From: Stutzerimonas stutzeri TS44 | GTDB taxonomy: Bacteria > Pseudomonadota > Gammaproteobacteria > Pseudomonadales > Pseudomonadaceae | Assembly: GCA_000263395.1 (NCBI GenBank) | Contig: AJXE01000020.1 | Coordinates: forward strand, 1-64,000 | Direction: 5' to 3' | Length of the DNA: 64,000 nt | Shown here: piece by piece, positions 1 to 64,000 of the stretch | Position numbering within the stretch: the stretch's first letter is position 1 | How the letters are laid out: each line of letters starts with the position of its first letter | The notes under the pieces: generated by a model | Database searches by the model: none | What the model saw: only the letters and a program-made list of their open reading frames with translations | What the model was told of the DNA's origin: nothing | Position numbers and translations under genes: made by a program

Positions 1-33
1 TTCACAAGCACCCACACGAATTGCTTGATTCAG

Positions 34-45
34 TTGTTAAAGAGC
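34..45 (-). promoter_or_regulatory. rRNA leader boxA antitermination site
   Basis: The minus strand reads GCTCTTTAACAA, the boxA sequence bound by the Nus antitermination complex in rRNA leaders. It lies about 40 nt downstream of the proximal promoter. This is the strongest evidence that a 16S-23S-5S operon starts just left of the window. Confidence 0.8.
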
Positions 46-82
46 GTTTCGATCAAGTCTTTCGTCTCAACCGAGGCCGCGC

Positions 83-110
83 ATTCTACAGCAGCCTTTC
101 TTTCTGTCAA
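83..110 (-). promoter_or_regulatory. rRNA operon promoter, downstream copy
   Basis: On the minus strand a consensus -35 TTGACA (105-110) and -10 TAGAAT (83-88) are 16 bp apart, followed by a G+C-rich discriminator typical of stringently controlled rRNA promoters. Transcription would run leftward into 16S rRNA beyond the window edge. Confidence 0.75.
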
Positions 111-293
111 GCTGTTTTTCGAAAATTTCTTTTCTACTCAATCGCTTGCCGCCTCGATCAATCTGCATCTCTCGTCAGCGGAAGGCGAATCATACAGCGT
201 TCAAAACCGCTGTCAACCACCTCTTTCAACCGCTTCCGATCACTCGATCGAAGCCACCAACAGGACTCAACCACCACCCTGCCAGCCCGGCGT

Positions 294-321
294 ATTCTAC
301 TCGAATCCGCCACCAGCGCAA
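294..321 (-). promoter_or_regulatory. rRNA operon promoter, upstream copy
   Basis: Read on the minus strand there is a -35 TTGCGC (316-321) and a -10 TAGAAT (294-299) separated by 16 bp. The same -10 and spacing recur in the downstream copy, as expected for tandem promoters of an rRNA operon transcribed leftward off the window. The assignment rests on this arrangement and on boxA near position 40. Confidence 0.6.
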
Positions 322-424
322 CTCTCAATCTCAAAGCAACTTGTTGATTTACAAGAACTTTTAGCCGAGGACTGCGCCAGAAGTGGTGCGCATTATAGGG
401 GGCTCAAAGTGTGCGTCAAGCCCC

Positions 425-1624
425 CTATTGCAATTTCAGCGAAATTCGCGCGAAAGCCTTCTTACCTGCCTGGCAGACATGGATCGCACCAGTACGGAAC
501 AGGAAGCTTCGATCAACAACCTGCCCGTCCACCCGAACTCCACCCGCACCTAAAAGGTCGCGCGCGACAGCAGCATTCTTCACCAACCCCGCCTTATTAA
601 GCACGGATGCAATGGGCATATCCTGATCGGCGACCAATTCGATCTCCGGAAGATCCTCCGGCAACTCGCCCTCTTTCATACGATTACCAGCCGAGCGATG
701 GGCTGTTGCCGCGGCCTCCTCGCCATGGAAGCGCGCCACGATTTCCTCCGCGAGTTTGATCTTGATATCCCGCGGATTCGCACCACGCTCGACATCCGCG
801 CGAAACGCACCGATCTCTTCGACGGTGCGAAAGCTGAGCAATTCAAAATACCGCCACATCAATGCATCGGGGATCGACACCAGCTTGCCGTACATCACTC
901 CCGGCGACTCTTGGATCCCGACGTAGTTGCCGAGCGACTTGGACATCTTCTTGACGCCATCCAGCCCCTCGAGCAAAGGCATCGTGACCACACATTGAGA
1001 TTCCTGACCATAGGCCCGCTGCAGTTCGCGCCCCATGAGCAGATTGAATTTCTGATCGGTCCCACCCAGCTCGATATCAGCCCTCAAGGCTACGGAGTCG
1101 TAACCCTGGACGAGTGGATAGAGGAACTCATGGATGGCTATGGACTGATTTGCAGCATAGCGCTTGCTGAAGTCGTCCCGCTCCAGCATGCGCGCCACGG
1201 TATATTGCGAGGCGAGGCGAATCATGTCCGACGGCTTGAGCTGATCCATCCAGGACGAGTTGAAGGCAACCTCAGTCTTTGCCGGATCCAGGATCTTGAA
1301 CACTTGCGCCTTGTATGTCTCGGCGTTCTCCAATACCTGATCACGAGTCAGCGGCGGTCTTGTCGCACTCTTGCCACTCGGATCACCAATCATTCCCGTG
1401 AAGTCGCCAATGAGGAAGATCACCTGATGCCCCAGATCCTGCAGCTGGCGCATCTTGTTGATGAGCACGGTATGCCCCAGGTGCAGATCAGGGGCCGTCG
1501 GATCAAATCCCGCCTTGACGCGCAGAGGCTCGCCGCGCTGCAGCTTGGCAATCAGCTCTGATTCGACGAGCACCTCGTCAGCGCCCCGCTTGATGACCGA
1601 CAACTGCTCCTCAACCGACCTCAT
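425..1624 (-). CDS. tyrS: tyrosyl-tRNA synthetase
   Basis: Cytoplasmic class I aminoacyl-tRNA synthetase that charges tRNA-Tyr with tyrosine using ATP. The 399-residue product has the HIGH-type motif (HLGHT) near residue 48, the KMSKS loop (KKMSKS) near residue 230, and a C-terminal S4-like RNA-binding region (around VDGQVVDRS). The ATG is preceded by GGAG at a good distance. It stands directly upstream of the rRNA promoters, the position of tyrZ in P. aeruginosa, which has two TyrRS genes; this copy is most likely the tyrZ type. Its 3' end lies about 100 bp before the upstream rRNA promoter. Confidence 0.95.
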
Positions 1625-1730
1625 GACAGGCTCCGCATCCAGAAATAAAGGGGCGCAAGCCTTACAAGATCATGTGAAAAATACAAGCATGACCCACAGC
1701 GCCGCTCGACGAGCGGGACGCACTCAAGGG

Positions 1731-1759
1731 TTGCCTCAGGCCGCCTTTGCTTATATTTT
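1731..1759 (+). promoter_or_regulatory. candidate sigma-70 promoter for the peptidase gene
   Basis: TTGCCT (1731-1736) and TATTTT (1754-1759) are 17 bp apart in the 150-bp divergent region between tyrS and the M23 peptidase gene. Fit to consensus is moderate, so this is a prediction only. Confidence 0.35.
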
Positions 1760-1798
1760 AGACAGTTATTTCCTGTGCAAAAACATGCCAGATACCTG

Positions 1799-4272
<2,474 letters not shown>

Positions 4273-4293
4273 ACAGTTGCCCCCAGCAACGAA

Positions 4294-4316
4294 AACGCCG
4301 CGCGAGGCGCGGCGTT
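4294..4316. terminator. bidirectional terminator between anmK and erpA
   Basis: A perfect 10-bp stem with a 3-nt loop lies between convergent anmK and erpA, with an A-run on the left and a short T-run on the right, so it can serve both strands. Confidence 0.75.
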
Positions 4317-4335
4317 TCTCGCAAGCAAGATTGCG

Positions 4336-4686
4336 TCAGATCGAAAACGATTGGCCGCAACCGCAGGTCGTCGTGGCATTCGGATTCGTGATCACGAAGC
4401 GGGACCCCTCGAGCCCCTCCTGGTAATCGACTTCCGCTCCGGCCAGATACTGATAGCTCATCGGGTCCACGACCAGGCTGACTCCTTCGCGCTCGATGAT
4501 CGTGTCGTCGTCCGCCACGTCTTCATCGAACGTGAAGCCATACTGAAAGCCCGAGCAACCACCACCCGTGACGAATACGCGCAGCTTCAGGCGCGGGTTG
4601 CCCTCTTCTTCGACCAGGGTCTTCACCTTGCTCGCGGCACCCTGGCTGAACTGGATGGCGGTGGGTGTGAAGGATTCGACACTCAT
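4336..4686 (-). CDS. erpA: iron-sulfur cluster insertion protein ErpA
   Basis: A-type carrier that delivers [4Fe-4S] clusters to apoproteins in the cytosol. The 116-residue product has the three conserved cysteines: C44 in GGGCSGF and the C-terminal CGCG pair (C108, C110). Length and motifs are typical. It is transcribed convergently with anmK and lies just downstream of argC on the same strand. Confidence 0.95.
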
Positions 4687-4796
4687 TGAGTTCTCCCGGC
4701 GCTAGAACGCCTACTGCTATGGCGAAGCATTATCCGCTTGCCCTACCAAATTGGTCAACTATTAGCCGATCGGCAAAAGCCGCTCCGACTCCAGCG

Positions 4797-5831
4797 TTAG
4801 GGCAGCAAGGCGACGTTGTTCAGCCCCAGCCGCTCATCCAGGCCGAAAACGATGTTCATGTTCTGGATCGCCTGGCCGGATGCGCCCTTCACCAGGTTGT
4901 CGATGACCGAAAGTATCACCACCAGATCACCCCCCTGCGGGCGATGCACCGCGATGCGGCACATGTTCGCACCACGCACGCTACGCGTCTCCGGGTGGCT
5001 GCCTGCGGGCATCACATCGACGAAAGGTTCGTCGGCATAGCGCTTTTCGTACAAGGCCTGCACGTCCACCGACGTATCGACCAGCGTCGCATAGAGCGTG
5101 GCGTGGATGCCACGAATCATCGGGGCCAGATGGGGTACGAAGGTCAGCCCTACCTCGCCGCCCGCCGCGCGACGCAGCCCCTGGCTGATTTCCGGCAGAT
5201 GGCGATGGCCCTTGACCGCATAGGCCATCATGCTCTCGCCGGCCTCGGTGAACAGCGAGCCGATCTTCGCCGCGCGCCCCGCACCGCTGACCCCGGACTT
5301 GCAATCGGCGATCAGCCGGCCGTTGTCCGCCACACCGTTTTCCAAGAGCGGCAGAAAGCCGAGCTGGGTGGCGGTGGGATAGCAACCCGCCACGGCGATC
5401 AAGCGCGCGCCGCGGATCCGCTCGCGATTGACCTCGGGCAGGCCGTAGACCGCCTCGCCCAGCAGATGCGGCGCGCCATGCGGCTGGCCGTACCATTTGG
5501 ACCACTCCTCGGCATCCTGCAGACGGAAATCCGCCGACAGGTCGATCACCCGCGTTCCGGCTTCGAGCAGCTCCCCGGCCAGGGCATGTGCCACGCCGTG
5601 CGGTGTGGCGAAGAAAACCACATCACAGGCACCCAGCCTGGCCACATCCGGCACGCTGAACGCGAGGCCGTCATAGTGACCACGCAGGTTGGGATACAGG
5701 TCGGTAACCTTGACACCGTCTTCCGAGCGCGAGGTGATTACCACCACCTCGGCTTGCGGGTGCTGGGCCAGCAGGCGCAGCAATTCCACCCCGGTGTAGC
5801 CCGTGCCGCCGACGATACCGACCTTGATCAT
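4797..5831 (-). CDS. argC: N-acetyl-gamma-glutamyl-phosphate reductase
   Basis: NADPH-dependent third step of arginine synthesis, reducing N-acetylglutamyl-phosphate to the semialdehyde. From the start chosen (MIKVGIVGG) the protein has 344 residues: an N-terminal Rossmann fold ([10 protein letters not shown]), the catalytic cysteine C150 in AGCYPTATQ, and the expected length. An upstream in-frame extension of 21 codons is open but unlike the family. It lies on the minus strand upstream of erpA, separated by about 110 bp. Confidence 0.95.
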
Positions 5832-5963
5832 GTCTGCCTCGCAATGAACGTCGTAAAAGTGAACGATGATAAAGCTGCTTTGGTTGCCGGCCAACCATCA
5901 GGGTGACGGATCGTCCGACAATCAATACTATCGGCTGCCATCGGATCTCGGAGACGCCTGCGA

Positions 5964-6392
5964 ATGCTCTATCTCTGGCTCAAGGCCTTCCATCTCATCT
6001 CCATCGTGTGCTGGTTCGCCGGCCTGTTCTACCTCCCGCGCCTGTTCGTCTACCACGCCATGAGCGACGACGCGCCCAGCCGCGAGCGCTTCAAGATCAT
6101 GGAACGCAAGCTCTACCGCGGCATCATGCTGCCCTCGATGGTGGCGACCCTGGTGTTCGGCATCGCAATGGCCGTGCTCAATCCGGCGCTGTTCACCGGC
6201 GGCGGCTGGCTGCACGTCAAACTCGCGCTGGTTCTCCTGCTGATCGGCTACCACCACATGTGTGGCGCCCAGCTCAAGCGTTTCGCCCGCGATGAGAATG
6301 TCCGCGGGCACGTGTTCTATCGCTGGTTCAACGAAGTGCCGGTGCTGTTCCTGCTGGCGATCGTCATCCTGGCGGTGACTAAGCCCTTCTGA
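5964..6392 (+). CDS. hemJ: HemJ-type protoporphyrinogen oxidase
   Basis: Integral membrane protein expected to oxidise protoporphyrinogen IX to protoporphyrin IX in heme synthesis. The 142-residue product has four hydrophobic segments, starting LWLKAFHLISIVCWFAGLFY, with the conserved N-terminal histidine of the family, and a second conserved region GGWLHVKLALVLLLIGYHH. Length is typical. It is divergent from argC. Assignment rests on this strong family resemblance. Confidence 0.85.
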   Translation: MLYLWLKAFHLISIVCWFAGLFYLPRLFVYHAMSDDAPSRERFKIMERKLYRGIMLPSMVATLVFGIAMAVLNPALFTGGGWLHVKLALVLLLIGYHHMCGAQLKRFARDENVRGHVFYRWFNEVPVLFLLAIVILAVTKPF

Positions 6393-6468
6393 CGCGCCCT
6401 GCGCGGATGGCGATGCGGATGCGCCACCGCAGGGAAACCCGTTTTTTTCACAGTGACAGGGATGCCAC

Positions 6469-7398
6469 ATGAACGAAGCCCACTACACGATCCTCTTCAG
6501 CGGCGAGCTGATACCCGGCGCCAGCGTCGAATCCGTGAAAGACAATCTGGCGCGACTGTTCAAGACCGATCGCGCGCGGGTCGAGCGACTGTTCGGCGCC
6601 AGTGAAGTCGCGCTCAAGCGCCATCTGCGCAGCGACGAGGCCGACCGTTATCTGGCCGCACTCCAGCGCGCCGGCGCCCAGGCGCGCAAGGAACCCGAGT
6701 CGCATCCACTGCAACTGCCGGAAGCGCGCGGCGAAGCCGTCGCGGACCAGCCGCGGATGAGCTGCCCCAAGTGCGGACACACCCAGGCGCAACACACCGA
6801 ATGCTCGGCGTGCGGAATCGTCATCGCGAAATTTCTTGCCCGACAGGCGCAGCAGGCGCACGAAGCACCACCGTTCGCAAGCGTTGCCAGGCAATCACCG
6901 TACGCCCCGCCGCAGGCAATGCTCGAGACGCCGCTACCGAGCCACGGCGAGCTGCGCGTGTTTTCCGTGCAGGGTCGCATCGGCCGCCTGCGCTATCTGG
7001 CCTGGTCGCTGGTGGTGGTGATGGCCGCTGCCGGCCTGTTCGGCATAGCCAGTATCGTGATGGCGATCTCGAGTACTGCCGGGATACTGCTCATGGCGCT
7101 GCTGGCGGTCGCCGCTCTGGTCGTCAACGTGCAGATCGGCGCCCAGCGCCTGCATGACATCGGCGTATCCAGCTGGCTCCTGCTGCTCAATCTGGTGCCG
7201 CTGATCGGCGCCTTCGTACCGCTGCTGATGATGCTGATCCCCGGCAAGGGCGGGCCGAATCGCTACGGCCCGCCGCAACCGCCCAACAGCCTGGCGGTGA
7301 AGGTACTGGCGGCGCTGTGGCTGCTGCTGGTTATAGGTGGGGTATTGGTCGCAATCACCGTGCCCGCCGCCACGCAGTATCTGCACGGCGCCGGCTGA
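6469..7398 (+). CDS. DUF805 membrane protein with N-terminal zinc-ribbon region
   Basis: Function unknown. The 309-residue product begins with a charged soluble domain (about 1-90), then a possible zinc ribbon (CPKCGHTQAQHTECSACG, about 101-118), then from about residue 165 a membrane domain beginning GRIGRLRYLAW, the DUF805 signature, with about four transmembrane helices and the conserved GAQRLHDIG and GPNRYGP segments. A C-terminal hydrophobic tail follows. It stands alone between hemJ and the convergent ATPase gene, with a stop-to-stop gap of only 4 nt. Confidence 0.8.
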   Translation: MNEAHYTILFSGELIPGASVESVKDNLARLFKTDRARVERLFGASEVALKRHLRSDEADRYLAALQRAGAQARKEPESHPLQLPEARGEAVADQPRMSCPKCGHTQAQHTECSACGIVIAKFLARQAQQAHEAPPFASVARQSPYAPPQAMLETPLPSHGELRVFSVQGRIGRLRYLAWSLVVVMAAAGLFGIASIVMAISSTAGILLMALLAVAALVVNVQIGAQRLHDIGVSSWLLLLNLVPLIGAFVPLLMMLIPGKGGPNRYGPPQPPNSLAVKVLAALWLLLVIGGVLVAITVPAATQYLHGAG

Positions 7399-7402
7399 CG
7401 GC

Positions 7403-8869
7403 TCAACCGGCCTGTACGGCGCGGCCGTCCGCCCAGGCGCGCAGCGCCGCCAGGTCCTCGGCCATCACCACCGACAGCGGTGAAGTCGCCTGGATGCTTT
7501 CCAGCAGCAGCGGCAGGTCGACCGTCCGCTGCCGCGCCTGCGCGGCATATACGGCGCTGACCACCACCTGTTCGATCTCGGCACCGGAGAAGCCGGCGCA
7601 GGCATCGGCCAGCACGCTCAGATCGAAATCCGCCTCACCCAGCTCGCGGCGCGCCAGATGGATACGGAAGATGTCCGCGCGCGTCTCGCGATCCGGCAGA
7701 TCGACGAAGAACAGCTCGTCGAAGCGCCCCTTGCGCAGCAGTTCCGGCGGCAGCCGATCGATGGCATTGGCGGTGGCGACCATGAATACCGGTGCCGTGC
7801 GCTCGGCCATCCAGGTCAGCAGCGTACCCAGCACCCGCTGGCTGACGCCACCGTCCATCTCGCCGGTCGCCAGGCCCTTCTCGATTTCATCCATCCACAG
7901 CACGCAGGGCGCCATCTGCTCGGCCAGACGCAGCGCCTCGCGCAGGTTGCGCTCGGTCTCGCCAAAGTACTTGTTGTACAGGCAGGCGAAGTCCAGGCGC
8001 AGCAACGGCAGCCCCCAGAGTCCGGCCACCGCTTTCGCCGCCAGGCTCTTGCCGCCACCCTGCACGCCCACCAGCATCACCCCTCGCGGCATGTCCACCG
8101 CCGCGCCGGCGAGGAAGGCACCCTGGCGCTCGCCCAGCCAGCGGCGGAAATGCCGCAAGCCGCCTACCTCGGCGAAACGTGCCGTCTCCCGTTCGAAGCT
8201 CAACACACCGTCCAGGTCGAGCAGCTGGAACTTGCCGCGATTGAGTTCCGGCAGGTCTTCCTGGGTGATGGCGCCGTCGTCACAGATCAGATTGCGCGCC
8301 AGACTGCGCGCCTCGGCATGGCTCATGCCACGCAGGTTCTTCACCACCTGCTGCAGGGTCCGGTTGTCGGTACGTACCCGTGCGCCGCGATTTCGCTCAC
8401 TCCAGCGCGCAGCCTCCTCACGGACGATCGTCAGCAATTCTTCCTCGCTCGGCAATGCGAGGCTGAAGCGCGCGGCCAGACGCTGCAGCTCCGCCGGCAG
8501 CTTCAGCGCATGCGACACCAGCACCAGCGTCGGCGTCGCGCCCATCGCGATCTCCTTGAGCAGGCGCACCACGCGGGGCTCGTCGAGAAACGGATGCAGA
8601 TCGCAGAACACGTACAGATTCGGCTGGGGATCATGCTTGACCAGCCGGAGCGCGGCTTCCGGCGCGCTGCTGTCCTCGCCCTGCGGCTCACCGCCAAAGC
8701 CGAGGCGGCGTACCCCCTCGGTTATCGACCAGACGTAAAGACTCAAGCTACGTTGCACGGCCAGGCTGGTCAGGGTTTCCAGCACGCGCAGCTCGTCCCA
8801 TGACTCGATCACGATCAGCCGAACACGCGAGTCGAGCACCATTCCCAGATCATGAATATCGTTCTTCAC
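7403..8869 (-). CDS. AAA-family ATPase
   Basis: Predicted AAA+ ATPase of unknown client. The 488-residue product has an N-terminal domain of about 220 residues without clear signature, then a Walker A (GVQGGGKSLAAK), Walker B (VLWMDEIEKG), sensor and arginine-finger region (ATANAIDRLPPELLRKGRFD) and a C-terminal helical lid (GFSGAEIEQ). The ATPase core resembles FtsH/Ycf46-like AAA domains, but no protease or membrane segment is present. An equivalent gene occupies this place in P. aeruginosa. Confidence 0.85.
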   Translation of the reverse strand: MKNDIHDLGMVLDSRVRLIVIESWDELRVLETLTSLAVQRSLSLYVWSITEGVRRLGFGGEPQGEDSSAPEAALRLVKHDPQPNLYVFCDLHPFLDEPRVVRLLKEIAMGATPTLVLVSHALKLPAELQRLAARFSLALPSEEELLTIVREEAARWSERNRGARVRTDNRTLQQVVKNLRGMSHAEARSLARNLICDDGAITQEDLPELNRGKFQLLDLDGVLSFERETARFAEVGGLRHFRRWLGERQGAFLAGAAVDMPRGVMLVGVQGGGKSLAAKAVAGLWGLPLLRLDFACLYNKYFGETERNLREALRLAEQMAPCVLWMDEIEKGLATGEMDGGVSQRVLGTLLTWMAERTAPVFMVATANAIDRLPPELLRKGRFDELFFVDLPDRETRADIFRIHLARRELGEADFDLSVLADACAGFSGAEIEQVVVSAVYAAQARQRTVDLPLLLESIQATSPLSVVMAEDLAALRAWADGRAVQAG

Positions 8870-8949
8870 CCCATCTCCTTATGGCGGGATTCATCAGCGC
8901 CGAAGCGGCCTGCTACACTGTCGGACCGCCCAACGCCCGGAGAAATGCC

Positions 8950-9291
8950 GTGGATTGCCTGTTTTGCAAGATCGTGGCCGGGGACATCCCGGCACGCAAG
9001 CTCTACGAGGACGACCAGGTCATAGCGTTCGAAGATATTGCCCCGCAGGCGCCGGTACATTTCCTGGTCATCCCGAAGAAACACATTGCAACCCTGCATG
9101 ACCTCAGCGAGAAGGACGACAAGGCGCTGGCCGGACACATCCTGTTCACCGCCCAGCGCCTGGCCGAGCAACGCGGTTGCGCCGAGGGCTTTCGCGTGGT
9201 GATGAAGTGCAACGACCTGGGCGGACAGACGGTCTATCACATTCACATGCACGTGCTGGGACAGCGCCAGATGCACTGGCCGCCGGGCTGA
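8950..9291 (+). CDS. HIT-family nucleotide hydrolase (HinT type)
   Basis: Small purine-nucleoside phosphoramidate hydrolase of the histidine-triad superfamily. The 113-residue product begins [14 protein letters not shown] and ends with the triad HIHMHVLG. I place the start at the GTG at 8950, because GGAGA (8939-8943) precedes it by 6 nt and the DCLFCKI block is the normal N-terminus; longer upstream in-frame starts would add unrelated residues. Confidence 0.9.
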
Positions 9292-9347
9292 TCGCCGCCC
9301 TGCGCTCACGAGTCGGAATCCGCGCGTCGTTTCAATCCGGAGGCATC

Positions 9348-9995
9348 ATGTCAACCCAACGCCATTACTCCCCCGCCGATCGCCTGCTGATGCAGGCCGA
9401 CGCCGCGCTGCGCACATTGCTGCCCTTCAGCGGCCAGCCCGGACGGCCCTCGCCCGCCGTGGTGAAAGCGGACGCCGAGCTCGACGAGCGCGACTCGCGT
9501 CACGTCGCCGGGCTGATGCGCATCAACCATACCGGTGAAGTCTGTGCGCAGGCGCTGTACCAGGGACAGGCGCTCACCGCGCGGCTGCCGCAGGTGCGCA
9601 CGGCGATGGAGCGCGCGGCCGACGAGGAAATCGACCACCTGGCCTGGTGCGAACAGCGCATCCGCCAACTGGGCAGTCACACCAGCGTGCTCAACCCGTT
9701 GTTCTATGGCCTTTCCTTCGGTATCGGCGCCTCGGCCGGGCTGATCAGCGACCGGGTCAGCCTCGGTTTCGTCGCAGCCACCGAAGATCAGGTCTGCAAG
9801 CATCTGGACGATCATCTCGGGCAGCTTCCGGCCGAAGACGAGAAATCCCGCGCCATCCTCGAGCAGATGCGCGTCGACGAAGCCGAGCATTCCACCAACG
9901 CGATCGCCGCCGGCGGCCTGCGCTTTCCGGCACCGATCAAGTTCGGCATGAGCATGATGGCCAAGGTGATGACGAAGACCACCTACCGCATCTAG
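9348..9995 (+). CDS. coq7: 2-polyprenyl-3-methyl-6-methoxy-1,4-benzoquinone monooxygenase
   Basis: Di-iron hydroxylase of ubiquinone synthesis (Coq7/UbiF replacement), peripheral on the inner membrane. The 215-residue product carries the two carboxylate-histidine motifs: E in [14 protein letters not shown], then EEIDHLAWC, and a second set ending DEAEHS. A consensus ribosome site (GGAGG) precedes the ATG. In P. aeruginosa speD follows coq7; here the next gene is the convergent OsmC gene. Confidence 0.93.
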
Positions 9996-10012
9996 TGGCT
10001 GCGACAAAACGA

Positions 10013-10039
10013 AAGAAGGACGCCCAGGGCGTCCTTCTT
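10013..10039. terminator. terminator between coq7 and the OsmC gene
   Basis: A near-perfect G+C-rich hairpin (about 11 bp arms around CCAGG) with short A and T flanks sits between two convergent genes and can end both transcripts. Confidence 0.7.
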
Positions 10040-10092
10040 CATCTATTAACCCGCCCACTCAGCCCGGCCATTGCGGGGCGAGAACGAACGCT

Positions 10093-10515
10093 TCAGCCCA
10101 GCTCGACGATCTCGTAGTCGTGGCTGATCTCGACGCCCGCCCGACCCAGCATGATCGACGCCGAGCAGTACTTCTCGGCGGACAGTTCGACGGCGCGCTT
10201 GACTTGCGCCTCTTTCAGCCCGCGACCCTTGACCACGAAATGCAGATGGATCTTGGTGAACACCTTGGGATCTTCCGCGGCGCGCTCGGCTTCGAGGAAG
10301 GCTTCGCAGCTCTCCACCGCCTGCCGCGACTTGCGGAGAATGGCGACGACATCGAAATTGCTGCAGCCACCCAGCCCCAGCAGCACCATCTCCATCGGGC
10401 GCACCCCGAGATTGCGTCCGCCGCTCTCGGGCGGGCCGTCCATCACGACCACATGGCCGCTGCCGGATTCACCGAGAAACATGGCCTCGCCCGCCCATTG
10501 AATGCGCGCTTTCAT
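10093..10515 (-). CDS. OsmC-family peroxiredoxin-like protein
   Basis: Likely thiol-dependent peroxide or hydroperoxide reductase. The 140-residue product has the conserved glycine-rich stretch GGRNLGVRPMEMVLLGLGGCSNFD, which contains the first active cysteine near residue 56, and a second cysteine in AEKYCSA near residue 118. Both catalytic cysteines are present. Length is typical. It is convergent with coq7 and divergent from vfr. Confidence 0.85.
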   Translation of the reverse strand: MKARIQWAGEAMFLGESGSGHVVVMDGPPESGGRNLGVRPMEMVLLGLGGCSNFDVVAILRKSRQAVESCEAFLEAERAAEDPKVFTKIHLHFVVKGRGLKEAQVKRAVELSAEKYCSASIMLGRAGVEISHDYEIVELG

Positions 10516-10735
10516 TCACTAACTCCCAGAAAAAATTGCCAGATAGCTTAACATGCACGGTTCGAGTGCTGAGGAGCGCACACCCGACCAAGGGTGCGTT
10601 GACCGACTGCGTAACGCTGTCGCAACTTCGATAGGTTAAATATCGTCTGTTAAGCAGGACCTCAGCTTATCGATAACTGTTCGTCGCACATAACAAGAAC
10701 CAGCCTCACTCCAAGTATTTTCCGGGACCTAGAGC

Positions 10736-11380
10736 ATGGTAGCTATCACACTTACGCCAAAGATCAAGAATATCGACAAACTGCTGGCTCATTGCCATCG
10801 GCGTCGATATACCGCCAAGAGCACCATCATCTACGCTGGTGATCGTTGCGAATCGCTTTTCTTCATCGTCAAGGGGTCGGTCACCATCCTGATCGAGGAC
10901 GATGACGGTCGCGAGATGATCATCGCCTACCTCAACGCCGGCGACTTCTTCGGCGAGATGGGCCTGTTCGAAAAGGAAGGCAGCGAGAAGGAGCGCAGCG
11001 CCTGGGTCCGCGCCAAGACCGAGTGTGAAGTCGCCGAACTCAGCTACGCCAAGTTCCGCGAGCTGACGCAGCAGGACCCGGAAATCCTCTACGCGCTGGG
11101 CAGCCAGATGGCCGACCGCCTGCGCAACACCACGCGCAAGGTCGGCGACCTGGCATTTCTCGACGTTACCGGTCGCGTTGCCCGCACGCTGCTCGACCTG
11201 TGCAAGCAGCCCGACGCGATGACCCACCCCGACGGCATGCAGATCAAGATCACCCGCCAGGAAATCGGCCGCATCGTCGGCTGTTCGCGCGAGATGGTCG
11301 GCCGCGTGCTGAAAAGCCTCGAAGCGCAGGGGCTGGTCTACGTCAAAGGCAAGACGATGGTGGTATTCGGAACACGCTGA
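10736..11380 (+). CDS. vfr: cAMP-activated global regulator Vfr (CRP family)
   Basis: Transcription factor that binds cAMP and DNA as a dimer; in Pseudomonas it controls virulence, quorum sensing and motility. The 214-residue product has an N-terminal cyclic-nucleotide-binding barrel (FGEMGLFE phosphate-binding cassette), the dimer helix, and a C-terminal helix-turn-helix ([20 protein letters not shown]). The first residues resemble P. aeruginosa Vfr. Its place between the OsmC gene and trpC matches that species. Confidence 0.93.
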
Positions 11381-11406
11381 ACCTGCAGCGGCACCGGAAG
11401 AACGAA

Positions 11407-11443
11407 GGCCGAGGCAGCAGCGATGCTCCCGGCCTGTTTTTTT
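11407..11443 (+). terminator. terminator after vfr
   Basis: An imperfect GGCC...GGCC hairpin is followed by a run of seven T, between vfr and convergent trpC. Confidence 0.65.
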
Positions 11444-11453
11444 CAGCGGCGCA

Positions 11454-12287
11454 TCACTCCGGCGTGCCACTCGCGATCCGGCCACGGCGGCCGGGGAAGA
11501 ACAACCGCTGCAGCTCGGCGCCCGGCTGCTCGGCACGCATGAACGCCTCGCCCACCAGAAACGCGTAGACCTGATTGATCTCCATCAGCTCGACGTCGGC
11601 GCGGTTGAGAATGCCGCTCTCGGTCACCACCAGGCGGTCCTGCGGCACGCGCGGCAGCAGGTCCAGCGTCGTCTCCAGGTTGACCTCGAAGGTGTGCAGG
11701 TTGCGATTGTTGATTCCCAGCAGCGGGGTCTCCAGCTGCAGCGCACGCTCGAGTTCATCGCCGTCGTGCACCTCCACCAGCACATCCAGCCCCTGCTGCG
11801 CGGCCACGGCGGCCAGTTCGGCCATGCGCGCATCCTCCAGCGCGGCGACGATCAGCAGGATGCAGTCGGCGCCCAGTGCGCGGGCCTCGACCACCTGGTA
11901 GGGATCGACCATGAAGTCCTTGCGGATCACCGGCAGCGAGCAGGCTGCGCGCGCCTGCTGCAGGTAGGCATCGGCGCCCTGGAAGAAATCGACGTCGGTC
12001 AGCACCGACAGGCAGGCCGCGCCGCCGGCCTCGTAGCTGGCGGCGATCTCGGCCGGCAGGAACGGATCGCGAATCACGCCCTTGCTCGGCGAAGCCTTCT
12101 TCACCTCCGCAATCACCGCCGCTTCCCTGGCCTTGACCCGGCGCTGCAGCGCCGCGGCGAAGCCACGCACCGGGTCCGCCGCCGCAGCCAGGCGCTCGAG
12201 TTCGTCCAGGCCAACGCGCGAACGGCGCTCGGCGACTTCCTCGTACTTGCGCGCGATGATCTTCTCCAGCACGGTCGGCACGCTCAT
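11454..12287 (-). CDS. trpC: indole-3-glycerol-phosphate synthase
   Basis: Fourth step of tryptophan synthesis from chorismate; closes the indole ring. The 277-residue TIM barrel has the signatures [39 protein letters not shown] and VTESGI. The start chosen ([10 protein letters not shown]) overlaps the trpD stop by 4 nt. It is the last gene of a tight trpGDC operon on the minus strand. Confidence 0.95.
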
Positions 12288-13330
12288 TTCCGGTTCTCCT
12301 GCTTGAATACCGCGGTGAAGGACACCAGCTCCTCGAACTTGTCCCGGGCGATGCCGGTACTCAGCGCGTCGTGGGCCAGCTCGACACCCTGCTTCAGGGT
12401 CCAGGCCTGATCGGCGGCGTACAGCGCCGCGCCGGCGTTGAGCACGATCATGTCGGCGGCCTTCTGCCCGTTCTCGGTCTGGCGTCGCCCCAGCGCATCG
12501 CGGATCAGCGCCAGCGAGCCCTGCGCATCCTCGACATTCAGGCCGATCAGGCTCTGGCTCTTGATGCCGAAATCCTCCGGCTGCACGACGTACTCGCGGA
12601 TTTCGCCATCCTTCAGCTCGGCGACGTGGGTCGGCGCGGCCAGGCTGATCTCGTCCAGCCCGTCCTGCGCATGCACCACCAGCACATGTTTGCTGCCCAG
12701 GCGCTGCAGCACCTCGGCCATCGGCCGGCACAGCGCCTTGCTGAACACACCGAGCACCTGATGACGGACGCCGGCCGGATTGGCCATCGGCCCGAGGATA
12801 TTGAACAGCGTGCGCAGCCCCAGTTCACGCCGCGGTCCGGCGGCGAACTTCATCGCGCCATGATGGGCCGGCGCGAACATGAAGCCGACGCCCACGGTAT
12901 CGACACTGCGCGCCACCTGCTCGGGGCTGAGGTCGAGGTAGACGCCGGCCGCCTCCAACAGATCGGCGCTGCCGCTCTTGCCCGACACGGCGCGATTGCC
13001 ATGCTTGGCCACCTTGCCGCCGGCAGCGGCGACGACAAAGGCGGCGGCCGTGGAGACGTTGAAGATATTCATGCCGTCGCCGCCGGTGCCGCAGGTATCG
13101 ACCAGCCGGTCGACCTCGAACCGCACCGGCTCGGCCAGCTCGCGCATGACCTGCACGGCGCCGACGATCTCGTCGATGGTCTCGCTCTTCATGCGCATGC
13201 CCATGAGGAAGGCGCCGATCTGCGCGTCGGTGCACTGGCCGGTCATGATCTGGCGCATCACCGCCTTCATTTCCTCGGTGGAGAGGTCGAGTTGCCCGGC
13301 GATGCGGTTGAGAGCTTCCTTGATATCCAT
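12284..13330 (-). CDS. trpD: anthranilate phosphoribosyltransferase
   Basis: Transfers phosphoribosyl from PRPP to anthranilate. The 348-residue product has the glycine-rich PRPP site ([14 protein letters not shown]), the [18 protein letters not shown] block, and the normal length. It overlaps trpC by 4 nt and abuts trpG, so translation is probably coupled along the operon. Confidence 0.95.
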
Positions 13331-13932
13331 CAGCGCACACCTCCGGTCTGCTTTAGAAAGTTGGCGAACAGTTCATGGCCCTGTTCGGTCAGGATCGACT
13401 CGGGGTGGAACTGCACCCCCTCTATATTCAGCGTCTTGTGCCGCAGGCCCATGATCTCGTCGACCGAGCCGTCCGGCAGTTGGGTCCAGGCGCTGATTTC
13501 CAGGCACTCGGGCAGCGTCTCGCGCTTGACCACCAGCGAGTGGTAGCGAGTAACGGTGAGCGGATTGTTCAGCCCGGCGAACACGCCCTGGTCGCGGTGG
13601 AACACCGGGCTGGTCTTGCCGTGCATGGCCTGGCGCGCGCGCACCACGTCGCCACCGAACGCCTGGCCGATGCTCTGGTGGCCGAGGCAGACGCCAAGGA
13701 TCGGCAGCTTGCCGGCGAAATGGCGGATCAGCTCCAGCGACACGCCCGCCTCGTTCGGCGTGCACGGCCCGGGCGAGACGACGATACGCTCGGGCTGCAG
13801 CGCCTCGATCTCCGCCACGCTCAGCTCGTCGTTGCGCACCACCTTGACGTCCGCGCCCAGCTCGCCGAGGTACTGCACGACGTTGTAGGTAAAGGAATCG
13901 TAGTTATCGATCATCAGAATCCTAGCCATCAT
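13330..13932 (-). CDS. trpG: anthranilate synthase glutamine amidotransferase subunit
   Basis: Supplies ammonia from glutamine to the TrpE subunit. The 200-residue product has the class I amidotransferase triad: the cysteine in [11 protein letters not shown] (residue 82) and the histidine and glutamate in [11 protein letters not shown]. Two consecutive ATG codons open the gene, so the start may be 3 nt shorter. A short gene on the same strand ends 28 nt upstream, and trpE is not in the window; the mobile element lies on that side. Confidence 0.95.
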
Positions 13933-13959
13933 AACCCCTTGATTTCAAAAGAAGTTTTC

Positions 13960-13996
13960 ATTACACACATTCTCCATTACACACTCTATTACACAC
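13960..13996. repeat. three copies of ATTACACAC
   Basis: The 9-mer occurs at 13960-13968, 13976-13984 and 13988-13996, starts 16 and 12 bp apart, covering the 3' end of the small gene and lying 28-64 bp upstream of the trpG start. It could be an integrase arm site, a regulator site for trpG, or simple sequence. Confidence 0.6.
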
Positions 13997-14209
13997 ATTG
14001 GCATTGGATTGCCCTGGAGTCAGCGCATCCATGATCCAGTGGTGCCACGATCCCGGGTGGAGTGATGCGTGTAGATGACGATAGTCGTCATGGGCGCGCT
14101 GGCCAGCAATGGCCCGTGCAGCGATCTGCGTGACCGCGCAGATCGCTGCGTTCCGCGATGTCGAGATGACGCGCAGGTAGAGGTTCAACAGATAAGAAAG
14201 TTGGGGCAT
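13961..14209 (-). CDS. small uncharacterised protein upstream of trpG
   Basis: An 82-residue product I do not recognise. Support for a real gene: AAGGAGA (14218-14224) lies about 8 nt before the ATG, an extended -10 promoter lies 230 bp upstream, and it is co-directional with trpG. The protein has a central block AAICAVTQIAARAIAGQ and a tryptophan/histidine pair (SWHHWI). Its last codons encode a short repeat because the DNA carries three ATTACACAC copies (plus strand). It may be a chromosomal gene of the trpE-trpG interval or the outermost gene of the element. Confidence 0.55.
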   Translation of the reverse strand: MPQLSYLLNLYLRVISTSRNAAICAVTQIAARAIAGQRAHDDYRHLHASLHPGSWHHWIMDALTPGQSNANVCNRVCNGECV

Positions 14210-14404
14210 GAAAGCAGTCTCCTTGAAATTGGGAGCCGCCTTGCCGGGAGCGCGATGACACTGAGCCTTGCCGGTTCGGCGGCAAGGTGCGGCTCGATGC
14301 CGCAGCGACGTGCCGCTTCTATGAGAAGCGCCACCACCAACGGAGGTTGGACGTCGCGGAAAAATTCATCTGAAAGAAGATCCTATCGTTCTTTTCGTCA
14401 ACTG

Positions 14405-14425
14405 GCCTGACGCAATTTGTCAGGC
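14405..14425. other. perfect hairpin in the leader of the small gene
   Basis: A 7-bp perfect stem with a 7-nt loop lies just downstream of the extended -10 promoter on the minus strand. It has no T-run, so it is more likely an mRNA-stabilising or regulatory hairpin than a terminator. Confidence 0.45.
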
Positions 14426-14443
14426 GCATGTGTAGCGCGCTCC

Positions 14444-14452
14444 ATTATAGCA
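14444..14452 (-). promoter_or_regulatory. extended -10 promoter reading toward trpG
   Basis: On the minus strand TGC is followed directly by a consensus TATAAT, an extended -10 element. No good -35 is seen. It would drive the 82-residue gene and possibly trpGDC. Confidence 0.5.
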
Positions 14453-15018
14453 TCTGTCCAGAGCTGGGCGATAGGCTAAGAAAAATTTCTACCTGCACCA
14501 CCGAACAATACCGAAGCTTGTTCGAGTTCCGCAGCCGAAGCTTGCAATGGTTCAACACCATTGACCTCGGAACGCTGGGGACTCAAGCCCTTGGCAGATT
14601 GTCATTATTTTTATTTCATCTAACAGCATTCTTTTCAGCCCCAGTCACTCTCCGTATCCCACCTGAAAGCTGCACTTTTACTCTGGAAACCACATCCCAA
14701 AGAGCAAGGCTCACTCTCTTAGACTTGTGTAGCCAAGCGGTTATGAAAATTCAGACTTGTTGAATATTGGTCTATCCATAACTCTCACGTAGGTGCGCAG
14801 AGTAAATGTCGAGCTGGTTGAACATTCCGCCATGACCTGGATTGGCGCTCGTCGATCGAACATAAATTAGCTCATATTTTCGACGAAACGATGACATTTT
14901 AAATACGTGTGCACAGCGCCAGCTAATTCTTAAGGCTCTCGAAAAATCAAAATCCGAAAGTCGGAAATTAATCTGACTTACAGGGAATGATTTAGAGAAC
15001 GCGATAGGAGATGGATGC
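14453..15018. other. A+T-richer stretch without convincing genes; probable element boundary
   Basis: Base composition is visibly richer in A+T than on either side. The only open frames are short and without plausible ribosome sites. Because the left flank is chromosomal and the right flank carries ICE genes, the junction is likely here or slightly to its left. No tRNA, integrase or obvious long direct repeat is visible. Confidence 0.4.
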
Positions 15019-15765
15019 ATGCACGATAGTCTGCCTATTTCAAAAGTCTACTATCTTCCCATCGAAGCAGCTATACGCTGGGCCGGTTTATTGAGATATA
15101 CGAATAAAATTCTGCCGTCGATATCTTCGTATCGACACTTACCGAAGACGATCGACTGCCCGAGATGGAATGAGCTGCGTTTGTTCTTAGGGCGAATCTA
15201 TGACGCAATTCAGAACGGGGAACTCGCATATGGGCGCGATGGCATTACATCGAATGACAAATCGCTTTGGGATTCCCCAAACCTGACCGTGCGGCACGTG
15301 GACCTTAAGCGATGGATGCGTGAACACTATCCAGAGCACCGACCAGGGTTCCTCTTTACTCGCAGCGAGCGTATAGCTCATCCCATCATCACACTAGAAA
15401 CTGGGCAAGCCATGCTTGTCGAACGGCTGGCCCTGAAATCCGCCTTGGACCAGTACAAACGTCAACTGAACGAATTACAGGAAAAGTACGACGCTCTGCT
15501 CAAACAGTCCACCATGATTCCCGCCTGCGCCCAATGCCCAATCAGTGATCGAGCCGAGGCTACCTATCTAAACATAATCGGCGGGATGCTGGATCTGATG
15601 CTCGGCCAGTCTCCATCGGGCACCCCGTACTCCAGCTTCAAAACCCAGGAGGCCGTGGTGAGCGCATTGGTGGCTCATCACAGCGGAGCCATGGGCATCG
15701 CGGAGCGGACGTTGAACGGCAAGTTCGCAACGGCAAGGCGTCGGCTGCGTAGCGCAAACGTTTGA
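15019..15765 (+). CDS. uncharacterised ICE-edge protein
   Basis: A 248-residue product I cannot name. It is hydrophilic with no signal or membrane segment. Features: an N-terminal region rich in aromatic residues, a likely short coiled coil at about 135-160, a CxxC pair (CAQC, about residue 172) and a basic C-terminus (RRRLRSA). AGGAG (15006-15010) precedes the ATG by 8 nt. Its lower G+C content than the following genes suggests separate ancestry. Proteins of this kind commonly sit at the alpA-parA end of such elements, but its role is unknown. Confidence 0.6.
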   Translation: MHDSLPISKVYYLPIEAAIRWAGLLRYTNKILPSISSYRHLPKTIDCPRWNELRLFLGRIYDAIQNGELAYGRDGITSNDKSLWDSPNLTVRHVDLKRWMREHYPEHRPGFLFTRSERIAHPIITLETGQAMLVERLALKSALDQYKRQLNELQEKYDALLKQSTMIPACAQCPISDRAEATYLNIIGGMLDLMLGQSPSGTPYSSFKTQEAVVSALVAHHSGAMGIAERTLNGKFATARRRLRSANV

Positions 15766-15796
15766 GGTTTGCCCGCTTGTATGTGCAGTCGCGGAG

Positions 15797-15810
15797 ATTG
15801 CATTTGCAAT
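15797..15810. promoter_or_regulatory. palindromic operator candidate before the alpA-like gene
   Basis: ATTGCA, two bases, TGCAAT form a perfect palindrome, enclosed by GCGGA and TCCGC, so a longer imperfect hairpin is possible. It lies about 75 bp before the AlpA-like gene and may be its operator, or a weak terminator for the preceding gene. Confidence 0.4.
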
Positions 15811-15883
15811 GTCTTTCCGCAGCCATGTCTATTGAATAGAGGTCACGCCAACAAACGCCACTGAGCGTTCAGGAGTGACCGCC

Positions 15884-16096
15884 ATGTCGCAAACACCTGC
15901 ACTGCAACCGAACGAGCGCCGCATCCTGCGGCTGGATGAAGTCGAAGCCAAGTCCGGCTTCAAACGCGCCCACATCTACAACCTGATGAAGAAACGCCAA
16001 TTTCCCCAGGCGCTGCGTCTAGGCGTGCGCGCGGTGGGTTGGGACTCGATCGAGATCGACCAGTGGATCGCCGAACGCCTCAACAACCGCACGTGA
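15884..16096 (+). CDS. AlpA-family transcriptional regulator
   Basis: A 70-residue single-domain DNA-binding protein with a MerR/AlpA-type winged helix (LRLDEVEAKSGFKRAHIYNLM, then WDSIEIDQWIAERL). AGGAG at 15871-15875 selects the ATG at 15884 over an upstream in-frame GTG. It opens the parA-parB cluster; in ICEclc an alpA gene in the same place belongs to the control circuit for transfer competence. It probably regulates this cluster or element excision. Confidence 0.85.
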   Translation: MSQTPALQPNERRILRLDEVEAKSGFKRAHIYNLMKKRQFPQALRLGVRAVGWDSIEIDQWIAERLNNRT

Positions 16097-16139
16097 CTCG
16101 CTCTCCCTCGGAATTCCCTATCCCCTGACGGAGAGCGCC

Positions 16140-17015
16140 ATGCAGGTTGTATCCATTATCTCGACCAAGGGCGGTGTCGGCAAAACGACCACCGCCGCTA
16201 ACCTCGGCGGATTTGCCGCTGACGCGGGTCTGCGCGTGCTGCTGCTCGACCTCGACGTGCAGCCCACCTTGTCCTCCTACTATGAGCTGGCACACCGTGC
16301 GCCGGGTGGCATTTATGAGCTGTTGGCGTTCAACGAGCACGCCGTCGACCAGCTCGTATCCCGCACAGTCATCGGAGGCCTGGACTTGGTGGTCTCGAAC
16401 GACCATCGGGGCGAGCTGAACACGTTGCTTCTGCATGCGCCTGACGGACGCCTGCGGCTGCGACACCTGCTGCCGGTCCTGGCTCCCCTCTACGACTTGG
16501 TGCTGATCGACACCCAGGGCGCGCGCTCGGTCTTGCTGGAAATGGCAGTACTTGCCTCCGACCTGGCACTATCGCCTGTGACGCCGGAAATTCTGGCAGC
16601 CCGCGAGTTGCGGCGGGGCACCATACAGTTGTTGGAGGACATTGCGCCGTACCGACATCTCGGGATCGAGCCCCCGCCACTGCACCTACTCATCAACCGC
16701 GTCCACCCTGTGTCCGCCAATGCACGGCTGATCCAGCAGGCTCTGCGCGACCTGTTCCAAGACCACGTCGGTATCCGCGTACTGGACACCGACGTGCCGG
16801 CCATCGAAGCCTACCCACGCGCGGCAACGCGTGGCCTGCCCGTGCATCGGGTCGAATACCGCCAACCTCCGGGCAGAGTCGCACCCTCGGCGCTCGACAC
16901 AATGCGGTGCCTTGCCAGCGAACTGTTCCCGCTGTGTCAGGACAGATTCGCTCGGGTGGCCGGTCGCTTGCCGCGTCCTCTTGATACAGGGAGGTCTCAT
17001 GGCGAACGCACATGA
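16140..17015 (+). CDS. parA: ParA/Soj-type partition ATPase of the ICE
   Basis: Deviant Walker ATPase that helps retain the element and, in ICEclc, takes part in the growth arrest of transfer-competent cells. The 291-residue product starts with the signature STKGGVGKTTTAAN and has the DLDVQPTLSSYY and LIDTQGARS motifs. GGAG precedes the ATG. The 3' end overlaps the next small gene by 17 nt. A CTATCCCCTG half-site (16118-16127), shared with palindromes further on, lies just upstream. Confidence 0.9.
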   Translation: MQVVSIISTKGGVGKTTTAANLGGFAADAGLRVLLLDLDVQPTLSSYYELAHRAPGGIYELLAFNEHAVDQLVSRTVIGGLDLVVSNDHRGELNTLLLHAPDGRLRLRHLLPVLAPLYDLVLIDTQGARSVLLEMAVLASDLALSPVTPEILAARELRRGTIQLLEDIAPYRHLGIEPPPLHLLINRVHPVSANARLIQQALRDLFQDHVGIRVLDTDVPAIEAYPRAATRGLPVHRVEYRQPPGRVAPSALDTMRCLASELFPLCQDRFARVAGRLPRPLDTGRSHGERT

Positions 17016-17259
17016 GCTGGCTCGAGGCCACAAACGGCTACGCGCCATTATCGAGTTCGCGGTCGGTGAAGGGTGGCACGTCAAACGCACACCTGGCGGG
17101 CATCTCAAGTTCACCAAGTCGGGCTGCGCCTCGATCTACACCAGTTCGACCGCGAGTGACCACAGGGCTGTCCTCAACGCTCGTGCGCAGATCCGACGGG
17201 CCGAGCGCGAGGCCAGCACGACTCGGGCTGCAAACGCCAAGGATTGCGGCCATGGCTGA
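16999..17259 (+). CDS. HicA-like small protein between parA and parB (Shi counterpart)
   Basis: An 86-residue basic protein with the double-stranded-RNA-binding fold signature of HicA toxins (GHLKFTK, then a SDHRAVLNARAQIRRAERE tail). The ATG at 16999 has GGGAGG upstream and overlaps parA by 17 nt; the stop overlaps the parB start. No HicB antitoxin accompanies it. In ICEclc the gene in this exact position is shi, needed with parA for growth inhibition of cells preparing to transfer, so a similar role is inferred from position and size only. Confidence 0.7.
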   Translation: MANAHELARGHKRLRAIIEFAVGEGWHVKRTPGGHLKFTKSGCASIYTSSTASDHRAVLNARAQIRRAEREASTTRAANAKDCGHG

Positions 17260-18916
17260 GATGACCTCCCAGGACATGGCCGGCAAGTTACTTGCCGCCG
17301 GGTTCGAGCGCATCGGCCCGTCGGCCACGGCCTTGAGCGATCCGATCGCCGACACGCCGATGGTCGTGACGCTGGACCAGTTGCGACCCTACGACCACGA
17401 CCCCCGCAAAAAACGCAACTCGGCCTACGATGAAATCAAGGCCTCCATCCGAGAGCGCGGCCTGGATGCGGCGCCAGCCATCACACGCCGTCCTGGCGAG
17501 GCGCACTACATCATTCGAAACGGGGGCAACACTAGACTGGCGATTCTGCGTGAACTCTGGGCAGAAACGAAGGACGAGCGCTTTTTCCGTATATCGTGCC
17601 TGTTCCGGCCTTGGCCTGCGCGCGGAGAAATCGTCGCGCTGACCGGGCACCTGGCCGAGAACGAACTGCGCGGCGGCCTCACGTTCATCGAGCGCGCCCT
17701 CGGAGTCGAGAAGGCACGCGAGTTCTATGAAGAAGAAACCCATACCAACCTGAGCCAGTCCGAGCTGGCCCGCCGCCTGGCCGCCGACGGCTTCCCTGTC
17801 CAGCAGTCGCACATCAGCCGCATGGCCGATGCGGTGCGCTACCTGTTGCCCGCGATCCCGACGGTTCTCTATGGTGGCCTCGGCCGCCACCAGGTCGAGC
17901 GGCTGTCGGTCATGCGCAAGGCCAGTGAACGCACGTGGGAGCACTATGCCAAGGGCCGCTCCCTGCCGCTGGACTTCGACAGCTTCTTTCAGGAGGCGCT
18001 GTCGCAGTTCGACGCCCAGGCGGACGAGTTCTCGCCGCAGCGCGTACAGGACGAGTTGATCGGTCAGATGTCCGAACTGCTGGGCATCGACTACGACGTG
18101 CTCGCGCTGGATCTGACCGAATCCGAGAGCCGTCACCGCGCCCTGGTCAGCGACCCAACTCCGCCCTCGGCACCGCCGGCATTGCCTGAGCCTTGGGCCA
18201 TCGCACGGCCGCCGATCGAACCGGCACCGTCCCCTGCTACCCCGGCACCTCCTGCAGGCCCCTCCACAGCCGCAACTACAAGGCGTGAGGACGATGCGGC
18301 CCCGAGCGAGGCATCCGCGGTCGGCCCTGCGGCAGCGGCTAGCGATCTGCTTGAGGAGCACATCATCTCTCCGGCACCAACGACGGAACGGCTCCAGTCC
18401 ATCCAGCGCATGGTCGCCGACCAGTTAGGCGATGCGCTACCGCCCGACTTCTCGGCCAACGTATTGCAGGCGATTCCCGTGCAGGCCGGTGGCCTCTATC
18501 CCATCTCGGACATCTGGTACATCGACCCTGGCCTCGACACGCCCGACCGGCTGCGCATCCACATCGCGCAGTTCGCGCGCGAGATCGCAGGCGAGGCTGA
18601 CCTCGACGAGTGTGTCGAGGATCGTTCTGATGGCATCGGGTTCACGTGTCGTGCCCCGGCCCAGCCCTTGACGCCATTGGGCAGCGCCGTGTTCGCGCTG
18701 TTGGTCTCCCTGGCCGGTCAGCAGCCGGCCGACGTCGGCTTGGATAGCAGCCAACTCGCCACCGACCTGCCTGCACTGTTGCATGGCCAGGGCCAACGTC
18801 GTAACGACGGACCCGGGCGATTGAGCGACACCGGGCTAGTCAAGCTGTTTCGGCTGTTGCGGCTGGCCCGGCGCCTGCTGGATCTGGAGGCCGGCGCTGT
18901 CGGTCCCGGAACCTGA
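17252..18916 (+). CDS. parB: ParB-family protein, ICE PFGI-1 class
   Basis: A 554-residue ParB-like protein. The N-terminal domain has the nucleotide-binding block IIRNGGNTRLAILREL, followed by a helix-turn-helix (LSQSELARRLAADGF). A proline/alanine-rich linker (about 305-370) joins a C-terminal domain of about 170 residues special to ICE ParB proteins (TIGR03764-like). The ATG overlaps the preceding gene; a second ATG 9 nt later is possible. It likely binds sites on the element together with ParA. Plasmid-type parS sites were not identified. Confidence 0.85.
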   Translation: MAEMTSQDMAGKLLAAGFERIGPSATALSDPIADTPMVVTLDQLRPYDHDPRKKRNSAYDEIKASIRERGLDAAPAITRRPGEAHYIIRNGGNTRLAILRELWAETKDERFFRISCLFRPWPARGEIVALTGHLAENELRGGLTFIERALGVEKAREFYEEETHTNLSQSELARRLAADGFPVQQSHISRMADAVRYLLPAIPTVLYGGLGRHQVERLSVMRKASERTWEHYAKGRSLPLDFDSFFQEALSQFDAQADEFSPQRVQDELIGQMSELLGIDYDVLALDLTESESRHRALVSDPTPPSAPPALPEPWAIARPPIEPAPSPATPAPPAGPSTAATTRREDDAAPSEASAVGPAAAASDLLEEHIISPAPTTERLQSIQRMVADQLGDALPPDFSANVLQAIPVQAGGLYPISDIWYIDPGLDTPDRLRIHIAQFAREIAGEADLDECVEDRSDGIGFTCRAPAQPLTPLGSAVFALLVSLAGQQPADVGLDSSQLATDLPALLHGQGQRRNDGPGRLSDTGLVKLFRLLRLARRLLDLEAGAVGPGT

Positions 18917-18931
18917 GCGAGGGAGACCAGT

Positions 18932-19492
18932 ATGTCCGCACCGAACCCACTCAACCAGGCCGTCATCGCGCAGGCGCTCTACGACCTGCGCAACGGGCAG
19001 CTGCGTCGCTGCAAGGCGATGGGGTTCGGTGAAGAAGAGTTGGATGCGCTCAAGCATCCGGCGCTGATCAGCGTGCTGGCCAATTCCAACGTCTCTTGGT
19101 GTTCAGTCTCCGTAAACCGGGAAGTGCTCCAGCGATTGCTCAAACAGGCGCAGGACGTGGAGAAGGAGATCGCCACCGTCGATCGCATGCTGCGACTGGG
19201 CGCCAGTACGGAAATGGTGAGCCGCTTCTACGGACTGACGCATCAGGAAGTCGCGCTACGGCGAGAAGTTCTCGGCCTGCCCAAACGCAAGGGGCGCCAT
19301 CCGGTTTTAGACGAGGAGCAGGACACCGAGCTGTGGCGGCGCTGGAAGGCTGTGACCAGCAGCAGGAATGTCGAGCTGGAGGATGAGACCTCGGTTCTTG
19401 ATGCGGCAATGGACCTCGCCGAAGGCATGGTACTGCCGCTGTCGGTGGTCTGGGCCGCGATCAAGAACTGGATCGATCAGGGGCTGGGTTGA
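18932..19492 (+). CDS. DUF2857-family ICE protein
   Basis: A 186-residue soluble protein recognised as DUF2857, found next to parB in this ICE class. It has a helical N-terminal half and a segment resembling a helix-turn-helix with LGASTEMVSRFYGLTHQEV near residues 90-108, a pattern shared with FlhC/FlhD-like activators. In ICEclc the bisDC genes, which encode the activator of transfer competence, belong to the alpA-parA-shi-parB cluster, so this is a positional candidate for part of that switch. That is inference. Confidence 0.7.
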   Translation: MSAPNPLNQAVIAQALYDLRNGQLRRCKAMGFGEEELDALKHPALISVLANSNVSWCSVSVNREVLQRLLKQAQDVEKEIATVDRMLRLGASTEMVSRFYGLTHQEVALRREVLGLPKRKGRHPVLDEEQDTELWRRWKAVTSSRNVELEDETSVLDAAMDLAEGMVLPLSVVWAAIKNWIDQGLG

Positions 19493-19495
19493 ATC

Positions 19496-20758
19496 ATGGC
19501 CGTGGAAGACGCTGCACCGCGAGCACCACGCCAAGGCCCCGTCGCCCTCGCTGATCTGTTCGACAGCGCGCTGAAAGACCTTGCGCCGAAACCTCGCCAG
19601 CCCGCGCCCGAGCCGGCTCCCGCATCCGCATCGGCGCCTTCGCCTTCGCCTGTGTCCACAACCGGCGACGGTTTTCTGTTCAGTGGCAATCGGCACGAGA
19701 GCGTGCCGCGACGGCTGTTCCTCGATCGACGCCTGACGCCGCTGGAACGCAACGCCTGGCAAGTCTTCCGGATGATGCTCAACGAGGATGGCGTCACTGC
19801 ATTTCCGACGTATGAGCAACTTCGGCCGTGGCTCGCGTCAACGCCCTGCGCCGGACAAGCCTCCCACGAGACCGTGGCACGGGCGCTGACGCTGTTGCGC
19901 CTGACGCGCTGGTTGAGTCTCGTGCGCCGCAGGCGCGACCCCAAGACCGGGCGCATCCTCGGCAACCTCTACGTCCTGCACGATGAGCCCCTGACCCCGT
20001 TTGAGGCGATGCAGCTCGACCCGGACTACCTGCAGCTCGTCAGCCAAGCCCTGGGCCATTCGGCCAGGGCCGTTCAGGTCGTGGGCTTGCACACGCTCAA
20101 TGAGATCGCCGAAGACCCCCTGCTGTCTGGCCGCATGCTGCCCTCGCGGCTGCAGGTCCTTGCCGAACGCCTCGCAAGCCAAGGCATTGGGTCGCAGGAG
20201 AGTTATCCACAGGAGGACACGGTTCACGATTCCGAAGAAGGGGCGCCGAGCCTTCTTCGGAATTCTGATCGGCCCTCTTCGGATTCCGAAGCAGGGCCGA
20301 AACACGCAGCAGACGGCGCTCTTCGGAATCCGAAGCAGGACCGTACTGTACGTAGTAGTCGTATTAATGAAGTACGTACTACCGCGCGTGAGCGTGGGCA
20401 GGTGCGCGCGATGCCGGGAGTTCGTCTGCCTGATCGCTTTCTCGGCTTGAAAGATGAACAGCAGGCCGGCGCCATGGTGGCATTGCAGCAGGTCGATGCC
20501 CCGCTACGCCAGGCCGTGCTGGACGAATGGGCGGATCGCTGTCGTGGCAGCATCATCCGCAACCCGGCAGGCTACCTGTTCGGCATCATCCAACGCGCCA
20601 TCCGTGGCGAGTTCAACGCATGGGCCAAGCAGGCCGGGTCAACACCGCCACCTGCCCCTGCACGAGATACATCGCCTGAGCCACCACGCAATGTGGTTCC
20701 TCCCGAGGTGGCCCGGCAGCACATCGACCGGCTGCGCGATCTTCTGCGCAAAAGCTGA
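19496..20758 (+). CDS. STY4528-family pathogenicity-island replication protein
   Basis: A 420-residue protein of the STY4528 family, thought to act in replication of such islands. A low-complexity N-terminus (about 1-65) precedes a winged-helix-rich domain beginning FSGNRHESVPRRLFLDRRLT and continuing to LHTLNEI at about residue 205. A charged linker (about 235-295) then leads to a C-terminal domain ending near HIDRLRDLLRKS. The DNA encoding the linker holds a perfect DnaA box and repeated palindromes, so this gene may contain the replication origin. It begins 3 nt after the DUF2857 stop. Confidence 0.8.
   Translation: MAVEDAAPRAPRQGPVALADLFDSALKDLAPKPRQPAPEPAPASASAPSPSPVSTTGDGFLFSGNRHESVPRRLFLDRRLTPLERNAWQVFRMMLNEDGVTAFPTYEQLRPWLASTPCAGQASHETVARALTLLRLTRWLSLVRRRRDPKTGRILGNLYVLHDEPLTPFEAMQLDPDYLQLVSQALGHSARAVQVVGLHTLNEIAEDPLLSGRMLPSRLQVLAERLASQGIGSQESYPQEDTVHDSEEGAPSLLRNSDRPSSDSEAGPKHAADGALRNPKQDRTVRSSRINEVRTTARERGQVRAMPGVRLPDRFLGLKDEQQAGAMVALQQVDAPLRQAVLDEWADRCRGSIIRNPAGYLFGIIQRAIRGEFNAWAKQAGSTPPPAPARDTSPEPPRNVVPPEVARQHIDRLRDLLRKS
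20203..20211 (+). promoter_or_regulatory. perfect DnaA box
   Basis: TTATCCACA is the consensus DnaA-binding 9-mer. It lies within the STY4528 gene, 18 bp before the first of several palindromic repeats. Confidence 0.6.
20229..20335. repeat. iteron-like cluster of CTTCGGAnTCCGAAG palindromes (origin candidate)
   Basis: Six half-sites CTTCGGA/TCCGAAG occur in 107 bp: an inverted pair with 13-bp perfect arms (20229-20241 and 20251-20263) and two 15-bp palindromes (20277-20291, 20321-20335) 44 bp apart. The A+T-richer segment 20341-20382 follows, with GTACGTA repeated at about 20347 and 20372. A DnaA box lies just upstream. This is the usual make-up of a replication origin. It encodes the linker of the STY4528 protein. 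Confidence 0.6.
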
Positions 20759-20806
20759 GCGCTACGGGCGACAAGGCCGTGAAACAGACGCCCGTGGCCG
20801 TCAATA

Positions 20807-20829
20807 GAGCTATCCCCAGGGGATAGATG
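20807..20829. repeat. palindrome copy 1 (GAGCTATCCCC-A-GGGGATAG)
   Basis: An odd palindrome with 8 perfectly matched base pairs next to the centre and three mismatched outer bases. It is related to the two perfect copies at 20950 and 22959. Confidence 0.7.
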
Positions 20830-20942
20830 TACTACAAGCTGTAACGCCGACAGGCGCGGCATGGCACTTCCGTCCACGGGGCCGTAATGGCGTCGGTTTC
20901 ATGAGCGACCCGCGCCCTCTGCGCGAGCAGCGCTCCATGGCG

Positions 20943-20975
20943 GTTGATGGAGCTATCCCCTGGGGATAGCTCGCG
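20943..20975 (+). repeat. 33-bp palindrome-bearing repeat, copy 2
   Basis: Contains the perfect 23-bp palindrome 20950-20972 (arms GAGCTATCCCC, central T). The whole 33 bp is identical to the reverse complement of 22956-22988. Confidence 0.8.
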
Positions 20976-21089
20976 ATACGGGCCGCCACTGCCACGACAA
21001 CCGGGGACCGGTTCATTTCGGTTTGTTGACTGACTGCCTTCCGCTGCGTGCCGATCCTGACCGCTCCTTTTCCCAAGCGAGCGGACACC

Positions 21090-21869
21090 ATGGCAACCAA
21101 CGAACCCCTGCAACTCAATCTCGGCTCTTTGCGCAGCGCGATGTCGCTGACGCTTCACACCCACCACGCCTCGCGCATCTGGCATGGCCGCGCCGCCGCC
21201 GAGGGGCGACCCGGCATCGTCGGCCTGAACGGCTACATCGCCGTGATGAACAAGATGAAGCGCGGCTCGGAACAGGACGACCCGTACAGCGACTGGTGGA
21301 TGTTGCGCATCGAGGAAAAGCTCGACCAGACCAAGACCACGCTGCAATCGCTGCGCGAGCAGGTTGACCAAGCTCTGGCGGGCGTGCCTGCGGCGTTGAG
21401 CCTGGGCGAGAACCTCAACGTGCAACCGGTGAAGCTCCCCTTGTTCGTGAACGCGCAGCTTGGCTTTGCCGCGGTCTATCTCCTGGCCGACTATGACGAC
21501 ATCGCCCGCAAGCTGATCCTCGCCCATCACACCGCACTGATCGATCGCTCGACATTGGAGCGCTGGCTCAACGAAGGTGCCCACACGCTGCGCAGCCTGT
21601 TCAGCCTGGCGCAGCAGTACCGCTACTCGGGATGCACCCGCGACGACTTCGCGGCCAAGAACGCCGCAGCGCGGGCGGCGCTGGAGAAGTTCGGCAACCT
21701 GCCGCAGGACGTGCTCGAAGGCGCTCGCCGCTCGAAGTTTGCGCCACCCGTCGTGCGCCGCGGTCTGCAACAGCGCAGTGATAGCGCTGCCGCAGCCGCA
21801 CCTCCCAGCGACGAAGGCACTACCGCCGATCCAGCCGAGGCCAGCACCGGCGAGGACAAACAGGCATGA
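21090..21869 (+). CDS. TIGR03761-family ICE protein
   Basis: A 259-residue protein recognised as TIGR03761 (PFL_4669 family), of unknown biochemical role but consistently next to ssb and topB in this ICE class. It is soluble, opens LQLNLGSLRSAMSLTLHTHH and contains the conserved block FVNAQLGFAAVYLLADYDDIARK. The ATG at 21090 is preferred over a GTG 42 nt upstream, which lacks a ribosome site. The last codons overlap the next gene by 4 nt (ATGA). Confidence 0.8.
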   Translation: MATNEPLQLNLGSLRSAMSLTLHTHHASRIWHGRAAAEGRPGIVGLNGYIAVMNKMKRGSEQDDPYSDWWMLRIEEKLDQTKTTLQSLREQVDQALAGVPAALSLGENLNVQPVKLPLFVNAQLGFAAVYLLADYDDIARKLILAHHTALIDRSTLERWLNEGAHTLRSLFSLAQQYRYSGCTRDDFAAKNAAARAALEKFGNLPQDVLEGARRSKFAPPVVRRGLQQRSDSAAAAAPPSDEGTTADPAEASTGEDKQA

Positions 21870-22393
21870 GCGACCCGAACCGCGAACCTCGCTACTTCCG
21901 TGGTCTGGAACAGCCAGCCTTCATGCGGCTGGAACACGCGGCCTCTCTAAAAGGCCTTTTAAAGCCTTTTAAAGGTAAGGGGGACTTCGAGGCCTGGGCC
22001 AGCCAGTGCTTCGCCATGCGCGACGAGTTGATTGCCCTGGCGCAGCGACAGGTGCTGCCACAGGCGTGCGGGCATCCCTTCCACCTGCTTCCCGTCGAGC
22101 TGGCCCAGCAGACCACTGGCGCAGGCACAGCCTTTCTTCGCTGGCGCAAGCACGATCGATCGGCCATGGGCGTGGCCCTGTGGCAGGAGCTGATGGTGAG
22201 CACCAGCACACCGGTCAACCTGCTGGCGGATCTGCACGCGATCGAGTTGCAGCGCATCACGTTGAACATGCAGATCAGCCTGCTGCACACCCTGGGCAGG
22301 CAAGCACAGGAATGCGCCAGCAAGGCCGCGCAGGCGGACAACACCTACCTGCGCCGGCTTGCATCCGTCCCTGCCGCAGTGCGCGATCGGTGA
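21866..22393 (+). CDS. DUF3158-family ICE protein
   Basis: A 175-residue protein recognised as DUF3158. It is soluble and mostly helical; conserved parts are RYFRGLEQPAFMRLEHA near the N-terminus and FLRWRKHDRSAMGV mid-protein. It is translationally coupled to the TIGR03761 gene and followed 73 nt later by ssb, so it probably works in single-strand DNA handling. Codons for residues 28-37 include an A+T-rich 12-bp palindrome and a tandem 10-bp repeat. Confidence 0.75.
   Translation: MSDPNREPRYFRGLEQPAFMRLEHAASLKGLLKPFKGKGDFEAWASQCFAMRDELIALAQRQVLPQACGHPFHLLPVELAQQTTGAGTAFLRWRKHDRSAMGVALWQELMVSTSTPVNLLADLHAIELQRITLNMQISLLHTLGRQAQECASKAAQADNTYLRRLASVPAAVRDR
21949..21974. repeat. A+T-rich palindrome and tandem CCTTTTAAAG inside the DUF3158 gene
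   Basis: AAAAGGCCTTTT (21949-21960) is a perfect palindrome, and CCTTTTAAAG is repeated head to tail at 21955-21964 and 21965-21974. It encodes LKGLLKPFKG, so codon need alone could explain it. Confidence 0.6.
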
Positions 22394-22466
22394 TTGCGCC
22401 AGCCATCCGAGCACGCGCCCGAGCCCAACGAGGCACGGGTATTTCAACCACCACGGAGATTGCAAC

Positions 22467-22907
22467 ATGAGCACCCATTTCATCGGCGAGGGCAACATCG
22501 GATCGCCTCCTGAGTACCGCGAATTCCCCAATGGCAACGACGATCCTCGCCGCTTGCTCCGGCTGAACGTGTACTTCGACAACCCCATCCCCACCAAAGG
22601 CGGCGAGTTCGAGGACCGCGGCGGCTTCTGGGCGCCGGTGGAAATCTGGCACCACGACGCCGACCGCTGGCAGCAGCTCTACCAGAAGGGCATGCGGGTG
22701 CTGGTCGTCGGCCGCATGGAGCGCGACCCCTGGACGGACAACGAAGATCAGCCGCGCGAGACTTGGCAGGTCAACGCGCGCAGTGTCGGCATCCTGCCGT
22801 ACCGCATCGAGTCCGTGGCCCTCAGTCCGAAGCCACAGGAGGCAGAGCCGAAGCCCCAGGCCACCCAGGAATCGACGGCGCCGAAAGAGACGAAGCGCCG
22901 GAAGTGA
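22467..22907 (+). CDS. ICE single-stranded DNA-binding protein
   Basis: A 146-residue SSB-like protein, expected to coat single-stranded DNA during element replication and transfer. It has an OB-fold pattern (GEGNIGSPPEYREF, then RRLLRLNVYFDN and GMRVLVVGRMERDPW) and a disordered proline/lysine-rich tail. The canonical acidic SSB tail (DDDIPF) is absent. ACGGAGA precedes the ATG by a normal distance. A long perfect hairpin follows the stop. Confidence 0.8.
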   Translation: MSTHFIGEGNIGSPPEYREFPNGNDDPRRLLRLNVYFDNPIPTKGGEFEDRGGFWAPVEIWHHDADRWQQLYQKGMRVLVVGRMERDPWTDNEDQPRETWQVNARSVGILPYRIESVALSPKPQEAEPKPQATQESTAPKETKRRK

Positions 22908-22911
22908 CCCG

Positions 22912-22953
22912 GCATGGAGGGCGGCTGCCGCAGTGCTTCGCCGCCCTCCATGC
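22912..22953. terminator. 14-bp perfect hairpin after ssb
   Basis: GCATGGAGGGCGGC (22912-22925) pairs perfectly with 22940-22953 around a 14-nt loop. There is no T-run, so it may act as an mRNA 3' stabiliser or structured site rather than a classical terminator. Confidence 0.55.
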
Positions 22954-22955
22954 GC

Positions 22956-22988
22956 CGCGAGCTATCCCCAGGGGATAGCTCCATCAAC
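22956..22988 (-). repeat. 33-bp palindrome-bearing repeat, copy 3 (inverted)
   Basis: Contains the perfect palindrome 22959-22981 (central A). It is the inverted twin of 20943-20975, and together they bracket the TIGR03761, DUF3158 and SSB genes. Confidence 0.8.
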
Positions 22989-23186
22989 GTCCACCGACTT
23001 CCACGCGTTCCCGCGAATCGCCGCTCCCGAACCGCATACCTCCGGCCACTCGCCATTCCCGCACAAGCCCTTCCATCCCGTGAAAGCGGTCGCCGCCGCG
23101 TGCCGCTTGTTTGCTGCTGCCCCCGGTGGTGCTCGGCATCCTCGATCCCAGCAACTCCATGAACCATGGGAATCGGATGAACGGAT

Positions 23187-25199
23187 ATGCGGCTGTTCTT
23201 GTGCGAGAAGCCCTCCCAGGGCAAAGACATTGGCCGGATTCTCGGCGCCACCCAGCGCGGTGAAGGCTGTCTCAACGGTTCCGGCGTCACCGTCACCTGG
23301 TGCATCGGCCATCTCGTAGAAGCCGCTGCGCCCGAAGCCTACGACGAGCAGTTGAAGCGCTGGTCCATCGAACAGTTGCCCATCATTCCCCAGCATTGGC
23401 GGGTCGAGGTCAAACCGAAGACCGCCACGCAATTCAAGGTCGTCAAGGCGCTTCTGGCGAAGGCGACCCAGCTTGTCATCGCCACCGATGCCGACCGCGA
23501 AGGCGAGTTGATCGCCCGCGAGATCATCGAACTGTGCGGCTACCGTGGCCCCATCGAGCGGCTGTGGTTATCGGCACTCAACGATGCATCCATCCGCGCC
23601 GCGCTGGGCAAGCTCAGGCCATCGGTCGAGACGCTGCCGATGTACTACTCGGCGCTGGCGCGATCGAGGGCTGACTGGCTCGTTGGCATGAACCTCAGCC
23701 GCCTGTTCACCGTGCTCGGTCGACAAGCGGGCTACGACGGCGTGCTGTCGGTCGGCCGCGTGCAGACACCGACGCTCAAGCTCGTGGTGGACCGCGACCG
23801 CGAAATTGCGGCCTTCGTGTCCGTACCGTACTGGGCCATCGACGTGTCCCTGTCCGCAAGCGGCCAGTCTTTCACCGCGCAATGGGTTCCGCCCGATGCC
23901 TACACCGACGACACGGGCCGCTGCCTGCAGCAGCCGGTCGCACAGCAGGCCGCGCAGCAGATCCGCGGCGCGGGCAGCGCGCAGGTGGTGTCGGTCGGGA
24001 CCGAGCGCGTGCGCGAAGGCCCGCCGCTGCTGTTCGACCTGGGCACCTTGCAGGAGGTTTGTTCCAAGCAGCTTGGGCTGGACGTGCAGGAAACCCTGGA
24101 GATCGCCCAGGCCCTGTACGAGACGCACAAAGCCACGACGTACCCGCGCTCGGATTCCGGCTATCTGCCCGAAAGCATGTTCGCCGAGGTGTCCACGGTT
24201 CTCGACAGTCTGCTCAAGACCGATCCCTCGCTGCGCCCGTTAATGGACCAGCTCGATCGCTCTCAGCGCTCGCGTGCATGGAACGACAGCAAGGTCACGG
24301 CTCACCACGGCATCATCCCGACGCTCGAACCGGCGAACCTCTCGGCCATGAGCGAGAAGGAGTTGGCCGTGTACCGGCTGATCCGGGCGCATTACCTTGC
24401 GCAGTTCCTCCCTCACCACGAGTTCGATCGCACTGTGGCGAACCTAGCCTGCGGCCAGCAGAAACTGGCGGCCACGGGCAAGCAGGTCGTGGTGAAGGGC
24501 TGGCGTCTGGTACTGACCGAGCCTCAGCCCGACGAGGACGGCGACGCTGCCGCGCGCAGCCAGGTGCTTCCCGCGCTGCGCGAGGGCCTGGCATGCCTAG
24601 TGGCCGACGTCGATCTGAAGGCGCTCAAAACGCTGCCACCCAGGCCGTACACGCAGGGCGAACTTGTCAAATCCATGAAGGGAGTCGCCAAGCTGGTGAC
24701 GGACCCGCGCCTGAAGCAGAAGCTCAAGGATACGGTCGGCATCGGCACTGAGGCGACGCGAGCCAACATCATCAGCGGCCTGATCGCACGCGGCTATATC
24801 GTGAAGAAGGGGCGTGCCATCCGCGCATCCGATGCTGCTTTCACACTGATCGACGCCGTGCCCGCGGCGATCGCCGACCCTGGCACTACCGCTGTCTGGG
24901 AACAGGCGCTCGACATGATCGAAGCTGGACAGCTTACGCTGGACGTATTCATCGGAAAGCAGGCTGCATGGATTTCGCAGTTGATCGCGCAGTACAGCAT
25001 CGCGTCCCTGTCCATCAAGGTTCCCCAAGGGCCGGCATGCCCGCAGTGCGGCGCACCCACGCGTCAGCGCAGCGGCAAGAGCGGCCCGTTTTGGTCGTGC
25101 AGTCGTTACCCCGACTGCAAAGGCACGCTGCCGGTCGAATCCGGCACGTCCAAGCGCGGTGCCTCGCGCCCGCGCCGCAGCGGCCGCCAAGGTTCCTGA
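23187..25199 (+). CDS. topB: DNA topoisomerase III
   Basis: Type IA topoisomerase that relaxes and decatenates single-stranded DNA, a standard gene of this ICE class. The 670-residue product has the N-terminal Toprim domain (LFLCEKPSQGKDI, then ATDADREGELIAREI), the catalytic tyrosine region TTYPRSDSGYL near residue 313, and a C-terminal zinc finger CPQCGAPT...WSCSRYPDCKG. The predicted start MRLFLCEKPSQ is the family N-terminus. Confidence 0.95.
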   Translation: MRLFLCEKPSQGKDIGRILGATQRGEGCLNGSGVTVTWCIGHLVEAAAPEAYDEQLKRWSIEQLPIIPQHWRVEVKPKTATQFKVVKALLAKATQLVIATDADREGELIAREIIELCGYRGPIERLWLSALNDASIRAALGKLRPSVETLPMYYSALARSRADWLVGMNLSRLFTVLGRQAGYDGVLSVGRVQTPTLKLVVDRDREIAAFVSVPYWAIDVSLSASGQSFTAQWVPPDAYTDDTGRCLQQPVAQQAAQQIRGAGSAQVVSVGTERVREGPPLLFDLGTLQEVCSKQLGLDVQETLEIAQALYETHKATTYPRSDSGYLPESMFAEVSTVLDSLLKTDPSLRPLMDQLDRSQRSRAWNDSKVTAHHGIIPTLEPANLSAMSEKELAVYRLIRAHYLAQFLPHHEFDRTVANLACGQQKLAATGKQVVVKGWRLVLTEPQPDEDGDAAARSQVLPALREGLACLVADVDLKALKTLPPRPYTQGELVKSMKGVAKLVTDPRLKQKLKDTVGIGTEATRANIISGLIARGYIVKKGRAIRASDAAFTLIDAVPAAIADPGTTAVWEQALDMIEAGQLTLDVFIGKQAAWISQLIAQYSIASLSIKVPQGPACPQCGAPTRQRSGKSGPFWSCSRYPDCKGTLPVESGTSKRGASRPRRSGRQGS

Positions 25200-25401
25200 C
25201 CCGACCCCGTTCCCCGTGAGCCGTGCCCGCCATCGGCGGCGTGGCCCTTGTCCCGCACGCCCTGCGGGACGCCCAGCGCGCAACGCCTTCTTGATCCGTG
25301 CGCGCGTCCCGCCTGGCCGCTCCGGCCACGGGACCTGAAGGTAGCTTCTCCGCGAACCGCATCCCGCGCGTTCTGCTGATCTGCATTTCTTCCGCCCACT
25401 G

Positions 25402-25455
25402 CGAAGGGTCTCCCGATGGCTTGTCGAACTGCACGAGCCACCCGGAGACCCTTCG
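25402..25455. other. long two-part hairpin
   Basis: Perfect 12-bp arms CGAAGGGTCTCC (25402-25413) and GGAGACCCTTCG (25444-25455) enclose a 30-nt loop with its own inner stem (GGCTTGT with ACGAGCC, one wobble pair). The size suits a regulatory RNA or an oriT-like nick-region hairpin. Confidence 0.5.
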
Positions 25456-25639
25456 TGGTCAGCGGTATTCGGTGCCGGTGCCCGCCGGCGCAAAAACGGG
25501 CTCCCTTTGTGCGCGGATGTGCGCCAGACGATGCCGGCCCCAGCCACGACATGGGCCGGGTGTGATTGCTGACAGCAGACGGTTTTAGCGACGACCGGGC
25601 CTGCCAATCAGCCCACGGGTGGTTCCTCTTTCCTCCCGA

Positions 25640-25663
25640 GCCGAAGGCCGCAGGGCCTTCGGC
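25640..25663 (+). terminator. hairpin with short T-rich tail before the methyltransferase gene
   Basis: Ten-bp arms GCCGAAGGCC and GGCCTTCGGC around a 4-nt loop, followed by GCCTTTCTC. A weak intrinsic terminator or leader hairpin. Confidence 0.5.
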
Positions 25664-25734
25664 GCCTTTCTCCTGCCCATCAACGTCCCGGCCCCCGCCC
25701 AACGGCCCTGGGCCACACGAACAGGAGACCCGAC

Positions 25735-27336
25735 ATGAACCCCCATCCTTGCCCCCCAACACGCGGCAGGCCGCGCAACGCGCCGCTGCTATACGGCAGC
25801 GTGTGCAGCGGCATCGAGGCCGTGAGCCTCGCCTGGCAACCCCTCGGCCTCGAAGCTGCGTGGTTTGCTGAGATCGAGCCGTTCCCGAGCGCCGTGCTCG
25901 CCCATCGTTACCCCCACGTGCCCAACCTGGGCGACATGACTGCGATCGCCCGCCAGGTGCGCGCCGGCACCGTGCCGGCGCCCGACATCCTGGTCGGCGG
26001 CACACCGTGCCAGTCGTTCAGCGTAGCCGGCGCGCGCCAGGGACTGAATGACCCGCGCGGCGCCTTGACCCTTGCATATGTGGAGCTTGCAAATGCCATC
26101 GACCAAACCCGCCACCAAGACCGCCGCCCGTCGGCAACCCTCGTCTGGGAAAACGTCCCCGGCGTCCTCAACGACCGCAGCAATGCCTTCGGGCATTTCC
26201 TGGGCGCACTGGCCGGAGAAGGCTGTGCGCTCCAACCGCCAGGGGAAAAATGGGCGCACGCAGGTTGTGTGTCTGGACCCCGGCGCCGCATCGCCTGGCG
26301 TGTGCTCGACGCTCAATATTTCGGTGTCGCCCAACGCCGCAAGCGTGTGTTTCTTGTGGCAAGTGGTGGAGATGGCCTCGATCCCGTCGAAGTACTTTTT
26401 GAGCGCACAGGCCTGCTCGGGGATTCTTCTGCGGGCAGCGCGCCGTGGCAAGAAGCTGCCCGTGCTGCTGGATCGGGTGCTGAAGCAGCAGGCGGATACG
26501 CAGGACTGAAGCAGCCCTACGGCACGGTCACGACGACCTTCGGATTCAGTGGCGGCACCGGTCCCGTCGATGTGGCGGCATGTCTCATGGCCGCAGGCCC
26601 CAAGCACGACATCCGCACGGAGACGTTCATGGTGCAGTCGATCGCCGGCAGCATCGCCCACACCCTCGACACTGCCAACGGCGGCAAGGGCAGCAGCGAA
26701 GACGGTACGGGTAAGGGTGTGCCGATCATCGCTTTCACCGCGCAGGGCAGCGGCGCGGATGCCACGATGGATCGGGCTCCGACGCTGCGTGCAGGTGGGC
26801 ACCGCAACAGCCATGCGAACGCCGGTGTCGTGCCCGCCATCGCCTTCGCGCAGAACAACCGCGGCGAAGTGCGTTTCGAGTCGGGCCATGGGCAGGTAGC
26901 TTGCACCGTCCTTTCCAACGGCAAGCCGGGCTATGGCGTGCCGATGGTGGCCTGCGTTGCCCTGCGGGGACGGCAGCAGGGTCTTACCGCAGAACTGGGC
27001 GGCGGCGTATCGGACGCACTGCGCACCAGCGGCGGCGGCGCTGACAAGCCCCATGTGCTGGCACCCGACTTCGAGGCGCATTTCCGGTACGACTGGAATG
27101 ACCCCGGCCCCGGAGATTGGGCGCACTGGCGGGTGCGGCGGCTAATGCCCGTGGAATGCGAGCGGCTGCAAGGCATGCCCGACGACTACACGTTGGTCCT
27201 CTATCGCGGCAAGCCCGCCGCAGACGCCCCGCGCTACAAGGCAATCGGCAATTCCATGGCGGTGCCGTGCGTTGCGTGGCTTGGCCAGCGGCTGGTGCAG
27301 TGCCTGCACAAGACGGGATCGACAGCTCCGGATTGA
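25735..27336 (+). CDS. DNA (cytosine-5) methyltransferase
   Basis: A 533-residue C5 methyltransferase. Motif I is YGSVCSGIEAVSLAW, motif IV GGTPCQSFS with catalytic C92, motif VI ENVPGV, motif VIII QRRKRVF and motif X AIGNSMAVP near the C-terminus. The variable region between VIII and IX is long (about 210-440) and has repeated A-x-T-L-x(3)-GG-like segments, so more than one target sequence is possible. No restriction endonuclease is adjacent, so it is an orphan enzyme that may protect the element from host restriction. AGGAG precedes the ATG. Confidence 0.9.
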   Translation: MNPHPCPPTRGRPRNAPLLYGSVCSGIEAVSLAWQPLGLEAAWFAEIEPFPSAVLAHRYPHVPNLGDMTAIARQVRAGTVPAPDILVGGTPCQSFSVAGARQGLNDPRGALTLAYVELANAIDQTRHQDRRPSATLVWENVPGVLNDRSNAFGHFLGALAGEGCALQPPGEKWAHAGCVSGPRRRIAWRVLDAQYFGVAQRRKRVFLVASGGDGLDPVEVLFERTGLLGDSSAGSAPWQEAARAAGSGAEAAGGYAGLKQPYGTVTTTFGFSGGTGPVDVAACLMAAGPKHDIRTETFMVQSIAGSIAHTLDTANGGKGSSEDGTGKGVPIIAFTAQGSGADATMDRAPTLRAGGHRNSHANAGVVPAIAFAQNNRGEVRFESGHGQVACTVLSNGKPGYGVPMVACVALRGRQQGLTAELGGGVSDALRTSGGGADKPHVLAPDFEAHFRYDWNDPGPGDWAHWRVRRLMPVECERLQGMPDDYTLVLYRGKPAADAPRYKAIGNSMAVPCVAWLGQRLVQCLHKTGSTAPD

Positions 27337-27380
27337 TGCACGACGTCGCCAGCGGGCTACGCCATTCTTCCTCCTGCATT

Positions 27381-27502
27381 GCCGACGTGTCGGCAGCAGC
27401 CAGCAGCCGGGGTGTCCATGCTGCCGTGGGTTCTACCCGCGCCACCCACCAGTTCGCCTCGGCATCTCACCGGCGAACGCTGCCCACCGGGGCATCGATG
27501 CC
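27381..27502 (+). ncRNA. radC-motif-like structured leader RNA, copy A
   Basis: Stem 1 GCCGA/TCGGC (27381-27394), stem 2 GCAGC/GCTGC, stem 3 CGTGGGT/ACCCGCG, stem 4 TTCGC/GCGAA with GGCATC in its loop, stem 5 TGCCC/GGGCA, and 3' GATGCC (27497-27502), which can pair with that loop as a pseudoknot. The same order occurs in the other copies with different but compensating bases. It lies 79 bp before the start codon at 27581. Confidence 0.75.
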
Positions 27503-27580
27503 TCTTTTTTTCCAACCCACGGGATGGCCGCCACGTCCCGTCGGGGGCATGTCGCCACCCGGTCGATTTCAGGACTTCCC

Positions 27581-28138
27581 ATGGATAACATCACCAAGCA
27601 AGACCGCATCACGCTGAAGAACCTCAAGGTGGCCGACTTCGCCAGCGAGGAAACGATGTGCTTCAGCGCCACCGTCGTGTTCGACGGCACTCCCATCGCC
27701 GAGGCCCGCAACGACGGCCACGGCGGCTCGACGTTCCTCCACGCGCTCAATGGCAAGGCGGCGCTGCTGGCGCAGGCCGAAGCCTTCGCCAAGGGCCTGC
27801 CGCCTGCACCGCTCGACCTCGGCCACGAGGGTGAAGACCCTCACTACATCGACATGACGCTCGACTTCCTGATCGATGAACTGGCCGATGCCATGCACGC
27901 CGAGCGCAAGGTGCGAGCCGCGTTCAACCGCGACATCGGCAACAAGGTGCTGTTCATCAAGGACGGCAAACTGCTGTTCATCAAGGGCATCAAGCTCAAG
28001 GCCATCGCCGACCGCAAAGCGTACTTCGCTTCGCTGCGCGCCCGACAGGCCCAACCCATCGTCATTCTCGCCGAGCTTCCGCCCGAGCAGGCATTTGACC
28101 TGTGGAAGCAGCATGTCCTGGGCGACAAGCCCTCCTGA
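27581..28138 (+). CDS. uncharacterised ICE protein
   Basis: A 185-residue soluble protein I do not recognise. It is acidic in its middle part (LGHEGEDPHYIDMTLDFLIDEL) and ends with a region containing VLFIKDGKLLFIKGIKLK and a C-terminal helix. No catalytic motif is evident. It is preceded by a radC-like leader RNA and followed by a strong terminator, so it is a separate, RNA-regulated unit. Confidence 0.65.
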   Translation: MDNITKQDRITLKNLKVADFASEETMCFSATVVFDGTPIAEARNDGHGGSTFLHALNGKAALLAQAEAFAKGLPPAPLDLGHEGEDPHYIDMTLDFLIDELADAMHAERKVRAAFNRDIGNKVLFIKDGKLLFIKGIKLKAIADRKAYFASLRARQAQPIVILAELPPEQAFDLWKQHVLGDKPS

Positions 28139-28163
28139 CCCAGCGCCGACGCCCCCTCCTGAC

Positions 28164-28194
28164 AGCCCCGCACTCGATGCGGGGCTTCTTTTTT
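28164..28194 (+). terminator. intrinsic terminator
   Basis: AGCCCCGCA pairs with TGCGGGGCT around a 5-nt loop, followed by TCTTTTTT. A classical rho-independent terminator after the 185-residue protein gene. Confidence 0.85.
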
Positions 28195-28278
28195 CCGGTG
28201 CCCATCAATCGGGGCTGGGCCGGATGCCGTTTTCCAACTGACGCAGCGCGGCCCGCGCACGAAGCTGCCCGCATGTTC

Positions 28279-28397
28279 GCTGATTCGTCAGCACATGCCA
28301 GCAGCCAGGGTTTCAGGCTGCCGCGGGTCTCTCCTGCGTTGCCCACCAGTCCGCATCGCATCAAGTCTGCGGACGCGCGTCCCCGTGACGTCGATGC
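28279..28397 (+). ncRNA. radC-motif-like structured leader RNA, copy B
   Basis: Stem 1 GCTGA/TCAGC with loop TTCG (28279-28292), conserved ACATGCCAG, stem 2 GCAGCC/GGCTGC, stem 3 CGCGGG/CCTGCG, stem 4 GTCCGC/GCGGAC with loop GCATC (28358-28362), and 3' GATGC (28393-28397) complementary to that loop. It lies 71 nt before the 28469 start codon. Confidence 0.8.
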
Positions 28398-28468
28398 TTT
28401 TTATCAACCGCGTGCGGGAGCTGCCATCCCGTGAGGGACGAGGCCCCGCTTTTCCAAGGAGCCCGTCC

Positions 28469-28681
28469 ATGTCCCAGCAAGCCTCTTTCGGCCAACTGGC
28501 CCTGACCTACTGCGGCAAGTTCCTGCCGCTCGAAGTCCTGCAAAGCGCCGCCGGTCACTACATCGGCACGCGCGATACCGAAGGCCCCGTTTCGCGGGAA
28601 TCCCGCGAGTACTTCCGCAGCTATGCCGCGGCTCAACGTGCCCTCGAAAGAGGCGGCTGGTCCCAGCTCGCCATTCCCTGA
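28469..28681 (+). CDS. small uncharacterised ICE protein
   Basis: A 70-residue basic protein of unknown function, with a central motif YIGTRDTEGPVSRES and an aromatic-rich C-terminus. AAGGAG lies upstream, but CGTCC just before the ATG can pair with GGACG at 28436-28440 across it. It follows radC-like RNA copy B and precedes another small gene by 21 nt, with which it is probably co-transcribed. Confidence 0.6.
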   Translation: MSQQASFGQLALTYCGKFLPLEVLQSAAGHYIGTRDTEGPVSRESREYFRSYAAAQRALERGGWSQLAIP

Positions 28682-28702
28682 TCCAACTGGAGGAATCACG
28701 TC

Positions 28703-29095
28703 ATGAATCAGCTACTGCCGCGGGAAGTCGTCGATCAGATCATGAGGGAAGAACAGCATTTCGCTGCCGCGCCCCAAGCCTTCTTCGAGGCCTGGAAGCG
28801 CGGTGTCGAGATCGCTGGCCCCGAATGGTTCGGTGACGGCACCCGTGAAGGTCTGAACCAGGCCAAGAGCAAGTGGGATCTGCGTCCCAACATGCTGCAG
28901 CTCAACGATGCCCTCGGCGTCCTGAGCAGCGGCGAACGCATGTTCCTGTCCGCCATGGTCAGCTTCTACAACGCGCGCGAGGGCGGTGCCATGCTCAAGC
29001 GCTGCCACTTCAACGGACTGTCGGACTTCGACGGTCTCGATCTGCAACGCCGCAAGGTCATCGCCGACCTCCTGGTGAACTACAACGGCTGGTGA
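28703..29095 (+). CDS. uncharacterised ICE protein
   Basis: A 130-residue soluble, mostly helical protein not recognised. Conserved-looking parts are QAFFEAWKRGVEIAGPEWFG and LNDALGVLSSGERMFLSAMVSFYN, the latter similar in layout to small phage or ICE proteins of unknown role. GGAGG precedes the ATG. No signal peptide or membrane segment. Confidence 0.65.
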   Translation: MNQLLPREVVDQIMREEQHFAAAPQAFFEAWKRGVEIAGPEWFGDGTREGLNQAKSKWDLRPNMLQLNDALGVLSSGERMFLSAMVSFYNAREGGAMLKRCHFNGLSDFDGLDLQRRKVIADLLVNYNGW

Positions 29096-29307
29096 GCCGG
29101 TTTCCGGCACATCTCCGCCTCTTCGTTCACTGCCCGTGAGGGACATGCGCCTACGCGGCCATGTCCCTCGATTTTCCTTCCGTACCCAGCGCTGATTGGC
29201 CCAAGGCCATCAATCAGTGCTGCCTGACGCTTTTCTCACTTTCAACCCACCGGGGTCCAACTCCCGGTGGCGGGGATTGGCTCCATTATTCAATCTGGAG
29301 AAATCCC

Positions 29308-30042
29308 ATGTCCCAAAATCCCAATCCCTTTGTCCGCGGCTACTGGAATCTGAAAATCGTCCGCACGCTGTCCATCAGCTACGAGGACGGAAGCCCGCAT
29401 GTCTGGCGAACCATCCACGTGAGCCAACAGCACCTCTCCGATGAGGAACTGGTTTCTTCCCCCTGCATCGTCACCAGCGAGTTCGCGGTGGTCAGGAATG
29501 GCACTGAACCTGTCAGCGCCGAACTGATGGCCGAATGCAATGCTGTTGAAGGCGTCAGCGAAGGCGTAGTTGGTGCCGTGGTCTATGCCATTCATGGCGA
29601 CGACTTCGACGGCCGCCCGATCCACGTCGGTGACACCTATTCGGCCGAAGCCGCGCGAGACGTGGTGCAGCGGTTGAGTTTCGAGACCGGCTATTACAGC
29701 CGATGCTGGGAAATCAGCAGCGCGCACATCAGCCGGAAAACCGGCCAGTACCTCGCCAACCTGGCAGACCTCGCCACGCCGGAGGCCTTTCTGTTCATCG
29801 CCTTCCGGGTTCCGTACAGCCCGGCGATCGGCGTCAAGCTGATTTCCACGCCCTGGACGGACCAGAACCTGGAGCATGCCGAGGGCATCGGCGCGGAGCA
29901 GCTTCGACAAGAGCACCGGAACAAGGGCATGCCGGACGACCTGGCGAACATCCTTGAACTGGCTGGCCAGGCCGATGTGCGCATTCTCATCCTCGACGCT
30001 GATGCGCCCGCGCTACTGGGCTTGCCGCTGGCCGAGTCCTAG
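29308..30042 (+). CDS. uncharacterised ICE protein, possibly DUF5983-related
   Basis: A 244-residue soluble protein. The C-terminal segment DVRILILDADAPALLGLPL resembles the end of DUF5983 proteins of mobile elements; the rest has no motif I can name. The leader has two hairpins (29193-29218 and 29247-29270), and GGGATT (29273-29278) can pair with AATCCC directly before the ATG, across the ribosome site. Function unknown. Confidence 0.6.
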   Translation: MSQNPNPFVRGYWNLKIVRTLSISYEDGSPHVWRTIHVSQQHLSDEELVSSPCIVTSEFAVVRNGTEPVSAELMAECNAVEGVSEGVVGAVVYAIHGDDFDGRPIHVGDTYSAEAARDVVQRLSFETGYYSRCWEISSAHISRKTGQYLANLADLATPEAFLFIAFRVPYSPAIGVKLISTPWTDQNLEHAEGIGAEQLRQEHRNKGMPDDLANILELAGQADVRILILDADAPALLGLPLAES

Positions 30043-30139
30043 CAGTCGCGCCACGCACCATTCTTCCTCTTTGTTCTCCCCCATGTCAGCCCGTCTCCCA
30101 CCCGGAGCTGGGCTGATCCATTTTCATAGGAGCAACCTC

Positions 30140-30418
30140 ATGTTCCCCGACCTCATCTCGCATGCACCCGACTTCGAGCACCAGCTCGGAGCCTGCGTCA
30201 ACGCCATGAGCCAGGACGACGCCATCGGCCAGATCCTGGTATTCGAGCGCACGAGAGGCATGCTACACATGCGCCATATCGCCAGCGCCGACCTGGTGGA
30301 CAGCGACATTGACGACTACGAAATGGTCGTCTTCGACGGTGGCAACACCAGCGGCGACACGTGGAAGCACGTGTTCTTTCCACGTCAGCGCGAACACTAT
30401 TTCGTGTACGAAGCCTGA
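30140..30418 (+). CDS. small acidic ICE protein
   Basis: A 92-residue acidic protein of unknown function, with aspartate-rich stretch SADLVDSDIDDYEMVVFDGG and an aromatic C-terminus. Strong acidity and small size are common among anti-defence and DNA-mimic proteins, but nothing here proves that. It is followed by a terminator with a TTCG loop. Confidence 0.6.
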   Translation: MFPDLISHAPDFEHQLGACVNAMSQDDAIGQILVFERTRGMLHMRHIASADLVDSDIDDYEMVVFDGGNTSGDTWKHVFFPRQREHYFVYEA

Positions 30419-30425
30419 TCCATCC

Positions 30426-30450
30426 AGCCCCTTTCGAGGGGCTTTTTCTT
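30426..30450 (+). terminator. intrinsic terminator
   Basis: AGCCCCT and AGGGGCT close a TTCG tetraloop, followed by TTTTCTT. Confidence 0.85.
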
Positions 30451-30536
30451 GCCCGCAGCGCAGGAAACCGGGTGCGGCGCGGTGCCGTTTCATGCGGGTG
30501 AGCCGCCCATTCCGAGGCCATCCTTGCCCCATGTTC

Positions 30537-30634
30537 GTCGGCGTTGCCGACACATGCCCAGACAGCCGAGACCTTTAAGGCTGCAAGTGCGGGAAACCGT
30601 GCCGGTCTTTTTTCTTATCGGACGTTCCGCGTCC
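30537..30634 (+). ncRNA. radC-motif-like leader RNA, divergent copy D
   Basis: Stem 1 GTCGGC/GCCGAC, conserved ACATGCCCAG, stem 2 ACAGCC/GGCTG and stem 3 TGCGG/CCGTG (GAAA loop) are kept, and GGACG/CGTCC (30620-30634) may replace stem 4. The GCATC-GATGC pseudoknot pair is not seen. It lies 70 nt before the 30705 start. Confidence 0.55.
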
Positions 30635-30704
30635 ATCCACGCCACCCACAAGGGATCTCTCCCTTGCGGGCGGGAATCCCTTGTCCTTCCTCAAGGAGAT
30701 TCCC

Positions 30705-31517
30705 ATGGACCGTTCCCTCATCAAATCCATGATGCCTTCGCTTGTCGCAGGCCATGTGCCCCGCAACGTGCGGTCGTTCAAGTACCGCGTGTTCGATGAT
30801 CAGCCGCAGTCCTCGACGCTGGGCTTCGCCATCGATCCCCAGCCCTTCGACGGCAAGGTGGTCGCGGCGACTGACGATGCCATCGTCGTCAAGCTCAAGC
30901 CATCCGAGTTCGCCGTGCTCGATCCCAACCTTGTGACCTCTGTTCCCAGCGAAGGCGCCAAGGTGCGTGTCCAACCCTACGCACGGCGCCGTTTCGACGG
31001 CCTGCGCGCGGACACCCCGGAAGAGCGCACGGAGATGACGTCCGACGGCATTCCCTACACCGTCAAGACGCACATCCTTGGCTCCGCGCCCGCCAAGCTG
31101 CCCATCCCCAAGCCGCAGTGCATGGAACTGGGCCAGCTCATCGAACAACTGGAGGAAATGCCGGCGCCCGATGGCTTCCGGCGGATCACCCACATGCTGG
31201 TCGATGCAGGTGCACGGGATTTCACCTGGGTCGATCCCAAGCCATCCAAGATCATCGAGACGCCTCCGGCGATCAGCTTCACGACCTCGACCGCGAAGTT
31301 CAAGGGTCGCGTCACGGTGCTGTACGACCGCGGCGGCGACGCCTACGTGGTGGAACTTCACCGCGATGGCGAATTGGTCGATCGGTACGACGAGGTGTAT
31401 TTCGACATGCTTGGCGCAGTGTTGGAGCGGCTCATCGACGATGGTCGCTGGCGCCTGATCGACGTGAGCGTGATCGACACCAAGGCTCCCCGGCAGCGCC
31501 AAGCGGTGCCGGCATGA
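30705..31517 (+). CDS. uncharacterised ICE protein
   Basis: A 270-residue soluble protein with no family I can name. The N-terminal half looks beta-rich (GKVVAATDDAIVVKLKPSEFAVLD); the C-terminal half has DRGGDAYVVELHRDGELVDRYDEVYFD. Just before the ATG, GATTCCC (30698-30704) can pair with GGGAATC (30672-30678), and the alternative upstream stem 30649-30656/30676-30683 overlaps it, suggesting a translational switch. Confidence 0.65.
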   Translation: MDRSLIKSMMPSLVAGHVPRNVRSFKYRVFDDQPQSSTLGFAIDPQPFDGKVVAATDDAIVVKLKPSEFAVLDPNLVTSVPSEGAKVRVQPYARRRFDGLRADTPEERTEMTSDGIPYTVKTHILGSAPAKLPIPKPQCMELGQLIEQLEEMPAPDGFRRITHMLVDAGARDFTWVDPKPSKIIETPPAISFTTSTAKFKGRVTVLYDRGGDAYVVELHRDGELVDRYDEVYFDMLGAVLERLIDDGRWRLIDVSVIDTKAPRQRQAVPA

Positions 31518-31601
31518 CGCCTCGAAACGAAGCCAGGCAACTCCACGGCTGACCCAAGGTTCCCGCCACGGCGGTTCAGTCCATCCGGCCAAGTGCCGCA
31601 C

Positions 31602-31635
31602 AGGCTCTCCATCCATTCGGTGGAGAGCCTTTTCT
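31602..31635 (+). terminator. intrinsic terminator
   Basis: AGGCTCTCC and GGAGAGCCT form a perfect 9-bp stem followed by TTTTCT, only 25 nt before the next start codon, so it may act as a leader hairpin too. Confidence 0.75.
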
Positions 31636-31660
31636 CTAATCCGTACAGGAGATTTCAACC

Positions 31661-32014
31661 ATGTCACTGCGATTCAAGGGCGCCGACCTACGCCCTGTGT
31701 TGACCGAAGCGATCGCCAACCAGTGCCGAGCCGTCCTCGTCAAGGACCAAGGCGTGTACATCCTCGCCGAGCGCGGGGAACGCCGCCCGGACGGACGCCA
31801 GAAGTTGCTGGCCTATGCAGTCGGCTGCGACCCGGATACCGATCCGTTCGATGACTGGTGGTTCCTCGCCCAACGCGAGCTGGGCGGCGACGACTTCGCC
31901 GAGTACTTCGACCCGAAGGACGGCGTATTCACCCGCATCTTGCACACAGCGGACGATCTGATGCTGTCGGCCACCGCCACCCACTTGTCGTTGGAGGTCG
32001 TGCCTCCCGTGTAA
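31661..32014 (+). CDS. DUF3085-family protein
   Basis: A 117-residue protein recognised as DUF3085, common on conjugative elements and of unknown function. The family blocks LRFKGADLRPVL, VLVKDQGVYILAERGER and AVGCDPDTDPFDDWW are all present. It is soluble and acidic. AGGAG precedes the ATG. A strong terminator follows. Confidence 0.75.
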   Translation: MSLRFKGADLRPVLTEAIANQCRAVLVKDQGVYILAERGERRPDGRQKLLAYAVGCDPDTDPFDDWWFLAQRELGGDDFAEYFDPKDGVFTRILHTADDLMLSATATHLSLEVVPPV

Positions 32015-32035
32015 AGCAGCAGCACGTCCTGCTCA

Positions 32036-32063
32036 GCCCCCGGTTCCCCGGGGGCATTCTTTC
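32036..32063 (+). terminator. intrinsic terminator
   Basis: GCCCCCGG and CCGGGGGC close a TTCC loop, followed by ATTCTTTCC. Confidence 0.75.
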
Positions 32064-32160
32064 CTCCGCACCGCGGCTATGTCCCCGCGTGCGCGCTCGT
32101 CTCCGGCCGCCAAGGCCTGCCTCGCCGGTCAGCCCGCCGGCATGCCACTGGAGACGACGC

Positions 32161-33003
32161 ATGCACGACCCGTTCAAGATCACCCAGCCCACCTGCATCA
32201 GCTTCAGCGGCGGGCGCACGAGCGCCTACATGCTCTGGCGCGTGCTGCAGACCAATGGCGGCCTGCCTGCCGATACCGTGGTCTGCTTCGCCAACACGGG
32301 CAAGGAAGTCGAAGCGACCTTGCGCTTTGTGCGCGATTGCGCCGAGCACTGGCAGGTGCCGATCCGCTGGCTCGAATACGTGCCCATGGAACCGGGCTTC
32401 GCTCTGATCGACTTCGATCGGGCCAGCCGCCAGGGCGAGCCGTTCGAGGCGCTGATCCGCAAACGCCAGTACCTGCCCAATCCCGTTGCGCGGGGCTGCA
32501 CGACCAGCCTGAAGATTCGCCCGATGCACCGCTTCCTGCGGCATCTGGGATGGACGGACTGGGACCAGATGATCGGCATCCGCGCCGATGAGCATCGACG
32601 CGTCTCCAAGATTCGTGCGCGTGGCCACTCCACCGAATCGACCCACGAGACCATGTGCATGCCGCTGGCGGATGCCGGCGTCACAGTGCGCGACGTGAGC
32701 GCGTTCTGGCAGGCACAGCCGTTCGACCTCGACCTGCTGACGGTGAACGGACGCACGCTCGAAGGCAACTGCGACCTGTGTTTCCTCAAGCCGCGTGGGC
32801 AGCGCCTGGCCCTTATCAAGGCCCGGCCCGAGGCCGCCGTGTGGTGGATTCGCATGGAATCCCTGAACCTGGCGAGCAAGCCCAGCGGCGCCCGGTTCCG
32901 CGCCGATGGCCCCAGCTATGCCGATCTGGCGCGCTTCGCTGCCGACCAAGGCGATCTGTTCGATGGCGCCGAGGAAGCCATTGCCTGCTTCTGCGGCGAC
33001 TGA
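32161..33003 (+). CDS. PP-loop (PAPS reductase-like) ATP pyrophosphatase family protein
   Basis: A 280-residue protein of the adenine-nucleotide alpha-hydrolase superfamily. The PP-loop SFSGGRTSAY (residues 14-23) differs from the common SGGKDS in having Arg-Thr. Cysteines in ARGCTTSLK, NCDLCFLK and IACFCGD could bind a metal or iron-sulfur cluster. Relatives include PAPS reductase and DndC, which activate substrates by adenylation; here the substrate is unknown, and a role in nucleic-acid or sulfur modification is only inferred. It overlaps the next gene start (TGATG). Confidence 0.75.
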   Translation: MHDPFKITQPTCISFSGGRTSAYMLWRVLQTNGGLPADTVVCFANTGKEVEATLRFVRDCAEHWQVPIRWLEYVPMEPGFALIDFDRASRQGEPFEALIRKRQYLPNPVARGCTTSLKIRPMHRFLRHLGWTDWDQMIGIRADEHRRVSKIRARGHSTESTHETMCMPLADAGVTVRDVSAFWQAQPFDLDLLTVNGRTLEGNCDLCFLKPRGQRLALIKARPEAAVWWIRMESLNLASKPSGARFRADGPSYADLARFAADQGDLFDGAEEAIACFCGD

Positions 33004-33518
33004 TGCGCATGGACAGGCCATTGATCGCGCCACGGCTGCAACTCCTGCCCGTGTCGCTACGGGTCGCTAATGGCTTTGTGCAGGGCCACCACCGCCACCA
33101 CCGCCCAGTCCAAGGGGCGAAGTTCGCCCTGGCCGTTGTCCCGCGCGGCAGCGATTGCATCTGCGGCGTGGCCATCGTCGGTCGCCCGGTCGCGCGGCAC
33201 TTGGACGACGGCTGGACCCTCGAAGTAACGAGGCTATGTACCGACGGTGCGCCGAACGCCTGCAGCAAGCTCTATGGCGCCGCTTGGAAGGCGGCCAAGG
33301 CCCTCGGCTACACGCGGCTGATCACCTATACCTTGCCCGAGGAAGGTGGTGCCAGCCTGCGCGCCGCCGGCTGGCAGTTGGTCGGCACGCGCGGCGACGG
33401 CGCTTGGAGCCGTCCCAGCCGTCCCCGCGCCGACACCCCCGACCACCTGCGCGGCCCCAAGTGCCTGTGGCAGGCATCGGGCGGCGTGGACAAAGGGAAA
33501 CGTCCGGGTGCCGATTGA
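33003..33518 (+). CDS. XF1762-family (GNAT-like) protein
   Basis: A 171-residue protein recognised as XF1762 family, probably an N-acetyltransferase fold. Characteristic parts are VQGHHRHHRPVQGAKFALAV, GVAIVGRPVARHLDDG, TRLCTDGAPNACSKLYGAAW and LGYTRLITYTL. The start overlaps the stop of the PP-loop gene, so the two are translationally coupled and probably act together. The substrate is unknown. Confidence 0.75.
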   Translation: MRMDRPLIAPRLQLLPVSLRVANGFVQGHHRHHRPVQGAKFALAVVPRGSDCICGVAIVGRPVARHLDDGWTLEVTRLCTDGAPNACSKLYGAAWKAAKALGYTRLITYTLPEEGGASLRAAGWQLVGTRGDGAWSRPSRPRADTPDHLRGPKCLWQASGGVDKGKRPGAD

Positions 33519-33562
33519 TTGCTGTCGCGCGCGCGAAGCCCGGCCATGCTGACCCCATGCCT

Positions 33563-33690
33563 GCTGACGTTGTCAGCGACATGCCAGGCAACCATCGGTC
33601 ATCGAGGTTGCGGCGCAGTTCCCACTGCGTGACCGAGCCAGCTCGCACCGCATCCGTCCGCGAGCGGCCACCAGTGATGGTGGCGGATGC
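33563..33690 (+). ncRNA. radC-motif-like structured leader RNA, copy C
   Basis: Stem 1 GCTGAC/GTCAGC (33563-33577), ACATGCCAG, stem 2 GCAACC/GGTTGC, stem 3 GCAGT/ACTGC, stem 4 CTCGC/GCGAG with GCATC in the loop, stem 5 CCACCA/TGGTGG (GTGA loop), and 3' GGATGC (33685-33690) complementary to that loop. It stands 89 nt before the STY4534 gene. Confidence 0.8.
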
Positions 33691-33779
33691 TTTCGCCTTT
33701 TCAACCCACCGCGGGGTTACGCACCTTCCCCGCATGCGTGGGCCTGGTGTGTCTCCGCTTCTTCCAATGGAGATTCACC

Positions 33780-34697
33780 ATGAACACCACTTCCAACGAG
33801 AAATCATATTTCGACCTTCACACCTCGGGCATCGGCTACATCCAACGTGCCCGTGAAGTGCCTGTCCGGGGCGGCCGCCGTGCGCAGCCCTTCTTGGCAT
33901 GCACCATCGCCGCACTGGTCGGTTCCGCCAAGGACCCCAGTTACCGCTACTTCGACGTCAAGGTCTCGGGTGCCGAGGCCAAGAAACTGGTCCAGCGCTA
34001 CATCGGCGTTGACGATCCCAAGCAGCGCCCGCTGGTGCGCTTTCGCCTCGGCGACCTGTGGGGCGATGCGTACATCCGCGACAAGGGTGAGCACAAGGGC
34101 CAGGCCGCCGCGTCCCTCAAGGCGCGACTGCTCAAGGCCGAGCCGCTCGACCGGGCCGAACTGGCTTCGATCAAGCAGCACGAGCTGATCACCCGCGGCA
34201 TCGGCTACCTCAGCCGTCCGAAGGACGTCACCCGCAAGGATGGCGATCCGTTCCTGTCGTGCAGCGTCGCGGCGCTGGCCGGGCCTGTCGGTGAACCGGA
34301 ATATCGGTACTTCGACACCATCGTCGCTACCCCTGAAGCCGAGCACCTGGTTCGCCGGTGCGTGCAGGCCATCGAAGGGGACCGCAAGGTGCTGATCGCC
34401 TTCCGTCTGAACGACATGAAGATCGATCCGTACATCCGCACCAAAGGCGAGCGCGCCGGGGAACCGGGAGCGAGCCTTGAATCGACGCTGGTCCACATCG
34501 GTCTCATCAAGATCGACGGCACCCAGGTCTATCCGACGAGCCAGGCGCAAGCCGAGGCGCCGCAGGCCGAGGACGCACCCGCGCCCGAAGCCGAGGTTGC
34601 CGCCGAAATCGCTGCCGACCAATCTGCCGAACCCGCCGAGCGCGAGCCGGAAGGTGAAGCCGAGGAGCAGGAGCCGGAACTGGCTGCTTCGTTCTGA
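33780..34697 (+). CDS. STY4534-family (DUF3577) ICE replication protein, duplicated domain
   Basis: A 305-residue protein of the DUF3577/STY4534 family, thought to act in ICE replication. The usual domain is present twice: residues about 17-125 and 137-245 both start GIGY, contain a PFL(A/S)C segment and a (Y)RYFD motif, and end with (D/I)-x-YIR-x-KGE plus a SL stretch. An acidic tail (EAPQAEDAPAPEAE onward) closes the protein. A stem (33746-33756 with 33769-33779) can mask the ribosome site. Confidence 0.8.
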   Translation: MNTTSNEKSYFDLHTSGIGYIQRAREVPVRGGRRAQPFLACTIAALVGSAKDPSYRYFDVKVSGAEAKKLVQRYIGVDDPKQRPLVRFRLGDLWGDAYIRDKGEHKGQAAASLKARLLKAEPLDRAELASIKQHELITRGIGYLSRPKDVTRKDGDPFLSCSVAALAGPVGEPEYRYFDTIVATPEAEHLVRRCVQAIEGDRKVLIAFRLNDMKIDPYIRTKGERAGEPGASLESTLVHIGLIKIDGTQVYPTSQAQAEAPQAEDAPAPEAEVAAEIAADQSAEPAEREPEGEAEEQEPELAASF

Positions 34698-34705
34698 TCC
34701 GGCAT

Positions 34706-34731
34706 GGCCCCTCACGGGGCCTTGCCTTTTT
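34706..34731 (+). terminator. terminator-like hairpin
   Basis: GGCCCC and GGGGCC close a TCAC loop, followed by TTGCCTTTTT, 24 nt before the next start codon. Confidence 0.65.
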
Positions 34732-34754
34732 CCTATTTCCCAAGGAGAACCATC

Positions 34755-35444
34755 ATGGCAGCCACATCGGCACCTACGAGATCAGTCCTGCCCATCGTCG
34801 TCCCGGGCCAGCTCACGTTGCGGACCATCCGCGGCAAGAACGGCCCGTTCACGGTCGGTCGTCTGACCACCCCCATCGGCGAGTTCGCCGTCAAGGACGC
34901 GGAGCTGGAGCAGTACCCCGAAGGCAAGTACGACGGGGAATTCGTCATTCGCTATATCTTCGCCAAGTCCTATCCGGTCGCGGGCGGCGCGCGGTTTGAA
35001 GTTCGCGCCAACCTCGACGGTATGACGCTCAACGGCATCGACAAACTGAGCCGTGACGAGGCCCGCAGCTTCGCCACCCAGGAGGTCGATCCCCTTGACG
35101 AAGAGCAAGGGACGCAGCCTGCGGCAACGCCGGCCAAACCTGCCAAAACATCCAGGCCCGCCAAGCCCGCACCCGTGCTGGCGTCCGCGGACCCGCTGGT
35201 CGATACCACGCCCTTCGGTGTGGATGCGCCGACACCCGCTGCGGCTGCTGCCCCCGGCAGCACCGAAGATGGCGACGCTGCACTGTTCGGCCTGCTGTGG
35301 CCGCTGGGAGAATCCGTAAAGCTGGATTCGACCATCGACCGCCGCACCCTGCGCGCGCAGATCGTTCGCCTGGGCGAACTTGGCTACGCGCTGGACTTCA
35401 AGACCCAGGAGTGGAGCCGCCAGGCCGAACTGCAACCTGCGTGA
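34755..35444 (+). CDS. DUF3275-family ICE protein
   Basis: A 229-residue protein recognised as DUF3275. The N-terminal domain (LTLRTIRGKNGPFTVGRLTTPIGEFAVKD, GKYDGEFVIRYIFAKSY) has the single-strand-binding-like beta pattern typical of the family. A proline/alanine linker (about 118-165) leads to a short C-terminal domain (DRRTLRAQIVRLGELGYALDF). Function unknown; often encoded next to STY4534. Confidence 0.75.
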   Translation: MAATSAPTRSVLPIVVPGQLTLRTIRGKNGPFTVGRLTTPIGEFAVKDAELEQYPEGKYDGEFVIRYIFAKSYPVAGGARFEVRANLDGMTLNGIDKLSRDEARSFATQEVDPLDEEQGTQPAATPAKPAKTSRPAKPAPVLASADPLVDTTPFGVDAPTPAAAAAPGSTEDGDAALFGLLWPLGESVKLDSTIDRRTLRAQIVRLGELGYALDFKTQEWSRQAELQPA

Positions 35445-35481
35445 TCGCAGACGCCGCATCCGCGGTGTTCTTCATCCACCC

Positions 35482-35517
35482 GCCGGGGTTCTTTCCCCAT
35501 GCGGGGGAGACCCCGGC
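35482..35517 (+). promoter_or_regulatory. leader hairpin overlapping a ribosome-site-masking stem
   Basis: GCCGGGGT (35482-35489) pairs with ACCCCGGC (35510-35517). Alternatively GGAGACC (35506-35512) can pair with GGTCTCC (35530-35536), covering the GGAGG at 35527-35531. The two stems share bases 35510-35512 and exclude each other. Confidence 0.55.
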
Positions 35518-35539
35518 CTTTTCTTTGGAGGTCTCCATC

Positions 35540-35872
35540 ATGTCCAACATCGCTTCAGATACCCACCGTTCCGCACTGGATGAAACCGCGTGGCGGGCTG
35601 TCTGCGAGACGGCTGCCAAGCAAGCCATCCATGGCTGCGGACAGTCTCACGACTGGTACGTGGAACGGTTCAGTTCAGAAGTTGACGCGCAAGTACATCG
35701 GTTACCCGAGCATCAGCAGGCATATGCCCTGCAGATAGCAGAGGAATACGGGGACTACGCAACACCCGCCGAAAGGCAGGAGACTCAGGACTGGAATGCC
35801 GAAAACGGCATTTGCATGCACGGCATCGATCGGGATTGCTGCCCGGCCGGTTGCGGTGATCTTGAGTACTGA
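35540..35872 (+). CDS. uncharacterised cysteine-rich ICE protein
   Basis: A 110-residue acidic protein of unknown function. The C-terminus is cysteine-rich (CMHGIDRDCCPAGCGD), which may bind a metal. The ribosome site GGAGG can be buried by the stem described for this leader. No family recognised. Confidence 0.6.
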   Translation: MSNIASDTHRSALDETAWRAVCETAAKQAIHGCGQSHDWYVERFSSEVDAQVHRLPEHQQAYALQIAEEYGDYATPAERQETQDWNAENGICMHGIDRDCCPAGCGDLEY

Positions 35873-35935
35873 CACGCGACTTCATCGCTGCTAACGCGGC
35901 ATTCCATCACCCGCTGGGGGTTCTCCCCCGCGGGG

Positions 35936-35965
35936 AGGCCTCCGGCTCCACTTTTCAGGAGGCCT
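35936..35965 (+). promoter_or_regulatory. ribosome-site-sequestering stem
   Basis: AGGCCTCC (35936-35943) is a perfect complement of GGAGGCCT (35958-35965), which contains the ribosome binding site for the gene at 35969. A GGGGG/CCCCC hairpin (35916-35929) lies just upstream. Confidence 0.6.
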
Positions 35966-35968
35966 TTC

Positions 35969-36376
35969 ATGGGCTGGTATTTCTCCCCCCAATCGCGATC
36001 TGAACTGATCGCGGAACTGATCGCACCGCAAGAGACCGAGCGCGCCAGCGTCAAGGTCATCGCCCACGTGCTGCGTGGCAACGTCCTCTGGTCCGTCGCG
36101 GAAGTGACGGCCAAGGTCGAAGGCGTGCATCGTGATCTCGCACCGGGTCAATCCCTGCGCTACATCCGCTGCGATCTGCTTGAACGCGGCGGAAGCCAGT
36201 GGGGTTACAAGCCACTGGAAGAGTCCATGCACCCGTACTACTACTCGTGCCCGCTGTCCTATCTGGATCTCGCACCGGAGCAGTCCGCCGAATGGCGTGC
36301 AGGCGTTCGCGCCCACCACGCGCGGCGGCGCACACCGACGGCTTCCACGGCACCCGCCGCAGCGCTGTTGGTCTGA
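35969..36376 (+). CDS. uncharacterised ICE protein, possibly DUF6927
   Basis: A 135-residue soluble protein. The N-terminus MGWYFSPQSRSELIAELI is reminiscent of DUF6927 proteins of conjugative elements; the middle RCDLLERGGSQWGYKPLEES and SCPLSYLDLAP complete the pattern. Function unknown. It is followed 16 nt later by another small gene and probably shares its transcript. Confidence 0.6.
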   Translation: MGWYFSPQSRSELIAELIAPQETERASVKVIAHVLRGNVLWSVAEVTAKVEGVHRDLAPGQSLRYIRCDLLERGGSQWGYKPLEESMHPYYYSCPLSYLDLAPEQSAEWRAGVRAHHARRRTPTASTAPAAALLV

Positions 36377-36392
36377 GCCAGGAGGAACCGAC

Positions 36393-36653
36393 ATGGACCC
36401 GATCCTGGCTGCGCTCCCGCCCGCGTTGTTGAAGCTCGTCGAAGGGAGTCTGTCCAACGACGAAGTTTCTTCCGACGAGGAAATGCTGGCGTACTTCATC
36501 AGCGACGGCCTCACCGAGGATCAGGCGCGGCGGGCACTGACCTACCGCGACCAGTACCTCAACAACATCTACCTGGACGGCTTCACGCCGATTACCGCGG
36601 TGGACGAGGCACTTCACTTCAACCCGCACACCCGGCAGTTCGAGCCGGACTGA
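36393..36653 (+). CDS. small acidic uncharacterised ICE protein
   Basis: An 86-residue acidic protein with the stretch SLSNDEVSSDEEMLAYFISD and no recognised domain. AGGAGG precedes the ATG at a good distance. It lies in the run of short genes of the cargo region. Confidence 0.6.
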   Translation: MDPILAALPPALLKLVEGSLSNDEVSSDEEMLAYFISDGLTEDQARRALTYRDQYLNNIYLDGFTPITAVDEALHFNPHTRQFEPD

Positions 36654-36729
36654 GCGGTTTTCTTCCACCCCTTGGGGCAGTACTTGCCCCAGCGGGCGGT
36701 GCTGTTCCCGTTCATCCGAGGACACCACC

Positions 36730-37380
36730 ATGCCCGCAGACACTTCTTCCACCACGCTTTACCGCATCGACGAATGCCCCGACGTGATGGCCGACGCTTG
36801 CGTCGGCGATGACCAAGGCAACCTCGTCTTCCTCTCGATCTGGGCGCGGGACACCGCCGTCCAGCAGTTCCTCGCTCGCCTGACCCTCGGGCGCGACGAG
36901 CAGGGACTGGACCAGTTCCACGTCATCACCGACCAGGGCGGCAGCGTCCCGGTGTTCATCGGCAACGTCGATCGTCTGGAAAAGCGCATGACTCGCGCCT
37001 ACCGACGAACGCTGTTCGGATCGCTCTCCAACGTGTGGCTGTTCGATCGTCGCTGCGTGAAGCCCGACAAGGCCGACGCCAGCGCGCTCGCACTGCTGCC
37101 ACGCGGCAACGCCCACCGGCTTGACCGCATGTGGACGCTGGTGCGGGACACCTGCCCGTTGCCGCTGCTCGATCACTGGCGCGAGACCGTGCTGGAACTG
37201 CTGCAAACCCGCGAGATGCTGGCCCGCCTTCCGTTCGCCCTCGGGCCACTGGAAGGTCATCGGCTCGCCATCGACGTGCCGGCGCTGACCCTGGCGCTGG
37301 GCTCCTTGATCCGCAGTGACGTACTCACCGCCTATCCCTATCCGGCCAAGATTTGGACGCCGGAAGCGGTAGCGGCTTGA
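36730..37380 (+). CDS. uncharacterised ICE protein
   Basis: A 216-residue soluble protein I do not recognise. It contains GNVDRLEKRMTRAYRRTLFG and LDRMWTLVRDTCPLPLLDHW, features of a conserved hypothetical protein of this ICE class. No catalytic motif is evident. A hairpin (36673-36691) lies in its leader and a perfect 12-bp hairpin follows it. Confidence 0.65.
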   Translation: MPADTSSTTLYRIDECPDVMADACVGDDQGNLVFLSIWARDTAVQQFLARLTLGRDEQGLDQFHVITDQGGSVPVFIGNVDRLEKRMTRAYRRTLFGSLSNVWLFDRRCVKPDKADASALALLPRGNAHRLDRMWTLVRDTCPLPLLDHWRETVLELLQTREMLARLPFALGPLEGHRLAIDVPALTLALGSLIRSDVLTAYPYPAKIWTPEAVAA

Positions 37381-37387
37381 CCCACCC

Positions 37388-37420
37388 GCGGAAGCACGCC
37401 TCGGCGTGCTTCCGCCTTTC
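37388..37420 (+). terminator. terminator-like perfect hairpin
   Basis: GCGGAAGCACGC and GCGTGCTTCCGC form a 12-bp perfect stem with a CTCG loop, followed by CTTTC. Confidence 0.7.
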
Positions 37421-37444
37421 ATCCCCGCCAACCAGGAGACTTCC

Positions 37445-38554
37445 ATGGCCCTCATGTTCCCGCGGCTCGCCCGCAATTTCGTGAAAAACGGATACTTCCC
37501 CACGGATGAACCCACGCTCGAAAGAGCCCTCAACGCACTGATGCCCAGCGACGGGTCGATGTGCATCCTCGATCCCTGCGCAGGCGAAGGCGTGGCGATC
37601 GCCGAAGCTGCTCATGCCCTCGGGCGCGAGCAGGTAAAGGCGTTCGCGGTCGAGTTCGACGCCGAGCGGGCACGCCATGCCCGCGGCCTGGTCGATCATT
37701 GCCTGCATGCGGACCTCATGGACGCGATGATCTCCAAACAGTCGTTCGGGCTGCTCTGGCTCAACCCACCGTATGGCAACCTGTCCAAGGACGTCAACGG
37801 CAATATCGGTTATCAGGGACAGGGCCGTGCCCGCCTCGAAAAACTGTTCTATCAGCGCAGCCTGTCGCTGTTGCAGTACGGCGGCGTGCTGGTCTTCATC
37901 GTCCCCGGCTACGTGCTCGACGCGGAGCTGGTCGGCTGGCTGACGCGCCACTACACCGACCTGCGGATCTACCGAGCGGCGGAAACGCAGTTCAAGCAGG
38001 TGGTGATCTTCGGTCGCAGGGTGCGTCAGCGCGAGCAGGCACCCGATGGCGTCAAGGCCGTGCGCAATCTGCTGCTGCAGGTTGGGCTTGGCGAAGTCGA
38101 AGCCGAGGAACTGCCGAGCGATTGGCCGTTCCTGCCGTACATCGTCCCCGCCAGTCCGGCCGAGCCGGAGCATTTCTTCCGCGTGACGATGGAGCCGGAG
38201 CAGTTCGCCGATGAGGTTGGTCGGCTGCAAGGCCTCTGGCCGTCGCTGGACACGCACCTGGGGGCCGCGCAGCAATCGCTGCGTCCACCGGCGCGTGCCT
38301 TGTCCCACTGGCATCTCGCCCTGGCTCTGGCCGCGGGCGCGATCTCGGGGGTTGTGCGCTCCAAGACCGGGCGCGTGCTCGTCGTCAAAGGTGACACCCA
38401 CAAGGACAAGACACTCCAGCGGGAATTCACCGAACGCGAAGACGGCTCCATCGCCGAGACCCGCATCCTCACCGACAAGTTCGTGCCTGTCATCCGCGCG
38501 TGGGACATGACGCCTAGCTCCGCTACGCGGGGCGAGGTGTTGACCATCCGCTGA
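37445..38554 (+). CDS. DUF6094-type SAM-dependent methyltransferase (NPPY)
   Basis: A 369-residue protein with the SAM site ILDPCAGEGVAIAEAA (about 42-57) and the catalytic NPPY motif in LLWLNPPYGNLSKD (about residue 105), the signature of N6-adenine DNA or glutamine methyltransferases. The C-terminal half (EPEHFFRVTMEPEQFADEV, then LALALAAGAISGVV) matches the DUF6094 layout. It directly precedes an SNF2-type helicase, so modification coupled to DNA translocation is possible. No nuclease is seen. Confidence 0.75.
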   Translation: MALMFPRLARNFVKNGYFPTDEPTLERALNALMPSDGSMCILDPCAGEGVAIAEAAHALGREQVKAFAVEFDAERARHARGLVDHCLHADLMDAMISKQSFGLLWLNPPYGNLSKDVNGNIGYQGQGRARLEKLFYQRSLSLLQYGGVLVFIVPGYVLDAELVGWLTRHYTDLRIYRAAETQFKQVVIFGRRVRQREQAPDGVKAVRNLLLQVGLGEVEAEELPSDWPFLPYIVPASPAEPEHFFRVTMEPEQFADEVGRLQGLWPSLDTHLGAAQQSLRPPARALSHWHLALALAAGAISGVVRSKTGRVLVVKGDTHKDKTLQREFTEREDGSIAETRILTDKFVPVIRAWDMTPSSATRGEVLTIR

Positions 38555-38566
38555 TCGCTTTTCACC

Positions 38567-38586
38567 GACGGTTCGCCGTCTTTTTT
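38567..38586 (+). terminator. intrinsic terminator
   Basis: GACGG and CCGTC close a TTCG loop, followed by six T, between the methyltransferase and helicase genes. Confidence 0.75.
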
Positions 38587-38594
38587 CCCACCAC

Positions 38595-38653
38595 GGGGCA
38601 TGCCATCGCCCCGTCGGGGGTGATGCATGCCCCATTTTCTTTGGAGCATCACC
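38595..38653 (+). promoter_or_regulatory. two-state helicase leader
   Basis: GGGGCATG (38595-38602) can pair with CATGCCCC (38626-38633). Alternatively GGTGATGC (38619-38626) pairs perfectly with GCATCACC (38646-38653), which touches the ATG and covers the TTGGAG ribosome site. The two stems share base 38626, so they cannot form fully together. Confidence 0.6.
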
Positions 38654-40933
38654 ATGTCCCTCGATCTCGAAACCACCACCGCCGAAGCCACGTCCGTACA
38701 GGGCGAACTGCTCGACGCGGAATCTTCCCCACTGACGCTGAGCCTTCAGGATTTCGTCGGTGAGTTCGGCGACGAACTGCTCGACGCCCTCAACAGCGCC
38801 AACCCGCCGGTCTATTCCGGCGAGCCGCAGGCGCACCGGCAACTCATCGTCGCCAGCCTCAAGCGCAAGCTGTTCCAGGCCCAGGCCGAAGTCGTCCATG
38901 CCGCCGCCGAGCTGCTGATCGACCGTGGCGAGCGCGCCGCGATCGTCAATGGCGAAATGGGCTGCGGCAAGACGACCGTCGGCATCGCCACGGCCGCCGT
39001 CCTCAACGCCGAAGGCTACCGCCGAACCTTAGTTCTTTCGCCACCTCATTTGGTTTACAAGTGGCGGCGCGAGATCCAAGAGACGGTGGCAGGCGCCAAG
39101 GTCTGGGTGCTCAACGGCCCGGACACGCTGGTCAAGCTCATCAAGCTGCGCGAGCAGATGGGTGTGCAGCCCACGGGCCAGGAGTTCTTTGTCCTGGGGC
39201 GCGTCAGGATGCGGATGGGATTCCACTGGAAGCCTGTCTTCACCACGCGGCGCACTCGCCATGGCGACGTGGCAGCGTGCCCTGACTGCGGTACGGTCAT
39301 CACCGACCTCGACGGCGAGCCGGTCAACCCGGTCGCGCTCCAAGCCGAGGAATACCGCAGGAAGTGCAGCCATTGCGCCGCGCCCCTGTGGACGCTGATC
39401 CGCCCGCGCAGCCTGTCCGGCAGCGACCAGTCCTCGGCAGTGCTGAAAGCCCTCAAGCGCATCCCGACCATCGGGGAAGTCACCGCGCAGAAGCTGATGC
39501 AGAAGTTCGGCGACGGGTTCCTGGCGTCGATGCTGGGCGACAACATCCACGAGTTCATCAACCTCATGGATGGCAACGGCGAGCTGGTTTTTTCCGATCG
39601 TCAGGCCACGCGCATGGAACGTGCGATGGCCAACATGGAGTTTGGATTCGGTGAGGGTGGCTACCAGCCGTCCGAGTTCATCAAGCGCTACCTGCCACAA
39701 GGCACGTTCGACCTGCTCATCGCCGACGAGGCGCACGAGTACAAGAACGGCGGTAGCGCCCAAGGCCAGGCCATGGGCGTGCTGGCGGCGAAGGCTCGCA
39801 AGACCTTGCTGCTGACCGGCACGCTGATGGGCGGATACGGGGACGATCTTTTCTATCTGCTGTTCCGCGCCTTGCCTGGGCGGATGATCGAAGACGGCTA
39901 CCGCCCGACCACGAGCGGGAGCATGACCTCGGCCGCGATGGCGTTCATGAGGGACCACGGGGTCCTCAAGGACATTTACTCCGAAAGCGCCGGCACGGCG
40001 CACAAGACGGCCAGGGGCACCAAGGTATCGGTGCGCACGGTCAAGGCTCCCGGCTTCGGGCCGAAAGGGGTCTTGCGGTGCATCCTGCCGTTCACGATTT
40101 TCCTCAAGCTCAAGGACATCGGTGGCAACGTCCTGCCGCCGTATGACGAGGAGTTTCGTGAAGTCCAGATGGACGTGGCGCAAGCCGCGGCCTACCGTGA
40201 CCTGGCGGGTCGGCTGACCGCGGAGCTGAAACAGGCTCTGGCGCGACGCGACACGACGCTGCTGGGTGTGGTGCTCAACGTGCTGCTGGCCTGGCCGGAT
40301 TGCTGCTTCAGGTCGGAGACCGTGGTGCATCCGCGCACGCGCAACACCTTGGCGTTCGTCCCGGCTCAGTTCAACGAGTTCGAGGTGACGCCGAAAGAGC
40401 GCGAGCTGATCGACATCTGCAAGGAAGAGAAGGCGCAGGGCCGGAAGGTCCTGGCCTACACGGTCTATACCGGCACACGCGACACCACGTCGCGTCTGAA
40501 GATGCTGCTGGAGCAGGAAGGCTTCAAGGTCGCGGTGCTACGCGCGAGCGTGGACGCCAGCCGCCGCGAGGACTGGATCGCCGAGCAGTTGGACCGTGGC
40601 ATCGACGTGCTCATCACCAACCCCGAGCTTGTGAAAACGGGACTGGACCTGTTGGAGTTTCCGACGATCGTGTTCATGCAGTCGGGCTACAACGTGTATT
40701 CGCTCCAGCAGGCGGCACGCCGCTCATGGCGCATCGGGCAGAAACTGCACGTGCGCGTGATCTACCTCGGCTACGCCGGTTCCTCGCAGATGACCTGCCT
40801 TGAACTGATGGCCAAGAAGATCATGGTCTCGCAGTCCACCTCGGGCGACGTGCCCGAATCCGGGCTGGATGTGCTCAACCAAGACGGTGATTCCGTCGAG
40901 GTCGCACTGGCCCGGCAACTAGTCGCCGCCTGA
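38654..40933 (+). CDS. SNF2-type helicase with inserted zinc ribbon
   Basis: A 759-residue superfamily 2 ATPase. Walker A is NGEMGCGKTTVGIAT (about residue 100), the DEAH box LLIADEAHEYKN (about 355), motif III LLLTGTLMGGY, and the C-terminal RecA domain ends with QAARRSWRIGQ. Between motifs I and II is an insert with two CxxC pairs (CPDCGTVI and CSHCAAPL, about 209-246), a likely zinc ribbon. It probably moves along double-stranded DNA. It follows the NPPY methyltransferase gene. Confidence 0.85.
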   Translation: MSLDLETTTAEATSVQGELLDAESSPLTLSLQDFVGEFGDELLDALNSANPPVYSGEPQAHRQLIVASLKRKLFQAQAEVVHAAAELLIDRGERAAIVNGEMGCGKTTVGIATAAVLNAEGYRRTLVLSPPHLVYKWRREIQETVAGAKVWVLNGPDTLVKLIKLREQMGVQPTGQEFFVLGRVRMRMGFHWKPVFTTRRTRHGDVAACPDCGTVITDLDGEPVNPVALQAEEYRRKCSHCAAPLWTLIRPRSLSGSDQSSAVLKALKRIPTIGEVTAQKLMQKFGDGFLASMLGDNIHEFINLMDGNGELVFSDRQATRMERAMANMEFGFGEGGYQPSEFIKRYLPQGTFDLLIADEAHEYKNGGSAQGQAMGVLAAKARKTLLLTGTLMGGYGDDLFYLLFRALPGRMIEDGYRPTTSGSMTSAAMAFMRDHGVLKDIYSESAGTAHKTARGTKVSVRTVKAPGFGPKGVLRCILPFTIFLKLKDIGGNVLPPYDEEFREVQMDVAQAAAYRDLAGRLTAELKQALARRDTTLLGVVLNVLLAWPDCCFRSETVVHPRTRNTLAFVPAQFNEFEVTPKERELIDICKEEKAQGRKVLAYTVYTGTRDTTSRLKMLLEQEGFKVAVLRASVDASRREDWIAEQLDRGIDVLITNPELVKTGLDLLEFPTIVFMQSGYNVYSLQQAARRSWRIGQKLHVRVIYLGYAGSSQMTCLELMAKKIMVSQSTSGDVPESGLDVLNQDGDSVEVALARQLVAA

Positions 40934-40985
40934 TCCCCACGCCAACGCCGGCCTAGCGCCGCCGGTTTCTTGTTATTCCCAACTT

Positions 40986-41024
40986 GCAGCCACGCCCACG
41001 GTCTCCGTGGACGTGGCTGCGCTT
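40986..41024 (+). terminator. intrinsic terminator
   Basis: GCAGCCACG and CGTGGCTGC enclose a second stem CCACGG/CCGTGG, followed by GCTTTT; it lies between the helicase gene and the next. Confidence 0.7.
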
Positions 41025-41046
41025 TTCCTATCCCAAGGAGAGTTTC

Positions 41047-41916
41047 ATGAACACCCATATCCAAGCCAGGCCCGAAACCGTCAATGCTCGCCTGACGCTA
41101 GACGTGACCTATCTGCTCAACGGCGAGGCCGCGCTGGAAATGCTGGCACGGCTACAACGCATGTGCGAACACGCCATCGGCGAGGGTCTGCTGACTGGCG
41201 AGACCGCCGCGGAAGTAGATACCTGGTCGCTCGATGTGTCTAGGGTGTCCTCGGCGGCTGACCGCGAAGCCCTGGAAGCCGAGATCGCCACCTTCATGCA
41301 ACAGCGCATCGAGGACGGCAACCTTGGCGCAGAGGACATTCCTGTGCGCCTGGCGCGCTATGGCCTGATGGCCCCCCAGGCATTCGCCGATGAAATGCGC
41401 GAGCGCATGGGGATGGCTGACAAAGCCCCCTCGGGCCAAGCCCTCATTCTCTCGACCGAAACTGCCGACGGCAGCGAGATTGAGATGCAAGTCGCGGTCG
41501 CCTGCACCAATGCCTCCGGTAGCCCCGACGTGCCGGTCTTCAAAGTCAGGATCACTCAGGAGGAATACGACCTGGGTATCCACTACGCCAAAGCCAAAGA
41601 TTTGGCCGAAGAAGCCCGTTATGAAGGGCCGTTTGTCTGCTTCGACGCTGCCGAATATGGCCTCATCCTGTCAGCGGCTCGTGAACTGGGCCTTGTCCCG
41701 CAGGTCGTCGTGGTCGATATGACCGACGGCCAGATCCACTCCATCCGCTGCGACAGCGGCGAGATCAAGGTCATCTGCTACGACACGAGCGACGCCGAAG
41801 AGTATTCGGTGGCGGTTGCGAACCGGCCGCTCGGCGAGAACGGCCAGTTCGTGCGCTGCTGGTCGCACACCCAACTGGCACAGGTCGATCCCGGTCTGAA
41901 GCTGGCTCGGGATTGA
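41047..41916 (+). CDS. uncharacterised ICE protein
   Basis: A 289-residue soluble acidic protein of unknown function. The N-terminal third (LTLDVTYLLNGEAALEMLARLQRM) is helical; the remainder includes FKVRITQEEYDLGIHYAKAKDLAEEARYEGPFVCFD. It ends the cargo cassette and is separated from the transfer genes by a strong terminator. No family recognised. Confidence 0.65.
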   Translation: MNTHIQARPETVNARLTLDVTYLLNGEAALEMLARLQRMCEHAIGEGLLTGETAAEVDTWSLDVSRVSSAADREALEAEIATFMQQRIEDGNLGAEDIPVRLARYGLMAPQAFADEMRERMGMADKAPSGQALILSTETADGSEIEMQVAVACTNASGSPDVPVFKVRITQEEYDLGIHYAKAKDLAEEARYEGPFVCFDAAEYGLILSAARELGLVPQVVVVDMTDGQIHSIRCDSGEIKVICYDTSDAEEYSVAVANRPLGENGQFVRCWSHTQLAQVDPGLKLARD

Positions 41917-41944
41917 TTCAGCGCGCTCGATGTGCGTTTTCACT

Positions 41945-41969
41945 GGCCCCTTCGGGGGCCTTTTTCTTT
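41945..41969 (+). terminator. intrinsic terminator at the end of the cargo cassette
   Basis: GGCCCC and GGGGCC close a TTCG loop, followed by TTTTTCTTT. Confidence 0.85.
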
Positions 41970-42006
41970 GGAGGGAGGCTGTCGGTAAATCGGGCGCTGC
42001 CTGGTT

Positions 42007-42040
42007 CGCATTGTTTGCTGCCGCTCGTGGCCCGAGCGGC
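42007..42040 (+). promoter_or_regulatory. shared CGCATTGTTTG element and hairpin before the pilL operon
   Basis: CGCATTGTTTG (42007-42017) is followed by a perfect 8-bp hairpin GCCGCTCG/CGAGCGGC (42020-42040). The same 11-mer lies before the TIGR03757 gene (58010-58020), and ATTGTTTG lies before the RAQPRD gene (48669-48676), so it looks like a common promoter or activator element for transfer units. Confidence 0.5.
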
Positions 42041-42055
42041 GATGGTGAGGGCTCG

Positions 42056-42676
42056 ATGTTTCAGGACGCCGAGCTTATGTGCCCCTCTCCACCTTGGTTT
42101 CACCATCCCGAACGCCGCCTGCTGGCGGGAGTCCTCGGCCTGCTCTGGTCGGTGCTGGCTGGTGGCTGCGCGACGACGACTGCGCCGCCCGCGCCCGATG
42201 CCTTCGAGGAAGTCTTGGCCGCGCCGGAATCCGAGGCGCCCGAGTACATCCCCGTCGTGCGCTACGGTCGCTACACGCTGGTCGAGCTGGCACCCACGGC
42301 GGCGCAGCGGGACCTGCTGTTGCAGACCATCGACGTGTCCATGCCCGAAGATGCCCGTGCCACCGTCGGCGATGGGCTGCGGCATGTGCTCAAGCGCAGC
42401 GGTTACAGCCTATGCCAGACGGCGCACGCGGTGATCGAGCTGTACGCGCTGCCGCTGCCGGCGGCGCACTTGCACCTCGGCCCCATGACCTTGCGCGATG
42501 CGCTGCTCACACTGGCTGGCCCCGCCTGGGAACTGCACGTGGATGATCGCGCACGGCAGATTTGCTTCGAACGGCCTGCCGACAGCGCGGCCATCGAACC
42601 CGCATCCGAGTCACCCGCCGCCGAGGCGGTGCAGACGTTCCCGCTGGAGCCTTCTGTTTCGGGAGGCCAGCCATGA
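42056..42676 (+). CDS. PilL-type ICE lipoprotein (TIGR03748-like)
   Basis: A 206-residue outer-membrane lipoprotein of the conjugation apparatus, PilL N-terminal family. A signal peptide with lipobox (LAGGC) ends near residue 38; conserved parts are YIPVVRYGRYTLVEL and HLGPMTLRDALLTLAGPAW. The ATG at 42056 follows GGTGAGGG; an internal ATG at 42077 is an alternative. It opens the transfer operon and overlaps the next gene by 4 nt. Confidence 0.8.
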   Translation: MFQDAELMCPSPPWFHHPERRLLAGVLGLLWSVLAGGCATTTAPPAPDAFEEVLAAPESEAPEYIPVVRYGRYTLVELAPTAAQRDLLLQTIDVSMPEDARATVGDGLRHVLKRSGYSLCQTAHAVIELYALPLPAAHLHLGPMTLRDALLTLAGPAWELHVDDRARQICFERPADSAAIEPASESPAAEAVQTFPLEPSVSGGQP

Positions 42677-43323
42677 CCGCCCCGCAGTCTGCCCGGCGCC
42701 CGGCCGCTGCGGTGGTTGTGCAGAGCCTTATGTGGCTCTGGCTGATCGGCCTCAGCGTCTTCGTAGCCTTGGGCTACCAGACCATGAACGACCAGGCCGA
42801 CCAGGAACAGCTCGCTTCCCGCCTGCAACGCCTGGAAGCGCAGGCGGCGGGCCTGGCCGAGACCATCGAGGCCATCCAGCAGCGTCCGGCCGTCGCAACG
42901 GCGGCAGACCTCAAAGACACCCGACAAATCCTGGAAGCACGCGCTGCCCAGGTTGAGAAAACGCTCAGCAGCTATGCCGCTGCCGACGACCTTCAGGCGC
43001 TGCGCGTGGAAGTTGAGCAGATCAAGGCGCGCCAGACCGCTGCGCCCGCTCCGCGCGCCGCAGCACCCGCACGACCGCGCGCATCGGGCAAGGCCGCCGC
43101 CAAGCCCGAACCGCCGCCGATGCCGTTCCGCGTCGTCGGCGCCGAATTGCGCGCTGGCCAGCGCAGCGTATCCGTCGCGCCGAGCAGCGCGGACTTCACG
43201 CCCGACCAGCTTCAGGTGCTGCTGCCAGGTGATGCGCTCGGCCCGTGGCGCTTGCAGGCGGTCGAGGGAAACACCGCCGTGTTCCAGGCCGGCGACCAGA
43301 CCCGTCGCGTGGCGATTCCCTGA
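42673..43323 (+). CDS. ICE membrane protein with coiled coil
   Basis: A 216-residue inner-membrane protein, not named by me. It has a cytoplasmic N-terminus, one transmembrane helix (about 14-36), a periplasmic coiled coil (about 42-125), an alanine/proline linker and a C-terminal domain (PFRVVGAELRAGQRSVSVAP, LLPGDALGPWRLQAVEGNTAVF) that looks like a PilP-type beta domain. It is coupled to pilL and precedes the TIGR03759 gene. Confidence 0.7.
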   Translation: MTAPQSARRPAAAVVVQSLMWLWLIGLSVFVALGYQTMNDQADQEQLASRLQRLEAQAAGLAETIEAIQQRPAVATAADLKDTRQILEARAAQVEKTLSSYAAADDLQALRVEVEQIKARQTAAPAPRAAAPARPRASGKAAAKPEPPPMPFRVVGAELRAGQRSVSVAPSSADFTPDQLQVLLPGDALGPWRLQAVEGNTAVFQAGDQTRRVAIP

Positions 43324-43337
43324 CCGGAGCACACCGC

Positions 43338-44057
43338 ATGAAGCCGTCGATCGTCCTTTCCGCGTTCCTGTTGGCATCCACCCAGTTGCCCGCCTGGGCG
43401 CAGCAGCCGTCCGCCGCCCCGGCCCGCAATGCGCAGAGCCAGGAGCGTCCGCTGGTCGCCCGAACCCCGAACGACCAGGTAGCAAGTGAGTGGGGCCTGC
43501 AACCGCAGGAATGGGCGCGCTATCGTGAGCTGATGGACGGGCCATTGGGCATCTACTCGCCCAACCTGGACCCGCTGTCCGCGCTGGGCATCGAGGCCCG
43601 CACCGATGAAGAACGGCGGCGCTACGCAGAACTGCAGGTGCAGGTCGAAGCACGCCGCGTCGAGAAATTGCTCGCCTACCAGCGCGCCTACGACGATGCC
43701 TGGCAGCGCCTGAACCCCGGCATGCAACGGGTGAACCTGCCTGACGACAAGCCCGGCGCAGTGCGCAGCAGCGGCCGTATGGCGGTGTTCGTCAAGGACG
43801 GCTGCGTGGCCTGCGGGCAACTCGTGCAGCGCCTGCAATCCTCGGGTACTGAGTTCGACCTGTACATGGTCGGCAGCCGCCAGGACGACGCGCGCATCCG
43901 CGACTGGGCCAAGCGCGCGCAGATCGACCCGGCACGGGTGCGCAGCGGCAGCATCACGCTCAACCATGACGGCGGCCGCTGGCTGTCGCTGGGCCTGCCC
44001 GGCGATCTCCCAGCGGTCGTGCGCGAGGTGAACGGCCAATGGCAGCGCCAACCCTGA
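43338..44057 (+). CDS. TIGR03759-family ICE protein
   Basis: A 239-residue exported protein (signal peptide to about residue 22). The C-terminal domain has a thioredoxin-like CxxC, VFVKDGCVACGQLVQRL, so it may handle disulfides or hold other pore proteins. The family blocks WGLQPQEWARYRELMDGPLG and ALGIEARTDEERRRYAE are present. Its end overlaps the next gene by 19 nt. Confidence 0.8.
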   Translation: MKPSIVLSAFLLASTQLPAWAQQPSAAPARNAQSQERPLVARTPNDQVASEWGLQPQEWARYRELMDGPLGIYSPNLDPLSALGIEARTDEERRRYAELQVQVEARRVEKLLAYQRAYDDAWQRLNPGMQRVNLPDDKPGAVRSSGRMAVFVKDGCVACGQLVQRLQSSGTEFDLYMVGSRQDDARIRDWAKRAQIDPARVRSGSITLNHDGGRWLSLGLPGDLPAVVREVNGQWQRQP

Positions 44058-44629
44058 CGGCGCCGTTGCGCGCACTGGTGCTCGCTGCTGGCCTCTGCGT
44101 CTGCGCCGCCCAGGCCCAGGAAATTCCACCACCGGCCTACCAGCTTGCCGCCCAGCGCGCGGGCATTCCCTCGGCGGTGCTCTACGCCGTGGCCTTGCAG
44201 GAGAGCGGCATCCGGCGTAACGGACGCATCGTCCCGTGGCCTTGGTCCCTCAACGTCGCCGGCCAGTCGCGCCGCTACGCGACCCGCGCCGACGCCTGCG
44301 CCGGTTTGCAGCAGGCGATGCGCTCCACGCCGCACACGCGCATCGACGTGGGCCTGGGCCAGATCAACCTCGGCTACCAACAGCAGCGTTACGCCAGCGC
44401 GTGCGACTTGCTCGACCCGTACCGCAACCTCGCCATCGCTGCCGAGATTCTGAAGGAGCAGCACACCGCCGGTGAGGACTGGTTGCTGGCGATCGGCCGC
44501 TACCACCGTCCGGCGGGCGGTGAGCCCGCTGCCCGCTATCGCCGGAGCGTGTCCCGCCACCTCGCCCGCGTGCAGGGCACGCGCCCAACCGCCGCGGTCC
44601 TCGCCGCGCGCCAGGAGACCTCCCCATGA
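44039..44629 (+). CDS. conjugation-associated lytic transglycosylase
   Basis: A 196-residue exported muramidase-like protein that would open the cell wall for the mating pore. A signal peptide (to about residue 27) precedes an SLT domain: VALQESG with catalytic Glu55, IDVGLGQINLGY, and YNLA-type helix NLAIAAEILKE. It overlaps TIGR03759 upstream and TIGR03765 downstream, consistent with one operon. Confidence 0.85.
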   Translation: MAAPTLTAPLRALVLAAGLCVCAAQAQEIPPPAYQLAAQRAGIPSAVLYAVALQESGIRRNGRIVPWPWSLNVAGQSRRYATRADACAGLQQAMRSTPHTRIDVGLGQINLGYQQQRYASACDLLDPYRNLAIAAEILKEQHTAGEDWLLAIGRYHRPAGGEPAARYRRSVSRHLARVQGTRPTAAVLAARQETSP

Positions 44630-45174
44630 CGAAATCCCATCTGGCCCATCTCGCGGCGAAAGGCCTGCTCGTGCTGCTGGCTGGTCTGCCGCTGGCCTCG
44701 CGTGCCGGCGAGCCGCTGATCGTGGTCGAAGACCGTGGCGGCACGTCGGCGCTGCCGTACTACGAAGCCCTGAACCTTCAGCCGCGCGCCAACGCTCCGA
44801 CCCGGTCGCCCGTCCCGGCGCCTCAGATCCCTGCCACACCGGCGGACGAGGCCGCGATGCTGCCGGTGCGTAGCGCCAAGCTCACGTCCGGCACCGTCGC
44901 GCGGCGGGTGATCGAGGCGCCGGGCCTGCGTCCCTTTGTGGTCGTGGGCGACGACGAGGCTTCCCAGGCCTGGTTGCGCCGCCATGCAGCCTCATTGCGC
45001 GAGCGCGGCGCGGTCGGTCTGGTGGTCAACGTCGAGACCGTCCAGGGCCTGGAGCGGCTGCGCGCACTGGCACCCGGCGTCCCCCTCGCGCCCGTGTCCG
45101 GTGACGACTTGGCCGAGCGCTTGGGCCTGCGGCACTACCCGGCGCTGATCACGGCCACCGGCATCGAGCAATGA
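44626..45174 (+). CDS. TIGR03765-family ICE protein
   Basis: A 182-residue exported protein of the TIGR03765 (PFL_4695) family. It has a signal peptide (to about residue 27) and the conserved EPLIVVEDRGGTSALPYYEAL near the N-terminus, then a compact domain with GLVVNVETVQGLERLRALAPG. Its role in the pore is unknown. It overlaps the transglycosylase gene by 4 nt and precedes traD by 4 nt. Confidence 0.8.
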   Translation: MTKSHLAHLAAKGLLVLLAGLPLASRAGEPLIVVEDRGGTSALPYYEALNLQPRANAPTRSPVPAPQIPATPADEAAMLPVRSAKLTSGTVARRVIEAPGLRPFVVVGDDEASQAWLRRHAASLRERGAVGLVVNVETVQGLERLRALAPGVPLAPVSGDDLAERLGLRHYPALITATGIEQ

Positions 45175-45178
45175 AGCC

Positions 45179-47365
45179 ATGTCGGGGAAACAGCCGGTCG
45201 AGGTGCTGCTTCGCCCAGCGGTGGAGCTATATACCGTCGCGGCGTGTGCGGGCGCCGCGTTTCTGTCCCTGGTGGCCCCGTGGTCGCTCGCGCTGAGCCC
45301 CGCCATGGGTGTCGGCAGCGCGTTGGCGTTCGGGGCCTATGGCGCGATCCGCTACCGCGATGCCCGCGTCATCCTGCGCTACCGGCGCAACATCCGCCGC
45401 CTGCCGCGCTACGTGATGACCAGCAAGGACGTGCCGGTCAGCCAGCAACGTCTGTTTGTGGGGCGCGGCTTTTTGTGGGAGCAGAAACACACCCATAGGC
45501 TCATGCAGACATACCGGCCGGAGTTTCGGCGCTACGTCGAGCCGACGCCGGCCTACCGACTGACGCGGCGCCTGGAGGAACGGCTGGAGTTCGCGCGGTT
45601 CCCGCTTTCCCGGCTGCCGAAACTCACCGGCTGGGACGTGCCTTTCAACCCAGTGCGCCCGCTGCCGCCCGTGGGCGGACTGCCTCGGCTGCACGGCATC
45701 GAACCCGAGGAGGTGGACGTCAGCCTGCCGCTCGGCGAGCGCGTCGGGCACTCATTGGTCTTGGGGACAACCCGCGTGGGCAAGACGCGGCTGGCCGAAC
45801 TGTTCGTGACCCAGGACATCCGGCGAAAGAACGCGGCGGGAGAGCACGAGGTCGTGATCGTCATCGACCCCAAAGGGGATGCCGATCTGCTGAAGCGGAT
45901 GTACGTCGAGGCGCAACGCGCGGGCCGCGAGGGCGAGTTCTATGTCTTCCATTTGGGCTGGCCGGACATTTCCGCCCGCTACAACGCCGTGGGGCGCTTT
46001 GGACGTATCAGCGAGGTGGCGACCCGCATTGCAGGGCAACTCTCCGGAGAAGGCAACTCGGCGGCTTTCAGGGAATTTGCCTGGCGCTTCGTCAACATCA
46101 TCGCCCGCGCCTTGGTGGAACTGGGGCAGCGTCCGGACTACATGCTGATCCAGCGGCATGTCATCAACATCGACGCGCTGTTCATCGAGTACGCCCAGCA
46201 CTACTTCGCCAAGACGGAGCCGAAAGCCTGGGAGGTGATCGTCCAGATCGAGGCCAAGCTCAACGAGAAGAACATCCCGCGCAACATGATCGGGCGCGAG
46301 AAGCGCGTGGTGGCGCTGGAGCAGTACCTGTCCCAAGCCCGCAACTACGACCCTGTGCTGGACGGTTTGCGCTCTGCCGTGCGGTACGACAAGACGTATT
46401 TCGACAAGATCGTCGCCAGCCTCTTGCCTCTGCTGGAAAAACTCACGAGCGGCAAGATCGCGCAGCTCCTGGCCCCGAACTATTCCGACCTGGCCGACCC
46501 GCGCCCGATCTTCGATTGGATGCAGGTCATTAGGAAGCGGGCCATCGTCTATGTGGGCCTGGACGCGCTGTCCGATGCCGAGGTCGCCGCAGCGGTCGGC
46601 AACTCGATGTTCAGCGATCTCGTCTCGGTCGCAGGCCATATCTACAAGCACGGGATCGACGATGGCCTGCCGGGCGCTTCGGCCGGCGCGCGCGTGCCGA
46701 TCAACGTCCATGCCGATGAGTTCAACGAGTTGATGGGCGACGAGTTCATTCCGCTGATCAACAAAGGTGGTGGCGCCGGGCTGCAAGTCACCGCGTACAC
46801 GCAGACCCTCTCGGACATTGAGGCCCGCATTGGCAACCGCGCCAAGGCCGGTCAGGTCATCGGCAACTTCAACAACCTGTTCATGCTGCGCGTGCGCGAG
46901 ACCGCGACCGCTGAACTGCTGACCCGGCAACTACCGAAGGTCGAGGTCTATACGACCACCATCGTCAGCGGCGCGACCGACAGCTCGGACATTCGCGGGG
47001 CGACGGATTTCACGTCCAACACTCAGGACCGCATCAGCATGTCCAGCGTGCCGATGATCGAGCCGTCGCACATCGTCGGCTTGCCCAAGGGCCAGTGTTT
47101 TGCATTGTTGCAGGGTGGCCAACTTTGGAAGGTTCGCATGCCGCTGCCGGCACCGGACCCCGATGAGGTCATGCCACAGGATCTGCAACAACTCGCGGGC
47201 TACATGCGCCAGAGCTACAGCGAGGCCACGCAGTGGTGGGAGTTCACCAGCTCCCCGGCGCTGCAGGACGGGGCCTTGCCCGACGACCTTCTGGATGATG
47301 CTGCTGCGGTCGAACCTGGCCTTGTGGCCACCGACGACAGCGCCGGCAACGAGGCCTCGCCATGA
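45179..47365 (+). CDS. traD: conjugative coupling protein TraD (SXT/TOL subfamily)
   Basis: Hexameric inner-membrane ATPase that passes the relaxase-DNA complex to the transfer pore. The 728-residue product has two N-terminal membrane segments (about 18-57), Walker A GTTRVGKT (196-203), Walker B around VIVIDPKGDADLL (about 222-234) and the long all-alpha insertion typical of VirD4/TraD. The final 60 residues are acidic. It overlaps the TIGR03747 gene by 4 nt. Confidence 0.9.
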   Translation: MSGKQPVEVLLRPAVELYTVAACAGAAFLSLVAPWSLALSPAMGVGSALAFGAYGAIRYRDARVILRYRRNIRRLPRYVMTSKDVPVSQQRLFVGRGFLWEQKHTHRLMQTYRPEFRRYVEPTPAYRLTRRLEERLEFARFPLSRLPKLTGWDVPFNPVRPLPPVGGLPRLHGIEPEEVDVSLPLGERVGHSLVLGTTRVGKTRLAELFVTQDIRRKNAAGEHEVVIVIDPKGDADLLKRMYVEAQRAGREGEFYVFHLGWPDISARYNAVGRFGRISEVATRIAGQLSGEGNSAAFREFAWRFVNIIARALVELGQRPDYMLIQRHVINIDALFIEYAQHYFAKTEPKAWEVIVQIEAKLNEKNIPRNMIGREKRVVALEQYLSQARNYDPVLDGLRSAVRYDKTYFDKIVASLLPLLEKLTSGKIAQLLAPNYSDLADPRPIFDWMQVIRKRAIVYVGLDALSDAEVAAAVGNSMFSDLVSVAGHIYKHGIDDGLPGASAGARVPINVHADEFNELMGDEFIPLINKGGGAGLQVTAYTQTLSDIEARIGNRAKAGQVIGNFNNLFMLRVRETATAELLTRQLPKVEVYTTTIVSGATDSSDIRGATDFTSNTQDRISMSSVPMIEPSHIVGLPKGQCFALLQGGQLWKVRMPLPAPDPDEVMPQDLQQLAGYMRQSYSEATQWWEFTSSPALQDGALPDDLLDDAAAVEPGLVATDDSAGNEASP

Positions 47366-48111
47366 AGGATGCCGCCTCGACCGCGCAGCGGGAGCAGAAC
47401 CAGCGCCAAGGCCTGATCGTCGGCACCATCACCTTGCCGTTCCGGCTGCTCGGGGTGCTGATCGGCTCGCTGCTGTTCTCCATCGTCGTGGAATGCGTCG
47501 GCATGCACCTGTTCTGGAAGGACCAGGGCTGGCGTCACTCCCAGCAGATGTTGCAGTACGAGCTGGGGCACCTGTCCAACCACTTCACGCGCAGCGTCGT
47601 CGTGCGGGAGCCAGGGCGCACGGCGCATGAGCTGGTGGACACCGGCTACGAATGGGTATTCGTGCGCTCGGGACTGCTGGAACGCATGAGCCAGACCGCC
47701 GAGCGTGCCCGTGCGCCCAGCCACGGGCAGACGCGCAACTTCCGCTATTACATCAGTCAGGTCTATGTCTGGACCGAGAGCTACCTGATCGCCGCGGCCT
47801 TCACGACGCTGACCTTCCTTGTGCGCCTGCTGGTCCTGGTGCTCACGTTGCCGCTGATCTCCACTGCGGCGTTCGTCGGCCTGATCGACGGCTTGGTGCG
47901 CAGGGACGTGCGCCGGTTCGGCGCGGGCCGCGAATCGGGTTTCATCTACCACCGTGCGAAAGCCAGCCTGATGCCCATAGCCGTTCTGCCCTGGGTCACG
48001 TACCTGGCCTTGCCGATCTCGGTACACCCATTACTGATCCTCTTGCCGAGCGCCGCCTTGCTGGGACTGGCGGTGTCTCTGACTGCGGGGAGCTTCAAGA
48101 AGTACCTGTGA
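47362..48111 (+). CDS. TIGR03747-family ICE membrane protein
   Basis: A 249-residue inner-membrane protein, probably a partner of TraD. It has an N-terminal transmembrane helix (about 25-47), a soluble segment with WRHSQQMLQYELGHLSNHF, then several helices from about residue 145 (AAFTTLTFLVRLLVLVLTLPLI) and a conserved RRDVRRFGAGRESGF loop. It ends the first transfer unit; the next gene is on the opposite strand. Confidence 0.8.
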   Translation: MKDAASTAQREQNQRQGLIVGTITLPFRLLGVLIGSLLFSIVVECVGMHLFWKDQGWRHSQQMLQYELGHLSNHFTRSVVVREPGRTAHELVDTGYEWVFVRSGLLERMSQTAERARAPSHGQTRNFRYYISQVYVWTESYLIAAAFTTLTFLVRLLVLVLTLPLISTAAFVGLIDGLVRRDVRRFGAGRESGFIYHRAKASLMPIAVLPWVTYLALPISVHPLLILLPSAALLGLAVSLTAGSFKKYL

Positions 48112-48147
48112 GTGCTCGCCACCGGCAGCGCAGGAAGTAGTCGATGC

Positions 48148-48441
48148 TCAGACCTTCAACCGTGCGTACACCTGTTCCCAGGCCTTTGCAGCACGAACCT
48201 GTGCCGCCTCCATTTCGGCCCTGATCAGTTCGGTCATCTCGGCGTGGCCGGCCTCGGCTTCCTCCCAGATGAAGTACCTGCGCATCTCGTGCGTCTCGCC
48301 GTCCACGAAGACCATCGTCTCGAACAAGAGGGGATCGCCGCCTAGCGCGTGGTTGTGGTCCAGGCCGAGAAAAACCGTGGAGATACGGACGTCATCTATC
48401 CATGTTTCCGCCACACGCCTGTCGCCTTCCGCCATCCACAT
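48148..48441 (-). CDS. uncharacterised reverse-strand protein inside the transfer region
   Basis: A 97-residue acidic protein of unknown function, with FLGLDHNHALGGDPLLFETMVF and EEAEAGHAEMTELIRAEMEAA. It is the only reverse gene between the transfer units, convergent with the TIGR03747 gene. The start (MWMAEGDRR) has only a weak ribosome site, so the true start is uncertain. Confidence 0.55.
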   Translation of the reverse strand: MWMAEGDRRVAETWIDDVRISTVFLGLDHNHALGGDPLLFETMVFVDGETHEMRRYFIWEEAEAGHAEMTELIRAEMEAAQVRAAKAWEQVYARLKV

Positions 48442-48737
48442 AGACCACTCAACGAGACTGTCTCACGGCACGGAGCGACGGCCATCGAGCTTGTAGTGCA
48501 TGAGGCGTGGAGGACGGGGAATAGCCATGCTGAAAGAGTACCCCAACTCCATTTCTCTCCCCAATCTTCGCCATCGGTCTGCCCGGAGTTCAGCACGGCG
48601 CCGATAGGCACTTTCCGGGCCTCGAATCCGTGTCGAAAGCCCATGAATCCGGTCATCTGCGGATTCCTATTGTTTGCAGCCTAAAGCAGCGCTGATCTCC
48701 ACGATCAAGCCATTGCTGATCACACAGGAATGGCGCG
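48442..48737. other. divergent control region before the RAQPRD unit
   Basis: About 300 bp without a convincing gene. It contains ATTGTTTG (48669-48676), shared with the leaders of two other transfer units, followed by short inverted repeats. Probably the promoter region of the RAQPRD-to-VirB4 operon. Confidence 0.45.
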
Positions 48738-49121
48738 ATGGTGGCTTTAACCTGGCTGCGCGCCGCGCATCGCGGCGTGCCCACTTTTCTCGTGATGGCC
48801 CTCCTGCTGGGCCAGTCCCCGATGGCGTTGGCCGAGTCCCCGGCGCAGCGCCAGGAGTTGGTCGCCGCGCTGCGCCAGCTCGACGCGCTGGAGCGCACCG
48901 TCGCCGACAGCGCCGCGCATGCCTCCATCCAGCCGGGCGAACGCTATCACTTCGATTACCCGCGGCTGATGGCTGATCTAGCGCGTATGCGCGCTGGCAT
49001 CCAGGCCCACCTTACCCCGTCGCGTGCCCAGCCGCGCGACACCTCCGAACTGGCCGGCGGCTACCGCACCGAGCGGGCCGTCGAGGGATCGCTGCCGACG
49101 ACTGTGGAGAACAAGCCATGA
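48738..49121 (+). CDS. RAQPRD-family ICE protein
   Basis: A 127-residue exported protein whose family is named for the motif RAQPRD, found here at about residue 96. A signal peptide ends near residue 33 (PMALAES), and a helical domain follows (RQELVAALRQLDALERTVAD). Its function in transfer is unknown. It opens the second transfer operon and overlaps the next gene by 4 nt. Confidence 0.85.
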   Translation: MVALTWLRAAHRGVPTFLVMALLLGQSPMALAESPAQRQELVAALRQLDALERTVADSAAHASIQPGERYHFDYPRLMADLARMRAGIQAHLTPSRAQPRDTSELAGGYRTERAVEGSLPTTVENKP

Positions 49122-49351
49122 ACGGCGCCCAGGTCTCGGCATTTCAGGCCAACAGCGGCATCGCGCCTTCAGCGGTGGCGACCGTCCTGGTCGGCGTCGT
49201 GTTCGCGGTCCTGCTCGTCTGGGGCGTCTGGGCCATCCGAACGGCCTACGTGGGGTGGTCCGAGAGCCGCCTCAACCAGCGCCAGTTCCTCGGCGTCTGC
49301 ATCCGCTTCGTCGCGATGTACCTCGTCCTGAGTTTCTTCCTCCTCTCTTGA
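49118..49351 (+). CDS. TIGR03758-family ICE membrane protein
   Basis: A 77-residue protein with two transmembrane helices (about 18-38 and 58-77), of the TIGR03758 (PFL_4701) family. It has the layout of small pilin-like or channel proteins of conjugation systems. Overlap with RAQPRD (ATGA) implies translational coupling. Confidence 0.8.
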   Translation: MNGAQVSAFQANSGIAPSAVATVLVGVVFAVLLVWGVWAIRTAYVGWSESRLNQRQFLGVCIRFVAMYLVLSFFLLS

Positions 49352-49361
49352 CCTGAAAGGC

Positions 49362-49727
49362 ATGACCATGCAAAACCGCATCCTCAATTCCCGTCTCGCC
49401 CAGCGCGCCGCCGTGGCCCTGGGCATCGCCGCGCTGCCCGCGCTGTCGTTCGCGCAGGGTTTGCCGCAGTTGGAGAACCCGACCCGTGGCACCGGCAACG
49501 GCATCATGGAGACGATCCGCAACTACGGCTACGACATCATCATGCTCGTGGCATTGCTGGTTGTGGCGTCGATGTTTATTGGCGTCTGCTACCACGCCTA
49601 CGGGACCTACGCGGAAATCCACACTGGCCGCAAAACCTGGGGCCAATTCGGCCTCACGGTCGCCATCGGCGCAGTGCTGCTCGTGATCGGCATCTGGCTG
49701 CTCACCGAAGCCACCGGCATCCTGTAA
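49362..49727 (+). CDS. TIGR03745-family ICE membrane protein (pilin-like)
   Basis: A 121-residue protein with a cleavable signal (to about residue 30, ALSFAQG) and two transmembrane helices separated by YHAYGTYAEIHTGRKTWGQFG. The architecture matches VirB2/TraA-like pilins, so it is a candidate subunit of the conjugative pilus. Recognised as TIGR03745. Confidence 0.8.
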   Translation: MTMQNRILNSRLAQRAAVALGIAALPALSFAQGLPQLENPTRGTGNGIMETIRNYGYDIIMLVALLVVASMFIGVCYHAYGTYAEIHTGRKTWGQFGLTVAIGAVLLVIGIWLLTEATGIL

Positions 49728-49739
49728 GGCGAGGCTGGT

Positions 49740-50150
49740 ATGTCCGAGCAGCAGCACGTCCGTGCTGACGGGACGGTCACGTTCCTTCCGCACCGGCTCA
49801 ACCGCCATCCCGTTGTTGTGCGCGGCCTCACCGCCGACGAGCTGTGGATCTGCTGCGGCCTGTCCGGCGCCGCCGGCCTGCTGGTCGGTGCGCCGCTGTC
49901 CTGGGTGTTCCGCACGATCGCGCTTGCACCCACGTTCGTCGTGCTGGGCGTGGCCTTCGGCGTGTTCATCGGGGGCGGCATCCTGCGTCGCCTCAAGCGT
50001 GGGCGTCCCGACACCTGGCTGTATCGGCAACTCCAGTGGCGCATCGCCACGCGCCACCCGCTGGTGGCAGGCTGGGTGGGCGGCCATGTACTGATCTCAC
50101 GCTCCGGCTTCTGGACCACCCGAAGGTCTGCAGCAAGGGGGTCACGATGA
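49740..50150 (+). CDS. TIGR03750-family conjugal transfer protein (TraL/VirB3-like)
   Basis: A 136-residue inner-membrane protein. Conserved RLNRHPVVVRGLTADEL precedes two membrane helices (about 37-80), and the tail has KRGRPDTWLYRQLQWRIA. Its place between the pilin-like gene and the TIGR03746 gene matches the TraL (VirB3) position of F-type systems. It overlaps the next gene by 4 nt. Confidence 0.8.
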   Translation: MSEQQHVRADGTVTFLPHRLNRHPVVVRGLTADELWICCGLSGAAGLLVGAPLSWVFRTIALAPTFVVLGVAFGVFIGGGILRRLKRGRPDTWLYRQLQWRIATRHPLVAGWVGGHVLISRSGFWTTRRSAARGSR

Positions 50151-50839
50151 GCCGTTTCAAGAACGAGATCACCCATCTGCAGGCGCACATCAAGACGCTC
50201 CGCCTGGGTGCTGGCGCGCTGGTCATCGTCGCCCTGGTCATGGGCAGCGGCTGGTGGAGCGCTCCGCGCGACTTGACCATCCACGTCCCTCCTGATCTGC
50301 GCTCCGGCAGTACCCGCAAGTGGTGGGAAGTGCCGCCCGAATCGGTCTATGCGTTCACGTTCTACGTGTTTCAGACCCTCAACCGCTGGCCGACGAATGG
50401 TGAAGAGGACTACGCACGCAATCTCCACACGCTCTCGCCGTACCTCACGCCGTCGTGCCAGGCCTACCTGCGGGCGGACTACGACTACCGCCGCTCCACG
50501 GGCGAGCTGCGCCAGCGCGTGCGCGGCATCTACGAAATCCCCGGTCGCGGCTATGGCGACGACCCCACGGCGCGCGTGCGCGTGGTGTCCGACCGCGACT
50601 GGGTGGTGACGCTGGACATCACCGCCGACGAGTACTACGGCGCCGAGCAGGTCAAGCGGGCCCTCGTGCGCTACCCCGTGAAGGTCACGCGGGTGGACGT
50701 CGATCCGACGCGCAACCCGTTCGGCCTGGCGCTCGACTGCTACGACGGGACGCCCCAGCGCATCAGTACGCCGGAGCCAACGCGCCCGGCGCCAAGCGGC
50801 CTGTCTCCACAAGCGCCCCAAGGAGGAAGCACCCCATGA
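50147..50839 (+). CDS. TIGR03746-family protein (TraE/VirB5-8-like)
   Basis: A 230-residue bitopic membrane protein (helix about 20-40) with a periplasmic domain: IHVPPDLRSG, YVFQTLNRWPTNGEEDYARN and YYGAEQVKRALVRYPVKVTRVD. It matches the TraE family of pore components. It overlaps the next gene by 4 nt. Confidence 0.8.
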   Translation: MSRFKNEITHLQAHIKTLRLGAGALVIVALVMGSGWWSAPRDLTIHVPPDLRSGSTRKWWEVPPESVYAFTFYVFQTLNRWPTNGEEDYARNLHTLSPYLTPSCQAYLRADYDYRRSTGELRQRVRGIYEIPGRGYGDDPTARVRVVSDRDWVVTLDITADEYYGAEQVKRALVRYPVKVTRVDVDPTRNPFGLALDCYDGTPQRISTPEPTRPAPSGLSPQAPQGGSTP

Positions 50840-51768
50840 AGCACCCTGTATTCAAGCTGCCGGGGCTGTTGGCCGTGGCCGCCGCAGTGGTCATGTCCTC
50901 CGCTGCCCAGGCGGTGGAAATCCTGCGCTGGGAACGCATGCCGCTGGCGGTGCCCTTGAAGGTCGGCCAGGAGCGCGTCGTGTTCATCGACAAGAACGTC
51001 CGCGTCGGCGTGCCCGCTGGCGTCAGCGAACGCCTACGGGTGCAGAGCGCGGGCGGCGCGGTGTACCTGCGCGCCAGCGAGCCGATCGAGCCCACACGGC
51101 TGCAATTGCAGGACGCCGACACGGGCGCGCTGATCCTGCTGGACATTGCGGCCGAGCCGCCCAAGGACGGGGAAGCCGAGCTGGAGCCGGTGCGCATCGT
51201 CGAGGGCAACAGCACCCCGGCACGCTATGGCGATCAGCCCGGCGATGCCGACGATGCCCCGGCACGCGCCCAGGACCCGACAGGCACGCGGGCAACGCGC
51301 CGCGAAACCCCGGTTCCGGTCGTGCTGACGCGCTATGCCGCGCAAAACCTCTACGCACCGCTGCGCACTGTGGAGCCGCTACCGGGCGTCATGCGGGTGA
51401 ACCTGCGCCGCGACTTCGACCTCGGCACGCTGATGCCGACGCTGCCGGTGCGCGCGGTCGCGCTCGCGTCGTGGCGTCTGGAAGACCAGTGGGTCACGGC
51501 CGTGCGCCTGACCAATAGCAGCGGCGGCTGGATCACTCTCGACCCCCGCGTGCTGCAAGGCGACTTCCTCACCGCCACCTTCCAGCACGAAGCACTCGGC
51601 CCGCGCGGAACGCCCGAGGACACGACCGTGCTGTACCTGGTGACGCGCGGGCACGGCCTTGCCCAGTCGCTGCTGCCGGCGATCAACCGCTTCGACCCAG
51701 CCGCGCATTTGCCGCAACCCGAAGCCGAGGCCACCACCGCCAGCAAGGAGTCCCGCCATGCGCAGTAA
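50836..51768 (+). CDS. TIGR03749-family protein (TraK/VirB9-like)
   Basis: A 310-residue exported protein (signal peptide to about residue 26). It has VEILRWERMPLAVPLKVGQERVV and a beta-rich domain typical of TraK secretin-like components (TIGR03749). Likely part of the outer-membrane core complex. The next gene starts inside its last codons. Confidence 0.8.
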   Translation: MKHPVFKLPGLLAVAAAVVMSSAAQAVEILRWERMPLAVPLKVGQERVVFIDKNVRVGVPAGVSERLRVQSAGGAVYLRASEPIEPTRLQLQDADTGALILLDIAAEPPKDGEAELEPVRIVEGNSTPARYGDQPGDADDAPARAQDPTGTRATRRETPVPVVLTRYAAQNLYAPLRTVEPLPGVMRVNLRRDFDLGTLMPTLPVRAVALASWRLEDQWVTAVRLTNSSGGWITLDPRVLQGDFLTATFQHEALGPRGTPEDTTVLYLVTRGHGLAQSLLPAINRFDPAAHLPQPEAEATTASKESRHAQ

Positions 51769-53176
51769 CGGACTCCTGAAGTGGTTGATGATCCCCGTGG
51801 CCCTGCTGGTGCTGTTCGTCGCCATCCGGATGTTTTCGGGTGGAAGCTCGTCCGCGCCTCCCGCCGCGGATGCCGGCGCCAAGCTCACGCCGGAGGAAAT
51901 GAAGGCGCTGGGCATCGAGGGCGATACCCCCCGCGATACCGTAGCGACGCTCGTGGCGCAGGTGAAGCAGTTGCGCACCGAGCTTCAGACGGCCCTGTCC
52001 GACAACAAGTCCCAGCGCGAGGAGAACCAGCGCCTGCGCCAACGCGAGAACTCGATCGACCAGCGCATCAATTCGGCCCTCGAATCCGAGCGCTCCAACC
52101 TGCGCCGCGACCAGCAGCAGGCGGCCAGCGAGCGCCAGCAGACCGAGGGGCTGCTCGCCGACCTACAGCGGCGCTTGGAAAGCATCGGCGGGCGTGGCGG
52201 CGGCCACGCCGATCTACCCGTGGGCCTGGGACTGCGTGACGGCGACGAGGCAGGCATGGAAGGCGGCGTGCGCTGGGTCGAGCCGAACGACGCTAAGCCC
52301 GTTGATGGGCGTAACGGCAGTCGTGCCACGGGTGGCGGCACGAGCTTTCCGACGAGCTTCGGCCCTGCGCAGAGCACGCTGGAAACCACGGCGAAAACCG
52401 TGGCGAACGCGGGCGCCCGCGCCGCAGGCGTCAAGAGCGCCAAGCCGGTCTATACGGTGCCTACCAACTCGACGCTGATGGGGTCGGTGGCTATGACGGC
52501 GCTGATCGGCCGCGTGCCGATTGACGGCACGGTCAACGATCCGTATCCGTTCAAAGTCCTGGTCGGCCCCGACAACCTCACGGCAAACGGCATCGACATT
52601 CCCGATGTGGCCGGCGCCGTGTTTTCCGGCACTGCCTCGGGCGACTGGACACTCTCTTGTGTGCGCGGCCAGGTGCGCAGCATCACCTTTGTGTTCCATG
52701 ACGGAACCATTCGGACGATTCCCGAAGACCGCGACGGCAACCAGCAGAACAATCAGCAGCGCGACGGATTGGGCTGGATCAGCGACCCGTATGGCATTCC
52801 TTGCGTCAGTGGAGAGCGGCGCAGCAACGCCCAGCAATACCTCGGTTCGCAGGCGCTCATCACCGCGGCTGGTGCGGGCGTGGCCTCGCTTATCGACAGC
52901 GACAGCGGCCAGATGTCCTACGTGGGCGCAGACGGTTCCATCGGCAGCGTCGGCATTTCCAGCAACGAAGCCGTAGGTCGCATCCTGGCCGGTGGCGTGC
53001 GGGACATGGCCGATTGGGTGAACAAGTTGTACGGCCAGGCCTTCGCCGCCGTCTATGTCCAACCCGGCGCGAAGGTCGCCGTCCATCTCGAAAAGCCGCT
53101 CGCCATCGATTTCGATCCCGAAGGCCGCAAGGTCGATCACCGCGCAGGAGAAAGCCATGCTCTCGAACTTGAATAA
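51758..53176 (+). CDS. TIGR03752-family protein (TraB/VirB10-like)
   Basis: A 472-residue bitopic protein that would span the envelope. An N-terminal helix (LLKWLMIPVALLVLFVAI, about 6-23) is followed by a long coiled coil (about 65-135), a glycine-rich linker and a C-terminal beta-barrel domain with TVPTNSTLMGSVAMTALIGR, the TraB signature. It ends overlapping the lipoprotein gene by 20 nt. Confidence 0.85.
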   Translation: MRSNGLLKWLMIPVALLVLFVAIRMFSGGSSSAPPAADAGAKLTPEEMKALGIEGDTPRDTVATLVAQVKQLRTELQTALSDNKSQREENQRLRQRENSIDQRINSALESERSNLRRDQQQAASERQQTEGLLADLQRRLESIGGRGGGHADLPVGLGLRDGDEAGMEGGVRWVEPNDAKPVDGRNGSRATGGGTSFPTSFGPAQSTLETTAKTVANAGARAAGVKSAKPVYTVPTNSTLMGSVAMTALIGRVPIDGTVNDPYPFKVLVGPDNLTANGIDIPDVAGAVFSGTASGDWTLSCVRGQVRSITFVFHDGTIRTIPEDRDGNQQNNQQRDGLGWISDPYGIPCVSGERRSNAQQYLGSQALITAAGAGVASLIDSDSGQMSYVGADGSIGSVGISSNEAVGRILAGGVRDMADWVNKLYGQAFAAVYVQPGAKVAVHLEKPLAIDFDPEGRKVDHRAGESHALELE

Positions 53177-53597
53177 GGGCCTGGCGCTGGCTCTTGCCGT
53201 CGCGGTGCTCGGCGGCTGCGCCACCAGTAAGGAAAAGCTGCTGCCGCACGGCGACAGCACGATGATGGACATCTGGCAGACCAACGCCGGCGACGGCGGC
53301 GGTGGCGCCGGCCAAGTGGCGCGCAGGCAATTGCTCGATGCACGCCAGAGCCTGCGCCGGCCGCTGACCGACGCCGACGTGCAGGCCGCGCCCGCCGAGC
53401 AGATGCGCTACACGCGGACCGCGCGCAACGAGGTCTATCGCCAGTTCCAGCGTCTGCCCAATCCCGACCTGGTGATGTACGTGTATCCGCATCTGGCGGG
53501 CACGGACCCCGTGCCGGTTCCGGGCTACACGACGGTCTTCCCCCTCTACCAGCGCGTGCAGTACGCCATGCCGGGCGAGCGCGTGGAGGACTACTGA
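53157..53597 (+). CDS. TIGR03751-family conjugal transfer lipoprotein (TraV-like)
   Basis: A 146-residue lipoprotein with lipobox VLGGC (Cys at about residue 21), expected in the outer membrane core next to the TraB and TraK equivalents. Conserved parts are ARQSLRRPLTDADV, LPNPDLVMYVYPHLAG and PVPGYTTVFPLY. Its stop overlaps the ATPase start by 1 nt. Confidence 0.85.
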   Translation: MLSNLNKGLALALAVAVLGGCATSKEKLLPHGDSTMMDIWQTNAGDGGGGAGQVARRQLLDARQSLRRPLTDADVQAAPAEQMRYTRTARNEVYRQFQRLPNPDLVMYVYPHLAGTDPVPVPGYTTVFPLYQRVQYAMPGERVEDY

Positions 53598-56464
53598 TGC
53601 GCTGGAAACTCCCCTGGCCGAAGCTGGCCGCATCCGGCGCTGGCGAGGACGAGCAGCCGGACGGCTGGCAGCGCCACGTCGAGACCTTGCGACAGGCCGG
53701 CATCCCTGAACCCGGCGCGGCGGTCCAGGACCGCAGGCCGGCGACCGTAGCAGACGAGCAGGCGCTGTACGACGTCGCGCCGTCCTTCACGGAACTGCTG
53801 CCTTGGGTGGAGTTTCTGCCCCAATCGAAGTCCATGCTGCTGGAGGACGGGCAATCGGTGGCCGCCTTCTACGAGCTGGTGCCGCTGGGCACCGAAGGTC
53901 GGGAACCCGGCTGGCTCGCGCATGCCCGAGATGCGCTCGAAAACGCGCTGCAAGACTCGTTCGACGAACTGGACGAGAACCCCTGGGTGCTTCAGCTCTA
54001 CGCGCAGGACGAGCCCAGCTTCGACCAGTACATGCAGACCCTGCGCGACTACGTGCAGCCGCGCGCCCGCGGCACGGCGTTCACGGAGTTCTATTTGCGC
54101 TTCTTCGGCCACCACCTGCGGGCGGTGGCCAAGCCGGGCGGGCTGTTCGAGGACACGGTGGTCACGCGGCTGCGCTGGCGGGGTCAGACGCGGCGCGTGC
54201 GCATGGTCGTCTATCGCCGGGCCACCGGACACGCGAGCCGCCGCGGCCAGACGCCAGAACAAATGCTCAATATCGTCTGCGACCGCCTGTGCGGCGGGCT
54301 GGCGAACGCTGGCATCCAGGCTCGGCGCATGGATGCGGCCGGGGTTCACGATTGGCTTTTGCGCTGGTTCAACCCGCGCCCAACTCTGCTGGGGCCGGGC
54401 GTGGAAGACCGCGAGCGGTTCTACGCGCTCGCGCGCTACCCTGACGAGACCGAGGAAGGCGAGATCGAGCTTGCGAGCGGGCGTGATTTCAGCCAGCGGC
54501 TGTTCTTCGGCCAGCCGCGATCCGACGTGGCGCACGGCACCTGGCACTTCGACGGCATGCCGCATCGCGTGCTGATCACCGACCGCCTGCGCATGCCGCC
54601 CGGCACGGGGCACTTGACCGGCGAAACCCGCAAGGGCGATGCGATCAACACCCTGTTCGACCAGATGCCGGAAGACACGCTGATGTGTCTCACGATGATT
54701 GCCACACCGCAGGATGTCCTGGAAGCGGACCTCAACCACCTGGCAAAGAAGGCCGTGGGAGAGACGCTAGCGTCGGAGCAGACGCTCAAGGACGTGCAGG
54801 AGGCCCGCTCGCTGATCGGCAGCGCGCATAAGCTCTACCGGGGAACTCTGGCGTTCTACCTGCGCGGGCGCGACGAGGCGGAACTGGACCGGCGCGGGCT
54901 GGACTTGGCGAACGTCATGCTCAATGCCGGCTTGCAGCCGGTGCGCGAGGACGACGAGGTGGCGCCGCTCAACAGCTACTTGCGCTGGCTACCGTGCTGC
55001 TACAACCCCGGCCAGGATCGGCGCAAGTGGTACACCCAACTGATGTTCGCCCAGCACGCGGCGAACCTGTCGCCGGTGTGGGGCCGCGCCCAGGGTACGG
55101 GGCACCCCGGCATCACGATGTTCAACCGCGGTGGTGGGCCGATCACCTTCGACCCGCTCAACCGCCTGGACCGGCAGATGAACGCGCATCTGTTCCTGTT
55201 CGGTCCCACCGGCTCCGGTAAGAGCGCCACACTCAACAACCTCTTGAACCAGGTCACGGCCATCTACCGGCCGCGCCTCTTCATCGTGGAAGCCGGCAAC
55301 AGCTTCGGCCTGTTTAGCGATTTCGCCAAGCGCCTGGGCCTCACCGTAAACCGGGTCAAGCTGTCACCTGGCTCGGGCATCAGCCTCGCGCCATTCGCCG
55401 ATGCGCGCCGGCTGATCGAGACGCCAAGCGACGTGCAGACGCTCGATGCCGATGCGCTGGATGAAGACCTACCACCGGATGCCTCGGCCATGGAGGCGGA
55501 CGAACAGCGTGACGTGCTGGGCGAACTGGAGATCACGGCGCGTTTGATGATCACGGGCGGCGAAGACAAGGAAGAAGCCCGGATGACGCGGGCCGATCGC
55601 TCGCTCATCCGCCAGTGCATCCTCGACGCCGCCGAGCACTGCGTGGCCGAGAAGCGCACGGTCCTCACGCGCGACGTGCGCAATGCGCTGCGCGCCCGGG
55701 GCCAGGACCCGACACTGCCCGAGATGCGCCGCGTGCGGCTGCTGGAGATGGCAGACGCGATGGACATGTTCTGCCAAGGCACGGACGGCGAAATGTTCGA
55801 CCGCGACGGCACGCCGTGGCCCGAAGCCGACATCACGCTGGTGGATCTGGCGACCTACGCTCGTGAGGGCTACAACGCCCAGCTCTCCATCGCTTACATC
55901 AGCCTGATCAGCACGGTGAACAACATCGCCGAGCGCGACCAGTATCTGGGCCGCCCGATCATCAACGTGACCGACGAAGGGCACATCATCACGAAGAACC
56001 CGCTGCTCGCGCCCTACGTGGTCAAGATCACGAAGATGTGGCGCAAGTTGGGGGCCTGGTTCTGGCTCGCGACGCAGAACATCGACGACCTGCCGCGCGC
56101 CGCGGAACCCATGCTCAACATGATCGAGTGGTGGATCTGCCTGTCGATGCCGCCGGACGAGGTGGAGAAGATCGCCCGGTTCCGCGAACTCTCGCCCGCG
56201 CAGAAGGCGCTGATGCTTTCGGCGCGCAAAGAGGCGGGGAAATTCACCGAGGGCGTCATCCTCTCCAAGAGCATGGAAGTGCTTTTCCGCGCCGTGCCGC
56301 CGAGTCTCTACCTCGCGCTCGCGCAAACCGAACCCGAAGAGAAGGCCGAGCGCTACCAGCTCATGCAGCAATACGGCTGCACCGAACTGGAAGCAGCTTT
56401 CAAGGTGGCCGAGAAGATCGACCAGGCACGCGGCATCGAGTCGCCGGCCCTGGAACTGTCGTAA
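53597..56464 (+). CDS. conjugative transfer ATPase (VirB4/TraC-like, TIGR03744)
   Basis: A 955-residue cytoplasmic ATPase powering pilus assembly. The N-terminal half (about 1-500) is the CagE/TraC-type domain; the C-terminal half has Walker A FLFGPTGSGKSATLN (about 532-546) and the conserved IINVTDEGHIITKNPLLAP (about 787-805) and LATQNIDDLPRAAEP motifs. It belongs to the PFL_4706 family. The DsbA-like gene follows after 13 nt. Confidence 0.9.
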   Translation: MRWKLPWPKLAASGAGEDEQPDGWQRHVETLRQAGIPEPGAAVQDRRPATVADEQALYDVAPSFTELLPWVEFLPQSKSMLLEDGQSVAAFYELVPLGTEGREPGWLAHARDALENALQDSFDELDENPWVLQLYAQDEPSFDQYMQTLRDYVQPRARGTAFTEFYLRFFGHHLRAVAKPGGLFEDTVVTRLRWRGQTRRVRMVVYRRATGHASRRGQTPEQMLNIVCDRLCGGLANAGIQARRMDAAGVHDWLLRWFNPRPTLLGPGVEDRERFYALARYPDETEEGEIELASGRDFSQRLFFGQPRSDVAHGTWHFDGMPHRVLITDRLRMPPGTGHLTGETRKGDAINTLFDQMPEDTLMCLTMIATPQDVLEADLNHLAKKAVGETLASEQTLKDVQEARSLIGSAHKLYRGTLAFYLRGRDEAELDRRGLDLANVMLNAGLQPVREDDEVAPLNSYLRWLPCCYNPGQDRRKWYTQLMFAQHAANLSPVWGRAQGTGHPGITMFNRGGGPITFDPLNRLDRQMNAHLFLFGPTGSGKSATLNNLLNQVTAIYRPRLFIVEAGNSFGLFSDFAKRLGLTVNRVKLSPGSGISLAPFADARRLIETPSDVQTLDADALDEDLPPDASAMEADEQRDVLGELEITARLMITGGEDKEEARMTRADRSLIRQCILDAAEHCVAEKRTVLTRDVRNALRARGQDPTLPEMRRVRLLEMADAMDMFCQGTDGEMFDRDGTPWPEADITLVDLATYAREGYNAQLSIAYISLISTVNNIAERDQYLGRPIINVTDEGHIITKNPLLAPYVVKITKMWRKLGAWFWLATQNIDDLPRAAEPMLNMIEWWICLSMPPDEVEKIARFRELSPAQKALMLSARKEAGKFTEGVILSKSMEVLFRAVPPSLYLALAQTEPEEKAERYQLMQQYGCTELEAAFKVAEKIDQARGIESPALELS

Positions 56465-56477
56465 GCCGGAGAAAGCC

Positions 56478-57242
56478 ATGGAACAGAAACGTCCTTCCAT
56501 TCCGATACAGGTGCAGGCGTTCCGTCGTCGTCGCTGGCGGCCCCGCTGGCCCTGGGCCTTGGCGGTTGCGCTGATCGCGGTGCTGCTGATCTGGCTCGTG
56601 TCCCGGTCGCCCGGCGAATCCTCACCGCAATCGCTCACGCCGGTCAGCACGGCGCAGATGGCCGGCCGGCCCTGGCAGATGGGTAACCCCGAGGGCCGTT
56701 TCACGCTGACGCTCTATGCCGACCTGGAATGTCCGTTCTGCCGGGAGTACTTCCCGCAGATCAAGCGCTGGGTCGGCAGCAACGCCGACGTGGCCCTGCA
56801 ATGGCATCACCAGCCGCTGGCCGCGCACGAGCCGGCCGCGTCGGCCGAGGCGCGTCTGGTCGAGTGCGTCGCCGAAGCCGGCGGCCATGCTGCCTTCTGG
56901 CAAGCCGTCGAGTGGGTCTATGCCCACACGCGCAGCGACGGCCAGGGGTTGCCCGATGGCCTGCGCTACCCCGAATCGACGCCGGCCGTCGAGCAGTGCA
57001 TGGCAAGCGAGCGGGCCGATGCGGTCATCCGCACCCAAGCCACGGAAGCCACGAAAAGCGGTGTAACGGCCACGCCGTCGCTGCGCCTGCTCGATCGCCA
57101 GACGGGCCAGGCCATCCTGCTGCAGGGGCCGATCGAAGGCGATGCCTTGCTGTCGGCGATGGACATGCTGTCCGCTTCCGAAGCTGCCGCCACACCTATC
57201 ACCGAAATGCCTGCCGACGCTGTCGGCGACATGCCCAGGTAG
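56478..57242 (+). CDS. DsbA-like thioredoxin-fold protein
   Basis: A 254-residue membrane-anchored protein. A basic N-terminus and one helix (about 25-41) are followed by a periplasmic DsbA/DsbC-type domain with CPFC at residues 85-88 and cis-proline region TATPSLRLL. It probably forms or isomerises disulfides in pore proteins. The last codons overlap a radC-like leader RNA. Confidence 0.85.
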   Translation: MEQKRPSIPIQVQAFRRRRWRPRWPWALAVALIAVLLIWLVSRSPGESSPQSLTPVSTAQMAGRPWQMGNPEGRFTLTLYADLECPFCREYFPQIKRWVGSNADVALQWHHQPLAAHEPAASAEARLVECVAEAGGHAAFWQAVEWVYAHTRSDGQGLPDGLRYPESTPAVEQCMASERADAVIRTQATEATKSGVTATPSLRLLDRQTGQAILLQGPIEGDALLSAMDMLSASEAAATPITEMPADAVGDMPR

Positions 57243-57343
57243 TCCTCGGTCATCAAGGCTACGGCGCGGTTGCCCGCGCTGACCGATACCCGTTCGCTCC
57301 GCATCCTGGCCGCGAACAACCACCGCTGCGCGGTGGTGGATGC
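57213..57343 (+). ncRNA. radC RNA motif leader, copy E
   Basis: Stem 1 GCCGAC/GTCGGC (57213-57227), ACATGCCCAG, stem 2 GTAGTC/GGCTAC, stem 3 GCGCGG/CCGCGC, stem 4 GTTCGC/GCGAAC with GCATCC in the loop, stem 5 ACCACCG/CGGTGGT and 3' GGATGC (57338-57343), pairing with that loop. It starts inside the DsbA-like gene and lies 82 nt before radC, the gene after which the known motif is named. Confidence 0.85.
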
Positions 57344-57360
57344 ACCTTGTTCCATTGTTC

Positions 57361-57373
57361 CTATCCCCAGGGG
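57361..57373. repeat. partial copy of the CTATCCCC-A-GGGG palindrome
   Basis: CTATCCCCAGGGG matches the core of the palindromes at 20807, 20950 and 22959 but lacks the right outer arm. It lies between the radC RNA and the radC start. Confidence 0.45.
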
Positions 57374-57425
57374 GGCTTGCCCTCCCAGGGCGTGCGCCCT
57401 CCGATTTCACCCTTCGGAGGTTCGC

Positions 57426-57920
57426 ATGTCTTTCGTCGTCAATGACTCCTGCGTGGAGTCGCTTTCCGCCGTCGCAGCCCAGCATGAGGACTGGATCATC
57501 CAGCAGGCTATTGCGTTGCTGGAGAGACGGATCTTCAAAGTCGGACCGTGCCTCAGCCGACCGGCTGCCGTGCGGGACTACCTGCGTCTTAAACTGGTTG
57601 CTGAGCCCAACGAGGTATTCGCAGTCGTGTTCCTGGACAGCATGCACCAAGTGTTGGCCTACGAGCCGCTGTTCAGGGGCACGATCAATTCGACTGCGGT
57701 CTATCCGCGTGTCGTCGTGCAGCGTGTATTGGAGCTGAAAGCCGCCGCTGTGGTCTTCGCGCACCAGCACCCCTCGGGTGTCACTGAGCCGTCGAGCGCC
57801 GATCACGCGCTGACCCAGCGATTGCAGGCGGCGCTGGCGCTCATCGATGTTCGGGTACTGGACCACATCGTCGTCGGTCTGGGAAATCCGTACTCCTTCG
57901 CTGAGCACGGCCTGCTGTAA
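57426..57920 (+). CDS. RadC-family JAB-domain protein
   Basis: A 164-residue protein consisting of the RadC metallo-domain only. The JAMM motif is [16 protein letters not shown] (about 115-130); the metal ligands H-x-H and D are present. Full RadC proteins are about 220 residues and have an N-terminal helix-hairpin-helix region, which is missing. Its function on mobile elements is unknown. CCTCCG (57398-57403) can mask the CGGAGG ribosome site (57415-57420). Confidence 0.85.
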
Positions 57921-57941
57921 CGCATCGCTTCATTGATCACT

Positions 57942-57968
57942 GCGGGGGCTTCGGCCTCCGCTTTTTTT
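57942..57968 (+). terminator. intrinsic terminator after radC
   Basis: An 8-bp stem (one G-T pair) closing a TTCG loop is followed by seven T. Confidence 0.85.
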
Positions 57969-58009
57969 CTTTGCGGCGAGACAAGCAGGTATGCGGGGTG
58001 CCCGCGATG

Positions 58010-58020
58010 CGCATTGTTTG
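58010..58020 (+). promoter_or_regulatory. shared CGCATTGTTTG element before the TIGR03757 unit
   Basis: The same 11-mer as 42007-42017, again followed within a few bases by a short inverted repeat (CGCCG/CGGCG). It lies about 65 bp before the start codon. Confidence 0.5.
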
Positions 58021-58082
58021 TGGGCGCCGCATCGGGTTCGGCGTTTGACTATGGCCCTGATCAACTTCCAGGGGCACGCGGC

Positions 58083-58529
58083 ATGCCAGCTTCTTTTTTC
58101 AGGTTCGCGCCGGGTTGGCGAACCCTCGGCCTGGCCGTTGCGCTGCCGGTGGCCTTGGCCGCTTTTTGCCCGGCCACCTTCGCCGCCGACGTGCTGGTCG
58201 TCACCGACAGCCGGCACCCGGTCAAGACCATGGGTGGCGAGCGGCTGATCGAACTGGACGAAGCGCATCGGATTGAAGCGGAGCTTTCTGCCGAACTCCC
58301 CGCCGACCCCGAACAGGCGGCCGCCATCGTCAAGCGCCGGCTCTCCGGCGGCGGCGCCGACCTCCAGCGCCGCATCGCTTCCGCATATCAGGGCGTTACC
58401 GACGCATGGAGCTTGGGCATCACCAGCATCCCGGCCGTCGTGGTGGACCAGCGCTACGTCGTCTATGGCGAGCCGGACGTGGCGCGTGCCGTGGCCCGAA
58501 TCGAGCAGCACCGGGGGACACAGCCATGA
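58083..58529 (+). CDS. TIGR03757-family ICE protein
   Basis: A 148-residue exported protein (signal peptide to about residue 30, TFAADV) of the TIGR03757 (PFL_4709) family. The fold looks thioredoxin-like (VLVVTDSRHPVKTM, then TSIPAVVVDQRYVVYGEPDV) without a CxxC, as in TrbC/TraW partners. It opens the third transfer unit and overlaps the next gene by 4 nt. Confidence 0.8.
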   Translation: MPASFFRFAPGWRTLGLAVALPVALAAFCPATFAADVLVVTDSRHPVKTMGGERLIELDEAHRIEAELSAELPADPEQAAAIVKRRLSGGGADLQRRIASAYQGVTDAWSLGITSIPAVVVDQRYVVYGEPDVARAVARIEQHRGTQP

Positions 58530-59473
58530 CCCGCCCATTCGACCTGGTGCGCCGCCTGCGTGCTGGCGTGGCATCCGTGCTGCTGCTCAGCGCCACGGGC
58601 AGCTATGCGCTCAACACCGCAACCATTGTCGGCTCGGTGGCATCGCCAGACTGCCTCGAATACCGCGTCGTCGGGATCTGCTACTGGCTCTACTGCACCT
58701 GGACGGGCTGCACGGTACGCACGTCCATCAAAGTCCGCCACTACATCCCCGATGCGGTCGTCTCCAGCTACAGCAACACCGGCGAAAACCCCTGGATCGA
58801 AGTCCGGCCGATGAGCACGCCCAACCCATCTGCCCAAGCCGGCGGGGACGGAACGACGAACGAGGACCACGAAAACAACCTCGCCAAGTTCAAGAATGCG
58901 GACGTTATCGGCCACCCGGGCGCCGAGGTGTTCAACCAGTTCGTGTCGTCCTCGGGCTACTTCTGCGAGGGTGCGGGCACGGCGTTCATGCCGTACTTGC
59001 TCAGCACCCTGGACACGCTGGCCTGGCGCTACAACGTGCCCGAGATGGCCTACCCGGAGGCGCTGATTCCTGGCATGCGCGAGGTCGGCGCACGCACCAC
59101 GATGAACCTCTGGGGCAACGTGTATCCCCGCGGTGGTTTTCTGCACCAGACCGACGACCACAAGACCGGCGCAGTGATCGCCCAGCGCGCAGGCGATGTC
59201 GTCACGCGCCGCGGGCAACTCCACGTCTATCAGCCGTTGCTTGCCAACTCCCGCGATGGCTACTGGCCGGCTGGCGCGCTGATGGAGGGCGATGCCTCGA
59301 CAGGCAAGTGGCAGGAACTCACACCCGTCCTGTCATCGTCCTGCTCGGTCTTCCCGCGCAGCGGCTCCCTGACCCAGGCCCAGCAGGGCGATTACGCCTG
59401 GGCGCTATGGCGGCCGTATGCGTGCTGCGAACGCCGGGGCCAAGTGTTTCTCGGCAGCGTCGATTTCCTCTGA
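58526..59473 (+). CDS. TIGR03756-family ICE protein (TraU-like)
   Basis: A 315-residue exported cysteine-rich protein (signal peptide to about residue 28). The family features CLEYRVVGICYWLYCTWTGC and AWALWRPYACCERRGQVFLG are similar to F-plasmid TraU, a periplasmic factor for pore assembly whose disulfides need the DsbA-type protein. It precedes TIGR03755 by 9 nt. Confidence 0.85.
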   Translation: MTRPFDLVRRLRAGVASVLLLSATGSYALNTATIVGSVASPDCLEYRVVGICYWLYCTWTGCTVRTSIKVRHYIPDAVVSSYSNTGENPWIEVRPMSTPNPSAQAGGDGTTNEDHENNLAKFKNADVIGHPGAEVFNQFVSSSGYFCEGAGTAFMPYLLSTLDTLAWRYNVPEMAYPEALIPGMREVGARTTMNLWGNVYPRGGFLHQTDDHKTGAVIAQRAGDVVTRRGQLHVYQPLLANSRDGYWPAGALMEGDASTGKWQELTPVLSSSCSVFPRSGSLTQAQQGDYAWALWRPYACCERRGQVFLGSVDFL

Positions 59474-59482
59474 GGTGGTGCC

Positions 59483-60880
59483 ATGAAGTTTCGTCCTGCA
59501 TTCAATCCGTTCTCCCCCCGTGTACTTCGCACGAAGATCGTTCTGGCGCTGGCTGGTGCGCTGGCCTTGGCCAGCGGCGTGGCCTGGGGCCAACTGGGCT
59601 ACCAGACGGGCGGCAGCGTCATCGGCGATGACGTCATGTACTCCATCGGCGGCGGCAACGCAGTGTCCATGGGACGTGCCGCAGGAATGCAATCGATCGG
59701 CGTGGGCGTGGGCTGGAACTCAAATCTCGTCTGCGGCGACATGAGCCTCCAGACCACTCTGCGCAACCAGCTCAACGGCATCACGAACGGCTTTCAGCAG
59801 ATCATGGGGAACGTGATCCAGAGCGCCACCAGCGCCGTGGCATCCCTGCCTGCGCTGATCATTCAGCGCGCCGACCCGGGCTTGTACAACCTGCTCACCA
59901 ATGGCGTGCTGCAAGCGCGGCTGGATTTCGACCGTTCCAAGCTGACGTGCCGCGCAATGGCCGAGAAGATGGCCGACACAGCGGGCGGCCAGCTCGGCTG
60001 GAGCCAGATGGCAGAAGGTTTGGCGCTGCGCGATGCGGTGTCAAGCACGGATGCGGTCTCGGCCATCGAGCAGGCCGAAACGCGCCGCGGCAATGACGGT
60101 GTGCCGTGGGTCGGGGGTAGCAACGCGGGGGGCTCTGGTCAGCCCGCGATCAAGGTCGTCGGCGATGTCACCCGCGCCGGCTACAACCTAGTCAACGGCC
60201 GCGGCGTGACCGATACGTCGTCTATCGCACCGACCAGTTGTAGCAGCCTCTCGTGCCAGACCTGGACCTCGCCGCAGGCCGCCGTCGAGTGGGCCACGCG
60301 CGTACTCGGCGAGAAGGAACAGCGCACTTGCGATGCCTGCACCAAAACCGAGACGACGCCCGGCGTAGGACTGACGCCGCTGATCCAGGAAGAGTACGAC
60401 GCCAAGCTGCAGGCGCTCCAGGATCTGGTGTCCAAGGCGAAGAACACGACGCCCGAGAACCTGCGCGAAGCTGGCAGTGCATCGCTGCCCATCACCCGCG
60501 GCGTCATCGAGGCGCTGCGCGACGAGCCGGACCAGCACCTGCTGTCACAGCGCCTGGCGTCCGAGGTCGCGCTGTCCTCAGTGCTGGAGAAGGCGCTGCT
60601 GCTACAGCGCACGCTGCTCACGGGCAAGAAAGAGCCCAACGTCGCGGCCAACGAGCTTGCGGTGGAGAGCGTTAACAAGGAGAGCGATACGCTCGACCGC
60701 GAAATCCGCAACCTCAAGACCGAACTGGAGCTACGGCGCGAACTGGCGAATAACTCGCCCATGGCCATCATCCAGCGGCATGGCACGCGTGCGGCAGGCT
60801 CGCGCGGCATCTACGAGGGCGATCCCATCCCCGACCGTCTCGACCGGCTCCAGAAGGGCAATCCGGGAGGCAACCCATGA
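59483..60880 (+). CDS. TIGR03755-family ICE protein (TraH-like)
   Basis: A 465-residue exported protein of the TIGR03755 (PFL_4711) family with a signal peptide (to about residue 36). It has GSVIGDDVMYSIGGGNAVSM and a large helical C-terminal half with coiled-coil character (about 345-440). It is the positional equivalent of TraH, used in pilus assembly and mating-pair stabilisation. It overlaps the next gene by 4 nt. Confidence 0.8.
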   Translation: MKFRPAFNPFSPRVLRTKIVLALAGALALASGVAWGQLGYQTGGSVIGDDVMYSIGGGNAVSMGRAAGMQSIGVGVGWNSNLVCGDMSLQTTLRNQLNGITNGFQQIMGNVIQSATSAVASLPALIIQRADPGLYNLLTNGVLQARLDFDRSKLTCRAMAEKMADTAGGQLGWSQMAEGLALRDAVSSTDAVSAIEQAETRRGNDGVPWVGGSNAGGSGQPAIKVVGDVTRAGYNLVNGRGVTDTSSIAPTSCSSLSCQTWTSPQAAVEWATRVLGEKEQRTCDACTKTETTPGVGLTPLIQEEYDAKLQALQDLVSKAKNTTPENLREAGSASLPITRGVIEALRDEPDQHLLSQRLASEVALSSVLEKALLLQRTLLTGKKEPNVAANELAVESVNKESDTLDREIRNLKTELELRRELANNSPMAIIQRHGTRAAGSRGIYEGDPIPDRLDRLQKGNPGGNP

Positions 60881-61236
60881 GCCCGATGCACGCCAGTTGG
60901 CTGCGTCCGCGCTGGCTGTTCAGCCGGCGCGCTGTGAAAACCTTACTGTGGCTTGTGCTGGTCGTGGCCGCCGCGGTGGGGGCCAACGTCGCCGGCATCT
61001 ACCTGGTCGGCAGTGTTGCGGCCTGGGAGCATTGGCTGGCGGCGTCCGCAGGGTATTTCTTCATCTGGCGGCTGTGCCTGTACGGCGCGACGGTCTATGG
61101 ATGGGTCTGGATGCGCCGTCGGCTGCTGGCCCACGAAGACAACGTGCAGGCGCGACGTCGGCTGATTCGCGCCGAGGTCGCCGGCGTCGTCGCCATCGTG
61201 GCGCTCGAAGCCAGCCTGTTGATGCAGGCCGCTTGA
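60877..61236 (+). CDS. small ICE membrane protein
   Basis: A 119-residue inner-membrane protein with three predicted helices (about 20-45, 48-75 and 98-117) and basic loops. It has no recognised domain, but is coupled to the TIGR03755 gene and followed by traG, so it should belong to the pore or mating-pair stabilisation complex. Confidence 0.7.
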   Translation: MSPMHASWLRPRWLFSRRAVKTLLWLVLVVAAAVGANVAGIYLVGSVAAWEHWLAASAGYFFIWRLCLYGATVYGWVWMRRRLLAHEDNVQARRRLIRAEVAGVVAIVALEASLLMQAA

Positions 61237-61251
61237 GGGGAGATCGAGGCC

Positions 61252-62769
61252 ATGACACTTTTCACGACCGACTACCTGGAGTACTACCTCACCCTCGTGT
61301 CCTGGATCGTCAACAACGGCATCTGGGCCGTGCTGGTGTCCAGCGGGGTGTTTGCGCTGCCCTTTGTGGCGATCGTCATCCAGGAATGGCTCAAGGCCAG
61401 GACGGAGGGCGCCGACGAAGGCAACAAGGGCGTGCTCTCGGCGGCGCGCATCGAGAACCGAGTATTTGTGGCCATCGTGGTCGTGATGTTCGCCGGCATT
61501 CCGTTCATCGACGTCGACCTCAGCACTATCCAGTACGACAGCTCGCGCTCGGCGCAGTGCCAGGTCAGCGTGCCGCTGCCCGCGCAAACTGGCTGGTCGC
61601 AGTCCTTCAGCACCATCAACAACCAGTCGGCGAAGGTTCCGGTCTGGTGGGCGTTCATGCACGCGCTTTCGCGCGCCGTCACGAGCGCTTCGGTGGCTGC
61701 GATCCCGTGCGGCACAGATCTGAGGCAGATGCGTATGGAGATCGATGCGACCCGTATCGACGACCCGGTGCTGGCTCAGGAGGTGGCGGATTTCTCTCGG
61801 GACTGCTATGGACCGGCGCGCGCCAAGCTGTTCATGCAGCGCCCGGATCTCGATGAGCAGCAGATGCACGACGTGACCTGGATCGGCTCGCACTTTTTCA
61901 CGGACACAGGTGGCTACTACGACAGCTACCGCTCCAGTACGGCGCGAGAGGCATGGCCCTATGACGACACCCGCGATGCTGGGCTCGCGCAGGTTACCAA
62001 TGGTGGCGGCTACCCGACCTGCAGGCAGTGGTGGTCCGACGGCAGTAACGGACTGCGCGCGCGGCTGCTGGGGCAAGTGGACCCGAGCCTGCTGAATCGC
62101 CTGGCGGGCTGGGCTGGATTCCTGAGTAGGGCCGAGGTGGACGACTCCGTGATCCGCGCCATCGCGTCACCGCGGCAGCAGAAATTGAACCAAGGCAGCG
62201 TCTATACGGACTACGGCGGTCAGATCGACAAGACATTGCCCAATGTCGTCAACCGTGCCACCAGCGATGTTGGCTTGGCGGTTGGGGCTCTCGCCGCCTT
62301 CCCGGCAATGGACGTAGTGCGCCAAGCACTGCCCATGGTGCTCGCACTGCTCAAGATGGCGCTCGTGATCTGCATTCCGCTAGTGCTGGTCGTGGGCACC
62401 TATGACCTGAAGATGGTCGTCACCGTCAGCACCGTCCAGTTCGCGCTGTTCTTCACGGACTTCTGGTTTCAGCTCGCACGCTGGATCGACAGCACCATCC
62501 TCGATGCGCTCTACGGGTGGGGCTTTGGCTGGAACCGGCCGCATACCAACTTCGACCCGCTGGTGGGGCTGAACAATGCCTTCGGCGACATGCTTTTGAT
62601 GTTCGTCACCGGCACGATGTTCTTGGTCCTGCCGACTTTCTGGGTGGCAGCTCTTGGGTGGGTCGGAGTAAAAGCCGGGGTAATCGCTCAGAACCTGGCT
62701 GTCGGTTCCAAGGAAGCACGCGATAGCGCGGGATCAGGCGTGAACAAGGTTACCGGCAAGGTGCTTTGA
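61252..62769 (+). CDS. TraG N-terminal-domain conjugal transfer protein
   Basis: A 505-residue inner-membrane protein of the TraG-N type, needed for mating-pair stabilisation. N-terminal helices (about 15-45 and 75-90) flank a periplasmic domain, and a C-terminal membrane cluster begins near residue 345 (DVVRQALPMVLALLKMALVICIPLVLVV). It lacks the long C-terminal extension of F TraG. Its stop is 13 bp from the convergent DUF3742 stop. Confidence 0.85.
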   Translation: MTLFTTDYLEYYLTLVSWIVNNGIWAVLVSSGVFALPFVAIVIQEWLKARTEGADEGNKGVLSAARIENRVFVAIVVVMFAGIPFIDVDLSTIQYDSSRSAQCQVSVPLPAQTGWSQSFSTINNQSAKVPVWWAFMHALSRAVTSASVAAIPCGTDLRQMRMEIDATRIDDPVLAQEVADFSRDCYGPARAKLFMQRPDLDEQQMHDVTWIGSHFFTDTGGYYDSYRSSTAREAWPYDDTRDAGLAQVTNGGGYPTCRQWWSDGSNGLRARLLGQVDPSLLNRLAGWAGFLSRAEVDDSVIRAIASPRQQKLNQGSVYTDYGGQIDKTLPNVVNRATSDVGLAVGALAAFPAMDVVRQALPMVLALLKMALVICIPLVLVVGTYDLKMVVTVSTVQFALFFTDFWFQLARWIDSTILDALYGWGFGWNRPHTNFDPLVGLNNAFGDMLLMFVTGTMFLVLPTFWVAALGWVGVKAGVIAQNLAVGSKEARDSAGSGVNKVTGKVL

Positions 62770-62782
62770 TCGGTCGCCCATT

Positions 62783-63160
62783 TCAATCGTTGAACGGATC
62801 GTTCGGGTCGTGCGGGTCGATCCGCTGACCGCTGGACGAATACAGGCCAAAGCCTGCCTCGCCGTTTCGCAGTTCGTCCGGTTGCCTCCAGCGATCATCA
62901 TTGACCGTCGAATTGCTGGCCGTCCATGCTGCGGCAACCCCAACCAGAAGCACCAACGCCAGCCAGAACGCGGCGTAGAACAGCAATCCCAGCGCGACCA
63001 GCTTCACTACCCATACGAGCACGGTGGCCCCGGCAAGCGGCATCCCCTTGGAGGCGAGCCAACCCGACAACCTTCGCTCGCCGCGCGCATAGGCGCGCCA
63101 TCCACGGCCAACGCTGCGGCCGAGGCGTTCTGCGGTGCTGATGCGGGTTGTCGTGTTCAT
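62783..63160 (-). CDS. DUF3742-family ICE membrane protein
   Basis: A 125-residue protein recognised as DUF3742, with a basic soluble start (TAERLGRSVGRGWRAYARGERR), two membrane helices (about 42-80) and a soluble tail. It commonly follows traG in this class and precedes the relaxase gene. It is transcribed against the transfer operon, together with the toxin-antitoxin pair. Confidence 0.8.
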   Translation of the reverse strand: MNTTTRISTAERLGRSVGRGWRAYARGERRLSGWLASKGMPLAGATVLVWVVKLVALGLLFYAAFWLALVLLVGVAAAWTASNSTVNDDRWRQPDELRNGEAGFGLYSSSGQRIDPHDPNDPFND

Positions 63161-63187
63161 GGTCGTCTCCTGCTACATGAGGAATGC

Positions 63188-63646
63188 CTATTCCAGTTTG
63201 CTCCAATCCTGCTTGCTTGCCTGCACCAATACGTTCCAATCTTCTGGCGGATTTCCACGTCCGAGCATTTTCTCGAACACGGCATAGGGATCTGACTTGC
63301 TCCCCGAAGACCGCAAGGTCTGCTCATCATTGACCCAGGCGTACACGATGACCTTGGCCTTCGAGTCGTACCGGAAGAACAACCGGAACCGCCTTCCGAT
63401 CTTGGCCCGTCGCCAGTGCCGGTGGGCGGGCCCCAGGGTGTTGCCCTGGCGGTACTCGTCGCGTGCCGGATCACCGGGCACCACATCTAATATCAACTGA
63501 TTCAAGGCCCTGAAGAGCTTGACGTTGGCGTTGGACTCGAAGCCCTCCGGGTCGTTCTCTTGCGCGCGCCGTGCGGCTCCGTGCAGTTTTTGCAACTGCT
63601 CGATCACACAGTCGTGGAACAGCAATGCCCAGCCATGCCGTTGCAT
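63188..63646 (-). CDS. YhaV-type toxin
   Basis: A 152-residue ribonuclease toxin of the YhaV (RelE-superfamily) family. It contains WRRAKIGRRFRLFFRYDSKAKVIVYAWVNDE, the conserved basic core. The start overlaps the stop of the antitoxin gene. YhaV cleaves mRNA and is neutralised by PrlF; here the pair would stabilise the element against loss. Confidence 0.85.
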   Translation of the reverse strand: MQRHGWALLFHDCVIEQLQKLHGAARRAQENDPEGFESNANVKLFRALNQLILDVVPGDPARDEYRQGNTLGPAHRHWRRAKIGRRFRLFFRYDSKAKVIVYAWVNDEQTLRSSGSKSDPYAVFEKMLGRGNPPEDWNVLVQASKQDWSKLE

Positions 63647-63963
63647 CAGAGTTCCACTTCGCCGTCGATCTCCTCGCCCAGGTTCACGCTATGACCTGCA
63701 TGCTCCAGCATGGCACGAGCCAAGTCCTCGGGCAGGCCCTGGACATTCCGACCAGCCTCGATGTCGCGGGCCAGCAGGCTCAGGAACGCGCCGATGGCGG
63801 GGTCCTCGTGCTCGGCGTCAACGCGGGTGACAACGACTTCGCTGCCCCGCAGGTCGAACGCGAGCTTGCCGCCGGCATCGACACCGAGCGCCTGCCGGAT
63901 GGGCTTGGGCAGCGTGATCTGGCCTTTGGACGTCAGCGTGGCAACTTCATGAATGGCAGGCAT
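63646..63963 (-). CDS. PrlF-type antitoxin (SpoVT/AbrB domain)
   Basis: A 105-residue antitoxin with an N-terminal AbrB-type DNA-binding domain (ATLTSKGQITLPKPIRQALGV) and a C-terminal helical toxin-binding region. AGGAGA precedes the ATG. It lies upstream of yhaV in the usual antitoxin-first order, and likely represses its own operon with the toxin. Confidence 0.88.
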   Translation of the reverse strand: MPAIHEVATLTSKGQITLPKPIRQALGVDAGGKLAFDLRGSEVVVTRVDAEHEDPAIGAFLSLLARDIEAGRNVQGLPEDLARAMLEHAGHSVNLGEEIDGEVEL

Positions 63964-64000
63964 GGTGGTTCTCCTGATAGCGACGCCACTATGGTAAGGA

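Follow-up and report, generated by a model that had tools for sequence, protein, structure and literature searches.

The class 1 DISARM gene set includes DrmD and DrmMI, and the locus described here resembles it in having an SNF2 motor adjoining an adenine methylase. Such a pairing also defines the "methylase-helicase dyad" of polyvalent proteins, proposed from DarB of phage P1, for which Iyer et al. proposed a role in antirestriction (PMC5512222). A third point of reference is ICEclc, a model for a widespread ICE family, whose authors report conserved core regions that can be deleted with no measurable effect on isogenic transfer (PMC9286271).

In the window, i.e. the whole stretch of 64,000 nucleotides analysed from Stutzerimonas stutzeri TS44 (contig AJXE01000020.1), a methylase gene (37445-38554) and an SNF2-type motor gene (38654-40933) are neighbours on a conjugative genomic island. 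Both are core genes of an ICEclc-family conjugative element. We tentatively propose, at just under an even chance, that they form a split methylase-translocase unit, which would most likely mark the element's DNA, allowing it to survive on entering a new host.

The methylase and the motor

The methylase gene starts at the ATG at 37445, preceded by an AGGAG ribosome site, and has the following features:

37445-38554, + strand: DUF6094 gamma-class DNA adenine-type methyltransferase, 369 aa (Pfam, profile, fold, alignment)
37490-37504, + strand: motif X "GYFPT", residues 16-20, the N-terminal TP motif of gamma-class adenine methylases, as described in PMC5512222
37571-37591, + strand: SAM-binding motif I "DPCAGEG", residues 43-49 (sequence, alignment)
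37763-37774, + strand: catalytic motif IV "NPPY", residues 107-110 (sequence, alignment)
38030-38299, + strand: residues 196-285, the stretch most divergent in distant comparisons (pairwise identity)

The score against PF19587 (DUF6094) was 93.8 bits for a gathering cut-off of 22.8 (E 1.2e-26) and, with NPPY in place, bears out the claim of a DUF6094 NPPY methyltransferase made in a sequence-only reading of this DNA. The DNA adenine methylase M.BseCI ranked first by both profile and fold, with M.TaqI close behind, and a cytosine-methylase control for the profile was negative (0.15%). The likeness to these enzymes lies in the catalytic fold and the motif order X-I-IV; the M.BseCI match is limited to the catalytic part (profile stretch 22-194), and the fold match covers ~220 columns with a TM of 0.42 on the query. 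The C-terminal part differs, the divergent stretch being only ~90 residues long. Residues 196-285 show 44% identity with P. veronii, versus 64-73% elsewhere in the methylase, and 22% with A. fischeri, versus 32-44% elsewhere; they may constitute a small specificity region. Taken together, motifs and predicted fold indicate an intact, gamma-class, M.TaqI/M.BseCI-like methylase of the adenine type. Near-duplicate, long or truncated sequences were left out of the alignments (12 of 58 candidates for alignment A3 and 6 of 47 for A4).

For the motor gene, the ATG at 38654, which has a GGAG site, is the most likely start, in preference to 38627. Its features are:

38654-40933, + strand: SNF2-type SF2 ATPase/translocase (Pfam, profile, fold), ICEclc ORF75419 by coordinates
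38960-38974, + strand: motif I, Walker A GCGKT, residues 102-106 numbered from base 38657 (sequence, alignment)
39278-39376, + strand: zinc ribbon C-x2-C ... C-x2-C (C208, C211, C237, C240), between motifs I and II
39458-39514, + strand: helix-hairpin-helix-like segment (our naming), residues 268-286, in the same insert as the zinc ribbon
39725-39736, + strand: motif II DEAH, residues 357-360 (sequence, alignment)
40706-40741, + strand: motif VI "QQAARRSWRIGQ" (sequence)

The protein scored above the Pfam cut-offs for ResIII, SNF2-rel_dom (33.2 bits versus 24.9) and Helicase_C. A Snf2/Rad54-family helicase ranked first in the profile search, and SNF2 remodellers led the fold matches, among which ZorD came at rank 42; the predicted fold is specifically SNF2-like and places the motor in the SNF2 clade. 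With these Pfam matches and the cysteine pairs 208/211 and 237/240, the earlier description of a helicase carrying a zinc ribbon between motifs I and II stands. The statement that no nuclease is present also holds for the pair, a Pfam scan of both proteins having returned no nuclease domain.

The insert between motifs I and II spans ~250 residues and holds both the zinc ribbon and the helix-hairpin-helix-like segment. In an alignment of 41 sequences, fused viral proteins among them, the four cysteines show either no variation or at least 90% conservation, and all 80 ICE-family helicases from the best 80 of 419 loci contain "PTIGxxxAxxL" as well as RRSWRIGQ in motif VI. The predicted model is poor over the helix-hairpin-helix-like segment, which is missing from the shorter insert of the Thermus and Thermoanaerobacterium helicases. 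Both genes are under purifying selection: when compared with 13 relatives, 25 of the 26 dN/dS values lie at 0.06-0.22, and the outlier, the methylase of locus L040 (0.42), resembles a C-terminal frameshift. This selection and the intact catalytic motifs support the reading of the two proteins as a unit.

Correspondence with ICEclc and distribution of relatives

With a single offset, 16 of 26 published ICEclc ORF numbers fell exactly on stop codons of the window, one was off by one base and nine were unmatched (seven of these upstream of ORF83350), compared with only 3 of 26 for the next-best offset. These exact stop matches identify the helicase as ICEclc ORF75419, and the methylase is probably the ICEclc gene whose stop maps to 77798. 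Gene order and coordinates are those of the ICEclc core, with these neighbours:

33687-34697, + strand: DUF3577/STY4534-family ICE protein, ICEclc ORF81655, opening the published 8.5 kb transcript
34704-35444, + strand: DUF3275 ICE protein, a conserved neighbour (73/80 loci, best 80 of 419)
36730-37380, + strand: 216-aa protein with no assigned function, directly upstream of the methylase (79/80 loci, best 80 of 419)
41041-41916, + strand: protein with no assigned function, ICEclc ORF74436, ending the 8.5 kb transcript (similar protein in only 14/80 loci, best 80 of 419)
41930-42676, + strand: PilL2 (TIGR03748), ICEclc ORF73676 (profile match, coordinates)

Both genes map by coordinates, with other core genes, onto the proposed 8.5 kb transcript of ICEclc, ORF81655-74436 (PMC2892462). 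Paraburkholderia xenovorans LB400 carries an identical helicase (100%) and a nearly identical methylase (99.5%). The words "helicase", "methylase" and "methyltransferase" do not occur in the main texts of PMC2892462, PMC9286271 and PMC13098234.

Of 419 confirmed genome loci, the best 80 were kept; every one of these had both genes and at least one ICE marker. A single match covered at least 300 methylase residues in 78 of them; the exceptions were the frameshifted L040 and L078, in which the methylase is cut by a contig end. Since the kept loci are all close relatives (helicase identity at least 88%), these counts are uninformative on distant ones, which are covered by plasmids and viral contigs. 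A general chromosomal gene family was rejected, as a search of 398 genomes from the phylum found DUF6094 in just 4.

For plasmids, 40 listed of 83 helicase records were compared by eye with 60 listed of 66 methylase records, and a methylase match lay on the same record in 37 of the 40 helicase plasmids. Geobacter and Geoalkalibacter plasmids encode methylase and motor in one fused gene; on several Bacillota plasmids the two genes lie ~6-41 kb apart, and the stretch fetched from a Thermus aquaticus plasmid contains the helicase gene but lacks one for DUF6094. Among 44 viral contigs seeded with the methylase, 39 had a helicase within ~8 kb of it (28 in one frame with the methylase first, 11 separate). 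Seeding with the helicase gave a methylase in only 3 of 53 viral loci, which were the three best matches; the other 50 were weak (E 2e-14 or worse). On LR745208, a 485-kb uncultured phage record, both matches lie on one strand less than 3 kb apart. That the large contigs are viral is only weakly suggested by a protein scan, in which 4 of 10 flanking proteins from four of them matched PHROGs families. All relatives seen are on mobile elements: ICEs, plasmids and viral contigs.

Among the best 80 of 419 loci, a ~100-aa "GDWG" protein is encoded between methylase and helicase in one copy (39 loci) or two copies (31 loci), and is absent from the other 10, LB400 among them. It also occurs in three plasmid records with no annotated DUF6094 gene within 4-5 kb. 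We therefore rejected it as an obligatory third part; its patchy occurrence makes it at most accessory.

Relation to DarB and proposed function

The pair shares with the DarB dyad a predicted gamma-class adenine-type methylase with TP and NPP(Y/F) motifs and a coupled SNF2-clade motor, the methylase preceding the motor in fusions, on phages and conjugative elements. The coupling, in one polypeptide or as a conserved neighbourhood, is observed on mobile elements. In contrast to DarB, the TS44 methylase and motor are separate genes, and the motor has a zinc ribbon between motifs I and II, whereas DarB (2255 aa, with NVPF instead of NPP(Y/F)) lacks any CxxC. The LPD36 domain that precedes the methylase in DarB is absent, as only 15 residues precede the GYFPT/TP motif. 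When aligned with the motor, a different SNF2-family helicase encoded in this genome did better (99.7%, E 3e-25) than DarB (97.2%, E 3e-11), and the likeness of the methylase to DarB is weak (74%), so that kinship with this proven antirestriction protein is not specific and specific descent from it is unsupported. By its sequence, the pair qualifies as a "methylase-helicase dyad" in which the methylase lacks LPD36 and the motor carries a zinc ribbon.

In the split methylase-translocase unit that we propose, the motor would load on element DNA, perhaps via the zinc-ribbon insert, and move along the duplex carrying the methylase, which would mark adenines by methylation, perhaps with little sequence preference. 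Upon conjugation, the transferred strand would bring these marks into the recipient, so that second-strand synthesis there would leave hemimethylated DNA, expected to be poorly cut by restriction enzymes; a benefit would be visible only with restricting, non-isogenic recipients. Deleting ICEclc ORF81655-75419, a region extending beyond the methylase and helicase, reportedly did not measurably alter transfer from P. putida into isogenic cells (PMC9286271), which disfavours a transfer-essential role. Such dispensability is consistent with antirestriction marking, an effect that isogenic matings would fail to show, and we infer an antirestriction activity for the pair. In favour of the proposal, ORF75419 mRNA on 3-chlorobenzoate is reported to climb from 4.5 (early stationary phase) to 28 (72 h) (PMC2892462). 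Against it, this mRNA is present in exponential phase (7.5 on 3-chlorobenzoate, 7.3 on succinate) and showed no increase after 24 h of stationary phase on glucose (2.8), fructose (3.9) or succinate (3), so that the pair is not limited strictly to cells competent for transfer.

The proposal names two ICEclc core genes and says why an isogenic assay would miss their function. It extends the methylase-motor theme of DarB to a second family, on conjugative elements and large viral contigs, with a bearing on how these cross restriction barriers. We consider a bolder version rather unlikely, in which DUF6094 and the zinc-ribbon SNF2 motor would form a DNA-stamping machine distinct from DarB and common to ICEs, plasmids of multiple phyla and very large phages. 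The motor would thread along incoming or outgoing element DNA and the methylase would mark adenines with almost no regard to sequence, which would broadly protect the DNA from many restriction systems. If this were true, the pair would account for the so far unexplained function of the ORF81655-75419 region, which is conserved yet "dispensable".

Other possible roles of the pair

A role in DNA processing, in which a Rad54-like motor and the methylase help the element, once excised or on its way in, to replicate, be repaired or recombine, is unlikely. In its favour, the motor belongs to the Snf2/Rad54 type, TopB and the STY4528/STY4534 "replication" proteins are encoded on the ICE, and several distant relatives lie near SSB, Rad52, RecT or DnaN genes on some plasmids. 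However, repair alone would leave the conserved methylase partner unexplained, and the deletion that caused no measurable change in transfer belongs to a set in which all ICEclc deletions gave similar proportions of transfer-competent cells (PMC9286271).

We regard as improbable a role in defence or superinfection exclusion, whereby a nuclease-less DISARM-, BREX- or Type III-like module would mark self and block phages or other elements. PADLOC gave weak matches to mad2 (2.9e-15), ZorD (2e-13), BrxH (1.4e-9) and DrmD (9e-9), and ZorD is among the fold matches; nevertheless, the NCBIfam scores are far under the curated cut-offs (33.3 bits versus 610 for DrmD, 18 versus 1500 for ZorD), and the DISARM, Zorya and Dpd models match only as generic motor domains. 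The mad2 match is partial (profile 269-443 of 492), and neither mad genes nor DrmA, DrmB or DrmC are among the matches listed for the ten neighbouring ORFs (for one protein, the best 25 of 51). In these ten ORFs, PADLOC matched only a cytosine methylase, best as a type II/orphan enzyme but also as DrmMII (5e-14; best 25 of 51 matches), and an SspD/BrxP-like reductase, both on the same ICE, and found no complete defence system. EcoP1I Res does not align with the motor (probability 1.6%), and the fusion of methylase and motor on large viral contigs also argues against defence. With partners missing, scores low and the pair devoid of a nuclease domain, we set aside the anti-phage part of the sequence-only reading, DISARM-like or Type III-like, whereas the self-protection or antirestriction that it offered as another possibility is the best-supported reading.

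Epigenetic regulation, with the methylase controlling ICE genes and the motor opening DNA for it, is very improbable: the methylase has no restriction partner and shares a transcript with ICE core genes, but transfer-competent cells made up a similar proportion after the deletion (PMC9286271).

The DUF6094 methylase and its zinc-ribbon motor

The pair consists of the following two genes:

37445-38554, + strand: DUF6094 methylase, 369 aa (PF19587, E 1.2e-26)
38654-40933, + strand: SF2 ATPase (helicase) with intact Walker A, DEAH and RRSWRIGQ motifs

The sequence-only reading had described a DUF6094 NPPY methylase and an SF2 ATPase with a zinc ribbon between motifs I and II, and this description was borne out. 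The methylase carries motif X (GYFPT), motif I (DPCAGEG) and NPPY, and the zinc ribbon of the helicase (C-x2-C...C-x2-C) is placed between motifs I and II. The methylase start (ATG at 37445) is preceded by AGGAG, and among the candidate helicase starts 38654 has the strongest ribosome site (GGAG).

AlphaFold models had a mean pLDDT of 82 and a pTM of 0.65 for the methylase, and 77 and 0.73 for the helicase, in which most of residues 249-335, the insert past the zinc ribbon, is poorly modelled. The top structure matches of the methylase were M.BseCI and M.TaqI (TM ~0.4 on the query, with only the catalytic part aligned); these two also ranked first and third by profile, second place going to a chain annotated as a putative ribosomal protein L11 methyltransferase. 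For the helicase, SNF2 remodellers were the first structure matches and 1z63, 'helicase of the snf2/rad54 family', the first profile match.

Comparison of the window with 13 relatives gave dN/dS values of 0.06-0.14 for the helicase and 0.08-0.22 for the methylase, except for 0.42 with L040. This locus comes from a Cellvibrionaceae MAG; its helicase is intact, and its methylase frame (L040:8747-9847) is apparently shifted near the C-terminus. Among the best 80 of 419 confirmed genome loci, all close relatives (helicase identity at least 88%), the motor motifs GxGKT, DEAH and RRSWRIGQ were found in 80, and the methylase motifs in 79 (the exception, L078, is cut by a contig end); 75 keep the zinc pattern CPDC...CxxC exactly. 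Methylase residues 196-285 form the most variable stretch in distant comparisons and may serve as a small specificity region.

Pairing in genomes, plasmids and viral contigs

In each of these best 80 of 419 loci, a methylase match lies upstream of the helicase (covering at least 300 residues in 78) and at least one ICE marker is present. The match-to-match distance is 109-166 bases in 9 loci, 430-558 in 39, 903-976 in 31 and 2158 in 1; most of this variation arises because zero (10 loci), one (39) or two (31) copies of a ~100-aa protein separate the two genes. This protein carries 'RHLxGDWGDL...LPSEY' (e.g. L053:9135-9446, L053:9550-9855 and L007:21171-21455, in loci of two relatives); it had no match in the window, no Pfam match for two copies checked and no PHROG match for one. 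Among the records listed, P. veronii and six Pseudomonas/Stutzerimonas plasmid records, including NC_019202, which we take to be pKLC102, have it within the gene annotated as DUF6094. Matches occur in 121 plasmid records, of which Vibrio accounts for 63, and many of the listed Vibrio matches bear the label 'type I restriction endonuclease subunit M'.

The helicase was found in 83 plasmid records and the methylase in 66. Of the 40 helicase records listed, 37 recur among the 60 listed methylase records. On two of the three other listed helicase plasmids a DUF6094 gene is annotated nearby, and the third, from Thermus aquaticus, has none annotated in the stretch examined. T. aquaticus pTA69 (helicase at L148:6001-8043) keeps nearby SSB, SWIM and Rad52 genes, as in T. 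oshimai. The two genes lie ~6-41 kb apart on several Bacillota plasmids, and their order is reversed in T. oshimai and Malaciobacter.

A single gene holds both parts in Geobacter anodireducens pSD and Geoalkalibacter pGSUB1. A methylase-seeded scan of viral contigs gave 44 loci, 39 with a helicase relative, either in the same open frame (28) or as a distinct gene in the same orientation (11); the other five had none in the stretch examined, one of which ends at the methylase. In each of the 28 fused frames NPPY comes ahead of those motor motifs that were found; two of these frames lack the exact Walker A pattern, and 25 are non-redundant by a rough word-sharing measure. Eighteen of the 44 contigs are 100-529 kb long, 15 of these with the fused form. 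Counting against this pairing, a viral scan seeded with the helicase gave 53 loci, with a methylase only in the three best (one fused).

Correspondence to ICEclc and proposed function

The window carries the ICE markers ParB TIGR03764, STY4528, PFL_4669, TopB, DUF3577/STY4534, DUF3275, PilL2, TraD, PFL_4703, TraC, TIGR03755, DUF3158, DUF2857 and TraG_N. ICEclc ORF names are coordinates in AJ617740 (PMC2892462), and a name probably gives the lower coordinate of a gene on the minus strand. With one offset, 16 of 26 published ORF numbers fall exactly on window stop codons, one is off by one base and nine are unmatched; the next-best offset matches 3 of 26. The resulting identities are by coordinates, not by ICEclc sequence:

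ORF81655: window DUF3577 gene
ORF75419: window helicase
ORF74436: gene after the helicase
ORF73676: window PilL2

The methylase stop maps to ICEclc 77798. In Paraburkholderia xenovorans LB400, the helicase is 100% and the methylase 99.5% identical to those of the window.

A transcript of an estimated 8.5 kb extends from upstream of ORF81655 to ORF74436 (PMC2892462), and orf91884-orf74436 are termed core genes of unknown function (PMC13098234). On 3-chlorobenzoate, ORF75419 mRNA was reported at 7.5 in exponential and 4.5 in early stationary phase, then climbed through 8.7, 11.1, 14 and 20.5 to 28 at 72 h; with other carbon sources, the values after 24 h of stationary phase were 3 (succinate), 3.9 (fructose) and 2.8 (glucose) (PMC2892462). 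The ORF81655 promoter is part of the late transfer-competence regulon, active in a small subpopulation; transfer to an isogenic recipient was not measurably changed by deletion of ORF81655-75419, within which the methylase stop falls, whereas deletion of ORF74436-68241 abolished it, and proportions of transfer-competent cells were similar among the deletions (PMC9286271).

By analogy, the pair most likely works as the methylase-helicase dyad of Iyer et al., proposed to act on invading DNA in discrimination or antirestriction (PMC5512222). Like that dyad, it ties a gamma-class methylase to an SNF2-type motor, on elements that enter cells as foreign DNA and without a nuclease of its own. Adenine-type marks placed in the donor would be carried on the transferred strand, giving hemimethylated DNA in the recipient; the sequence specificity of marking may be low, and the zinc ribbon may help the motor to load on element DNA. 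The transfer result fits antirestriction, because donor and isogenic recipient have one modification pattern in common, so that the element would escape restriction there; the deletion includes neighbouring genes and thus does not isolate the pair. Speaking against the proposal, the helicase transcript is already present in exponential phase (PMC2892462). The SSB, Rad52, RecT and DnaN genes near some distant relatives would also fit a role in replication or repair. In alignments, DarB matched the motor less well than did another SNF2-family helicase from the same genome, so membership in the DarB family proper is not claimed; the LPD36 domain of DarB is also absent from the pair.

The methylase-motor principle is already known; what appears new is this DUF6094 and zinc-ribbon-motor family, its ICEclc core identity and the fusions on large viral contigs. 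The literature searched, which covers few subscription papers, gave no mention of DUF6094 and only PMC2892462 for ORF75419 with ICEclc. The family was not named among the matches listed on ICEclc helicase/methyltransferase or huge-phage SNF2 helicases, nor among those on conjugative anti-restriction or orphan methyltransferases with SNF2; given this coverage, all these negatives are weak evidence of absence.

Other features of the window

The left end of the window (1-4272) is occupied by housekeeping genes, for AnmK and an M23 endopeptidase relative, so the ICE-chromosome boundary is probably between there and ~16 kb; a tRNA search of the 64,000 nt found none. The same ICE encodes a second methylase, a cytosine-5 DNA methylase (PF00145; 25735-27336, + strand), and plasmids of Malaciobacter and Sutcliffiella likewise have cytosine methylases close to DUF6094. 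At 31858-33003 (+ strand), a PAPS-reductase-domain protein (PF01507) matches SspD, a model for DNA phosphorothioation, at E 1.4e-13; it is matched in 22 of the best 80 of 419 loci, and a gene of this family also lies near DUF6094 in the Sutcliffiella locus L151.
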